Assembly: GCF_027595985.1 (NCBI RefSeq)
Contig: NC_073304.1
Coordinates: 215,480,500-215,544,499, forward strand
Direction: 5' to 3'
Length of the DNA: 64,000 bases
Origin: Sorex araneus
Taxonomy: Eukaryota > Chordata > Mammalia > Eulipotyphla > Soricidae
This document shows positions 1-64,000 of this stretch, piece after piece. Both the position numbers and the translations under genes were made by a program. The notes beneath the pieces were generated by a model. The model saw only the letters and a program-made list of their open reading frames with translations. It was not told the DNA's origin and ran no database searches. The stretch's first letter is position 1. The number at the start of each line of letters is the position of its first letter.

Positions 1-1905
1 GGACCAAATATTGCCCCCTCACCCTGCCCCAAGGCTGCCAGGAGTGATCCCTGATCAGTCCCCTTCCCCTCCAAAAAAAAGATACTGCGACGTCAGAGAG
101 ATTTCACAACAAGCAGGGCACTTGCCTTGCACGTGGCCAACCCAGGTTTGATTCCCAGCATCACACATGATCCCCTGAGCCCCACCAGGAGTGATCCCTG
201 AGTTCAGAGCTATAAGTAATGCTAGGTGTGCATCCTCCCACCACGCCCCCCAAAATAAAGTTACTAAGAAAGTTTCAGTGACACTTTCCTTTAAAACTCT
301 GTAAGTATGGAGCTAGGGAGATGGTTCAAAGGCTTTGCTGGTGAAAACCCTGGATTCAACACCAAGTCCTGACTTTCCCTCACCCCTGCTCTCCAGCATC
401 ACCGAGAAGAAGCCCCTTTGCACTTCTGGGTATGGCCCAAAACTAAAACAAACTCTGGAAGGAAGTAGGAACTGGGGAAGTAGCCCAAACCATACAGCAT
501 GGTTTACATTGCTTACATGTGTGCAGCTCTGCGTTGGATCCCCAGAACTACAAAACAAAAAATCCTCTAGAACTAATACAAAAACTTTGACTCCAGGAGC
601 TGGGGAAATAGTACAGTGGGTCGGGGTAGACTGCTTGCCTTGCACATGGCCAACCTACATTCTATCCCCAGCATCACATATGTTCCCCCAAGCCCCACCA
701 GAAGTGATCACTGAGACCAGAGCCACAAGTAAGACTTGAGTATCACCGGGTATGACCCCAAAACAAAACAAATCCTTTGACTCCAAGCAATCGTTTCTAG
801 GAAGTACTATTCTCCATCAGTCTCCGCCCCACTCTTTAGGAGGAAACGAGGATGGGTTCTGTCCTGGGATGAAAGGAGGAAGTTCTTCACTTTTGCTCTG
901 TGGTCTGGGAGATGGATCTGGGGTTAACCAAATAAGGATGGGCAGTGACCCTCTCAGCTGCTTACCAACACAGTGCTGACCAAGCTTCCCTGAGGGCCCT
1001 TCCCATCACATTTGAAGCTCACTTTACTTTCTTCACCATTTCTTTACTTTCATCAACCATTTCCTCTGGGACGAATTCATTAGTTTGCTGTTTACAAAGT
1101 AGATTCCTCAGCATTCTGCCGCTGGGGGCAAAGCAATAATAGTCCAGCAGGTAGGGTATTTGCCTTGCACCAACTGACCAGGATTCAATCCCCAACATCC
1201 TATATGGTCCCATCAGAAGTAATCCCTGAGCATTGCAGGTGTGGCTCAAAAAAATAAAAGTAAACAAACCAGAAAGCTTTCCAATGCCGCCACTATTCCA
1301 GGTGGCAAGTCAAGGTGCTAGCCTTATCATTTTCACTCCCATGTAAATTACTTCAAGAGACAGGTTTAGTGAAGAAATAAGACAGTGAGTAGGTCACTTG
1401 CCTTGCATGCTGCCAACACGGGTTCAATCCCAGGACCCCATATAATCCTCCAGACCTGCCAGGAGTGATTCCTGAGCACAAAGCCAGGAGGAAGCCATGA
1501 GCACCACCAGGTGTGGACCAATAAACAACAACAACAAAAAGAAAAAAACTACAGCAAATCAAAAGGCAGGAGATGAGGAGAGCATAGGAGAGCATGACTT
1601 GCTTAAGGTCCAGGGTTGAATCCTTAGTGCAGCATAACAAACAACAAATAGAGGATAAAAAATATATAGAGAGTGGCTGACACTCCCCTCCGTGTGGGGG
1701 GGGGGGCAGGAGGGAGGGAGTTGAGTCACAACTAGTGATGCTCATGGCTTATTTCTGGCTCTGCGCTCAGGGATCACTCCTGCACTCTTGGCGGGTCTCA
1801 GGAAACCAGATGTGGTGGTGCCCGGGATTATTCACCCCGGGTGTGCTTCGCGCAAGGCAAGAGCCCCCCTACCGGCTGCACTATCGCTCCGGCCCCTCCC
1901 ATCCC
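1..1905. mobile_element. Cluster of old SOR-type SINE copies
   Basis: Older tRNA-headed SINE copies, recognised by 'CTTGCCTTGCA..TGGCCAACC', 'CCCCAGCATCACATATG' and 'CCTGAGCAC..CCAGGAGT'. Plus strand: 1-80 (tail only), 87-258, 307-452, 465-560 (head only), 597-770, 1125-1262, 1368-1546. Minus strand: 1730-1900. Divergence from the young copies is high. No coding exon is recognised, so this is probably intron of the divergent upstream gene. Confidence 0.75.
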
Positions 1906-2149
1906 TGCTCACTCGGGCCTGAGTCCCTGGCCAGACGGCAATCCCAAAGGCTCTTCTTGCCCTGTCCCCACAGGTGGAAGGGAAACTCCCGTGTCTGACC
2001 AAGCTCTGTGCACTTCACCAGGCAGCGCGCTCCCTCCTTTCGTCCAGGTTTGTGTAACTGGCTCCTCCTTCCACTGGCAAAGTAAGTCCCAACAGCGATC
2101 ACAATCCAGCGCCAGCCTCCGGGGACCCCGTGAGCTCCGGCTCCGGTGA

Positions 2150-2900
2150 ACGCTCCCAAATACTGAGACCAACTCCCTTTCCATTCCCAACAAAGTAGAA
2201 GTTAAAACGGCCACCGGGCCTTCGCCTCCTTTGACGAGGAAGCTCGGGGAGGGGGGGGGGGGTGCGGGAAGGCGCTGCTGTATACTTGAAACTCAACGTC
2301 AAAGCCGGGTTTCCGAGCGCCCGAGCACCTGCCTTCGCCCTGGGAGGGGAGAAAGACTCGCCTGACGATGTCCACACCACACCGGTCCCCATCCCGAGCC
2401 GCCACTGTTGACGCCTCTGCCCTGTCTTGAGGTTCGCACCCACTCCGCGAAGCCCCCTCACCTGAGATCCGATCACTCCCACCGCGATACCGCCAGCGTC
2501 CCACCGCAGATGCTGAGCCGGGGCTTCTACTTCCGGGTGAGTTGCCGGCGTCCCGGTGCACGTTGGGAAACGGCTCCCGAAACGCCAATCCTGGGTGTTC
2601 GCGACGCCCCGCCCCTGCAAATCCCGGCTCCGAGAAGTTAGTCGTGCTCCCCCGGGCGGCGCGGCTGCGTCCGTCCCGGGCTCCCGGCTGGAGTCAGGAT
2701 TCCCTAAAACTCACCCGGGACTCCCTCGGCTGGAGAATGAGCTCTGCCGTCCAATCCAGGGCCACGTCCCGCCCAGCGTTGTCAGGATGGCCAATCAACG
2801 GTCAAGGAAAGCCTCCAGGCGCGGGGATGGGGCGGGGCGGACCGGGGATGCGGAGGGATCGTCCCAGTCGTTTGCGTTTTGCATAGGGCGGTCTTAAGTG
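2150..2900. promoter_or_regulatory. CpG-island promoter, probably of the upstream divergent gene (SNX11 by synteny)
   Basis: CpG-rich, SINE-free block with an ETS/GABPA-type ACTTCCGG near 2530, two CCAAT boxes near 2749 and 2791, and GC boxes near 2825-2840. Minus-strand donor-like sites CTCAG|GTGAGG (exon side ends 2462) and CCCGG|GTGAGT (near 2713) suggest first exons leaving to the left; a plus-strand CCGG|GTGAGT near 2535 is also present. In human, SNX11 lies head to head with CBX1, so this may be SNX11's promoter. No SNX11 coding exon is in the window, so the assignment rests on gene order only. Confidence 0.45.
2462..2640 (-). other. Candidate non-coding first exon on the minus strand (possible SNX11 exon 1)
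   Basis: Within the CpG island, the minus strand carries a consensus donor CTCAG|GTGAGGGGG, with the exon side ending at 2462. The upstream limit is only a guess. No protein is recognisable in the sequence to the left (1-2.1 kb), which is SINE-rich and would be intron 1. An alternative is that the donor is unused. Confidence 0.3.
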
Positions 2901-3144
2901 AGAAAGAAGCCGCCCACGTTTGGAGCGCCTGGTAATTCCCCTGTGAGCACAGATCAGTACTCAGCAGAGCTATCTAGGGGACTCCCAGTTAGATTCCTAA
3001 AGCCACAGTGTTCGAAAGCCGAACTGAGAACTTCCAACCTAGTTTCAGTCTCTGAAACGATTTCGAAGAAAATCCGTGCAGCCTATAAGAAAGAAAAATT
3101 GGTGTCATAGAAAGAAGAATATCCTTTAACAACTTGTTTTGTAA
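2900..3144. other. Unique flank of the 2.5-kb CpG island
   Basis: Non-repetitive sequence with falling GC content. No gene, repeat or convincing splice site is visible. Confidence 0.5.
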
Positions 3145-5251
3145 TCTTTTATCTTTGGAACCACATCCAGCAGTGTTCAGGGGCTACTCAGAGGTCACCT
3201 CTGGCAATGCTGATGGACTACATATGGTAGTAGTACATAAGGTAGTACTACATAAGGCAAGGCAAGTGCCTTAACCGCCTGTATATCTTTCCAGATCCTT
3301 AATAGCTTGTTTCGTTTATTTATTTTTTCCTTTTTTGGGCCCCCAGCTATGTTCAGGACTTACTCCTGTCTCTGTGCTCACTCACATTGGCGCTCAGGGG
3401 TCCACATGTGATGCCAGGGATCTGAATTCTGCTGCTTTCAAGGGAGACGTCTTACTTCTGTACTAACTCTCTGGCTCTTTTTTGGGTGCTAGGAGGGCAC
3501 ACCAGGACATTCCCAGAGCTTAGTCCTGGCTCTGAGCTCAGGGATCACTCATGGGGAGATTCAGAGGACCATCTTGGGTACTAGGGATCCAACCCTGGTC
3601 AGCTGCGTGCAAGGCGAGTGCCCTACCTGCTGTACTATCGCTCTGAAGTCCTCTGGGCCAATTTTAAAGGGGATGAAGAGATAGTTCAACTAATAGTACC
3701 ACATGCTTTGCATACACTAGGTCAGGATTTGATTCCCTAACGTCATGGTTCCCAGAGAACTGCCAGGAAGATCCCTGAGCACTGAGTTGGGAATAGGCCC
3801 TAAATATTGCTCAATGTTGAATCAGGAGCCATTGGGTCAACCCTAGTGAGTGAAGATTCCAGGTGGACACTGCCATTCCCTAAGGAAAGTGTCTGCCTTT
3901 CCCGGGGGTGGGGTGGGGCAGTGGGGCGCAGGCTATTCTATTGGAAGGCATGCAAGGTAAGCCTCTTAACCCCTGTACTTTCTCTCTGACCAAACAACCC
4001 AACATGATTCTTGGTGATGTAACTTTGTTCCTGCTTCCTTATACGTATAATTTTTTTTTTTGTAGAACTGTCTGGTTCATGAATTTGTTGTTGTTGTTGT
4101 TGCTGGTCCACTCTAGCAAAGCTCAAGGGTTACTTCTAGCTCTGCACTCTGGGATCACTTCTGGCAAGGCTTGGGGGACCATATGGGATGCTGGGGATTG
4201 AACCAGGGTTGGCTGCATGTAAGTCAAGTGCCCTACCCTCTGTACTATCGCTCAGCTCCCAATTATGTATTATTTCTTTAAATACCAATAATTATTGGAT
4301 AATAATCTGATATTAAATAATATTTAATATTTAGCTATTCTGTGTTGAATAATTAGTATTGATATGATTAATATTAACTGATCAATATAATTCGTTGTTT
4401 GGTGTTGAATAATAAATAACTGATTATTCAATCATTACTTTTTGAATAAAATCCACTGACTAGTTCAAATGTATTTACTTGGTTTGGTTTGTTTTGATTT
4501 TGGATCACATCCTGCAGTGCTGGGGGCTACTCTCAAGTCTGGTGTATGGGGGTCACTCCGCTCAGAGTGTGCTTGGGAGATCATTGGTGTAAGGGATCTA
4601 TGCTAGGCTTCCTGCATACAAAGCATGCCCTCCAGCCTATTAAAACATCTCTGGGCCCTGATTTTTGTTTTTGGGTGTGGGGGGGGCCACACTCAGCAAT
4701 GCTCAAGATTTCCTCCTAACTCTGTGCTCAGGGGACCATATGGGATGCTGGGTATAGAAATTGGGACAGCTTCCTACAAGGCAAACAGACAATAAATGAT
4801 AATTTCTTAAAATGGCAGTTCTGGGCTAAACAGAGAGCCTAATGGGCTATGCATATACTTTACATGTTAGAGGCCTAGGTTTGACCCCCAGTACCACATG
4901 ATTCCTTGAGCATTTCTGGGAGCAGATCTCCGCACCCCCCCCACAGCAACAAACCCGGTGTAGCCCCTGAACACTTCCTGGCGTGGACCCTACAACCTCA
5001 AAAAGAACCTGATTTTGTGTGTGTGTGTTGTGGAGAAGTGAATATAAAGACTTATGTATGCTTAGCAAGTACTCTACTTCTAAGCTACATCATGAGTTCA
5101 GACACTTCCACACTTCCCTCCTACCCACCCAGTGCTTGATGGTCACACCTGTCATTGCTATAGAGGGTAGACAAGGACCATGCAGTGCTAGAGATCAAAG
5201 CTGAGTTTTTGCAAAGCATGCACTCCAATATTTGAGATATCTCCCAGCCCA
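3145..5251. mobile_element. Cluster of old SOR-type SINE copies
   Basis: Minus-strand copies 3145-3300, 3322-3478, 3480-3650, 3945-3990 (fragment), 4084-4262 (with a GTT run), 4480-4640, 4659-4792 and 5130-5251. Plus-strand copies 3668-3812 and 4822-5004. The diagnostic antisense ends are 'CCCTACCTGCTGTACTATCGCTC'-like and the sense cores are 'CACATGATTCCTTGAGCA'-like. Sequence 4262-4480 is AT-rich with no recognisable feature. Confidence 0.75.
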
Positions 5252-5325
5252 CATCAAGGATGGTAAAAAAACTATGGCTCTGGTCCATTTTATTTATGTG
5301 CCAGTCAAAACTACAATGATGACTC

Positions 5326-6655
5326 TTGGGGCTGAAGAAATAGTTCAATGGGCTGAGTGAGTGCATGCAGAGATCACTAGCAAGGTATCACATGCTATCC
5401 CAAGCACTGTTGGGAACAATTCTCAGCACAGATCCAGAAGCAAATCCTAATCACTTCCGGGTATGACTCAAAAATTCCATAAATCTGGGGCCTGTAGGTA
5501 AGGTAAGCTTGCCTTGCATGAAGCCAACTTGGATTCAATACCCAGAATCCCATATGGTCCCTGAGCACTGCCAGGAGTGATTTCTGAGAGCAGAACCAGG
5601 AGTAACCCCTGAACCAAGAGTGGCTCAAACTGCCCACTCCCAAAATCCCTCATAGAATAAAGAAAAATCTAAAAGTAAAAGGGAGGGCAGAGAGACAGTA
5701 GAGCAGGTAGGGTGCTTGCACATGGCCAACCTGGGTTCAATTCCTGGCATTGTATATGTGTGTGTGTGTGAGACCAAGCTATACAAGAAATGTATATTGA
5801 GCCCCCAACCTATCCACGAGTGATGCCAGAGCACAGAGCCAGGAATAAGACCTGAGCACTGCCAGTGTGACCCTAAAACAAAAAGACAGAGACAGCAGGT
5901 AGGGCATTTGCCTTGCATGTGGCCGACCAAGTTTCCATCTCCAGCATCCCATATGTCCCTTGAGTACTGTCAGGAGGGGTTCCTGAGTGTAAAGCAAGAA
6001 GTAATCTAGAGCATTGCTGGGTGTGCCCCCTCATCCATAATAAGACAAATGAGAACGCTTGTTAACCTCAATGAATAAATCTTTAATAATAGAACGTAGA
6101 CAGTCATCATTGGGTCTGGAGCAATAGTACAGAGGGTAGGGCTTCTGCATGCAACTGGCCTGGGTTTGATCCCCAGCATCCCATATGGTCCCCAGAGCAC
6201 CACCAGGAGTAATTCCTGAGTGTGGAGCCAGGAGTAAACCCTGAGCATTTCCAGGTGTGGTCCAAAAGCAAAAAAAAGAATTTAGGCAGTGACCAAATGA
6301 AAAAATCTCACACCCTATGAGGCTAGCTACTATTTAAAAAAAAAAGTCTCATGAGGAAGTAAAGAAATTGGAACTCTTGACTCTTGTGCACTTATTTGGT
6401 AGGAATGACGAGTGGTGAGGAATGACTCTATAGGGAAGTGAAGCTGAAAATTTAAAAATAAATTTACTGTGAGGAGTTGGAGAGTTAGTACCGAGGGAAG
6501 GATGCTTGCCAAGCATGCAGCCAACCCAGATTTGATACATGACACCTCATATAGTCCCTTGAGCACAGCCAGGAGTGATCTCTGAGTATAGATCCAGGAG
6601 TCAGCACTGAATACAGCTGGGTGTATTCAAACCCCCTACACCACTAATAAAAAAG
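5326..6655 (+). mobile_element. Run of SOR-type SINEs in the same orientation
   Basis: Plus-strand copies at 5326-5475, 5484-5648, 5680-5885 (interrupted by a short TG run), 5886-6045, 6112-6281 and 6472-6655. All have the tRNA-like head, a 'CCCATATGGTCCC' core and A-rich ends. The copy at 6112-6281 is the least diverged. Confidence 0.8.
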
Positions 6656-6660
6656 ATCCC

Positions 6661-6840
6661 GGGGGGGGCTGGAGAGATAGCACAGCGGGTAGGGCGTTTG
6701 CCTTGCACGCGGCCGACCCGGGTTCAAATCCCAGCATCCCATATGGTCCCCTGAGCACGGCCAGGGGTAATTCCTGAGTGCAGAGCCAGGAGTAACCACT
6801 GTGCATCGCCAGGTGTGACCCAAAAAGCAAAAAAAAAAAA
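6661..6840 (+). mobile_element. Young full-length SOR-type SINE with target-site duplication
   Basis: Near-consensus copy: A box in 'GATAGCACAGCGGGTAGGG', B box 'GGGTTCAAATCCC', core 'CCATATGGTCCCCTGAGCAC', tail 'GTGACCCAAAAAGCAAAA'. It is flanked by AAAAAAGATCCC at 6649-6660 and 6841-6852, a 12-bp duplication typical of L1-mediated insertion. Confidence 0.92.
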
Positions 6841-6848
6841 AAAAAAGA

Positions 6849-7501
6849 TCCCAGGGGACAGAGAGATATCATAGCAGATTAGGTACTTGCCTTGCAGCCA
6901 ACTTGGGTTCTATCCTCAGCACCACATATGGGTTCCCCAACCACCAACAGGAGTGATCCCTGAGCACAGAGCCAAGAGTAAGCCTTAAACATCATTGGGT
7001 GTGACCCAAAAACAAAAGATAAAATAAAATAAGAATTAGTGAGTCAAGGCCATAATTCAATGACTACAATACATATTTTGCATGCTGGATGCCCAAGTTT
7101 GATTCCTGGTGCTTCATGGTCCCTCACAGATTACTGGGAGCAACCCCTGAGCAATGAGCTGCAAGTAAGCCCTGAGTATGACTGGGTGTGGCAAAAAAAA
7201 AATAGAATTGTCATATGATCCAGCAGTTCTGAACATATACCCCAAAGAACTAAAAGCTAGTGCACATGCTTTGCATGCTGGAGCCTTGAGGTAAGTTCCC
7301 AGCAGCACAAATTCTCCTGAGCAACACAAAAATAATCCCCCACATCAAAAAAAAAGTAAAAGTTTTTGAGGAAGTAAAGAAATAGCTCAATGGTTGAGTT
7401 CATGCTTTCTTGTGTGTTTGGGATCACACTAGCAGTGTTCAAGGGCTACTCCCAGCTGTGTTAGGGAATCATTCCTGGTGGTTCTGGGTGAGTGTGTGTG
7501 T

Positions 7502-7568
<67 letters not shown>

Positions 7569-7756
7569 CAAGGTATACAAGAAATATACAGCATGTGCTC
7601 AAGGCAGAAAAGAGAACAAAACAAGATAGCGCATGTATGCTTTGCATACAAGAAGCCTGGGTTTGCTCCCCAACACTGCATGATTCCCTGAGCATCACTA
7701 TAAACAAGTCCCAAGACCCTGAATACTTAGAGTGGCCTCCAAAACTCACATGGAAA
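6849..7756. mobile_element. Old SOR-type SINE copies around a TG/AG microsatellite
   Basis: Plus-strand copies 6849-7030, 7045-7204, 7248-7356 and 7615-7742. A minus-strand fragment at 7418-7490 runs into the (TG)n(AG)n tract. Confidence 0.7.
7488..7568 (+). repeat. (TG)n(AG)n compound microsatellite
   Basis: About 60 bp of near-pure TG with one TA interruption, then about 20 bp of AG. Confidence 0.95.
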
Positions 7757-7930
7757 AGCAGAAAGTAATGATCTACGACTCCTTAATTCAAGAATGGTGT
7801 AAAGCACCTAACCATTGACTTTGAAATGTGCACAGGAATGTCAGAATTCTCTAACAAACTAGATGCTTTGCTAGACAACTAGATTTGCTAGGTCTGAAAT
7901 TTGTCCTATTATGGACAGTTTAAGAAACTG

Positions 7931-8912
7931 GCAGCTGGGGATAGAGTACAGAGGGTAGAGTGTTTGACTTGCATGTGGCTGATCTGGGTTCAATCCCCAG
8001 CATCCCATATGGTCCCCTGAATCCGCCAGGAGTGTTTCCTGAGCACAGAGCCAGGAGTAAGCCCTGAGCACTGCTGGATGTGGTCCCAAAACAAAACAAA
8101 AAAAGCATACACACAGGTGCACAAATATAACGTAAAGATGAAGGACAGGGAGATTCTCTTTAATTAATAACCAATTTAAAGGGCTGGAGTGATAGCACAG
8201 CAGGTAGGGTGTTTGCCTTTCATGAGATCAGCCTGGGTTCGATTCCCTGCATCCCATATGGTTCCCTGAGCACTACCAGGAGTAATTCTTGAGTGCATAA
8301 GCCAGGAGTAAACCTTGTGCATTGCTGGGTATGACCCAAAAAGCAATAACTAAATAAATAAATAAATATAAAATAGCTAATTTAAAATACATTATTTTTT
8401 TTGGCCAGAGCGATAGTACAGCTGGTAGGGTGCTTACTTTGCATGTGGCCACCCCCAGTTGGATCCCCAAAACCACATATGGTTCCCCCACCATCACCAC
8501 CGACCTTGCCAGGAGCACAGCTAGATGTGACCACAAAACAAAAAGACTCTAGTCACTTACAAACTTTATGGAGCTGCAGCTGATACTAGTCTGATCTTGG
8601 GTACCCCATAAGATCCCCTCAGGAATGGAGTGGTCCCTGAGTACAGAGCCAGGAATAAGCCCTGAACTGAGCACTACTTGGTATAATCCAAAATAAAACA
8701 ACAACAACAAAATTAGAAATTGATGTGGGACCAGAGAGATAGTATTGCAATTAAGTATTGCCTTGCATGCATCTGACCTGGATTTGATCCTTGTCATTAC
8801 ATATGGTCCCTCAAGCATGGCCAGGAGAAATCCCTGAGTGCAGAGTCAGGAATAAGCCCTGAGCACAGTCCAGTATGACTGCCCCAGGCCCACTACCCCC
8901 CTCAAAAAAAAA
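7931..8912 (+). mobile_element. SOR-type SINEs, four or five copies in the same orientation
   Basis: Copies at 7931-8106, 8178-8373 (fairly young; head GGGCTGGAGTGATAGCACAG, B box GGTTCGATTCC, tail AAATAAATAAAT, flanked by AATTTAAA), 8402-8546, 8590-8712 (tail only) and 8727-8912. Confidence 0.82.
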
Positions 8913-8934
8913 CCCAGATCTTAGATCAATGTTT

Positions 8935-9505
8935 CTCAACATTTTTCTGTCTGTGGTCCCCTTCTGACCTTATTTCATCTTCCTGTGGCCCTCCTATCCT
9001 GCTGGCTGCCCCCCTTATCTTATGCCATGATCCCCATTCATGTTATTTTCACTAGAGGAATATCCCTCTAGGAATATTTTGGGTGCCCACAAGGAGTCAT
9101 CAGGTCCCTGATGCCTTAATTTTCATATTATTAGGATAGTATGAAAGAAGACTTGATTAATAGAACAAAACTCTGTCCCATGCTTATACAGGAGCCAGCG
9201 GTAAAGGAGATAAATGCATTTGCATGGGGAAGCCAAATTGAATTTCGTATGAGAAATTAGGGGTGGCAGCATTTTATGTTGGCATGAATTTGGCTTGAGT
9301 TAGAAAAAAAAAAATCCACAGGACAGAGTGCATGCTTTGCACACCAGGAGCCCAGGATGAATCCTCAACACCGCATGTCCCCCAAGTACTCCCAAGAAGG
9401 ACCCCGCAAAGCACTTTGGTGAACTGTGTGGTGTTGGATCATTCTATGCCTGAAACTCACTCATTAACAGTACTGTAAATCGCTGTGCCTAAAATTTAAA
9501 GAGTT
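8935..9505. mobile_element. Unclassified old repeat, SINE fragment and LINE-1-like 3' end
   Basis: 8935-9125 resembles an old interspersed repeat ('GTTTCTCAACATTTTTCTG.CTGTGG') that I cannot name. 9318-9420 is a SINE fragment. 9420-9505 has 'TATGCCTGAAACTCACTCATTAACA.TACTGTAAATC', resembling the 3' end of a LINE-1 in sense orientation. Low precision. Confidence 0.4.
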
Positions 9506-9507
9506 AT

Positions 9508-11455
9508 TATTATTGTTTGTTTGGAGTCACACCACGCTCAGGGGCTACTCCTGTCCCCTGAGATAATCTGGGATAGTTTCCTTGCAGTCCTGCAGTGCTA
9601 GAGGACCAAATGGTGTCAGGGAGCCAATCTGGGACTTCTGTATACAAGGCATGCACTCCAGTCCCTTGAGCTATCCTATCTCCCATATCCCATTGTTTTG
9701 TTTTAAATGGATTATGCCAGTCAGTACCTTTAATGATAGACGCACTAATATTCATGAACACCCCGATCCAGCTGCCCAAAATAAATAGGCAAAAGTCATG
9801 CTTGTTATTACTTGGCAAAACTCTCTTAACTATCCTGTTTTCAACTATTCTCAAACCCATTCAGATGGAAATTCAGTCTCTCATCCTAACATTCATTACT
9901 TAAAGTCTTTCTTTTCTTTATACTCCCTTCAAATGGGCAAAAACCTTGTTTTGCATTGTTTACCACTTGGCTACTATTGTTCTAACATACAATAATCAAG
10001 CAATGTTTGTTTGTTGGGTGTTTTTTTTTGGAGGGGGGGTGCTTTTTGGGTCACACCTGACAATGCTTAGGGCTAATTCTTAGTTCTGCACTCAGGAATT
10101 ACTCCTGGCTGTGCTCAGGGGACCATATAGGATGCCAGGAATGGAACCCGGGCCCGCCATGTGCAAGGTAAATGCCCTGGCCTGTACTATCTCTCTGGCT
10201 CCATGTGTGTTTTATTTTTAATTTGATCTATTTTATTAGTGTTCTTCCCCACCCTGCCCCCAAATTAAAAATAATTTTTAAACTGAGACCAGTCTTGAGT
10301 ATTCCAGGAGAAGACAAAACCATTTTCATATAAAATTTAACTTTTTTTTTTTTTTTTTTTTGCTTTTTGGGTCAGACCCGGCGATGCACAGGGGTCACTC
10401 CTGTCTTATGCACTCAGGAATTACCCTGGTGGTGTTCAGGGAACCATATGGGATGCTGAGAATCGAACCCGGGTTGGCTGCGTGCAAGGCAAATGCCCTA
10501 CCCACTGTGCTATTGCTCCAGCCCCAATTTAATATATTTTATGAATCTAATTTGACCTAAGTAATTTTTGTTTATCCTCTGGAAATCAGAAATAAAAGGT
10601 AAATTGTTTCCCATGTTTGGTAGAAGGTAAACTCTGACCAATTCTCTATCTTTTAAGACAATTTCAGGGGCCGGACAGATGGGAGGTGGTTAGGCACTGA
10701 CTTGCCTTGCATGTGCTGGACCAGGTTCATCTGCGGCACCACATATGGTCTCCTGAGCACAGACCGATGGTAGGCCCTGGGTACTGCCGGGTGTGGCCCA
10801 AAACTGTCCCTGAAAAAGGAAAAATCTAGATTAAAAACCAGTCACTGAAGAAAAAATGAGAGAAGTAGCCAGACTCCTGAACCCTATTTCATGTTTTGGT
10901 TTGAGTACTCCTGGCTTGGAAACATTTTGGTTCACACAATAAACTTCGTTTTGGCTCTACATTCAGCAGTGCTCTGGGGCCGTTAGTGGCTTGATGCTCA
11001 GGATGCCATCAAGAGATGCTCAGGAGACTGAGGTGCCAGGGATTGAAGCCAGACATCCTGCATGTGAAACAGGCACATCACCCTGAACCCCACAATAAAA
11101 TCATCTTGGGAGGGGCTTGAGCCACACCTTGTTATATGCTCAGGAACTACTCCTGGCTCTGGTAGTGCTTAGGAACCCTTATAATGTGCCTGATCCAACA
11201 GGGGGCAGACCCATGGAAATCAGAGCCTCACTCCTCTGCCATTTACAGCCCCATAAATGTTTACTAATTATTACTTAAGTGATTTACTGGGTTTTTGTTT
11301 GTTTGTTGGTCCACATCCAGCGGTGCTCAGGGCTTAGGCAGGCTCTTGTGCTCTGGGGTCACTCCTAACGGTGCTATACTGGTCACCTACGATCAAACTG
11401 CTCTCCTACATGCAAAGCGAGCTCCCAACCTGCTGTACTGTACTTCCCGCCCCAG
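9508..11455. mobile_element. Cluster of SOR-type SINEs, mostly minus strand
   Basis: Minus: 9508-9690, 10015-10202, 10339-10524 (young; 'GCTTTTTGGGTCAGACCC', 'CGAACCCGGGTTGGC', AATTTAA on both sides), 10890-11092, 11105-11210, 11290-11455. Plus: 10668-10822. Sequence 9690-10010 is unique, with no feature seen. Confidence 0.8.
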
Positions 11456-11519
11456 TCTTAGTTCTCAGTTTCTCAATCTTCCTTAAGAGGAAGTTCAGTG
11501 TATTAAGATGACACCTATC

Positions 11520-11697
11520 GGCGCTGGAGCAATAGCACAGCGGGTAGGGCCTTTGCCTTGTAAGAGGCCGACCCAGGCTCAATTGCCAGCAACCCATATG
11601 GTCCCCTGAGCACCACCAGGAGTTAATTCCTGAGTGCAAAACCAGGAGTAACCGCTGTGCATCGCCGGGTGTGACCCAAAAAGAAAAAAAAAAAAAG
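11520..11697 (+). mobile_element. Young SOR-type SINE with target-site duplication
   Basis: Head 'CTGGAGCAATAGCACAGCGG' and tail 'GTGTGACCCAAAAAGAAAA'. Flanked by TGACACCTATC at 11509-11519 and 11698-11708. The B box is mutated (AGGCTCAATTGCC). Confidence 0.9.
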
Positions 11698-11947
11698 TGA
11701 CACCTATCAGATGCACCTATCCTCATAGAGGTCAGGAAATACCTCAAAAGAGAAGGAAGTAAACCCACAGAGGAAGCAGAAATGGAGGCTTGCAGAGATG
11801 AGAAATTTGATGAAACTCTGGTGAATTTGTTAACATTCAAAAACCGTCATGGGAGTGAATTAGGAAACTGCCCAGAACTAGTTGGCCTTCCAAACGAAGC
11901 ATCAAGGGTTTGGCTTTTCAAAATAAAACAAAACAAACACAAAAACA

Positions 11948-12136
11948 ACTGTAGCACTGTAGCACTGTCCTCCCGTTGTTCATCGATTTGCTCGAGCAGG
12001 CACCAGTAACATCTCCATTGTGAGACTTCTTGTTACTGTTTTTGGCATATCGAATATGCCACGGTTAGCTTGCCTGGCTCTCCGAGAGGAACAGAGGAAT
12101 CAAACACCCTACCCGCTGTGCTATCGCTCCAGTCCC
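11948..12136 (-). mobile_element. Composite SINE: tRNA head with a different body (type B)
   Basis: Antisense copy. It ends with the usual tRNA head ('ACCCGCTGTGCTATCGCTCCAG') but the body reads 'TTCATCGATTTGCTCGAGC', 'CAGTAACATCTCCATTGTGA', 'TTACTGTTTTTGGCATATCG' and 'CTTGCCTGGCTCTCCGAGAG', and the sense 3' tail is a repeated ACAGTGCT instead of poly(A). The same body recurs at five other places in the window. Confidence 0.85.
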
Positions 12137-12189
12137 AACTATTTCTTTATTCTGATAAAAAGCTTCCAATTCGAAAGGATTTTTTTTTT

Positions 12190-12548
12190 TGAGGAAGGAA
12201 ATGGGGGCGGCTAACCTTGTATTCCAGATATAGCATTTGTGGATGACTCCCAGGGTGCTGGGGGACCCATGCAGGGCCACAGATCAAATCCAGAGTTCAG
12301 GGTGCAAAGCAGGTGCTCCAGTCATCTGAGCTATCTCCAGGCTAGATTCTATTTTTTAAATAGGAGCACTCCTTGCACTTCTGATAAGTCAGTGCTCAGG
12401 CCTGCCTGGAGATACCTGGAGGGCTACGAGGATTCTACACCCAGGTGTGCTGGAAGGGCTTAGGGGGCAAATGTAGTGCCAGAGACTGAACTTGGGGCCT
12501 CACACAACGTCAGGTACAAATTCTACCACCTGAGCCGTCTCCCAGCCC
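12190..12548 (-). mobile_element. Two old SOR-type SINE copies
   Basis: Diverged antisense copies 12190-12340 and 12352-12548, ending 'TGAGCTATCTCCAGGCT' and 'TGAGCCGTCTCCCAGCCCC'. Confidence 0.65.
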
Positions 12549-12599
12549 CGATTCTGTATATCCAATACTGCTCAAATTTGATTTCTCCTCCTTTCCATG

Positions 12600-13060
12600 T
12601 CTATTGTGACAGCTTCCAAATAGTGGACTACGTCTCCATTATTCTCTTTCCATGTGACAGACTCAACCACCTGACACATAAATCTGATCACATTGTTTTC
12701 CTACGTAAAACTCTTCAAAGCCTCCCCACAGCTTTCAGAGTAATTGTGACCCAAACGACTTCATAGGTTTCCACAAAGCCCATCTCCTATTCGGTCTCAC
12801 TGCTTCCTATTTCTTCCATTTCCCCCCATTACTGGAATCTGAGCTAAATAAACTATGTTCTATCACGGAGCTAGAGCTCCCACCTTTGCACCCATTCTCT
12901 GCCTGGCAATCTCTTTCCCAGATTCTCCAATCTGCAAAAGAAATCCGCAAGACTTCAAGCCTCCAATTTCCTCCTCAAATGGAAATGTGGCTCACTTAAT
13001 TTCCCTATTCCCTCCTGGCCCTGCACTCACTTTACAGTGTGCGTGATTTCTGATTTTCCT
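12600..13060 (-). mobile_element. L2-like LINE remnant (antisense)
   Basis: Segments such as 'CTCTTCAAAGCCTCCCCACAG', 'CATAGGTTTCCACAAAGCCC' and 'CTCTGCCTGGCAATCTCTTTCC' have the style of ancient L2 3' regions as I know them. Diverged; assignment tentative. 13060-13300 is unique sequence with an AAAAC run near 13230-13250. Confidence 0.4.
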
Positions 13061-13299
13061 ATCTTCCCTTCCTCACTCCAGAACAACTGTGTCCTTGGAC
13101 AGCAGTGCCAAGTGCCTCGCTAAGTACCTAACATAAGGGCTGGTTTAAAACCAACGGGCTGTGCTGTCCCCTCCTTCCCAATTAAATGCAGATCCCCCAA
13201 AAGAGCTCCAAATGCCACACAAACAACCAAAACAAAACAAAACAAAACAAAAAAAACCCGGTTTGTTCTCATTTTCTCATCTGTGACGCTCTAACCCAC

Positions 13300-14720
13300 A
13301 GTACTTCCGCGTCCGCAGTTTAAAACCAAGAAACTCGACGAAGCCTTCACAGCACTTGCAAATTGCGCGTAACGGGCGCGAGACGCGCGCAGCACGCCGG
13401 GCCTCGTAGTCTCGGGCCGCGTCCGAGTTCCCAGAGTGCTGTGCGGCGGGTCGCGGCGCCTGCGCAGTGCGGGCGGCGGGCAGCGCAGAGTGCGAGGCTC
13501 TTTTGTTCGGCTGAGGGGAGGGCCGTTGTCCCGGGGCCTGCGGTACGCCGCTTCAGTGAGGGGCTCGACCGCGGTCACCCGGCTTGTTGCTTTTCAGGGC
13601 GCCACTCCCTCCCGGCTGGCCGGACGCGACGCGCGAGGAGCGCGGCACCGATTCTCTCTGGACTCTCGGGCGCTGCTTGGAGGTAAAGAGCCCGCTCGAG
13701 GTGGGACGCGGCGGGGGGAGGCGTCCGGCGGCGGCGGCGGCGCGGGAGTCCCCGCCGTGGGGAGGTGGGGGCCGTCGCGCGTCGGGCGGCGGAGGTGCGG
13801 GGGGGCGGTGACCCGACAGTGCGTCCGGGTCCCCGCGCCGTGGCGGCGCCTCGCTTTCGGCTGGAGGAGGGTCGGCGGCTGCCCGCCTGGATGGAGAGGG
13901 CGGGGCGGCGTTTCCGAAGCGGGAGATGGAGGCGAACGGGGGCCGGGCCGGGCCGGGCTTGGGCGGGCTCGGCTCCTCGGGGCTCGAGCCCGGGCAGACA
14001 ATGCTGCCCGCGGGCCGGGGGTGGGGGAGTGGGGGTGGGAGCGGTTGCGGGCCGGGGCAGAGTCGGGCCGGGGTGTTCGGAGTTGCGTGGGGAGGGCTGA
14101 CGCCTGCCGAGCGAGGTGTAACCTGAGAATTTGGGGGCCGGCCCCGGCGGCCAGCGGCCTTGCGCTCGCCGAGCTCCTGAAGTAACTTCTGGGAACTGGT
14201 GCGAGGGGGCTGGGCGGCCCGAGGTGCGCTCGCGGGGCCGCGGAGCGTTGGAAGGGAGAGTAAGTTGCGGGGTGGGGGGGGGGGCGTGGGGGGGAGGAGC
14301 CCACCCCGAGACGGCGGCCCGAGGTGACGGGCGGAGGGAACGCGGGCGCCGCGGCTTCCCGGCCGCTTCGGGCAACTGTGAGGAAAGAAGGCGCGGAGAA
14401 GGACAAGTAGGCCGCCCGCCCTCTCCCCGGCGCCCGGCCGCTGTCGCTCGGGGGCGCCTTGGCGGGAGCGCAGAGGCCCCGGGCGCCGCTCGGGCTGGAT
14501 TCGAAATTGACAGCCCCGTAAGTTGTTCGTCAGGACGGTGGTGGGGCGAGAGGGCAGCGACGTGTCCGCCGGGGTCTGAAGTATCGCACTTCTAGGAATG
14601 GCGTGAGCTTAAGCGAGGGATTGTGAGTGGTCGGGAGTTGGGAGGCCCGGAGGGAAAGTTGGGAAGAGACGCGCCCCCCCACCCCCCCCCCCACACATCC
14701 CTCCTCGGGCGGGCGCTTAG
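13300..14720 (+). promoter_or_regulatory. CBX1: CpG-island promoter of CBX1
   Basis: A sharply bounded GC- and CpG-rich block in otherwise AT-richer, SINE-filled DNA, with no SINE inside it. It contains an NRF1-like TGCGCAGTGCG near 13460, a ZNF143-like 'TTCCCAGAGTGC' near 13430 and many GC boxes (GGGCGG, GGCCGGGCC). There is no TATA box at a fixed distance from the presumed start, typical of a housekeeping promoter. The island extends about 1 kb into intron 1. Long open frames across it arise from base composition and are not genes. Confidence 0.8.
13470..13682 (+). other. CBX1: CBX1 exon 1, 5' untranslated (start approximate)
   Basis: Non-coding first exon inferred inside the CpG island. 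The 3' border is a good donor, TTGGAG|GTAAAG, with the exon ending at 13682. The transcription start is not visible and is placed loosely downstream of an NRF1-like TGCGCAGTGCG. A weak acceptor-like 'TTGCTTTTCAG' just before 13598 leaves open a shorter internal UTR exon, 13598-13682. Intron 1 would run 13683-34060, about 20.4 kb, in line with the large first intron I recall for human CBX1. Confidence 0.6.
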
Positions 14721-14867
14721 ATTTGCTTAAGCCGGCTTTTGTGGGGAAATTTAAATCTAAAGTGATCGATTATTTGAGCCCTTTTTTTCAAGGCTGCTGG
14801 TGAGCTTTTTCTTGTTACTCTTGGCCCTGGGAAGAGTCTCCTTGCTCGCACTAAGAACCAGGGTCAG

Positions 14868-15428
14868 TGCCGGGAATGAGCTCAACATACTTCGTTCATG
14901 CCAGGAGGCCTGAGTTCAGTCCCCCACGCAACTCCTCGGGTGTGACACACACATACCCGCCCCCCTGGAACTGAGTCCACATTTGTTTAGTTTAGTTTAG
15001 TTTTTTTTTTTTCTTTTTGGGTCACTCCAGGCGATGCACAGGGGTTACTCCTGGTGGTGCTCAAGGGACCATATGGGATGCTGGGAATTGAACCCCGGTG
15101 GGCCGCATGCAAGCAAACGCCCTATCCACTGTGCTGTTGCTCCAGCCCTAAGTCTGGAGCAAGTCTGGGGGTGGGGTGGGGTGGTTTAAGCTGCATCCTG
15201 ACATCGACTGGGACTTAACCTCTGCACTATGTCCCCGGCCCAGGAATAGGTGTGTTTCATTTGCGGGGGGTGGGGGGGTGTCACACCCGGTGGTGCTCAG
15301 GGGATTACCCCCTGGCTCTGCACTCAGGAGTCATGTCTGGCGATGCTCCAGGAACCATATGGGATGCCGGTGATCAGGTCGGGTTGGCCTTACGCAGGCC
15401 TCACTCCATGTACTATTGCTCTGGGCCC
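14868..15428. mobile_element. SOR-type SINE copies in CBX1 intron 1
   Basis: A plus-strand fragment at 14868-14960. A fairly young minus-strand copy at 15000-15148 with an internal deletion of the middle segment between 'CACAGGGGTTACTCC' and 'TGGTGGTGCTC'. A minus-strand copy at 15250-15428 with a G-rich start. Confidence 0.75.
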
Positions 15429-15809
15429 CGAGAAACAGTTTTGAAAGGTATGAAATATGTGGGGGAGAAAAAGTATGGAGTTTTTAGGCACTTACTTTAC
15501 AAACAGGACCAGCCCTGGTCCCATGTCATCCCTGGAATGTGAAACCCCCAAAGTTTGAGGTTTGGAATAAATGCATAAATACTGTTGAAAAGGTAGTCCC
15601 CATGTTCGTTCATAGATGCTAAGACTTACAGGAAGAAGTGTGATTGAAGTGCAGCTATGCTGGGATGAATTACATCTTAAAGCTTTAAGGCAGTTCAGGA
15701 TCTTCTGTCATTTTCAGTTTCCACTGTGTGGCATTTTCTTCATTGGCTGCTATAGCCTAAATTGTTTTCACTTATAAATAGTATGTAGTCTGATGTTTTC
15801 ATTTTTACT
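15429..15809. other. Unique CBX1 intron sequence
   Basis: AT-rich, with no recognisable gene, repeat or splice signal beyond a possible plus-strand SINE scrap near 15430-15530. Confidence 0.5.
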
Positions 15810-16384
15810 TAGTTTTTTGGGGGGGTCACACTCAGCAGTGCTCAGGACTTACTCCTGCCTCTGCACTTCTTGCAGAATGTGGGAGAAAGGGATGCTGGAG
15901 ATTGAACTCTGGTTGACTGCATGCTAGGCAAGCTCCCTGTCCACTGTACTATCTCACATATACCTATCTTAAGTTTTTTTTTTAATTTTTTGCTTGGTTT
16001 TGGGGCCACCCCTTCAGTACTGATGACTTACTACTGGCTCTGTGCTCAGTGCACTCCTTGCATTGTTTATCTATGTTGGTACTGTGATTTGATGCATGGG
16101 CATCAAGTGCATCAACTGTATAGCACCATAACTGCTATACTATCTCTCTGGCCTCATCTGGTGTATTTATGGGAATTATGGGAAGGTCAAGTAAGGGTAT
16201 CCTTGCTTTCTTCTTTGTGGAGGAGAGACAGCTGAATCCACCCAGAGGTTCTTAGGGTTTATTCCTGGCTGTGCATCAGGGATCACTTCCTAATAGTACT
16301 CAGGGGACCATGTGTGCTGGGGATGAACCTGGGTTGGCCATGTGCAAGCAAGTGCCTCAACCCCTGTACTATTTCTCCAGCTCC
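15810..16384 (-). mobile_element. Three old antisense SOR-type SINE copies
   Basis: Copies at 15810-15958, 15970-16155 and 16240-16384, each starting T-rich with 'GCAGTGCTCAGGACTTACTCC'-like sequence and ending 'CTGTACTATCTC'-like. Confidence 0.75.
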
Positions 16385-16500
16385 ATAATCTCTATTCATA
16401 TAATATCTGATAGTATAACAAGTTGCTGTTTAAATTTTAAAAAAAAAAGCACACTATCCACTGTATTGTCACTGTGGTCCCCATGAAACTTTGCTTTAGG

Positions 16501-16681
16501 GCAGGAGTGATAGCACAGTGGGTAGGGCAGGTAGGGCGTTTGCCTTGCACATGGCTGACCTGGGTTTGACTCCCAGCATCCTATATGGTGCCCTGAGCAC
16601 CACCAGGAGTTATTTCTGAGCGCAGAGCCAGGAGTAACCCCGGTGCATCGCCAGGTGTGACCCAAAAAGGGAAAAAAAAAG
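16501..16681 (+). mobile_element. Young SOR-type SINE with duplicated A-box segment
   Basis: Near-consensus copy flanked by TTTGCTTTAGG at 16490-16500 and 16682-16692. The head contains GGGTAGGGCAGGTAGGGCG, an internal duplication of about 10 bp next to the A box, not seen in the other young copies here. Confidence 0.88.
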
Positions 16682-16756
16682 TTTGCTTTAGGCTAGATGG
16701 ATTTTCATTTGGTAGGTTTTCATTTGGTATTTCTCAAAAGAGTTTCTGGAATAAAA

Positions 16757-18992
16757 AGTCTACTGTGGAGATGGTTTAAAGCTTTGCACATGGAAGCCCT
16801 GGTTTAATCCTTGGCACCACATGGATTCCCTGAAATGACCCTGGAATACCACAAGGTGTGACCCTCCTCCTCAGAAATGAGCTTATGGGCTCAAGAATGA
16901 TGAGGCACATCTCTGGCACACAGTAGGCTATTCATACTGTTGATTGAATAAGGCTTTGAGATCCTTTCTCAGAATTCCATGTTAGTCAAAGGATGAATTA
17001 GTGTACATTTATATAATCATTTGTCTTCAGTCTTTGACACTTGGCTGCATAAAACTGTTGAACTTGGCACACTCACCTTAGGCTCAGTTTTAAATATATT
17101 TCCCCTGGTAGTAAATACAGAAGTATTAGGTTGTGCAAGTAACAAGTTTAGATACCTACAGAATAAACTAGCAATTCCAGGTTCAGGGTTTCAATAGAGA
17201 ACCACATAGGTTGAACGTTTTCTGTTTTTGTTGTATGTGTGTGGTGGGGGAGGATGGGGAGACCTGTGGGGAAATATTACTTGGAGCTGACACTGTCGCA
17301 TTCAGGGTTTACACTCCATTCTTTGAGGTTGCTTGCTCCTGGCAGTGTTCAGGAGACCATATAGAACTGAGGTTCAAACCTTAGCCTCTAGCATACAAAA
17401 CATGGACACAGCCCCTTGAGCTAGCTCTCTGGCCCTGAATATATTTTAATTTGCTTGTTTGTTTTGGGGGGTGGGTTGGGAAGTTGAACCATATTCAGCA
17501 TTGCTCAGTGCTTACTCCTGGATCTATGCTTAGGAGTGAATCCTGGCAGTACTCCGGGGACCGGGTATGGTGCAAGGGATTCAGACCAGGGTTGGCCACA
17601 GGCAAGGCAAGTGTCTTATCTCCCATACTATCTTTCCAGGCTTCCATTTTTGGTTTATTTGGTGGTCTCCGAATGGAGCCCTCTTGGTAATCTTGGTTCA
17701 TTTGGTGATTCAGTGTGAGGACTTGAAGATGCTCAGGCCCTGCTGTACCAGGGATTATTTGGGGAACCCCTCTAGTTCTGGGGGGGGGCACTCAAACTGC
17801 ACCAGTTGTGCTGTGGAGATAATACTATGCCAGGAAAAGAACTAAGGTTGACTGCATGCAAAGCATGGGTCTTAATTCAGTACAGTCTCTTTGACCCATA
17901 TTTTCCTGTATTTAAGTGTCTTGAAGACTCTTTGTCCTTTGCATAATTAAAGAAATTATTTCCTGAGGAGTATGGGGGTTAAGGTGCTTGTTTGGCATGC
18001 AGTTAACCCCTTATTGGATCCCTTGCACCTCATATGGTCCCCCAAGCACCACCGAGAGACCCCTGAGCTCTGGCAGGTGTTGCCAAAAGCTAAAAAGAAA
18101 ATTGAATAGCTTTTTCTAAGGCTAATTGAAGAAATTAATCAAATGAACACATTGCCTATCTTATCAGTATTTGAATTGATTAACTTGTGTGAAATCTTTC
18201 TTGCCTTTAGCTTTTATAATTTGCTCAACAAAGTTCCGCTCTGTATGTGAATAGTGCCTTTTTATTAATAGGTAATGCAGTGAGAGCTTAAAAAGGATAC
18301 TATTTGCCAAATGTGAATGTTTTTCATCTCCGCTTTGTTTTGGTTTGGGACCATAACAATATAAGGCTCCAGCTCTGCCTTTTATTTTTTTTGGTCTTAC
18401 CCAGTGCTGGTGCTCCAGGGACTTCTTCCAGTTCTCTGGTGGAAAAGTCATTTTAGTGGGCTCAGGTAACCATGGGATGCCAGGAATCTAACCTGGACCG
18501 TCTTGCCTGCAAAGCTTGCACTCAACCTGTTGACTAATCTCTGTGGCCCCTGGTCTCTGCTTTTAATTCCATTTTAATCATAATTGGTCTAGTTTTCTGT
18601 AATTTTATTTCATCTCAAATTAAGATTTGCTTCAGTTACCACTATTCTGCTAAATTTTGCAGATCCTTGTAATCTCTCAGCCTAAAGATTTACCTCTGTT
18701 TTTATCCACATATGATTATTAAAATACACATCTTCATATAAGAAAGGGGAATCACCAAATTTCTGGACATGTATGAGATAAAATAAAATTTTGGCTTTTT
18801 GTTTTTGATTGGGCCACAACCAGCAGTGCTCAGGGCTTAATCCCGGCTCTGCTCTCAGAGCAGAGCTCTGATCAGGGCTCATTTCCTCTGATGACTCCTC
18901 TATCAGGGCTCAGGATGATGGTGCTGGAGATCAGACCTGAGTTGGTTACCTTCAAGGCAAGCACCCTACTCTATACTATCACTCCAGCTCCA
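16757..18992. mobile_element. Cluster of old SOR-type SINE copies in CBX1 intron 1
   Basis: Plus: 16757-16875, 17958-18100. Minus: 17225-17436, 17452-17643, 17645-17897, 18383-18549, 18793-18992 (with an internal duplication of 'CTCTGAT...GGGCTCA'). Gaps at 16876-17220, 18100-18380 and 18550-18790 are AT-rich unique DNA with nothing recognised. Confidence 0.72.
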
Positions 18993-19069
18993 GTAAAATT
19001 TAATTTTTATTTATATGCCAGTATTCTATTACTAGGTTATTGTGAATTCCTGGGTAAGGATTAAACTCT

Positions 19070-19480
19070 TGGGGCTAGAGGAACAGTACAGTGACTAGTG
19101 CCTGTCTTGACAAGTGTGTGGTTATGAGTTCAGGTTCCATATTCCACAAACACTAAGCATGATTTAGCATCTTTGTTAGTTAAGCCTGGCATTTCTGCTC
19201 TCTGAAACCAGGCGCCACAAGTGATTTCCAGCTGCACTGCAGCCAGTTCTGTGTAAAACACCACAAAAATTTCCACCTCGTGAAATCTCAAATTAAAAAT
19301 ATGTGCAGTTGGACTGGAGAAAAAGCTCCTGATTGGTGAAGTATATACTTTGCATGCAGGAGTCCTGGGTTTGATCCCTGTGCACCATGGCTAAGAAACA
19401 CAACCTCTGGTAAACAGTTGGTATAAAAGCTCTACAGAACCCACAGCAAGCAACCACACCTCATGTGAAACCCCTGGTGA
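19070..19480 (+). mobile_element. Two old SOR-type SINE heads
   Basis: 19070-19150 ('GGGGCTAGAGGAACAGTACAG') and 19311-19480 ('GGACTGGAGAAAAAGCTCC', 'CTGGGTTTGATCCCTG'). Both are strongly diverged. Confidence 0.55.
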
Positions 19481-19584
19481 CTACCAAAGCTAGCTGTGTT
19501 GTGTGCAAGCCCCTGTCATCACAATATCAACAATGAAGGAGAAAGAGATCAAAGATCCAAAAAAAATTTTGTTTTTGGAAGCTA

Positions 19585-19730
19585 CTGAAAGTATCCCACC
19601 CGCACCCTGCCCGCACAGCAGAGCCCTGGCAAGCTACCCGTGGCATATTCGATATGCCAAAAACAGTAACAGCAAGTCTCACAATGGAGATGTTACTGGT
19701 GCCTGCTTGAGTAAATTGATGAACGGGACC
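19585..19730 (+). mobile_element. Composite type-B SINE, 5'-truncated, sense orientation
   Basis: Carries the type-B body in sense: 'GAGCCCTGGCAAGCTACCCG', 'GGCATATTCGATATGCCAAA' (itself palindromic), 'AGTAACAGCAAGTCTCACAA', 'TTACTGGTGCCTGC'. The tRNA head is missing. An antisense SOR-type SINE follows directly at 19731-19886. Confidence 0.82.
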
Positions 19731-20432
19731 AGGACCCACACCCATCAATGCTCAGGGATTACTCCTGGCTCTTCACTCAGGAATTACTTTTGGCAGTGCT
19801 CAGAATACCATATAGGATAGAGGGATTGAACACGATCGACATGTGCAAAGCAAACACCCAACCCACTATACTTTTGCTCTAGCCCCTGGAATCAGAACCT
19901 TTAAAAGGAAAAATAGGAAACTCCTGGTGCCCCAGCATGTGACACAAGATTCCTGTTGTCTGCTTAGTAAAGTTTTCCATCTGGAAAGCGTCACAAGTAG
20001 CCACAGCTAGCAATTGAAAGCAGTTTGGAAAGATGAGTCAGGACTACCAGCTGAATATACTACACATGCCATCACCTGCCTTTTGACTGGTATGTAGTTG
20101 TTGATGCTCTGCAAAGGTTCTTCATCCTTATTTTTCATTTAGGATTTGCAGATCAGATTAATCTTGATGGTGATCACTAACTAAAGCTGACAGCTTTGTA
20201 CTATTATTTCCTGACTGCGTCATTAATTTCTCCCCTTTTCTAGTTTATTTATTTTGTTTGATTTTAGTCCACACCTGGCAATGCTCAAGGGTTACTCCTG
20301 GCTCTGCACTCAGGAATCATTCCTGGTGAAATCAGGGCACCCACCATAAGGGATGCTGGGGATTGAATCCAGCTCGGCCACATGCAAGGCAAGCGCCCTA
20401 GTACCATACCCACTGTACTATCTTTCCAAGCC
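19731..20432 (-). mobile_element. Two antisense SOR-type SINEs
   Basis: 19731-19886 and 20248-20432, the latter fairly well preserved ('CTGGCTCTGCACTCAGGAATC', 'CCCACTGTACTATC'). 19887-20247 is unique intron sequence. Confidence 0.78.
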
Positions 20433-20439
20433 CCTTTCT

Positions 20440-20440
<1 letters not shown>

Positions 20441-20501
<61 letters not shown>
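20441..20501 (+). repeat. (GAT)n microsatellite
   Basis: A perfect run of about 20 GAT triplets. Confidence 0.97.
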
Positions 20502-20504
<3 letters not shown>

Positions 20505-21240
20505 GAATGGGGTTCTTCAGTGCCAGGAGGGCCCCAGGATTATACCTGGTGATGCTTTGCTAGCTGGGCCAGAAGGTTCAATGTGCTGCACTGCTTGGGT
20601 CCTGCAGTAGAGGGACCACCCTAACATTCTTTGGGGGGCCATTTGTGGTGCTTGAGGGGGCCATGCAGTGCTGGGGAATCCAACAATATCTTATGCATGC
20701 AGCTCATTTACCTTGATCCCTGTGATATCTCTCCAGTATTTAGCCATTTTTGTTTTGGGGGAAGGGCGGGGGATGGCACACCCAGCAGTGCTCAGGACTG
20801 ATCTCTGGCTCTGCACTTGGATCCGTCTACATATAGTCTGCTGGGCACTCATGGTGCTCAGGGGACCATATGATGTGCTGGGGATCGAATCAGGGTCAGC
20901 CATAAGCCAGGCAAGTGCTCTTCCCACTGCACTACTGCTCTGGTCCAAAGGAAGGGTAGGGTAGTATTTAAACACATCTTAGATGAACAGAGCCAGGTAT
21001 AGAGGAAATGCAGGATGTTTTAAGATAATTTTATAGTTTTTGACAAGAATATGGTGAGTTTTTATGTTTTTTTATTTTGTTTTTTTGGTTTGGGGGTCAC
21101 ACTCAGTGGTGCTCAGGGCTTACTCCTGGCTTTACTCTCAGTAATCAGTAGATTGGGGACCATAGTGGGTACCAGAGATCAAACCCAGATTGGCTGCACG
21201 CAAGGCATATACCCTGCCTACTGTACTGTCACTCCAGCTC
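20505..21240 (-). mobile_element. Three old antisense SOR-type SINE copies
   Basis: 20505-20738 (long, diverged), 20751-20945 and 21069-21240 ('GGGTCACACTCAGTGGTGCTC', 'CTACTGTACTGTCACTCCAG'). Confidence 0.7.
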
Positions 21241-21359
21241 GTAACACAGAAGTTTGTTTTGTGAGGGATGTAGGAGTAGGAAATGTTTGGAAACAAAATC
21301 TAATAGAAATTACCATTTAAGTTTTATTTTAAAGTGGAGGGGACGTTGTAGAAAAAATT

Positions 21360-21700
21360 TCAGCAGATGACCTCTTTACTACTATCCAGTTTCCTCCCAC
21401 CCATACTGGTTTACAACAAACCTGCATTATATGCACCTTATTGCTTGTGTCCTTGACAGTCCCAAATTGCCCTCTTCCAATCTTTTCAAATGCAAATGAA
21501 ACCTGGTTTCAATCTCTGCTTTTCAAAACCTTTCCTAATCACCCTAGCAGTTTATCCTCCAAGCTCCTATAGTGCTTCTGTGGCTACTTACTAGTGCTTA
21601 TATTTCTTTTGCTTATTATTATACATTCTTGTCTTTTCTCATATTGAAATAAACTTTTAACTTTTATTGCTTGCCTTATTCTATGTTTTTGTCTTTCTGT
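21360..21700 (-). mobile_element. L2-like LINE remnant, tentative
   Basis: Pyrimidine-rich sequence such as 'AACCTTTCCTAATCACCCTAG' and 'CTCCTATAGTGCTTCTGTGGC' resembles the antisense 3' end of old L2 elements. No TSD or clear borders. Confidence 0.35.
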
Positions 21701-21819
21701 CCTAATCCGGGTCTTAATATTGGGAAACCTTGGAAATTTTTCTTTACTTAAATTTCTTTACTTAAATTTTTCTTTACTTGAAATGGGCTCAATAGAGTTG
21801 TGAGGATTAAACCAAGTGG

Positions 21820-22014
21820 GGTTTTGTTTTGTTTTGTTTTTTTTGCTTTTTGGGTCACACCCAGCAATGCACAGGGGTCACTTCACTCCTGGCTCATGCA
21901 CTCAGGAATCACCCCTGGCGGTGCTCAGGGGACCATATGGGATGCTGGGATTTGAACCCGGGTCAGCTGCGTGCAAGGCAAACACCCTACCCGCTGTGCT
22001 ATCACTCCAGCCCC
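21820..22014 (-). mobile_element. Young SOR-type SINE with target-site duplication
   Basis: Antisense near-consensus copy ('GCTTTTTGGGTCACACCCAGC' to 'GTGCTATCACTCCAGCCCC') flanked by TAAACCAAGTG at 21808-21818 and 22015-22025. Confidence 0.92.
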
Positions 22015-22238
22015 TAAACCAAGTGTTTTTAATGTGCGTTATGGGTTGTATTCAGTAAATTAGTTTTTTTATTATTATTTATTATGTACCTTTAAAGGAC
22101 TCTCTAAAGTCTGCTCTTGTTTGCATCTCCTGCCAGGTTGGAGGGTACATGGATGTGCTTTTTAACCAGGCTACCCTGGATATCAGATATTCTGCCCAAT
22201 CTCTTAGAAATATTTGATTTTTTAAAACAGTTATATTA

Positions 22239-22427
22239 GAGGCTGGAGTGATAGCACAGTGGGTAGGGCGTTTGCCTTGCACGCAGCCGACCCGGGTTCT
22301 AATCCCAGCGTCCCATATGGTCCCCTGAGTACCGCCAGGGGTAATTCCTGAGTGAAGAGCCAGGAGTAACCCCTGTGCATTGCCGGGTGTGACCCAAAAA
22401 CCAAAAATAAATAAATAAATAAAAAAT
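22239..22427 (+). mobile_element. Young SOR-type SINE with target-site duplication
   Basis: Sense copy with AAATAAATAAAT tail, flanked by AAAACAGTTATATTA at 22224-22238 and 22428-22442 (15 bp). Confidence 0.93.
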
Positions 22428-22599
22428 AAAACAGTTATATTAAAAGTTAGTAAAACTTAGTTATATGTACTTTCACAGCCATTAATTTGTGAGTTTTGAA
22501 CCTAAGATTCATGAGAAGGGAAATGGGAAAAGAAGTTGATTGGCAAATGATATTCTTAATAATATAATATCCGCAATGATACTATTCGGGAATGATACA

Positions 22600-22850
22600 A
22601 ACTGTAGCACTGTTGGCCCATTGTTCATCGATTTGCTCCAGCGGGCACCAGTAATATCTCTTGTGAAACTTGTTACTTTTTTTTTTTTTTTTGGCATATT
22701 CAGTACACCATGAATTGCTTGCTAGGCTAACTTGCCTTTTGGATGGGATACTCTCAGTCGCTTGCCAGGCTCTCCGAGAGGGACGGAGGAATTGAACCCA
22801 GGTTGGCCGCGTGCAAGGCAAACCCTGTACCTGCTGTGCTCCAGTCCGGG
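22600..22850 (-). mobile_element. Composite type-B SINE, full length, antisense
   Basis: ACTGTAGCACTGT tail end, body with 'TTCATCGATTTGCTCCAGCG', a T-expanded 'ACTTTTTTTT...GGCATATTC', 'CTTGCCAGGCTCTCCGAGAG', then the antisense tRNA head 'GGTTGGCCGCGTGCAAGGCA'. Confidence 0.85.
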
Positions 22851-22909
22851 GGTGGGGGGAGGGAATCATACACCAATGATGATTGGATCCTTGAAATTTT
22901 ACTTTAAAT

Positions 22910-23057
22910 ATTTATTTATTTATTTGCTTTTTGGGTCACACCCAGCGATGCACAGGAATTACACCTGGCTCATGCACCCAGGAATTACTCCTGGCGGTGC
23001 TCGGGAGACCATATGGGTTGCTGGGAATTGAACTCGCTGTGCTATCACTCCAGCCCC
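22910..23057 (-). mobile_element. SOR-type SINE with deletion of the B-box region
   Basis: Antisense, otherwise young, but it jumps from 'GGGAATTGAACTCG' to 'CTGTGCTATCACTCC', so the tRNA B box and neighbouring bases are gone. Flanked by TTTAAAT-type repeats. Confidence 0.82.
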
Positions 23058-23282
23058 TAATTTAAATTTTTTAAATCCTTGCCTGCCACACCCCCACCCT
23101 AGTGCTTTCTATTTGACCAATTTTTGTTCCTTAAACAGTCATTGTCTTCACTGTAGGGCTTTGAACCAACTATTTCCTAAAGTTATTATTTGTCTTGATT
23201 TTTGCCAAGTTGTCTTATTGTTCCAGTCTCCCTTTAAATATTAATTTATAGTAGTTAATAACTGCTAAGTCATTTACATGAC

Positions 23283-23680
23283 TTTTTTGGGGAAGGAGTA
23301 TGGGAAATTGGGCTGAGGGGATTATATGCCTCTCGGTGCTCAAATGCTATTTCTGCCTCTGTGCTTGGGGCTGCTGTGTTGGGGTGAAACCCAGGTCTCC
23401 TGCATGCAAGGCATATGTTCCAATCCCTTGCACGGGTTATGCTCCAGAGGATCCTTTCATTGGGTTCTTAATATACTTGAAAAACATAAGCTCAGCCTGT
23501 TGAATTGCCCCGCTAACCCTCAAGAACATATTTTTCTAAATTTTGTGAATTTAGATTCATAAAATTTTTACTTGTAATATCTATGAGTTGATTTGTAAGC
23601 TGAAGAGGTAGTACAGAAGATAAGGCACTTGTCTTGCATTTGTCTATGGCATGATCAGCACCACCACCCCAACTTCCAAA
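23283..23680. mobile_element. Old SOR-type SINE copies
   Basis: Minus 23283-23450 and plus 23597-23680 (head only). 23060-23280 is AT-rich unique DNA. Confidence 0.6.
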
Positions 23681-23739
23681 TTGATTGTGCCAGCTATGTA
23701 AGTTCACCTGAGGATGTAGTTTCTGTCAATATTCCTTTT

Positions 23740-24560
23740 TTTAAAAAATTTTTTATTAATGAATCACCATGAGGTACAGTTACAGACTTACAAACTTTCA
23801 TACTTGTATTTCAGTCATACCGTGATTGAGTACCCATCCCTCCACCAGTGCCCATTTGCACCACCAATGGTCCCAGCATCCCTCCCACCACCCCCATCCC
23901 GTCTCCCCTACCCCACCCTACCTCTGCAGCAGGACATTCCCTTTTGCTTTCTCTCTCCTATTGGGTGTTGTGGTTTGCAATAGAGACATTAAGTGGCCAT
24001 CATGTTCAGTCTATAGTCTACTCTCAGCACGCATCTTCCATCCTGAGCAGACCCTCCTAGCACCCTTTACTTGGTGGTCCCTTATCTATCTGAGCTGCCT
24101 TTTTTTTTTCTTGTTGCCATTGCCTTATTATTTAGTCTTTGGTTATAGACTTTTTTTTTATTATTATTAATTCACCATGTGGAAAGTTGCAAAGCTTTCA
24201 GGGTAAAGTCTCAGTTATACAATTCTGAGCTGCCTTTTCCCCCAGCATGTGAGGCCAGCTCCTAAACTGTGGACTAATCCTCCTGGTACTTACCTCTACT
24301 GTTCTTGAGTGTTAGTCTCCCATTCTATTTATATTCCACAAATAAATGCAATCTTTCTGTCTGTCCCTCTCTTTCTGACTAATTTCACTTAACATGATAC
24401 TTTCCATGTTGATCCACTTATATGCAAATTTCATGACTTCATCTTTTCTAACAGCTGCTTAGTATTTCATTGTGTAGATGTACCGAAGTTTCTTTAAACA
24501 GTCATTTGTTCTTGGGCACTCAGTTTTTTTCCAGATTCTTCTGCCAATATTCTTATGGTA
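23740..24560 (-). mobile_element. LINE-1 3' end(s), antisense
   Basis: Typical L1 3' UTR features in reverse complement: T-run then 'TTTATTAATGAATCACCATG', 'CATTTGCACCACCAATGG', 'CACTTAACATGATACTTTCC' and 'TTAGTATTTCATTGTGTAGATG'. A second T-run with 'ATTAATTCACCATGTGGAAAG' near 24150 suggests two overlapping 3' ends. No ORF2 remains. Confidence 0.75.
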
Positions 24561-24571
24561 TTGGCTGTTAT

Positions 24572-25451
24572 TTGGTGAGGGAGGGGCTTGGATCACATCT
24601 ATTCAATGCTTTCGAGTGCTTGGAGGTACTTCTGTGGTGTCAGGAATCTAGGCTCCTGTATGCAAAGCATACTCGTGATCTTTGAGCCATCGGCCTGGCC
24701 TGGGGGGAAGAATGGAGAACTTTCTGAAATAATGTCAGATTATATTAAAAAGTGCATTTCACATATGCATTTATTTATATGTAGAAGGACAAAAATAGAT
24801 TTTAGCTACAGAAATTTGCTTTTGAGTCACACTTGCAGTGCTCAGTGCTTATTCCTGGTAGTTCTTGGGGGACTATATGTGGTGCCAGCAATCAGATTTG
24901 GGCTGGCCATGTGTAAGGCAAGCAAGCACCTTGCTCTCGGTACTGTCTCTCCAGCCCAGAAAAATGTTGCTATTTTGTTGTTTGGGGAGGCCATACCCCC
25001 CTGTGTTCAGGGCTTACTCCTGGCTTGGTGCTCAGGTATCACTTCTGGCAGGGATTGGGACCATCAGGGTGCCAAGAATTGAACCTGGATTGGCTGTGTA
25101 CATTGCCCTACCTGCTGTTCTATTGCTCCAACCCCAACAAAATGCTAACTTTAAGAAACCAAAACTTGAGGAACTGGAGCATTAATACAGCAGTAGAGTG
25201 TTTGCCATGCACGTGCTGACCCGGCATCACATAAGGTCCCCAGCATCCTATATGGTCCCCCATGTGCTGGTGAGTAATTCCTGAGTCCAGAGCCAGGAGT
25301 AACCCCTGAGTTTTGCCAGGTGTGGTCTCAAAACAGAGCAAAACAAAAACCCCCAAAACTTGGGCCTTGCAGATGTATGAATCAGGTTCCAGGTCCAGCA
25401 TCCCATGTAGTCTCCTGAGCACTGTAAGATATTGGCCCCCCAAAAAACAAA
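24572..25451. mobile_element. SOR-type SINE cluster
   Basis: Minus: 24572-24702, 24815-24957, 24970-25135. Plus: 25166-25352, 25358-25451 (partial). Confidence 0.75.
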
Positions 25452-25516
25452 ATTAGTGTTTTGTCAGTTCTCACTAGCCTACTTGCTAGGTATTTAACTT
25501 AAAATTCTGTACTATA

Positions 25517-25684
25517 TAGGGCTGATAGCACAGCGGGTAGGGCATTTGCCTTGCACGCAGCCGACCCGGGTTCGAATCCCAGCATCCCATATGGTCCCCT
25601 GAGCACTGCCAGGGGTGATTCCTGAGTGCAGAGCCAGGAGTAACCTCTGTGCATTGCCGGGTGTGACCCAAAAAAGAAAAAAAA
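25517..25684 (+). mobile_element. Young SOR-type SINE with target-site duplication
   Basis: Consensus-like head and B box (GGGTTCGAATCCC). ATTCTGTACTAT occurs just before the head and again after the A tail. Confidence 0.92.
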
Positions 25685-25689
25685 AATTC

Positions 25690-26285
25690 TGTACTATCTA
25701 GCACTTGTTAATTTAAAAGACTCAGAAGACTGCTGGGGCATTAAAAACCAAAGCTTTTTTACTGTCTGCTGATTTAATTAACAATAAATACCTTCATATT
25801 CCAGTAACCAATTAAAAATCACTGGCTTTTCAATATCTATAACTTTCAAGGTCTTTTGGGAAAGAAGATCATTATCAGTGACTTTCTTATTTCCTGATGA
25901 CAAATTGTAGGGAGGATGCTCCTCAAGTGACCTCTTGGTCTTGTACAGGCTAGAAAGAACCTGCAAGTGTATAGCGTATTCCTAGTCTGCATGTGCGGCA
26001 GTAACGTTAGCTTGACCTTCTAGGAGATGGCCTTACTGAAGTGATCTGCTCTTTGTTAATTTTGCAACCTTAAGTTAATTTACTTTGGAGCAGCAATAAC
26101 ATTTGAGTGACCAGTTTCACAGGGCAGTTTAGAGCAGGACTTAACTTTGCCACTCAGCCAGCTCTTTTTTTTTTCCCCGCCCCAACCCACCCCTTCCTCA
26201 GGCAGCTCTTTTTTGCTTGAGAAATTTTTATGCAGCCCAGATATACAAGTCAAACATTTACTGATGAAGCATAAAGAACTTTCAA
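25690..26285. other. Unique CBX1 intron sequence
   Basis: No repeat, gene or splice candidate recognised. A T/C-rich stretch lies near 26165-26200. Confidence 0.5.
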
Positions 26286-27274
26286 TGGAATGGAGATATG
26301 TTTAGTGGATTAGGCACTTGCCTTGCATGTTGTCTGCTCTGGTTCAATTCGTGCACATAAAATCCCCTGACCACTGCCAAGAATGACCCCCAAATATGGA
26401 TGTGGGTGTTGGATGTGGTTTTAAAAAAAAAAAAAAAAAATGGCCGATTGAGTACTCCTATGGTGGATTCTCCTCTTTTCTAAAAGTGCACAAAATTAGG
26501 AACTGGAGTGATAGTACAGCAGACAAGGTTCCTTGCACACAGCCAATCCAGTTTCAATTCCCAGCACCCTAAATGTTCTCTTAAGCCCCGCCAGGAGCAA
26601 GCCCTGAGCACAGTGGGGTGTGGCCTCCCTAAATAACAACAAAACAAAACAATAAAGGAACAAGAAAAGCAAGAGAGGGAATGGGAAGAGATGCAGTAAA
26701 TGGAGAAAAAAAAAAGCTAAAAATCCAACAAGATTAGGGATTTTACCACAGTACCAGAAACAAGAAATAGGGAACCAGAGAGATAGTACAGAGGTGGTGT
26801 TTGAGCTATAGCCAGTAGTGTTTGGCGGGGGGGGGGGGGGGGGGGGGGGGGGCTACTTCAGGCTTTGCTCAGGAGTGACCCCTGGAAGTGCTCAAAGGAC
26901 TTTACCTTTGCCAGGGATTCAAACTGTCTCAGCAGCATCATAGACAAGCACCGTGTACTATCTTATTTTTTGGTTTTGCAGCCACTCCTGGCACTACACT
27001 GGGGGACCATCTGCAGAGCCAGGGAGAAAAACCAGGTGGGCTGTGATAAATAAAAGTGGTAAAGGCTATCTCTGTATCGCTCCCCCATCTTGCCAGTCCT
27101 TTCTTGTTGGTGGGGTAAGGGAGTGCTACATCCAGCTATGCTCAGGCCTTATTCCTGGCTAAGGAATCACTTCTGATAGTACTCAGGGGGAGCATATGAG
27201 GTGCTAGAGATCAAACTGTGGTGGGCCACATGCAAGGCAAGCACCTTAACCCCTATACTATTTCTCCCACCTCC
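26286..27274. mobile_element. Old SOR-type SINE cluster with a poly-G run
   Basis: Plus: 26286-26440 (ends in an 18-A run), 26498-26658, 26774-26800 (head only). Minus: 26801-26965 (contains G26), 26963-27052, 27108-27274. Confidence 0.7.
26827..26852 (+). repeat. Homopolymer G26
   Basis: Uninterrupted run of 26 G inside an old antisense SINE. The length may be affected by sequencing or assembly. Confidence 0.85.
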
Positions 27275-27629
27275 TCCTTTACTTTCTTAAAATTGCTTGG
27301 CAGAGAAGTGATTATTAGAGGACAATTACTGTTTTGGGATGGTCTGGAGCCCATTATATCTCTTCTATCTGTTGAGGGAGTATATTCTAATTTCCAAGTT
27401 CAAATTAACATAGGGAATTGTGGTAGCCTTTATTATTTAAAGATGATTGCCATTTTTTTCCCTCTACTCTATCCAAAGACAGTTGATAAATTTTGCTGCC
27501 CCTTCAACTGATAGTGAAAAGCAAGCAAGAAGTAACACTTGTTCTTGGGGAGTAGACCTGTTGCCTTTATCCAAAAGGAAAATTAACCTTTCCTCCCCTC
27601 TTAAAATAATATTTGCTGTGTGAAAATCA
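27275..27629. other. Unique CBX1 intron sequence
   Basis: No feature recognised. Confidence 0.45.
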
Positions 27630-27644
27630 GAATTCTGAAAACCT

Positions 27645-27796
27645 GGCCAGAGTGTAGTGTAGTGGATAGGGCACTTACCTGAATGTAGCTGACCTGTATT
27701 AATCCCCAGCACCACAGTCACCAGGAATAATCTCTGAGCACCAGTAGGAGTGGCCCAAACCACCCTCCCACCTTCCCACGCCCCCCCCAAAAAAAG
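27645..27796 (+). mobile_element. SOR-type SINE with long target-site duplication
   Basis: Moderately diverged sense copy; GAATTCTGAAAACCT precedes it (27630-27644) and is repeated after the A tail (from about 27797). Confidence 0.82.
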
Positions 27797-28130
27797 AATT
27801 CTGAAAACCTAAAGGAACTTCCCTCCATGAATAATCATAGCCCCTAAATCAGAAATGCCCAGAATTAACCAGAGTACATTCATTTTACTGATGGTTATGT
27901 TCAGGAAAGGAAGACAGACGGGGTATTGCTTATAATGGAGAAATTGAGGATGGAAGTAAAGCAGTCTTTTGTAACTGGAAAGGGAAAATATCAATGCTAC
28001 TTAGCATAATTATTCAAGCAATCACCTGCATGTTTGAACTGTTGACAGGGGCCTCGGTTGTTTTGTAACATTACACTAAAAGTAGAAACAAATGACCTAT
28101 GCTGTTCTGTAAAATTTCCGAATACCATAA

Positions 28131-28903
28131 ATTGGGCTGGAGAGATAGTACAGGGATTAAAGTACTTGCTTTGCACATGACCAACCATGGTTTATTCCCT
28201 GGCACCTCAAAATGGTCTCCTGCTAAGAGACTGCCACATGTGACTCAAAAAACAAATGCAAAATCCAAAATACCATTAGTGGGAAAGGTCCATGTTTTTT
28301 AAATATCAGACTGCTTCGGAAGTATTCTTATTCTCTTGATTTTCTATTATCCATCAGTGTCTGTTTTTCCCTTTCCTTCCCTACCTCCCTGTGAAGATAG
28401 GAATTGTACCCATTTGGTTGTTTGCTCACACACTTTTCACTTTGGCTTGCAAGGTTGCACACTTGATTGATGCGCTTGAATGAATACTTAGTTCTACTCT
28501 TACACTCAGTTCTGGTGCACTAGAGAGCACATATTTTGTTTGAATAGTTATTATAATTTTTAGTAGCTAAATGTTTGTTCTTTATTTTTGTTTGTTCTTG
28601 GATCACAACTGGTAGTGTTCTGGGAATACCCCTGACTCTGTGCTAAGGTGTTGCTCCTAGCAATGCTGAGGGACTACAGGTAGTGCCATGGATGGAACCT
28701 GGCATTCTGCCTGCTAAACATGTTCTCAGCCCTTGCTATCTCTCCACACTGTTTCAGTAAGGTAGGCATTGCTCATATGTGCAGACATAGGAATATTTAT
28801 TTGGGGTGGAGAGTATACCTGACGATTCTTAGGAGCTACTCCTAGCTTAGTGCTCAAGGGTTATTTCTGGTAATGCTGTGGCAGCCATAGAATTCAGGGC
28901 TTC
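28131..28903. mobile_element. Old SOR-type SINE copies
   Basis: Plus 28131-28262. Minus 28570-28748 and 28796-28903; the last is split by the type-B insertion that follows and resumes for a few bases ('AGAGGTAAATGCTCTT') at 29155. 27797-28130 and 28262-28565 are unique. Confidence 0.65.
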
Positions 28904-29152
28904 ATACTGTATCACTGTCATCCCATTGCTCATTGATTTGCTCGAGCGGGCACCAGTAACGCCTCCATTGTGAGACTTGTTGTTACTGTTTTTGGCCTAT
29001 CGAATACGCCCCAAGTAGCTTGCCAGGCTCTGCTGAGTGGGCAAGATACTCTCAGTAGCTTGCCAGGCTCCCCAAGAGGGGTGGAAGAATCGAAACCAGG
29101 TCGGTCGCATGCAAGGCAAAAACCCTACCCGCTGTGCTATCGCTCCAGCCCA
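28904..29152 (-). mobile_element. Composite type-B SINE, full length, nested in an older SINE
   Basis: Body 'TCATTGATTTGCTCGAGCGG', 'TTACTGTTTTTGGCCTATCG', two 'AGTAGCTTGCCAGGCTC' blocks, then antisense tRNA head 'GTCGCATGCAAGGCAAAAAC' to 'GCTATCGCTCCAGCCC'. The best copy for defining the type-B structure. Confidence 0.87.
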
Positions 29153-29261
29153 GCATAGAGGTAAATGCTCTTCCATTTGATCCCGATCTCAGGTCTTGGA
29201 AATTTCTTCCAGGTGTAAACCTAAGTGTTTATAATCAGCCCTCAATAGAGTTTTTATTTAA

Positions 29262-30420
29262 AATGTCTGATTCCACTCATCCAGGGCACCTGGGAGCGGG
29301 GGGCGGTGAGCCCACAGCCCTGGTAGCTAAAAACCTCCAGAAGCCTATTGCCGCCATACTTAAAACTGATCTCCACAAGGCTCATCACGAGCCTTATCCA
29401 GGAATCTATTGAAAAACTCAGGAATACGGGTTTTGTGACTGAAATCTCCAAGCTCTCACGGAGTCAGGGATGGGCCTTCCGCTCATCTCCGTGTTCTTCT
29501 GGGATGCTGGTAGTCATGCCATGAACTGCCTCTGGAGCCATATAAACTCATTAACCAGCCATGATTCAGAGACTCACAAATAAATCTCGGAAGAGATCAA
29601 CAAGCTGTAGAGATGCCTCTGGACCCAAAGTCACCATTCAGTTAAAAATTTAACTCTGGCTGTATCACCCTATTTAAAATTTTAGAGTTCTAAAGCGCGT
29701 GGCCATGACATCTCATATTCTACACCACCAATGTACCAGGAGTAGCACACCACATTGGATGGGATATAAAGTAGAAGGCAAAAAAATAATTAGCACGCAG
29801 GGCTCAACCTGTAACAATATGTTAGTAATCTCTTATATAAGGACTTAATGGCTCCAGGGTGAGATACAGCAATCTCCACACATTTTCTTCTAAGGAAACT
29901 TTTTGACCATTTTTAGCGAATTATTCACAACAAGCAATACAAAAATAAATTATTTAGGGCCTGCTATTGGGGCAGGCTTGGGTGATAGTTGGAAAAATTT
30001 GAAATAATGGTGGTGGAAAGGTATAATGGTGGTAGGATTGAATGTAGTAAATTAATGTGAACAACTTTATAAAAATAAATGATAATAAAATGTCAGACTC
30101 TAATAACAGTTGGAAATGATCACTCTGGACAAGAACTGAGTGCTGAAAGTATGTAAAGGGATACACACGATAACCTTTTAGTTACATGTATTGCAAATTA
30201 TAATGCCCAAAAAAATGGGTAGGGAAGAGAGAAAGAGCAACCATCCATTAGGAACCCTTGGAAGCTTAAATCATCCCTAGTTTTCCCAAGGGAAACAGTG
30301 GAAGTTGGTGGTGGGAAATGTACACTGGAGAAGGAACTTTTGGGTGTTGAAACATTGTATGACTGAAACCCAATCATGAACAACTTTGTAACTGTGTACT
30401 CAGGGTGATTAAATTAAATA
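29262..30420 (+). mobile_element. LINE-1-derived block, two nested 3' ends, sense
   Basis: Ends resembling L1 3' UTRs: 'AATGTGAACAACTTTATAAA' then an A-rich end near 30085, and 'TGACTGAAACCCAATCATGAA', 'CAACTTTGTAACTGTGTA' then 'ATTAAATTAAATAAA' near 30415. The words AAATGTCTGATTCC (29261), AAAATGTCAGACTC (30087) and AAAATGTCAGACTTC (30420) repeat at the borders and may be target-site duplications of two events. The left part (29.3-29.9 kb) carries no recognisable protein. Confidence 0.55.
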
Positions 30421-30429
30421 AAATGTCAG

Positions 30430-30733
30430 ACTTCTTTAATTCCAAAGACATTAGGTACAGTTTAACATTGACATGACCTTAAATTTAAGAATGGTTGTGT
30501 CTTAAATTGTCTAGCAAACTTGATTTTTCTTATGTATATCATTTTGGTGATTCATCAATTTGTACTTCTGCAGGTGAATTTTGTAGATTAATTTTGTATT
30601 TGTGTAGCGCCACCTACTGACACCAATTGGTAGTCATAAGGCTTTTTGTAGTAAATAACTACATAAAGGACTGAGGAAAATTTATTGGGAACCAGAATTT
30701 TAGTGCCCGAAAATCCTATATAAGTCACCCATC
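30430..30733. other. Unique CBX1 intron sequence
   Basis: No feature recognised. Confidence 0.45.
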
Positions 30734-30748
30734 CTGATGAAGTGTTTA

Positions 30749-30931
30749 TTTTATTTTATTTTTTTTTGCTTTTTGGGTCACACCTGGCGATGCACAGGGG
30801 TTACTCCTGGCTCTGCACTCAGGAATCACCCCTGGCCATGCTCAGGGGACCATATGGGATGCTGGGATTCGAACCCAGGTCGGCCGCGTGCAAGGCAAAC
30901 GCCCTACCCGCTGTGCTATCGCTCCAGCCCC
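30749..30931 (-). mobile_element. Young SOR-type SINE with target-site duplication
   Basis: Antisense near-consensus copy flanked by CTGATGAAGTGTTTA at 30734-30748 and 30932-30946. Confidence 0.94.
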
Positions 30932-31123
30932 CTGATGAAGTGTTTAAAGTCACCATTTTTTTTTTAACCCCAGCTAAGCATTTAATTTCATTTTGTTTGG
31001 TCACTGAAATCACAGTTATTCATGATTGGATTCCAGGTATACAGTGTTTCAATAGCTCTCCCTTCACCAGCTCCACTTAGCTCCACTAACACCCCAGCAC
31101 CATTTGCAGATAGGGTTAGGTGA

Positions 31124-31497
31124 TTTTTTTTTTTGCTTTTTTTGGTCACACCCGGCGATGCTCAGGGATTGCTCTTGGCTATTGCACTCAGGAATCATTC
31201 CTGGCGGTGCTCGGGAGACCATATGGGATGCTGGGAATCGAACCCGGGTCTGCCGCGTACAAGGCAAACGCCCTACCCGCTGTGCTATCACTCCAGCCCC
31301 AGGGTTAGGTTTTTTGTGGGTTTTTTTTTTTTCTCTTTTTGAATCACACCTGGTGATGCACAGGGGTTACTCCTAGCTCTACACTCAGGAATTACTCCTG
31401 GCAGTGCTCGGGGGATCGTATGGGATGCTAGGAATCGAACCCGGGTCAGCCGCATGCAAGGCAAATGCCCTACCCTCTGTGCTATCGCTCCAGTCCC
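31124..31497 (-). mobile_element. Two young antisense SOR-type SINEs side by side
   Basis: 31124-31299 is flanked by AGGGTTAGGT on both sides. 31318-31497 is a separate copy ('AATCACACCTGGTGATGCAC' to 'GCTATCGCTCCAGTCCCC') about 18 bp further on. Confidence 0.9.
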
Positions 31498-31499
31498 CA

Positions 31500-31670
31500 T
31501 CTCGTTGCTCATCAATTTGTTCGAGCGGGCACCAGTAACGTCTCTTATTGAGAGACTTATTGTTACTGTTTTTGGCATATCCATTAAGCACGGGTAGCTT
31601 GCCAGGCTCTGCCGAGCAGGCTCGATACTCCCAGTAGCTTGCTGGGCTCTCCAAGAGGGGCGGAGGAATC
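31500..31670 (-). mobile_element. Composite type-B SINE lacking the tRNA head
   Basis: Body 'CATCAATTTGTTCGAGCGGG' to 'CCAAGAGGGGCGGAGGAATC'. AGTCCCCAT occurs at both ends (31492 and 31672), suggesting a short duplication or insertion into the end of the adjacent SINE. Confidence 0.8.
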
Positions 31671-31679
31671 TAGTCCCCA

Positions 31680-32015
31680 TATAGAGTTGTATATATAGCA
31701 CCCACTTTTCAGCCCCACCTCCTCCTGGTTGAATGCTTCCCTCTGCCATAGAACATATGTTGCCCCCTCTGTGTCCCCTCAAGTGGTATGGTTCCTACTA
31801 AATACCACTTCTCATATTCTTTGTTTCCATTGTCTTGGGTAGTTGTTATTCCACCATTATGTTTATTTATTTATAAACTCAGTTCTGTTATCTGTGAAAA
31901 CTGCCCTTTCACCCTTCACTCATTTTTCACATTTTTACAGTGCTCCTTTTTAGAGAATTTCATGTTCATTCTGATATTTTTGTGAGTCATTCTTTAGATT
32001 TAGGAATTATAAAAT
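31680..32015. other. Unique CBX1 intron sequence
   Basis: No feature recognised; pyrimidine-rich in part. Confidence 0.45.
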
Positions 32016-32215
32016 AGGGGACAGAGCAATAATCAACAGGCAGGTGCTATAGTGCCTTGTACAGTGTACACCTTGTACATCTTATACAGCAGGTGCTAGC
32101 TGACCCTGGGTTCAATTCCTATCACCCCATATAGTACCCTGAGCCCACCAGGAATAATCCCTCGGTACAGAGCCAAGAGTAAGCCCTGAGCACCACCAGT
32201 TGTGGCCCAAAACAG
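32016..32215 (+). mobile_element. SOR-type SINE with internal expansion
   Basis: Sense, diverged; the head carries an extra 'GTGCCTTGTACAGTGTACACC' type segment with repeated TTGTACA/TTATACA words. Confidence 0.72.
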
Positions 32216-32345
32216 GAATTATGAAATGAAATTATGAAACTATAAGATGTGAAATGATTTGTAAATTGTGGTAGCATTCAGAAAAGATTGTTTAAAGAAC
32301 CAGAAACAATCAAAAGGGTATTTTCAAAATAGAAGAACCTATTTT

Positions 32346-32538
32346 TTTTTTTTTATTTTATTTTATTTTTTTTTGCTTTTTTGGGTCACACCCAGCGATG
32401 CTCAGGGGTTACTCCTGGCTTTGCACTCAGGAATTACTCCAGGCGTGCTTGGGGGACCATATGGGATGCCGGGGATTGAACCCGGGTTGGCCGCGTGCAA
32501 GGCAAACGCCCTACCCGCTGTGCTATCACTCCAGCCCC
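32346..32538 (-). mobile_element. Young SOR-type SINE with target-site duplication
   Basis: Antisense near-consensus copy flanked by AGAAGAACCTATTTT at 32331-32345 and 32539-32553. Confidence 0.94.
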
Positions 32539-32705
32539 AGAAGAACCTATTTTATATGTACATGCAAAAGAGAAAATTTAAGGTAAATGTTTAATAAGAA
32601 ATGCTATTTTCCACAGTAAAAAATTAAGTATTGTAATGAGTTGGAAAGTATTTAGAGAAATATTCAAAGGTTAGCTCAAAGGGCTCTATGTAAGTTCGAC
32701 ACATT

Positions 32706-33905
32706 AGTTTTTGTTTGAGTTTTAGGTTTTAGGCCACACCCCGCGTTGCTCAGGATGATGAAAAGCCCTGGCCATGCTCATCACCTTATGCAGTGCCAGA
32801 GTTTCGAACCAGGGTTGGCTGCATACATTGCACAGCAGATATGGCTTCCTTACCTCTTGGGCCCAGCATTCCCTTATTTTTAACTTCCTTTTTCCTTTTT
32901 TTGTTTTTGGGCCATACCTGGCAATGCTGAAGGGTTACTCCTGGCTCTGTACTCAAGAATTTCTCCTGGCAGTGCTCAAGGGACCATTGTGCTCAGGGCT
33001 TAATCCTGGCATTTCTTGAGGGGATCATGCAAGACAAGTGCCATAGCAACTGAACTAATTTTCTGGTCCTCATATATCATCATCTGTTTGTTTTTGGGTT
33101 TGGGACCAATACACAGTCTCAGCTTGCTATTGGCTCTGCACTCAGGAATCACTCCTGGCAGGGCTCAAGGGACCATATGGGGGCTGGGATAGAACCCTGG
33201 TCTGCTGCATGCAAGGCAAGCCTCTTGCCCTACTGACTAAAGTGCCTCTCCTATTCCTGTTCCCCCTTTAATTGTTTTAGGTACGATGTCTTATTATTTG
33301 GTTGTAGGATCACATCTGGCAGTGCTCAGGGCTTACTCCTGGCTCTGTGTTCAAGGATCACTCCTGGTGGGGTTTGGGGAACCATATGAGATGCCAGGGA
33401 TTGAACCCAGATCAGCTGCATGCAAAGCAAAAGCCCTACCTGCTGTACTACCTCTCTGGCCCCTAGATACCATGTTCTATAGTTAAAAAGTACAAATACT
33501 GGAGACTTGTAACACTTAGGGTTTAAGAGTTTATGGTTCTATTTGATTGCTTTTAATGCCACACCATGCTTGCTGTGGCCTATTCACAGTTCTTTGCTTG
33601 GGGACTGACCCAAGCCCTACTTAACGCATTCAGCACTTAGAAATCACAAAGGTTTTAAGAATTAAGTTTTGGGGAAATCAGAAATAGCTCAACAGACTTA
33701 GTGTGGGCCCGTGTTGGATTTCTGTTACTGCATGGTTCCTCAAGCACCACTAGGAGGAGTGCCTGAGCACAGCCAGGAATAGAGCTAGCAGTGCCGGATA
33801 TGGCTCCAAAACAAAGACACAAATTAATGGGCTGGAGAATAGCTCAACAAGCTGGAGCATATGCTTTGCATTTGGGAAGTCTGGGTTTAGTCCCTTTGTC
33901 CCATT
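32706..33905. mobile_element. Cluster of SOR-type SINEs close to CBX1 exon 2
   Basis: Minus: 32706-32863, 32889-33069, 33082-33250, 33292-33463, 33545-33620 (fragment). Plus: 33668-33822, 33829-33905 (head). They stop about 150 bp before the exon 2 acceptor. Confidence 0.75.
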
Positions 33906-33998
33906 TTAAAATGTCACCAAAATTTTATTATCTGTTGGATTCATGGGCATGACACTCAATATAAGCAGAATGCGCTGTTCAAGTCATCTATTTCTTAA

Positions 33999-43985
<9,987 letters not shown>

Positions 43986-44251
43986 TTGATTTCTGTTTTG
44001 ATTTAGTCGTATTAGAAACCCTCCTACTTATAGGTTCAGATTGCTGAAAGCAATTTTTACGTTATTACCTTTTTGTTTCTTGTACACACAAGATCTGTAC
44101 ACACAAGGCTGAATTTTTGAGTAGTCATACCATATTAGTTTTAGTAAAGTTACTAAACATTTATAGATTGTCAGTCTATTTTCATATAGCTCAGAATTTG
44201 TTTGTTTAGCACCATCAAACCTAGCAGCACATAGTAATTGATGTTTGGAGA

Positions 44252-45737
44252 TAATGTTTTGTTTTAGGGTCACAGCTGGCAGTCCGTTCTCAGGACTTAT
44301 GCCTGGCTTTGTAAGTTCAATGCGCTGTATATGGTGCCACCGATTGCAAGCATTCTACCCAATATACTATCCCTCTGGCCCTGGAGATTTATTTTGAGTT
44401 GTGATCCAAATCTTTTGAGTTGGATTTAAATCAGAGATCCCCAAACTTCTTTGGCCTATTGACCCATTTTAGAAATTACTGCGTGGGCTAGAGAAGTACA
44501 CAGGATTTTACTTGCATGAGGCCACATCAGTGTCCCTGTCTCATTCTCTACTACATGTGGTCCCCTTGAGCACCATGAGGGGTCACTTTTGAGTACAGAA
44601 CCAGGAATAGCCCCTGAGCACCACTGGGTGTGGTCCAACCCCTCAACCCCACCCTGCCCCTAATGTCAACTGCTTCCTTGGAAATTGCCTTCTATAAGTG
44701 AACAAAGCATCACACAACTGCACCCAAGGTCATCATCACCCCCTGGATCATTCTAACATTCCTTAGGGGCTGTTATCACTTGGGAAACTAGACTCTGACT
44801 CATGTATTTTATAAATTATGTGACCTTAGCTAAAATCAGCTTCTTCAAAATCATCAGGAATTGGCTGTTCACCAGATTAAATTGTCATCCATTTTCTTTT
44901 TCCTGGTGTTGGGGCACACCGGCAGTGCTCAGGGCTTACTCCGAACTCTTTGCTCATGGATCACTAATGCTGAGGCTCCAGGGACCATATGTAGTGCTGG
45001 GATCAAACTCAGTTTGTCTGTGTACCCACTGTACACTTTTAATTGGTGGTGGTGGTGGTGGGGTGTACAGAAGTGTTGGGCCACACCCAGTGATGTGCAG
45101 GAGTTACTCCTGGCAGTACTCAGGGGACCATAAGGGATGCCAAGAATTGAACCTGGTCCTTGGCTCTTCTTGTTTTTGCTTTGTTTTTTTGGGCACACCT
45201 GGAGGTGCTCAGGAGACCATATTTGATGTCTAGGATTTATAGCCAAAGCAGCTATAGCCACAGCAGCTGCATACAAGGCTAGTGCCTTACCTCCTGCAGT
45301 ATCTCTCTATTCCCTTCAAATTGATTTTAACCTGTGGCCATTTGGTGGTTTGTGTGATCCATACATAATTATAGTTTGTTGCACCGTGAATCTGCATTAC
45401 AAAATTCTTAACTTCCCTCAAAAAGGAAAAACGCTAAGAGAAAATTGTTTTCGCCAAATGAGCCCTGAAATCTAAATTTGACTCTCTCGAGGACCAGTTT
45501 TAGATCCTGAATGTATGGAGCTAGGTTCTATTTGAGACTAAATCTCCACACCACCACCCCCCGCCCCCAGACCTTTGGGGATCACACCCAGTGGTGCTCA
45601 GGATTTACTTTGGGCTCTGCACTCAGGAATGACTCCTGGTAGGACTCGAGGGACCATAAAAGATGTTGTGACTCGAATCCAGGTCAGCTGTGTGCAAGGC
45701 AAGTGTCCTACCTGCTCTACTAATTGCTCTGGCCCCA
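44252..45737. mobile_element. SOR-type SINE cluster downstream of CBX1
   Basis: Minus: 44252-44382, 44893-45033, 45063-45160, 45165-45315, 45570-45737. Plus: 44484-44660, which splits an old unclassified repeat ('TCCCCAAACTTCTTTGGCC...'). Confidence 0.72.
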
Positions 45738-45922
45738 GACTAAATCTTATCAGACTCACTGATTGATATTGGTCGAACTTATGTACAAATGGGTTATCAA
45801 CACATTTCCATTTAAAATTTACAGTTGATAAAATGGAATTAACAAGTTCAGGTCCTAGAATGGGATTGAAACAGGAATACTACCAGGCTTTCAATTTGGT
45901 AAAGGAAAGAAGCTTACGTGTC

Positions 45923-46005
45923 TCGGATGTAGCTCAGTAGTAGAGCTGCTTGCCTTGTACTTGTGAGGGCTCTGGGTTCAATCCCTGACACCAAAAACAA
46001 AGAAA
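45923..46005 (+). mobile_element. ID-like SINE derived from tRNA-Ala
   Basis: 'GATGTAGCTCAGTAGTAGAG', 'GCTTGCCTTGTACTTGTGAG' and 'GGGTTCAATCCCTGACACC' then A-rich. This is the layout of tRNA-Ala-derived ID-type SINEs and differs from the SOR head. No CCA end or clean cloverleaf 3' half, so not a tRNA gene. Confidence 0.7.
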
Positions 46006-46827
46006 GGCTCTGCCTTACCTTTGGTGGCAGTAGGAAGAATCTTCAGATGGAAGCACCTGGATTTTGGTATGTGGTTAAGGCAGGTTTGATAAAGGAGCTT
46101 AAGAGCTCCAGACAGATCAGTGTAATCTGTACAGCATTTTGGTTTGACAAGCATTGAGGTTTTCTTCAAAAGTTGCTTTTCTAGCCATTAAAATTGCTTA
46201 TCTTTCATATATGGGTGATATTTAATTGATCTCCACCTTGGAAGCTTCCCATTGGAAAAAGAGCTGAATATTAAAAGCAAGTGAAAACTGAAAGGAAATC
46301 ATTGACGTGGGATGAAAAGCTAGTTAGCTTTCTCTGTGTGGAAGCTAACCTAAAGAAGCTATTTTTGTTTTTTTAATTTTAACTTGGAACAATGAGGTAT
46401 CAGAACTGAGTCAAGGCTGAAATATTGTATGTGCTGACAAATGACATTTTTGTTTATGTGAAATAGCCTGTTAAAAATATTCACGATACAGGTTGTCTGT
46501 ATTGTGCCCCCGTCTATTCATTCTATTACCAAAGTGGCTTTTCACCCCACATGGATTTTTAGATTCTAGTTGACTTTGACCTAGCCTGGCCTATTTGTTG
46601 TTTGCATAGCCTTGGGTCAGGCTGGACAAATTTGGAGCCTGGCTGTAGATTAAAGTCCCATAATTTTCAGTTACTGCTTTAGTCTCATAATAGAGAAGTT
46701 TAAGACAACTCAGTTAAACACACCAACTTCTTGATCCTTCACCTTCCCCCAGGTAAATCAGAACTTCCTGATTGAAGTTGCATCTGGAATTAAGTGACAG
46801 AATATGTGCAGCCTGTTACCACTCTGC
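46006..46827. other. Unique intergenic sequence between CBX1 and NFE2L1
   Basis: No repeat or gene recognised over about 800 bp. Confidence 0.5.
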
Positions 46828-46903
46828 AATTTTTTGTTTGGTGGGGGAGGTGCCATCACCAGCTATGCTCAGGGTTGATTCCTGGTTCCTGGCTCTGAAG
46901 TTA
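46828..46903 (-). mobile_element. SOR-type SINE fragment
   Basis: 'AGCTATGCTCAGGGTTGATTC' near a G-rich start; only the tail half is left. Confidence 0.6.
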
Positions 46904-46969
46904 GGATGGAAAAGATGAGCTTTACTACTTCAATTGGCACTATTATGTGCTTATTAAAAAAGATGAGTT

Positions 46970-47154
46970 TCGGGGCTAGAGAGATAGCACAGCAGGTAGG
47001 GCGTTTGTCTTGCTTGCAGCCGACCCAGGTTCGATTCCCAGCATCCCATATGGTCCCCCGGGCACCGCCAGGAGTAATTCCTGAGTGCAAAGCCAGGAGT
47101 AACCCCTGAGCATTGCTGGGTGTGACCCCCAAAAAAAAGCAAAAAAAAAAAAAA
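46970..47154 (+). mobile_element. Young SOR-type SINE
   Basis: Sense copy, B box GGTTCGATTCC. GAGTTTC precedes it and follows the A tail within a similar AAAAAGA.GAGTTTC context. Confidence 0.9.
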
Positions 47155-47184
47155 GAGTTTCAATCTGATTTTTTTATTTGGCCT

Positions 47185-47610
47185 TAGTTTTTTGTTTTGG
47201 GGTTCAGGGGCAACACCTGATAGTGCTTAAGGGACCATATGTGTTACTGGAGTCAGCTGCACACAAGTGCCTTACCTCCTGGATTTTGAAAGCATACATC
47301 TTTAGCAAGTTTCCATACTCATTCCTCTAAAATTTCTCAACTAATTCACAGAGATGTGAACTTTTAGACAACTCCTGAACAAATCAGGTTTTTCATGCTG
47401 ATTCCCGAGTTCCCTGCATGCTGTGTCGGAAAGTAAAGATGAAGGGCAGGTAATAACTGCTGGTAAGATACTTACCTTGCATGCGGCTAACCTGGATCTG
47501 GTTCCCAGCACCCTGTATAATCCCTGATCCCACCAGAAGTGATCCCTGAGCACAGAGCCAAAAGTGAGTGCAGAGCCAGGAGTAACACTGTGACACTCTC
47601 AAAAAAAAGT
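47185..47610. mobile_element. Two SOR-type SINEs
   Basis: Minus 47185-47283 (shortened) and plus 47440-47610. Confidence 0.72.
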
Positions 47611-47844
47611 GAGAAAGGATCACTGTCCTAAGACAAAATGGCAAATCAAAAGTCTGGGTCCCTTGTATTTGCCAGGTGGTTCAGTGATAGGAAGACAAAC
47701 TCAAGAGAATATAATTAAGTGGGGGTGAGAGGAGACCTAGAGAATGGTGGAGGGATGCTTGTGTGTATCAGCATCATATTTCTGAAACTACTATTGTGAA
47801 GTCATGTTCCCTACATTTAGACAAACATGATAAGCATTTAAGTT

Positions 47845-48012
47845 TTTGTTTTATTTTGGTCATACCTGTGGATGCACAGGGGTTACTCCTGGCTCTGCAC
47901 TCAGGAATTACTCCTGGCAGTGCTCAGGGGACCATATGGGATGCCGGGAATCGAACCCGGGTTGGCCACGTGGAAGGCAAACGCCCTACCCGCTGTGCTA
48001 TTGCTCCAGCCC
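47845..48012 (-). mobile_element. Young SOR-type SINE with target-site duplication
   Basis: Antisense near-consensus copy between AAGCATTTAAGTTTTTG and AAGCATCTTAAGTTTTG. Confidence 0.92.
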
Positions 48013-48187
48013 CCAAGCATCTTAAGTTTTGCTAGCAAATAATTTAGTTGTTTTGTACTTGGGTTTAGAAATGACATCCAGAGAAGTAAACACTGGGCTC
48101 CAGAACCTGTTTGGTAGATACCCTCAATAAGGAAGCTAACCTCTTGCTGTCCCTCTTAACCATGTAGTGCCTTAAAACTATATACTT

Positions 48188-49144
48188 AGGGGATGGGGTG
48201 ATAGTACAGTGGGTAGGGCACTTGCCTTGCATGTGGCCAACTGGTGTTTGATTCCCAGCACCACAGATGGTTCCCTGAGCCCCACCAAGAGTTACCCCTG
48301 GACACAGAGCCAGGAGTAAGGCCTGAACACTGCCAGGTATGGTTAAAAAAAAAACTTACATATTTAGTTGGCGCTTTTATCAATTTTGGGTTTTGCACCA
48401 TAGCTCGAAATGCTCAGGCCACTCCTTGTAGAGCTCAGTGGAGTACTGGGGCTCAACCCCAGATTGGCCATGTCCATGACACATTTCCAGCTCTACTGTC
48501 TCTAGCACCTAGTCAGAGCTTTTACAGATGTCGCTCTAGGTCAATACCCACAGAATGAAGGTGTGAGGGCTTTTTTTTTATCCAAGGCATTTGTTCCAGT
48601 TATTTGCCAAACAAAACTGAAGAACAACACAGTTGGTATAGATAGAGGTTTTAAAAGCGAGCTGAGGGCAATCAAAGGCTGGGCTCCCTAGAAAAACTTC
48701 CCAGTTCACTAGCTATTCTACTAGTTGCTACTCTGTTTTTTCCTAGTCAGAGCTGGGTGTCAGCAGACAGAGGTCTCACTTGATACTTCCTAGATCACTA
48801 TTGACCCCCCCCATTCTTTTTTTGTGGGTAACTGAAAAAGGCCTGGCTGCACTGATGAGATCCCTCTAGGGCGGAGGTTAGAACAGTGACCACGATGTAT
48901 GGAAAATTGGTTCGAATGAAACCAACAGTGGAAGTCACACCAGAGCAAGCCTTCCCACCTCAACCAAGCAGGTGTCCCTGAAGTTTAGGACTCAGGTTAA
49001 CACTCATCCTTCAGCACACATTAGGGCCGTGTTTCACTTTCCATTTTAGTTTTTGGACCACCAATGCTCAGGGGTCAGGGGATCAAACCCGGGTTGACCA
49101 TACACAAGGCAAGTGCCCTACCTGCTGTATTATCTCTCTGGCCC
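48188..49144. mobile_element. Three SOR-type SINEs
   Basis: Plus 48188-48354. Minus 48378-48510 and 49038-49144. 48511-49037 is unique sequence. Confidence 0.72.
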
Positions 49145-49453
49145 AAACTTTCCAGTTAGGGGGAGCAGCTCCTTCACAGGCCTTACTCAAGTCCTATCTT
49201 CTTCCTGCCAGAAAAGCCTTGAAGCTTGGAACACCCACTCCTGCCAGCAGCAAAAAGAGGTCAGTCTCCCAGCAGTGCTGACCAACTTGGCCCAAAGCCC
49301 TAGCTAATCAGCATGATCCCATACACTGGACATCTCTGCAGAGGGGACATGGGGGAAGGCGACAGCAAAATGCACTTTCTCAGACCAGGGTGGACAACAC
49401 TAATAAGAGGTAGAGAGCCCTTTTTAGTCTTTAAATCTGTTTTAAGTTGCAAA

Positions 49454-49965
49454 GTGGGCTGGAGATAGTACAGCAGGCAGGGTGCTTGTCTAGCCTATTG
49501 GCCAACCCAGGTTCTATCCCTGGTACCACAAATGGTCCCATGAACACCTCCAGGACTGATTCCTGAGCACATATATGTAGCCAGGAAGAAGTCCTGAGGA
49601 ACACCGCATGTGGTCCAAATAAAGTTACAAAGAAAGACATAAGTCAGAACCCAATTGTACTAAACCAACAGACAAACACATTTCTAAAAGATATTAAAAA
49701 CACTAAAATGAGTTTTGTCAGTTTACTCACAGAATTTGTATTTATCAGCATAAATTTTTGAAACTTTTTGAAATTTTTATCATTTTTTTCCTAAAAGAAC
49801 CTTGGTTGTGGGGCCAGAGAGATAGTACAGAGATAAGGTACTTGCCTTACACAAGGCTGACTCTAGTTCCAGGCCTGCATAGGAGCCCTCTGCTGTCTGG
49901 CACAGGAGTTTAATCTTTACTGAGCAGAACTAGGAGTACAGTGTGGCCCAAAATGCAAACAAAGA
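49454..49965 (+). mobile_element. Two SOR-type SINEs
   Basis: 49454-49625 and 49809-49965. 49966-50558 is unique intergenic sequence with nothing recognised. Confidence 0.72.
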
Positions 49966-50571
49966 TCTTTGGTTTTTATCTAACTTATAGATATCAATTA
50001 ATTCCTAATGGAGAAAGAGCTCTTATTTGAAATAACCCATTCCAACAAGATGGTAGCGCAAAAGCCACTGAAAACCAGAAAAAAAGAGAAACCAATGTTA
50101 TTCTCAGAATTCAGCTTTACCCATCAGAGATTTTAATGCTCGTGACCCAGACTAAGGGATTGGGCTGGTCCAGGTCACACAATGGTACCCAGAAACTCAG
50201 GGTACCATTATGGAGAATCTAGCTTCTGGTCCCTACACTGGTCTTAGGGAACCAGCCAGGTGAGCCTTCATTCCTCTGGCATTTACTGGACACCTACCCT
50301 GAGATGAGCATGTCGCAGAACTAGCATCCACCTACAGGGAAAGCCTTTCACTGGCTGGGTAGTAAAGTAGGGTTGTTTCCTGAGGGAGAAGAGGCTCCAT
50401 TCACCTCATCTGAGGGTTTCCAGCACTGCAAAAACGAAGGCTGTAGCTTCTTGCTGCACTCAAGGCCCTGCAGCGACATTATGTGTGCAGGGTACATACT
50501 AGTCCCATTGCTACCTCAGGTTTTCGCCACTAGGAGCGGGGAATGTAGTCACCACTGCTATGACTACATTC

Positions 50572-50746
50572 CTTTTTTTTTTTTCTTTTTGGGTCACACC
50601 TGGCGATGCACAGGGGTTACTCCTGGCTTACACACTCAGGAATTACTCCTGGTGGTGCTTGGGGACCATATGGGATGCTGGGAATCAAACCCAGGTCGGC
50701 CGAGTGTACGGCAAACGCCCTACCCGCTGTGCTATCGCTCCAGCCC
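50572..50746 (-). mobile_element. Young SOR-type SINE with target-site duplication
   Basis: Antisense copy flanked by TATGACTACATTC at 50559-50571 and 50747-50759. Confidence 0.94.
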
Positions 50747-50832
50747 TATGACTACATTCTAATGCTCTGTATCCTTATGGCCAGCAGGGCCACCAGCAAG
50801 ACAACAGCTATGTGAGACTTAAAATGCAGTTT

Positions 50833-51100
50833 GAGGAGCCTGAGAGCTCAGCAGGCTGAGCACAAGCTTTGCATGCAGGAGGCCAGGATCAGCTACAAGA
50901 TGTCACCCACATACCTTCACCCTGAGCACCACCAGGTGTGACCAAAACACACAAACTCAGTCTCCTGAAAGCCTCCAAGTGTGGCCAAAAAAAAAAACCT
51001 AAATCACCCTGGTAAGATTTCCAGACAGCATAGATCATCTCCTGAGCAGAGCCAGAGGCAAGCCCTGAGCATCACCGTGTGTAGCCCAAAAAACAAAAAA
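50833..51100 (+). mobile_element. Old SOR-type SINE pieces
   Basis: 50833-50957, a tail at 50957-51000, and a tail at 51025-51100. These are the last SINE remnants before the NFE2L1 3' UTR. Confidence 0.65.
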
Positions 51101-51364
51101 TGCAGCTTGTCCCAGGTACCTCCACCTGCCCAACTCCTGACAAAGGGAAAACCTAGATTTGAAGACATTCATCCAGCAAACCCTGCAAAGAGGTTTCAAA
51201 AACCTACTTAGAAGGTTGACATTGTTTAAGCCCATTTCCCACTTTCAATATCGTCTCACCTTCACCTTCCCACATAAGCTCTGCCTTACCCACACAGTGG
51301 CCCTTCCCCTTTAAAGGCTTGCTTCCTCCACTCTACTTAAAATCTAAGTAGGGAAAAATTGCAC

Positions 51365-54300
51365 TTGAGAATGGATCGTCCATTTTATTTTATTTTGTCA
51401 TGTGCTCACAGCATCTCTCTTTTTCTCCTCTCCCTGGCAGGTCACAGAGATAAATTAAAAATAAAATCTATGAGGAAAATAATTTATAAAAGCACTTCCC
51501 AGGCTCATGCCTTCTATCCCTACTGCTGTTAGAATGTCCTCCCCTCCAAGGAAGTGGGGCAGGAGAAGCAGTGTTCCCCCTCCAGCTCACTCTCGCTAGT
51601 CCGGGACAGACTACTCCTGAGCCGGGTGAGGTGGTGGCAGCAGTGGCAGTTAAAAATAAAGACTGCAGTCCTGGAACCTTCTGGCTACCTTGGCATTCCC
51701 CTCTGTCTCCCCCAGGCAGTTCTCCAGGAGCCCTGGCTAAGCTGGGGCTGAGAGCCTGGGGGGTGCGGTGCTCTCAGTCCCTCTTACATACATGCACTTC
51801 TCATTCTCCTACAAAGAAACCCAAAAAAGAAAGCAGACAGAGACCTCAGGACAGAGGAGGAAATCCCAAGTGTTCACACAGTTACACGGAGTCTTTATGG
51901 CAAAGAGAACATTTAGCAGCTTTGAATATTGGGGTATCTCCTTTTACTCAACACAAGCATTCTATACCCTATAAGTGAAACAGGGCTCAAGCCCTAAAAA
52001 AATCAAAGCGCAAGAAACTCTAAGAGGACTAGTTTTTTGTTGCTGGGTTTTGTAGTTTTGTGTTTCCAGTGACAAGCCCAGTTGTTGGTAGGGGGGCCTG
52101 CGGGGTCTCTCCCCAGCGTTGTGCTGAATACTGCCTGGCTTCTCCCTCTCACTTCCCTGCCTTACAGCAGCCCCCAGAAGAGGAAGGCCGTACGGCCCAG
52201 CACTGGGGGCACTGCCAGCTCCAGTGGGCGCGGTGAGGGCTGGGGAAGGGAGGCCTGGATGGGCAGCAGAGAACAGCGTTTGCATGCAGGCTCTGATGGA
52301 GACCTGGGAGCCTCAGCTCAGGGGCACGGGTGCAGAGGGAGGTGGAGGCAGGGCAGTTGGGCGACATGCTCTTGGGGCTGTGGCAACACAGGGCTGCATG
52401 ACCCTTTCCTGTCCACCCGACCCTTTGACGCCCACCCGCCAGCCAGCATCGGGTCCCAGGGGCTCTCCTCTGATGGCAACATTAATACAGAAGAGCTAAG
52501 AGGTCCTTCCATGGGTACCAAAGTGCAGGGAGCAGAAAGTGTCACAAAGCCTTGCCCAATCCCACCTATCCTGTCTGAATACCAACCCTCCCCAGGGTGG
52601 GGAAGTGGGGTTTACTCACTCCGATGACCTAGTCCCACCTTAAAACCTGCCGCCTGGAATCCTGGCCAAAGACAATCTTAATCTGCCCTTCGATTTTCTT
52701 CCCGCTTTGATTTTTTTGGGTTTTATCTTCCTTCCTTACTTCGTTCATTCCTATGTCCATCCATGCAGGAAAGAGCCTTTCTACTTTCCTCTCCTCTCGT
52801 AAGACCCATCTTTCTCCTCTGCTGGCCTCCAGCAATGCCAGTACCACCCCTTCCCTAGAAGGAAAGGGGGAGGGGGAGGACCCTGTCCACCCAGCCTGGC
52901 CATTCTCACCACCCCTAGTGGGGGAAGCTGAGCCAGACAGCGCCTGCGCCTGCCTCTTCCTCTCCACTGACCCGCAGTCATCCCCTCTGAGAAGATCTAT
53001 TGGATAAGAAGGCATTAAAGTCCCCGCTGTAGGTCCAGGTCCAGGCCCAGCCCTTCTCCAGTTTCCATCTTGGTGAGTGTCAACCCCCCTTCCTCCTGGG
53101 CTCACTTTCTCCTGTCCTTTGGCTTCCTCTCCTGCCGCCGGGCCTGCTGGTCAGCCAGGGTGCGGGGAATGAGGAGGACGCTGCCATCCCCGGCGTACTG
53201 GAGTGCATACTGACTGGGGGAGTAGGGACGCCCGTTCTCATCCCGCAGCCTCCCAAACACTTCCTGGTAGAGACTCTGGACCTTTTGCTTCATCTGCCGC
53301 AGGGACCGGAGAAACTCCACCTTCTCCCGCAGCAGCCGGGCTTTATCACGCTGCAGGTCCTCCACATCCCGCTCCAGGTTCAGGATGGTGTCCAGCTTGC
53401 GCTTGCGGCAGTTCTGCGCTGCCATCTTATTCTTGCCCCGGCGCCGGATGTCACGGATGAGGCTGAGCTGGGCCTCACTCAGCTGGTATTTGGACAGCAG
53501 CTCATTAAACTCCTCCACAGGCAGGTTGATGATTTTGTCATTGGTGAAAGGAATCTTCATGGCTCGGGCTCGATGTTCATCCCGGCTCATCTGTTTGTCC
53601 AGAAAGTCGGCCTGCTTCTCCTTGCTGCCTTTCTTGAGGGTACTGGGTGGTGGCAGGTCGGCAGAATCGAGGGCACTGGGCGCCATGTTGTATGTGTGGT
53701 TGTGGCCCACGTGCTCCAGGTAGGGCAGGCAGGAGAGCTGGGACGGATCCTGGTAGCTCATGCGGCAGAACTTAGAATACTCGGGTTGGTAGCCCACAGC
53801 ACCCTCAGCCTCTTCCAGATCCAGGGTCTCAGAGTCAGAACTATAGCCAACAGCACCTTCCTCAGAAAAGGAGGAAGAGGCTGAGGAAGAAGTAGAAGAG
53901 GAAGAGGACGAAGAGGACGAAGAGGAGGAGGAAGAGCTGCCCTCAGAGCTGCTCAGAGAGGAGGGACTATGGCTGGAGTCCAAGGAGAGGCCTGAGTCAG
54001 AATCAAACTCCTCTTCAAGCTGCGAGGCCTGCACAGGGTTAAAGCCTTCTTCAATGGCCAGGTCCATCAGGCTGATCTCATCCAGCATGGCTTCATCTAA
54101 CAGACCCCCCAGTGGGTCAGGCAGCTCAGGGCCTGCTGTGTCATTGGCCGTGCCGTTGAGCTGGGGCGGAAAGAAGAGCCCCGCCAGGTTGGTGGAACCA
54201 AATGTAGAGTTGAGGCTGGTGGAATTGCTGGGGACCAGTGGAAGCAGTGTGGAGCTGCTGGCCACAGGCAGGCTCTCCACCTCGGGACTAAAGAGTGAGA

Positions 54301-54451
54301 AGTCCTGGCTGCAGCCCCCCAGGGATGCCTGATGCAGGCTGACATTCTGATTGATGGGAGTGTTGGGAGCAAGGCTGTAGTTGGTGCTCAGTGGGTCTGC
54401 AGGAGGGGCACTGTACAGGATCTCACTTGTGGATGTGTTCACCTCCATGGC
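51365..54451 (-). CDS. NFE2L1: NFE2L1 last exon (residues 296-744, stop, and 3' UTR)
   Basis: The acceptor is TTTTCCCCTCACAG before 54451 and coding runs to TGA at 53104-53102. It encodes AMEVNTSTSEILYS, the glycosylated NST region, DSGLSLDSSHS, a poly-Ser tract of mixed serine codons, the CNC domain, the basic region and leucine zipper, and the tail ending KPKDRRK. The 3' UTR, about 1.7 kb to two overlapping AATAAA signals at 51384-51394, contains no recognisable SINE, whereas SINE remnants resume just beyond it at about 51.1 kb. The exact cleavage site near 51365 is estimated. Confidence 0.93.
51384..51394 (-). terminator. NFE2L1: NFE2L1 polyadenylation signals (two overlapping AATAAA)
   Basis: The minus strand reads AATAAAATAAAATGG at the end of the repeat-free 3' UTR. 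The distance from the stop codon, about 1.7 kb, fits the human transcript as I recall it. No other AATAAA was noticed on this strand between the stop and this site. Confidence 0.65.
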
Positions 54452-57400
54452 CTGTGAGGGGAAAAGAGCATCACCATTCACTTGGGGCAGACTCCCTCCC
54501 CAGCTGGGGCGGGGGCTCACACCAGCACATACAGAGCACTGACATATGCCAAGAGCTAAAACCAGAGCACACAGCATTAGTTTCTGACCCTGTCTAATCC
54601 ACCAGATCAGGCACTAATGGGCTCCTTCCAACGGACTCCATCCCAGAGCAGGACTGGCCAGACTCCCATATCAAGGAGGGAGAGCAGGAAAACACCTAAC
54701 ACTGTCTCTCCAGCACCATATCAGCACAGGGAAAAGCACACCAGGCCACCCTGCTGTGTCAGAGGGCACATTACTCAATCTCAATCACCTGAGCATTAAA
54801 ATAACGGGGCCCGGGGCTGGAGTGATAGCACAGCAGGTAGGGCGTTTGCCTTGCACGCGGCCGACCCGGGTTCGAATCCCAGCACCCCATATGGTCCCCT
54901 GAGCACCGCCAGGAGTAATTCCTGAGTGCATAAGCCAGGAGTAACCCCTGTGCATTGCTGGGTGTGACCCAAAAAGCAAAAAAACAAAAAAATAATAAAA
55001 TAAAATAAAATAACGGGGCCCAGAGATACAGTTCAGGGATTAAGGTGCTTGTCTTGCACCTGGTCAACCTGAGTTAGATCCTTGGCATTGCATATGGCCA
55101 TGACCAGGAGTGATCTTAGTCACAGCGCCAAGAGTAAACCCTGAGCACCAAAAAGAAGCCAAAAATAATCTTTAAAACAAAGAGGCTAAGCCAGAGAGGT
55201 ACCGCAACAAGCATATGCTTTGCATGTAGGCCTAGCTGAATCCTCTGGTACTGCCTCGGCAACCTCAAAGCAGAGCCAAGAATAGCCCCTTGGCATCAGT
55301 GAACGGCCAACCCCTCTCCCCCAAATAATACAGGGCCAAGAGAGATGATGACAACTATAGTAATGAAGCACTGCAGAAATGGCCCTTTTATTAATGCTAA
55401 CCCTTGGAAGGATCCGGCCGAGTATCTGTCTGAAGGAAAGAAGATGCAGCCAAAGCAGCAGGCCGGCTGGATTTAGTCCACACCCCACCCAGCCCCTCTC
55501 CCTCTCCATCACCCTCTCCCCATCTCCATCCAAGGAGACACCAAGGAGAGATAAGTTACCTCTCAAGGTTCCCACCTTCCTATATGGACCAGACAAACAG
55601 GGATTATTTTTTCTCTTCCAGATCTAGAAAAGCAATGGCTAGTTAAGCCACAAAGCCCCATTCAGACCATCCTACCTGCATTTCCATGATGGACATAAGA
55701 TCTTGCCACTGCTGTTCCAAATCAAATGGCGACTCTGTCCCCGTCAGGAGAGGAGACAAGAGGTTGTTTTGAAGACCCGGGGGCTCACTCTCACGAGGCA
55801 CTGCTTCTGTTATGCTGGAAATGTCTGCTGGAAACTAGGGTAGAAACAGAGAATAAGCTTTAACAAAGAAGAAAATGCCACCAGCTTTCCGCCCAGAGAC
55901 TATTGCAGGATGTTCTGTTCCTTCTTTTCTCTAAATTCACCCCCAACAGCCAGGACAAGACCAGCAGCAAGAGCAGGCCCCATCCACTGGCAAGGTAGGC
56001 GTCCTTCTGGCGTCCTGCTCACCTCAGGATTCTCCCCAAAGGGGCAGGTAGCCTCCAGCACTCTTGCAGGCAAAGGGCTATCTGGTGCTCCCTATAAGCA
56101 CTTGTGGTTACAGCTACTGTAAGTCTGACTGACCAGGGCCCTGACTGTTACGGGCTCTACGGGCAGCTGAAGCAGGACCTGCTTGCCTGCAGACCTGCCC
56201 TCTCCCTCTATTCCTGGGCTACCAGCCCTGAGACCAATTTGAGGGGTGAACAGCAAAAAAGTGAAAGCATCCCAACACAAGCAGGAAGCCTCTAGATATT
56301 TTGCCTCCTTTATGCGGATTGCTAGCCCCTTTTCTTCTGCTGCTTCCCTATTTCCCCTTCCTCAGCCCACCCAGGCCCCTATCAAGATCAGTAAGATTTA
56401 CCCCAAAAGACACAATCTGCCTTTTTTCTCTAAGGAGAAGTTTCTGGAAACAGGAAGTAGTAGTACCTGTGCAGGGAAGCTCTCCCCGGTTTCTCCATCC
56501 ACTAGCAGGTTTCGTGCCAGAGCTTCTGCACCCTCTCCTGGCCAGGTGTCCTCCTGATCTGTGCCATCTCGCAACTCCTTTTCCACATCCTGCTCCTTCT
56601 GACGGTGACTATAATCAAAAATCTCACGCCCAGCTCCTAAATCAATATCCTGTCGCCAAAGGATGTCAATCAGATCTATATCCTGAAAGACAGATCATTA
56701 ACTTTAGCTCTTGGCCTTGGGGCCCATCCTGTCCACTCCCTCAGAGGGTCCTGTAGTCCTATGGGGACCCCCACCCAGCCCTACACTTAAGCTTTTGTAT
56801 CCATATCCCGATACCAGTTTCCCTAGAAAAGGAGCTAGAAAGAAAACACTAGTGTGACTATCACTTAACAAATCGGTAGGCTGGGGCTCTGGACCAGGGC
56901 TACCAAACCAAAATGCCAAGCCACCCTCGCCCCTTCAGAAGGGGGCAGGGAAAGCAGAAGACACTTTCATTTCGGTAATGGGATTCCCTAACTTGCTTTG
57001 GAGGAGGCTGGATATGGCAAGCAAGGGCGAACTGCCATGCAGAATTGCTCTGAGGTGGCCAGGCTTGCATCAGCCTTTGGTGCCATTCATTTGCATAAAG
57101 GGGTGGGCTGGGCTGGAGAGGAAAATCCCTGCATTTGCAACCACCTGATGCAACCAATGACAACCACCAGAACAGCGGTCTTCAGCCCTTCCCAGTCATT
57201 CCCCATCCCCGGTGATGGCAGGAGTAAGGGTTGAACACCCACAACTCTCAAAAGCCCAGGCTCACCTCCTGCTCCATGCCTGCCAGAATCCCCACTCTCA
57301 GCTGATCCTAGTAAGCTGCCCTGATCCCAGGAGAGCCTCAGGCAGTCAGATGATTCTCAGCCGGCACCCCACCCTTGCCAAGACCAGCCCAACCGTGTCC

Positions 57401-60400
57401 CCTCACAGGCGTGCTCGCACGGCTTTCCCTACCACACCCCAGGGCTCACTAACTCCCATCAGTCAACCCACTCAAACAGAGCCCCTGACACAGCTCACAA
57501 ATGTCGCCTCTGGCACCAAAATGCCTTCTTTCTTGCATCCCTCCTTCTCTACTCTGGTGGTGTGACCAGTTTCTATACCAACTGTCGCCGCCACCCCTGC
57601 CACCAACATTGAACCCAGTAAATAAGACCCCTCCCAGCTTGCTACACACACCATTCCCCATGGAAGGTCCTATCTACTGCCTTCCCTTTGGGGGTTAAAA
57701 AGCAGGCACTTTTCGGAAAGCAGTCTCCTTGGATTATCCCCACCCCCCTCGCCCTTACCAGGGCTCCCTTTCCCACCACAACCTCCCTGGTCCTAAGACC
57801 TCCCGAGGGTACCTCTCCCGTTAGTCTCCCCAGACACCCACCTGAACAGAAGCCCTGGACCCAGCAGAGGGGGGCTGGGCCACCCGGTGACCAGCCAGCA
57901 AAGAGTTAAGGGGCCGGCTCCCTTTGGCTGGGCCCTCACCACTGTGAGAGCTGCGGTCCAGGCGGGTCATGGTCTGTGAGAAGAGCCCCAGGGCAGCCGG
58001 TGCCGGGAAGCCGGACAGGGGGCTGCAAGGAGCTCTTGGCTTGCAAGGAGCACACCAGGCTGGAAGGGTGGCCCCTTGCTAGCTCTGGGGGCCCTAGGAG
58101 GGTGCCCCGCCCGTACTGCTGCCTGGGCGGCCCAGCCCAGCCCCCTTTCTCCATCCTTGAGCAGCCCCCTCCCACCTCACAACCCCAGTTCCACTCAGGC
58201 ACCCGGCAGCCCCCACCCTGAGCTCACCGCAGAGGCTGCAGTGAGATGGGACTCCCACCCCATGCTCCGTGCTCAAGCTGCAGAGGAAAGCAAGCTCCCT
58301 CCTGGGCCTATCCTCCCGCTCCTCCCTTTCTCCCCCTCCCCACGCCCCCCAAACTTGTTACCTAGGCTGCAGCGGGGAGCCAATCCCCTCCCCCTCCCAC
58401 CCCGCAGGTCACTGCTGAGGCTGCAGAGAGCCAATCCCCTCCCCCAGGTCAGCAGCTGGGCTGCGGAAAGAGCCAATCCCCACCCACTGTCGTTACCTAG
58501 GCTGCAATGAGAGCCAATCTCCTCCCCCAAGTCTCCGCTGGAGATGCGGAAGGAGCCAATCCCCTCCCACCGCCTGTTACCTAGCTGCAGCCGGGAGCCA
58601 ATCTCTGCACCAGGGCAGCTGGAGAAGCTGCCGCAAGGAACGGCCCATCCCTGGGCCGCCTCCGTCTCCTCAAGGAGACGCACCCAGGGGCGGGCGGCCC
58701 CACCCAACCCAGTCAGCCAGTCGGGGTGGCGCAGTGAAGAGAGCCCTGGGGGAAGGGGTGCCACTCTGCCTCCTGTCGCATCCTGCTTACCCAGCCCACT
58801 CAGGGGCTGGCCAGACACTCTGCAGCTTCTCCAGGAACCTAAGTTCTTCTCTGCAAGTGGAAGTTTTCCTGATCCTCGGGAGGATATGGGAAGCCTTCCT
58901 CAAACCCAAGGATCACAAGCCAAGCAGAACAGAACCCCAGTGGTAGTACACTGTGAACCAGGGCCTGGTACCCTACAAGAGCCAAACCAAGAGGCAGAAG
59001 AAAACCATTTGCACAGACTCGGTGAAATCAGGCGCAAGCCAGGCCCACCGCAGGGGAGAGAAGGGAGACCCGGAGGCCAGCACTGAAGTAGACAGGCACT
59101 CTGCAGTCATGGGCACCAACAAGACCCTCACCCCTTGGCCACAAATCAGACCACCCCAATGCCTTCGAGACTTTCTGCCTGAACCTTGAAGCACATCTCA
59201 AAACAGCAAAGAAGCCTCAGATGGAATCAGCACCCCCATTCCAACTCCCTCTTCGCTGCTGCTCCCCTTGAACCTAAGGTCAAGCCAGGACCTGTGTGGT
59301 CTCCTGGATCCTCCCTGCTCGCCTAGAAAGAACTGCTCATAGGCCACCCCCTGCTCTGGGCAGAGTGCCATCCTCAAGGGGAATCCTATCCCTAACAAGA
59401 ACTTGGGCTATGGCTGTCCATTGAACAGGCCTGGCAGCAGGGGAGCGCTGCCACCCCAGGGATAATATCAGCTCCAGCAGTGCCTGTCACATGCTCTGGA
59501 CCTGGGTATTTTTATCCCTGAGTTGCTGAGGAAATGTTCTAGACACACATTAATCTTTCCTCCCTCCACATTCAGCCTAGGCCCCTAATGCTGACCCACC
59601 CACAGCCCCCACAGGGACAGTGAGAGCGTGGGGTCAGGGAACACACACCCTACTTGAAGGCTAAGAAACGGAGGAGGGTTAGGCCAAAATCCTTCTCTTT
59701 CTTGCCCAATCGTCTAATTATATCCCAAACATCGCCTCCTAATCCATCCCACCTTGGGGAGAACTCCCGGCAGGAAAGGAATGAAGCTGCCTGTATGGGG
59801 TTCCCAGGGGAAAACCCAATTACACTCAGCCCTTGGGGAGTCCCACTGGAGCACAAGGATGGGAGTGGAGGCTGGGAAGTGGCATTAATCTTCAGGCCAC
59901 AGTGCCAAGATGGGCACCCACTTGAAAGGAAAGGACAGAGGAGGCTGAAGAGTGGTAAGGAAGCTAAAAAAAGCACTGAAAGTTAAGAAATGCTTGCCCC
60001 GTGCATAAATAATTCTCGTCTCTCAAACTATGAGCATATAAAACTATTGCTAGCACTGTCATGTCTATCTTTTGGGAGGGTTGGCCTGTACTTTATGGAT
60101 GTTCAGCAGCATTCCTGGTGTCTCCCCACTAGCACGAGAGCACGCGCACAAACACCCTGTCACATGTCCCACAGAAAACAGATGCACAATCGTCTTCACT
60201 TCACTTGACTTGCTGTTTGAGAGAAAGTCACATAAGTTGACAGTATGGAAAATTCAGATACAGAATGGACCAAATGCAACTCTGACTGGTGGGTAGTCCA
60301 ATTCTAGACAAACAATAGTCCTCCCTTCCCCCACACCCAGCCTGGGCCCCAGGGCTCACCCACCCACAGTCCCCACAGAGACAGTGAGGGCGTGGGGTCA

Positions 60401-61849
60401 GGGAACACTAGTGGCATCTAGAAAACTTTTCACATACCTTCGTATCGCCCTCCCCAAACCCTCCTCCCTGACTCAGCTTTGGAAAACCCAGTCGAGAGAT
60501 CCAGCTGTCTCTTTCCCAAATGGGAAAAAGAGTAGAATGGGCTTTTTCAAGCTCCTTAAGGCTGAGTGACATGCCAAGGCCGGAGAAACAGATCTCAGAG
60601 CAGTCTTATATAGGTGGGCCGGGCGCAGCAGAAGTCATTCACGCTGTTAAAGGCAACCGCATCATTTTCCACCCGGAACTGTATATCAACCACAGGTCAG
60701 GTGCCAACGACCTCTGACAGCTCAGAGCCAGCTGACTTCGGCCGCACAATGCAGCTTTCCGGCTAGCTCCCAACTCTCCTCCAAATGCCCTGTAGTGGGC
60801 CTTTAGCAGAGAATGGGAGCCTCAGCCCTCTCCTGGCCAAGAATAACTATCTAAATCTACCCCTTGGCTCAGGCCCAAGACAGCAGACTTATTAGGCCCT
60901 CAGAACAACAACAGGCCGACCACAAAGGAGGAGAAGTCAGGATATGTATGTGTTTTGATGTAGGGAGAGCTACAAGGCAAGAGTCCACAAAGTATTTGTG
61001 TCTTAGCAACAGATACACACCGCATCAAAGCCCATCATAACATGACTCCCTCCCCCACACCAGGAGTCATGTTGAAATCAAGCAGTAAACACACTGGCAT
61101 GTTCAAGGAACCTCCCACTGCCCCGACAGTCCATTTAGAGGTGGGTCAATGGTTCAACACAATGAGATTCTTCCAACCCCAATCAGAGCCAGACAATTCA
61201 GCCCCATTTCTACCCATGAACAATGCAACCCACCTGGAACCGTTCTGGTTTAGAGAAAGTTAGTGCAGCCCTTGATGATCAGCCCACCATGCCCCAATCC
61301 CAGACCCCTCCCAACCCACCCCTCCATGTGCCCACTAACCTCTTTGGTTAAGTCTCCACTGACTGGAGGGGCTACAGCCCCCAAATCCTCCAAATCTTCA
61401 CTGAATCCCTGCTCCGTTTCGCTTTCTCGCACCCCGTTGTCTGGGCCTGTCACATCCTGGAGGCCACTGGAACTTTCGAGGGCCAGGCCTGAGCTGGGCT
61501 GGCTGCCAGAGACAGACCCCTCCGGATCCCGATGGACCAGCCAGGCGTTCACCTCAGTGGTTGGCACCTGGAACCTGTCCAGGGCCCTCACCTGACTGAG
61601 GAGTCGCCGGGCAGTGAAGTAATTGTCCAGGTCTATGCTCTTGGGGTGGATACCATAGCCATCCAAGGTATTCCTCAGGTTGTGGAACTGAGTTTGAGTA
61701 TAGGCAGAACTGGGCCCCAGGATGATCTCCCGGAGTGGGGGGAGCTGTGAGGTCAGGTAAGTATCCACGTCCACCCGCACCCCAATCAAACTCAGCAGAA
61801 TGGTGAACTGGAGGAGTCCTTCCGTTAAGTATTTCTTCAGAGAAAGCAT
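53102..61849 (-). CDS. NFE2L1: NFE2L1 (NRF1/TCF11), ER-anchored CNC-bZIP transcription factor (spliced CDS)
   Basis: NFE2L1 is made as an ER-membrane glycoprotein, retrotranslocated, deglycosylated and cleaved by DDI2; the released factor pairs with small MAF proteins on antioxidant-response elements and drives proteasome genes. Joining, on the minus strand, 61849-61340, 56682-56467, 55834-55676 and 54451-53102 gives 2235 nt, or 744 residues plus TGA, close to the 742 of the human short form. Visible: N-terminal hydrophobic anchor at about 7-24; the cleavage-site motif NAWLVHRD (W103/L104); acidic DIDLIDILW from 171; an Asn/Ser/Thr region with several NxS/T sequons (NVS, NST, NGT, NDT); a DSGLSLDS degron-like motif; a poly-Ser tract; CNC domain; basic region RRRGKNKMAAQNCRKRK (631-647) followed by a leucine zipper; Lys/Arg-rich C-terminus. 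All borders are GT-AG and all coding junctions are phase 0. Confidence 0.97.
54813..55007 (+). mobile_element. Young SOR-type SINE with target-site duplication, in NFE2L1 intron
   Basis: Consensus-like copy (B box GGGTTCGAATCCC, tail AATAAAATAAAATAAAA), antisense to NFE2L1. Flanked by AAATAACGGGGCCC at about 54799-54812 and 55008-55021. It is inserted at the head of an older SINE that continues at 55014-55165. Confidence 0.94.
55014..55331 (+). mobile_element. Two old SOR-type SINEs
   Basis: 55014-55165 and 55186-55331. These are the last clear SINEs in the window. Confidence 0.72.
55676..55834 (-). CDS. NFE2L1: NFE2L1 exon, residues 243-295
   Basis: The acceptor is TCTGTTTCTACCCTAG before 55834 and the donor is ATGCAG|GTAGGA after 55676; 159 nt, phase 0 at both ends. 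It encodes FPADISSITEAVPRESEPPG then LQNNLLSPLLTG and ends DLEQQWQDLMSIMEMQ, part of the acidic activation domain. Confidence 0.94.
56023..56101 (-). pseudogene. NFE2L1: Degenerate or re-framed counterpart of the TCF11-specific NFE2L1 exon
   Basis: Between the two neighbouring exons the minus strand still carries CTACCTGCCCCTTTGGGGAG and a good donor (GAG|GTGAGC, exon side ends 56023), encoding LEATCPFGENPE. That matches the end of the 30-residue segment that distinguishes human TCF11 from NRF1, as I remember it. Upstream the match is broken: the ancestral-type acceptor position reads CAA instead of CAG at 56102, reading from 56101 meets a stop after seven codons, and about 10 nt are missing before LEATC. 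A different acceptor, TTATAG before 56091, would give an in-frame 69-nt exon (23 codons, GAPDSPLPAR then VLEATC...), but its pyrimidine tract is poor. Either a dead exon or a remodelled one. Confidence 0.6.
56467..56682 (-). CDS. NFE2L1: NFE2L1 exon encoding DIDLIDILW (residues 171-242)
   Basis: The acceptor is CTGTCTTTCAG before 56682 and the donor is GCACAG|GTACTA after 56467; 216 nt, phase 0 at both ends. It encodes DIDLIDILWRQDIDLG, a DLG-like acidic activation segment, then FDYSHRQKEQDVEKELRDG and ...GETGESFPAQ. It is the common exon joined by both the full-length and the NRF1b-type first exons. Confidence 0.94.
56683..58227 (-). other. NFE2L1: NFE2L1 intron, SINE-free
   Basis: Moderately GC-rich intron between the DIDLIDILW exon and the internal alternative first exon. 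No repeat or additional exon is recognised. Confidence 0.6.
58228..58263 (-). CDS. NFE2L1: NFE2L1 alternative first coding exon (NRF1b-type N-terminus)
   Basis: The minus strand reads ATG at 58263, then 12 codons, MGWESHLTAASA, then a donor GCG|GTGAGC with the exon ending at 58228. The exon is phase 0 and joins in frame to the DIDLIDILW exon at 56682, giving a 586-residue protein without the ER anchor and the DDI2 cleavage site. I recall an almost identical leader (MGWES.LTAASA) for an annotated human/mouse NFE2L1 isoform, NRF1b. The likely result is a factor that is not ER-tethered. The exon lies at the gene-strand end of a 42-bp tandem array with six CCAAT boxes, which would be its promoter. 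The 5' UTR start is not defined. Confidence 0.8.
58380..58602 (-). promoter_or_regulatory. NFE2L1: Internal NFE2L1 promoter with six phased CCAAT (NF-Y) boxes
   Basis: CCAAT on the plus strand (ATTGG on the gene strand) occurs at 58380, 58431, 58473, 58514, 58556 and 58598, all in one orientation and all in the context GAGCCAATC, which fits NF-Y. Spacings are 51, 42, 41, 42 and 42 bp; 42 bp is four helical turns. The array lies 117-340 bp upstream of the ATG of the NRF1b-type exon, and GC-rich DNA follows at 58.62-58.73 kb. Promoter function is inferred from position and motif; NF-Y preference for CCAAT is established. Confidence 0.7.
58663..58680. repeat. Perfect 8-bp inverted repeat (CGTCTCCT-CA-AGGAGACG)
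   Basis: Palindromic arms separated by two bases, just upstream (gene strand) of the CCAAT array. A second short inverted repeat, CGGCCC...GGGCCG with a 6-bp centre, lies next to it at 58641-58658. Either could be a dimeric-factor site in the internal promoter; no family is recognised. Confidence 0.5.
59556..60409. repeat. Diverged ~90-bp direct repeat, two copies 765 bp apart
   Basis: Copies at 59556-59645 and 60321-60409 share CCTCCCT, CAGCCT.GGCCCC, CACCCACCCACAG.CCCCAC and GGGGTCAGGGAACAC with scattered substitutions. It is not a SINE and lies in SINE-poor NFE2L1 intron. It looks like a local duplication. Confidence 0.7.
60469..60477 (+). promoter_or_regulatory. ARE/NF-E2-type site TGACTCAGC in NFE2L1 intron
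   Basis: TGACTCAGC fits the antioxidant-response/MARE half consensus TGACnnnGC bound by CNC-bZIP and small MAF dimers, including NFE2L1 itself. It lies in the 4.7-kb intron between the first two coding exons. A single short match; function is speculative. Confidence 0.35.
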
Positions 61850-61973
61850 TGCTGAAGGACCAGAATGTTTATGCTTTTTGGTTTTTAAATCTTCCAAAAG
61901 ACAAATCAAGGCCACTGCTCTGCTGCTCCAGCCAGCAAGTTACCCTCCTCAGTGCCAAACCCTGTACCCTACC
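61340..61973 (-). CDS. NFE2L1: NFE2L1 first coding exon (residues 1-170, plus 5' UTR)
   Basis: The ATG is at 61849; MLSLKKYLTEGLLQ begins the protein and is preferred over the upstream in-frame ATG at 61915 because it matches the known NRF1 start and puts the ER anchor at the N-terminus. The donor is AAAGAG|GTTAGT and the exon ends at 61340. It encodes the membrane anchor, the region up to the DDI2 cleavage motif, and SGDLTKE. The 5' border is inferred from a good minus-strand acceptor, TGTGTTCTGCCAG before 61973, leaving about 124 nt of UTR. That acceptor is less certain than the coding part. Confidence 0.9.
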
Positions 61974-63099
61974 CTGGCAGAACACAGGGGTTGAGCTCCC
62001 TGATGGCCTTGGAGGGAAAGCACACCCCGTGGAGCCAAGGCCACACTCCAGACCACATTCACTTTTCCCTTCTCGACACCTCACCTCTATAAGTACAACT
62101 CTTCCTAACCCAGTCCAGGCCCCGAGGGCCCACGTGACTTACTGTCTCCACAGTCCACATACAGTCACTTCCTCACTCACATCGGTTGTCTCTGTAGATT
62201 CCACTGAAGGCTGTTCTCAGGAACAGCTGAAGGTTTGTTTTTTTGTTTTGTTTTGTTTTTCTTTCTCCCTCCTAAGGTTTATGTTCTTTGGCTGGAGCTA
62301 CAGGCCTTTTGTCTTGGGTCAGAGTGTCCCGCCTCCTCCACACTTACCAGGGGGGTTTCCCGAGAAACCTAAAATGGAATCACAAGAGCAACAAAGTAAG
62401 ATTTCACCACTTTCTCATTACCAACAAGGCAGAAGGCAGAATATATTTTTAAAAAACATTTTTACGTAAGGAAAAATAACTATACTACCTCCCCCACCAA
62501 AAAAGGCCTATTATTTATTTAATATATATATATATATATATGAGCGGACAGTCCTTACCAAAGAAGTAAACAACTGACATTTGTAACTCCCTACAAGGTA
62601 GCTTATTTTTATTAAGATCATAATACCCAGGGCATCTAAAATATTTCCATGCTGTCTGATTTACCAACCCTCCCCCAGCCCATACACACACACACTACCC
62701 AGTTTCTATTTTTAGCGTGAGAAGTTCCTATCTATCCCATCTTAAAGTAAAGTAGCTGGTTTCCCATCTCTCAGGAGAAAACTGCCTCGTCCCTTCCAGT
62801 TCTAGAAGGGAGGGATTGTTAGTGGGTGAGAATGTAAAAAAACAAGCTGGGGCCACCCCTTCGCTGCAAAGAATGCCTTTTGTCCTCCCAACATAGAACT
62901 CTCCGTATTTCCCTTGTCCTAACCAATGGCACACGGAAAGTGGGGAAGGGTATTAGAGGGCTGGAGCATGGGAGGGGAGTGGGGGGGGGGGGCGTGAGGC
63001 AGAAGAATCCTCTAGAATTTGCATAGGCAGGTTTTGGTTTCATTCATTTGACCTTCGGAGCCTCAGCAAGCTGGAGAGAGCCAAATGTTCGACCCAGAG
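61974..63099 (-). other. NFE2L1: NFE2L1 5' intron with candidate UTR splice sites
   Basis: Minus-strand donor-like sites GAGACA|GTAAGT (exon side ends 62143), CCGAT|GTGAGT (62181) and CCCTG|GTAAGT (62348); an acceptor TTCCATTTTAG lies before 62368. An E-box CACGTGAC is at 62131-62138. No coding sequence. No SINE is seen; a T-rich GTTTT run lies near 62240. Confidence 0.45.
62519..62541. repeat. (TA)n microsatellite
   Basis: About 10 TA repeats within a T/A-rich stretch. Confidence 0.9.
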
Positions 63100-64000
63100 A
63101 GCCAGGTGGGGCGAGGGGAAATCTGCCTTGCTTTCAGTTTCGTGACTCTCCTCTTCAGCGGCCGCTCACCTCAAACGCCCGGCCTCGGTCCTCTCCCCCC
63201 GACCGCTGTCACCCACCCACCCACTGCACCCTGAAGGGACACACACACATATATATATACGGAGTACACCCAGGGGGGACCCCCTAATTCCTGACACGAG
63301 CCCTGCGTGCCCCGGCAACTCCGTGACCAACACCTCCCAAGAGCTACTCAAGTTCGTGGAACCGGCCACGGGCTCCGAGCGATCCGGTAAGGCCAGAAGC
63401 CTCCCGCCCCGCCCCAGGTACCCGAGTCCGACTGGGACCAAGTCGCCATGCCCGCTCTCGGCGCCTCGGCTGCTAGCCTTCTGGGGCGACAGCGAACAAG
63501 TGCTACCTCCCCGGCCTTGACCCACCCTTTCGGCCCAGCCCCACCCCGCCCTCCGTCCCCGTGGCCCCACCCCACTCCCAAGCCCGGCCTAACACCACGC
63601 CTTCCCGGGGCCCTCGGCCCTCCCCGGCCCAACCCAGCCCCGAGCCGGCTTCCCGGCGGCCTCGCAGCCCCTCCCTGCCCGCCGCGGGGCCCAGCCCCGA
63701 CGCGAATCCCGCTCGGCCGCCCGCTCCCGCCTCCTGGCCCTCGGCTCCACCCCGCCACCCCTCACCCCCGCGGGCCTCGGCCCCGCAGCGCGGCGCCCCT
63801 CCCCGTCAGGGATAGGAATGTGCCTGATACCCGCGGCTGAGTTTGGCGTCCGCCGCTGCCGCCACAGCAGGCCCTCAGCCCGAGTCCCGGCCTTGCCGCC
63901 GCCACCGCCGGCCGGCCTAGAGCGCCCCAGCCTCCGCTTCCCTCCCCGCCCCCTCCTCCCACCTCACTCGGAAGCCCGCCCTGTGCGGCCTCCCCAGGAA
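63100..64000 (-). promoter_or_regulatory. NFE2L1: CpG-island promoter and likely first non-coding exon of NFE2L1
   Basis: Strongly CpG-rich to the window edge and free of SINEs. The minus strand has a consensus donor TTTGAG|GTGAGC with the exon side ending at 63170, suitable for a UTR exon starting somewhere in 63.3-63.9 kb. A second, weaker donor-like GAG|GTGGGA is near 63957. The transcription start is not visible. The island continues past the window, so its full extent is unknown. Confidence 0.7.

Follow-up and report, generated by a model that had tools for sequence, protein, structure and literature searches.

Six CCAAT boxes in helical register beside an internal first exon of NFE2L1 in Sorex araneus

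CCAAT boxes repeated at set distances are known from human NF-Y/c-Fos promoters. In the passages of PMC4982600 that deal with spacing, the distances between direct repeats of CCAAT peak at 31 bp and have further maxima near 41, 52 and 63 bp, and this helical spacing is explained by DNA bends made in the same direction. The U3 enhancer of the ERV9/LTR12 elements consists of 5–17 repeats of about 41 bp that hold CCAAT and a G-rich motif and are bound by NF-Y; the excerpted text of PMC11853044 describes NF-Y there as combined with a GTGGGGA motif. In mouse ES cells, NF-Y sites have a median position 94 bp upstream of the transcription start, and the corresponding section of PMC6624317 reports that NF-Y keeps the promoter nucleosome-free.

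The gene NFE2L1 has an internal promoter, and reporter activity has been shown for the orthologous human and mouse flanks, as summarised in parts of PMC10646089 and PMC3483171. In the promoter description of the latter paper, the mouse Nrf1b 5' flank contains several antioxidant response elements (AREs) and an AP-1 site, and is reported to lack both TATA and CCAAT elements. Here we describe an array of CCAAT boxes at the equivalent place in Sorex araneus, and compare it with other NF-Y box arrays in the same genome.

A CCAAT box array upstream of exon 1b

In the window, by which we mean the whole 64-kb stretch of DNA that was analysed, NFE2L1 lies on the minus strand and has its main coding frame at 53102–54613. 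Six identical copies of the NF-Y-type box GAGCCAATC are located on the plus strand at 58377–58385, 58428–58436, 58470–58478, 58511–58519, 58553–58561 and 58595–58603 (boxes 1 to 6, all exact motif matches); in the sense of the gene they read GATTGGCTC (ATTGG). An earlier note on this DNA had reported six CCAAT boxes in one orientation, with coordinates that refer to the inner CCAAT and fall three bases past the start of each box, and direct motif positions bear out both the boxes and the steps between them (51, 42, 41, 42 and 42 bp). All six boxes fit RRCCAATS and contain AGCCAATC, but where the published consensus, RRCCAATSR, ends in R they have C or T. The six-box array is confirmed as real and non-random: the window contains seven exact copies of GAGCCAATC, six of them in the array, a total reached in 0 of 100 shuffles of the window (shuffle mean 0.76), and in first-order Markov simulations of the 2-kb locus 0 of 3000 had more than one copy per strand.

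The array is next to an exon that follows the ER-anchor exon of NFE2L1 and precedes its shared exons. On one side, an open frame at 61250–61939 (minus strand, MLSLKKYLTEGLLQFTILLSL...) includes what we take to be the ER-anchor exon, as the descriptions in the papers also name it, which the internal promoter skips. On the other, the next shared exon starts at 56657–56682 (minus strand), where the Nrf1b junction primer matches at 25 of 26 positions. Between them, the sequence MGWESHLTAASA at 58228–58263 (minus strand) is identical, over 36 of 36 nucleotides, to the coding part of exon 1b in the published Nrf1b sequence (assembled from primers in PMC3483171), and is followed by a GTGAGC splice donor. 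The earlier claim that an alternative first exon adjoins the array is thus upheld. Residue 6 of MGWESHLTAASA is histidine, the residue given for human Nrf1b in the relevant part of PMC3483171, and the mouse arginine-form primer matches at 17 of 19 positions. An NF-kB-like site (GGGACTCCC) is located at 58248–58256, within the coding part of exon 1b; for mouse, a passage of PMC3483171 names an NF-kB site upstream of the Nrf1b ATG.

The start codon region of the NFE2L1-616 frame (MTRLDRSSHSG...) is at 57953–57970 on the minus strand, where a human primer matches 18/18, and by eye the published NFE2L1-616 antibody peptide agrees with this frame in 20 of its 22 residues. Other human NFE2L1-616 primers (PMC10646089) match perfectly at 57887–57910 (21/21 and 19/19), 58000–58019 (20/20) and 58179–58198 (20/20), and three further ones match less well (17/18, 16/18 and 20/24). 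NFE2L1-616 and Nrf1b appear to have a common start zone, and we infer that the NFE2L1-616 transcript reads through the Nrf1b splice donor.

Starts mapped in human and mouse place the putative transcription start zone of exon 1b and NFE2L1-616 at 58330–58356 (minus strand). On the assumption that there are no indels, the human +152 primer (the 20/20 match at 58179–58198) gives a start near 58330, and mouse primer extension, which ended 93 bp before the ATG, gives one near 58356. The boxes would then lie 50–268 bp (human-based) or 24–242 bp (mouse-based) upstream of the start, with at least two same-strand boxes within about 300 bp of this cross-species estimate. The CCAAT of box 1 would be 50 or 24 bp upstream, and box 2 would be 101 or 75 bp upstream, near the NF-Y median of 94 bp. 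The distance of 117–340 bp proposed earlier is correct as a distance to the exon-1b ATG at 58263, but not as a distance to the 5' end of the exon. In the 1.5 kb upstream of exon 1b we found no TATAAA and no AP-1 site, and two loose ARE-like matches. Within 58263–59763, which covers 1.5 kb ahead of the exon-1b ATG, one strand carries all eight CCAAT pentamers. Around the inferred start, the gene-sense strand has two runs of the G-quadruplex type, at 58315–58350 and 58385–58403.

We also located the reporter fragments from the other two species. The human fragment from −2417 to +152 spans 2569 bp, compared to 2562 bp here (its forward primer matches 17/21 at 60720–60740), so the human interval seems nearly equal in length, which by itself gives no indication of its box content. 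The mouse −1021 primer, which includes a restriction site, matches 17/21 at 59462–59482 (the next best place is 15/21); if this 17/21 match is right, mouse has about 198 bp less in this interval than the shrew, and the array may be partly or wholly absent from mouse.

Divergence of the repeat units and constancy of the box

The boxes are embedded in a degenerate tandem array of 41–42 bp units at 58344–58603 (plus strand), recognised by TRF, a repeat finder and alignment of the units. TRF reports a period-41 array at 58396–58568 (4.2 copies, 71% matches) and a period-83, double-unit array at 58418–58589 (2.1 copies, 83%). The linkers are of two kinds: GTTACCTAGGCTGCA or a near form of it precedes boxes 1, 4 and 6, and another linker precedes boxes 2, 3 and 5. 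The repeat finder also indicates that the exon-1b region at about 58211–58290 resembles the array units (35 nt, 77%). We do not claim box-less units in this region or beyond box 6: with the boxes masked, a profile of the units scores 6.2 and 8.5 in the exon-1b region, whereas chance matches on the rest of the plus strand of the window score up to 12.5, and this profile found no further units but is powerless, since left-out true units themselves score only −14.2 to 10.9. A dispersed-repeat origin was rejected on weak evidence, namely that a search of the available part of the shrew's own genome (common words skipped) returned a single 50-bp match, at the array's own place.

Outside the box, the pairwise identity of the six units is only 41–77% (global alignment), so they are old, not the near-identical tandem units of a VNTR. 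This bears on the earlier suggestion of repeat-number-tunable expression, in which copy number varies among individuals and sets the level of the isoform. A tandem array does adjoin the promoter, and near-identical, potentially variable NF-Y arrays exist elsewhere in the genome (for example L109 and L108, with inter-box identities of 0.94 and 0.97). The NFE2L1 units, however, are too divergent for frequent unequal exchange to be likely, and the data come from a single genome; the suggestion did not hold up, and we regard a polymorphic tunable promoter as very improbable.

The steps have stayed at 41–42 bp despite the divergence of the units, and the box itself does not vary: 9 of 9 alignment columns are invariant in the box, compared to 8 of 45 elsewhere (gap columns included), and these nine columns are the longest invariant run (column permutation P = 0.0002). 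The pattern suggests that the box is under selection, though the test is biased because the units were recognised by their boxes. The same bias gives room to a simpler explanation, that the array is a decayed minisatellite of no importance in which the boxes of the founding unit survive by chance or by the way they were detected, and in which the G-rich stretches adjoining the start are the real promoter elements. As the box was the search key, its invariance is partly built in; the mouse promoter is active though reported to lack CCAAT, and the G-runs with quadruplex potential flank the start. Against this explanation stand the difference between box columns and other columns, and the fact that all six surviving boxes keep steps of 41–42 or 51 bp. 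We consider it unlikely, though far from negligible, and return to it with the control motifs below.

The units raise a further question, which is whether NF-Y is the main reader of the array. In the sense of the gene, GGGG stands immediately 5' of ATTGGCTC in four of the six units, and LTR12 repeats pair NF-Y with the GTGGGGA motif (in the excerpts of PMC11853044), so that another CCAAT-binding or G-box-binding factor could be the main reader, with CCAAT in a secondary role. The G-rich half differs among the units and is nearly gone before box 6, whereas the CCAAT half is constant across all six, which makes this reading improbable. For the G-rich half of the units, Sp/KLF, MAZ or MZF1-like proteins are presumably among the candidates.

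Spacing of NF-Y box arrays across the genome

The six boxes are in phase on the DNA helix (R = 0.97 at the best-fitting period of 10.38 bp, and 0.86 at 10.5 bp). Their steps of 42, 41, 42, 42 and 51 bp are all multiples of the helical turn between boxes at least 24 bp apart, and the long step has nine extra bases, nearly one turn. The spacing of four turns described in the earlier note is therefore right for the four steps of 41–42 bp but not for the 51-bp step, which is about five turns. The phase of a single array carries little weight, because about one period in two would count as in phase and because tandem duplication fixes the step.

We scanned the shrew's own genome (2,405,902,106 bases) for triplets of GCCAATC boxes that lie on one strand at steps of 22–52 bp. 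The scan with AGCCAATC gave 294 matches, of which the analysis used roughly the first 100 (the last of them on C4); the scans with GGCCAATCAG and AGCCAATCAG gave 50 and 88 matches. Rows from a CCAATCTATCTTGGG satellite were left out (all of them, by eye, in the AGCCAATC scan and three in the GGCCAATCAG scan). The resulting set has 74 loci, 50 from the AGCCAATC and GGCCAATCAG scans (L032–L081) and 24 more from the AGCCAATCAG scan (L092–L115); the NFE2L1 array itself is outside this set, and the genome counts are lower bounds. Locus limits were set by hand, and where modal steps tied the first was taken. A kinship comparison limited to the first 50 loci found five weakly alike pairs.

The modal steps of these 74 other NF-Y box arrays cluster near 3, 4 and 5 helical turns: 8 loci have a modal step of 24–28 bp, 27 of 29–33 bp, 3 of 34–38 bp, 24 of 39–43 bp, 4 of 44–48 bp, 6 of 49–53 bp, and 2 a longer one. 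The best period is 10.3 bp. When the period was scanned in null sets as well, the observed phasing appeared in none of the 3000 uniform or 3000 jittered sets. For the first 50 loci alone it was reached by 2 of 2000 uniform nulls, and for the non-tandem arrays alone (11 loci, 33 steps) the result is borderline (reached by 136 of the 3000 uniform nulls and 61 of the 3000 jittered ones). All steps of the NFE2L1 array, that of 51 bp among them, agree with these genome-wide spacing classes. Some arrays mix the classes–for example, L094 has steps of 32, 39, 31, 30, 40, 32 and 39 bp.

Phasing does not improve with the age of an array (R = 0.54, n = 33, for older arrays, compared to R = 0.73, n = 24, for young ones), which argues against a simple model in which bad spacings are slowly purged. 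Since phase is already seen in the young arrays, an array may owe its period to a phased CCAAT pair from which the first duplication began.

Three control motifs yielded 11, 4 and 17 loci genome-wide (32 in total). The controls with 4 and 17 loci share the search form of the GGCCAATCAG and AGCCAATCAG scans, in which NF-Y boxes gave 23 and 40 loci (counted by eye). The control loci are unphased (R = 0.19 for the 27 of 32 loci with steps of 29 or more), and their steps are in anti-phase in 12 of 27 cases, compared to 7 of 63 NF-Y modal steps (P = 0.0012). The contrast is weaker when NF-Y loci are scored as the controls were, by the mean of two steps (12/66 compared to 12/27, P = 0.017), and at least one control locus was scored at double its true period of 17 bp. 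That control motifs form fewer arrays, and unphased ones, is a further point against reading the NFE2L1 array as an unimportant decayed minisatellite.

A first scan, restricted to steps of 40–44 bp, was dropped from the period test because its period is fixed by design and because a short satellite and a longer tandem family make up most of its list. It gave 1203 matches, compared to 17 for the reversed pattern, a poor control that contains CpG. The satellite, CCAATCTATCTTGGG, has a repeat of about 15 bp with many CCAAT matches, and occurs on C1 near 173.2–173.3 Mb, on C2 near 317.4 Mb, and elsewhere. The tandem family, GCCAATCACCCCATATGAGGTGGCGCTCATCTATTGGCTC, has two CCAAT boxes in opposite orientation per 42 bp and occurs on C4 at 73.85–73.95 Mb and in a few places on C1 and C2. 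In the window itself there is a pure TGA trinucleotide repeat of 20.7 copies at 20440–20501.

We tentatively propose a genome-wide class of NF-Y minisatellites, made of many unrelated tandem repeats with one box per unit and whole-turn periods, in which duplication combined with NF-Y geometry would repeatedly have built phased multi-box promoters or enhancers, with the NFE2L1 array as an old, domesticated member; on balance we lean against this proposal, without thinking it far-fetched. That NF-Y minisatellites across the genome have periods close to whole turns is a more surprising lead than the NFE2L1 array. Array spacing in a genome is a simple, ChIP-free sequence test of NF-Y stereospecificity, in which natural arrays reveal the spacings that are kept.

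A putative NF-Y promoter and its relation to known systems

Our preferred reading, to which we assign a probability of about 0.6 from sequence and comparison with the published transcripts, is that the array is a multi-site NF-Y promoter for NFE2L1 isoforms without the ER anchor. The array would serve the internal first exon as its proximal promoter and would bind several NF-Y trimers. With NF-Y on several boxes that face one side of the DNA, bending would be additive and nucleosomes would be excluded from about 250 bp; RNA polymerase II would then start, TATA-less, 25–50 bp beyond box 1, and the transcripts would give NFE2L1 forms that lack the ER anchor and go directly to the nucleus (Nrf1b and NFE2L1-616). 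The array itself probably arose by tandem duplication of a module of G-box and CCAAT, with later decay mostly outside the boxes. An NF-Y promoter had been suggested in the earlier note, and parts of that suggestion now have firmer footing: the exon is real, its orthologous flanks are active in reporters, the boxes fit RRCCAATS, their distances to the start are like those of NF-Y sites, and their steps follow the spacing classes of the other NF-Y box arrays in this genome and of human NF-Y/c-Fos promoters. A point against its wider importance is that in mouse no CCAAT is reported and the interval is shorter.

NFE2L1 controls proteasome and antioxidant genes, and the protein is normally held in the ER. 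If our reading is true, a strong NF-Y promoter for anchor-free NFE2L1 would bypass this ER control, and the bypass would depend on lineage if mouse really lacks the boxes.

Among the matches listed in a search of open-licence literature, the titles and opening lines of abstracts describe no such array in NFE2L1, nor a class of phased NF-Y minisatellites. Publications already cover spaced pairs of CCAAT and the 41-bp repeat of LTR12, and the NFE2L1 array belongs to a known kind.

The internal promoters of mouse Nrf1b and human NFE2L1-616 are at the same place in the gene and at the same exon as the array, and are likewise GC-rich and TATA-less; the mouse promoter differs in having several AREs and no reported CCAAT, whereas here there are six boxes and two loose ARE-like matches. 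The layout of ERV9/LTR12 is similar, with a repeat of about 41 bp that has CCAAT and a G-rich motif, though in the six copies here the G-run is present in four. ERV9/LTR12 is a retroviral LTR, whereas the NFE2L1 array adjoins a host exon, and because this exon 1b is identical to the published Nrf1b we disfavour membership of a retroviral LTR. Human NF-Y/c-Fos promoters, so far as the spacing passages of PMC4982600 describe them, resemble the array in having same-strand CCAAT near the start at steps of about 31, 41 and 52 bp; they have mainly pairs at 31 bp, whereas the NFE2L1 array, as read from its sequence, has six boxes at four or five turns within a tandem repeat.
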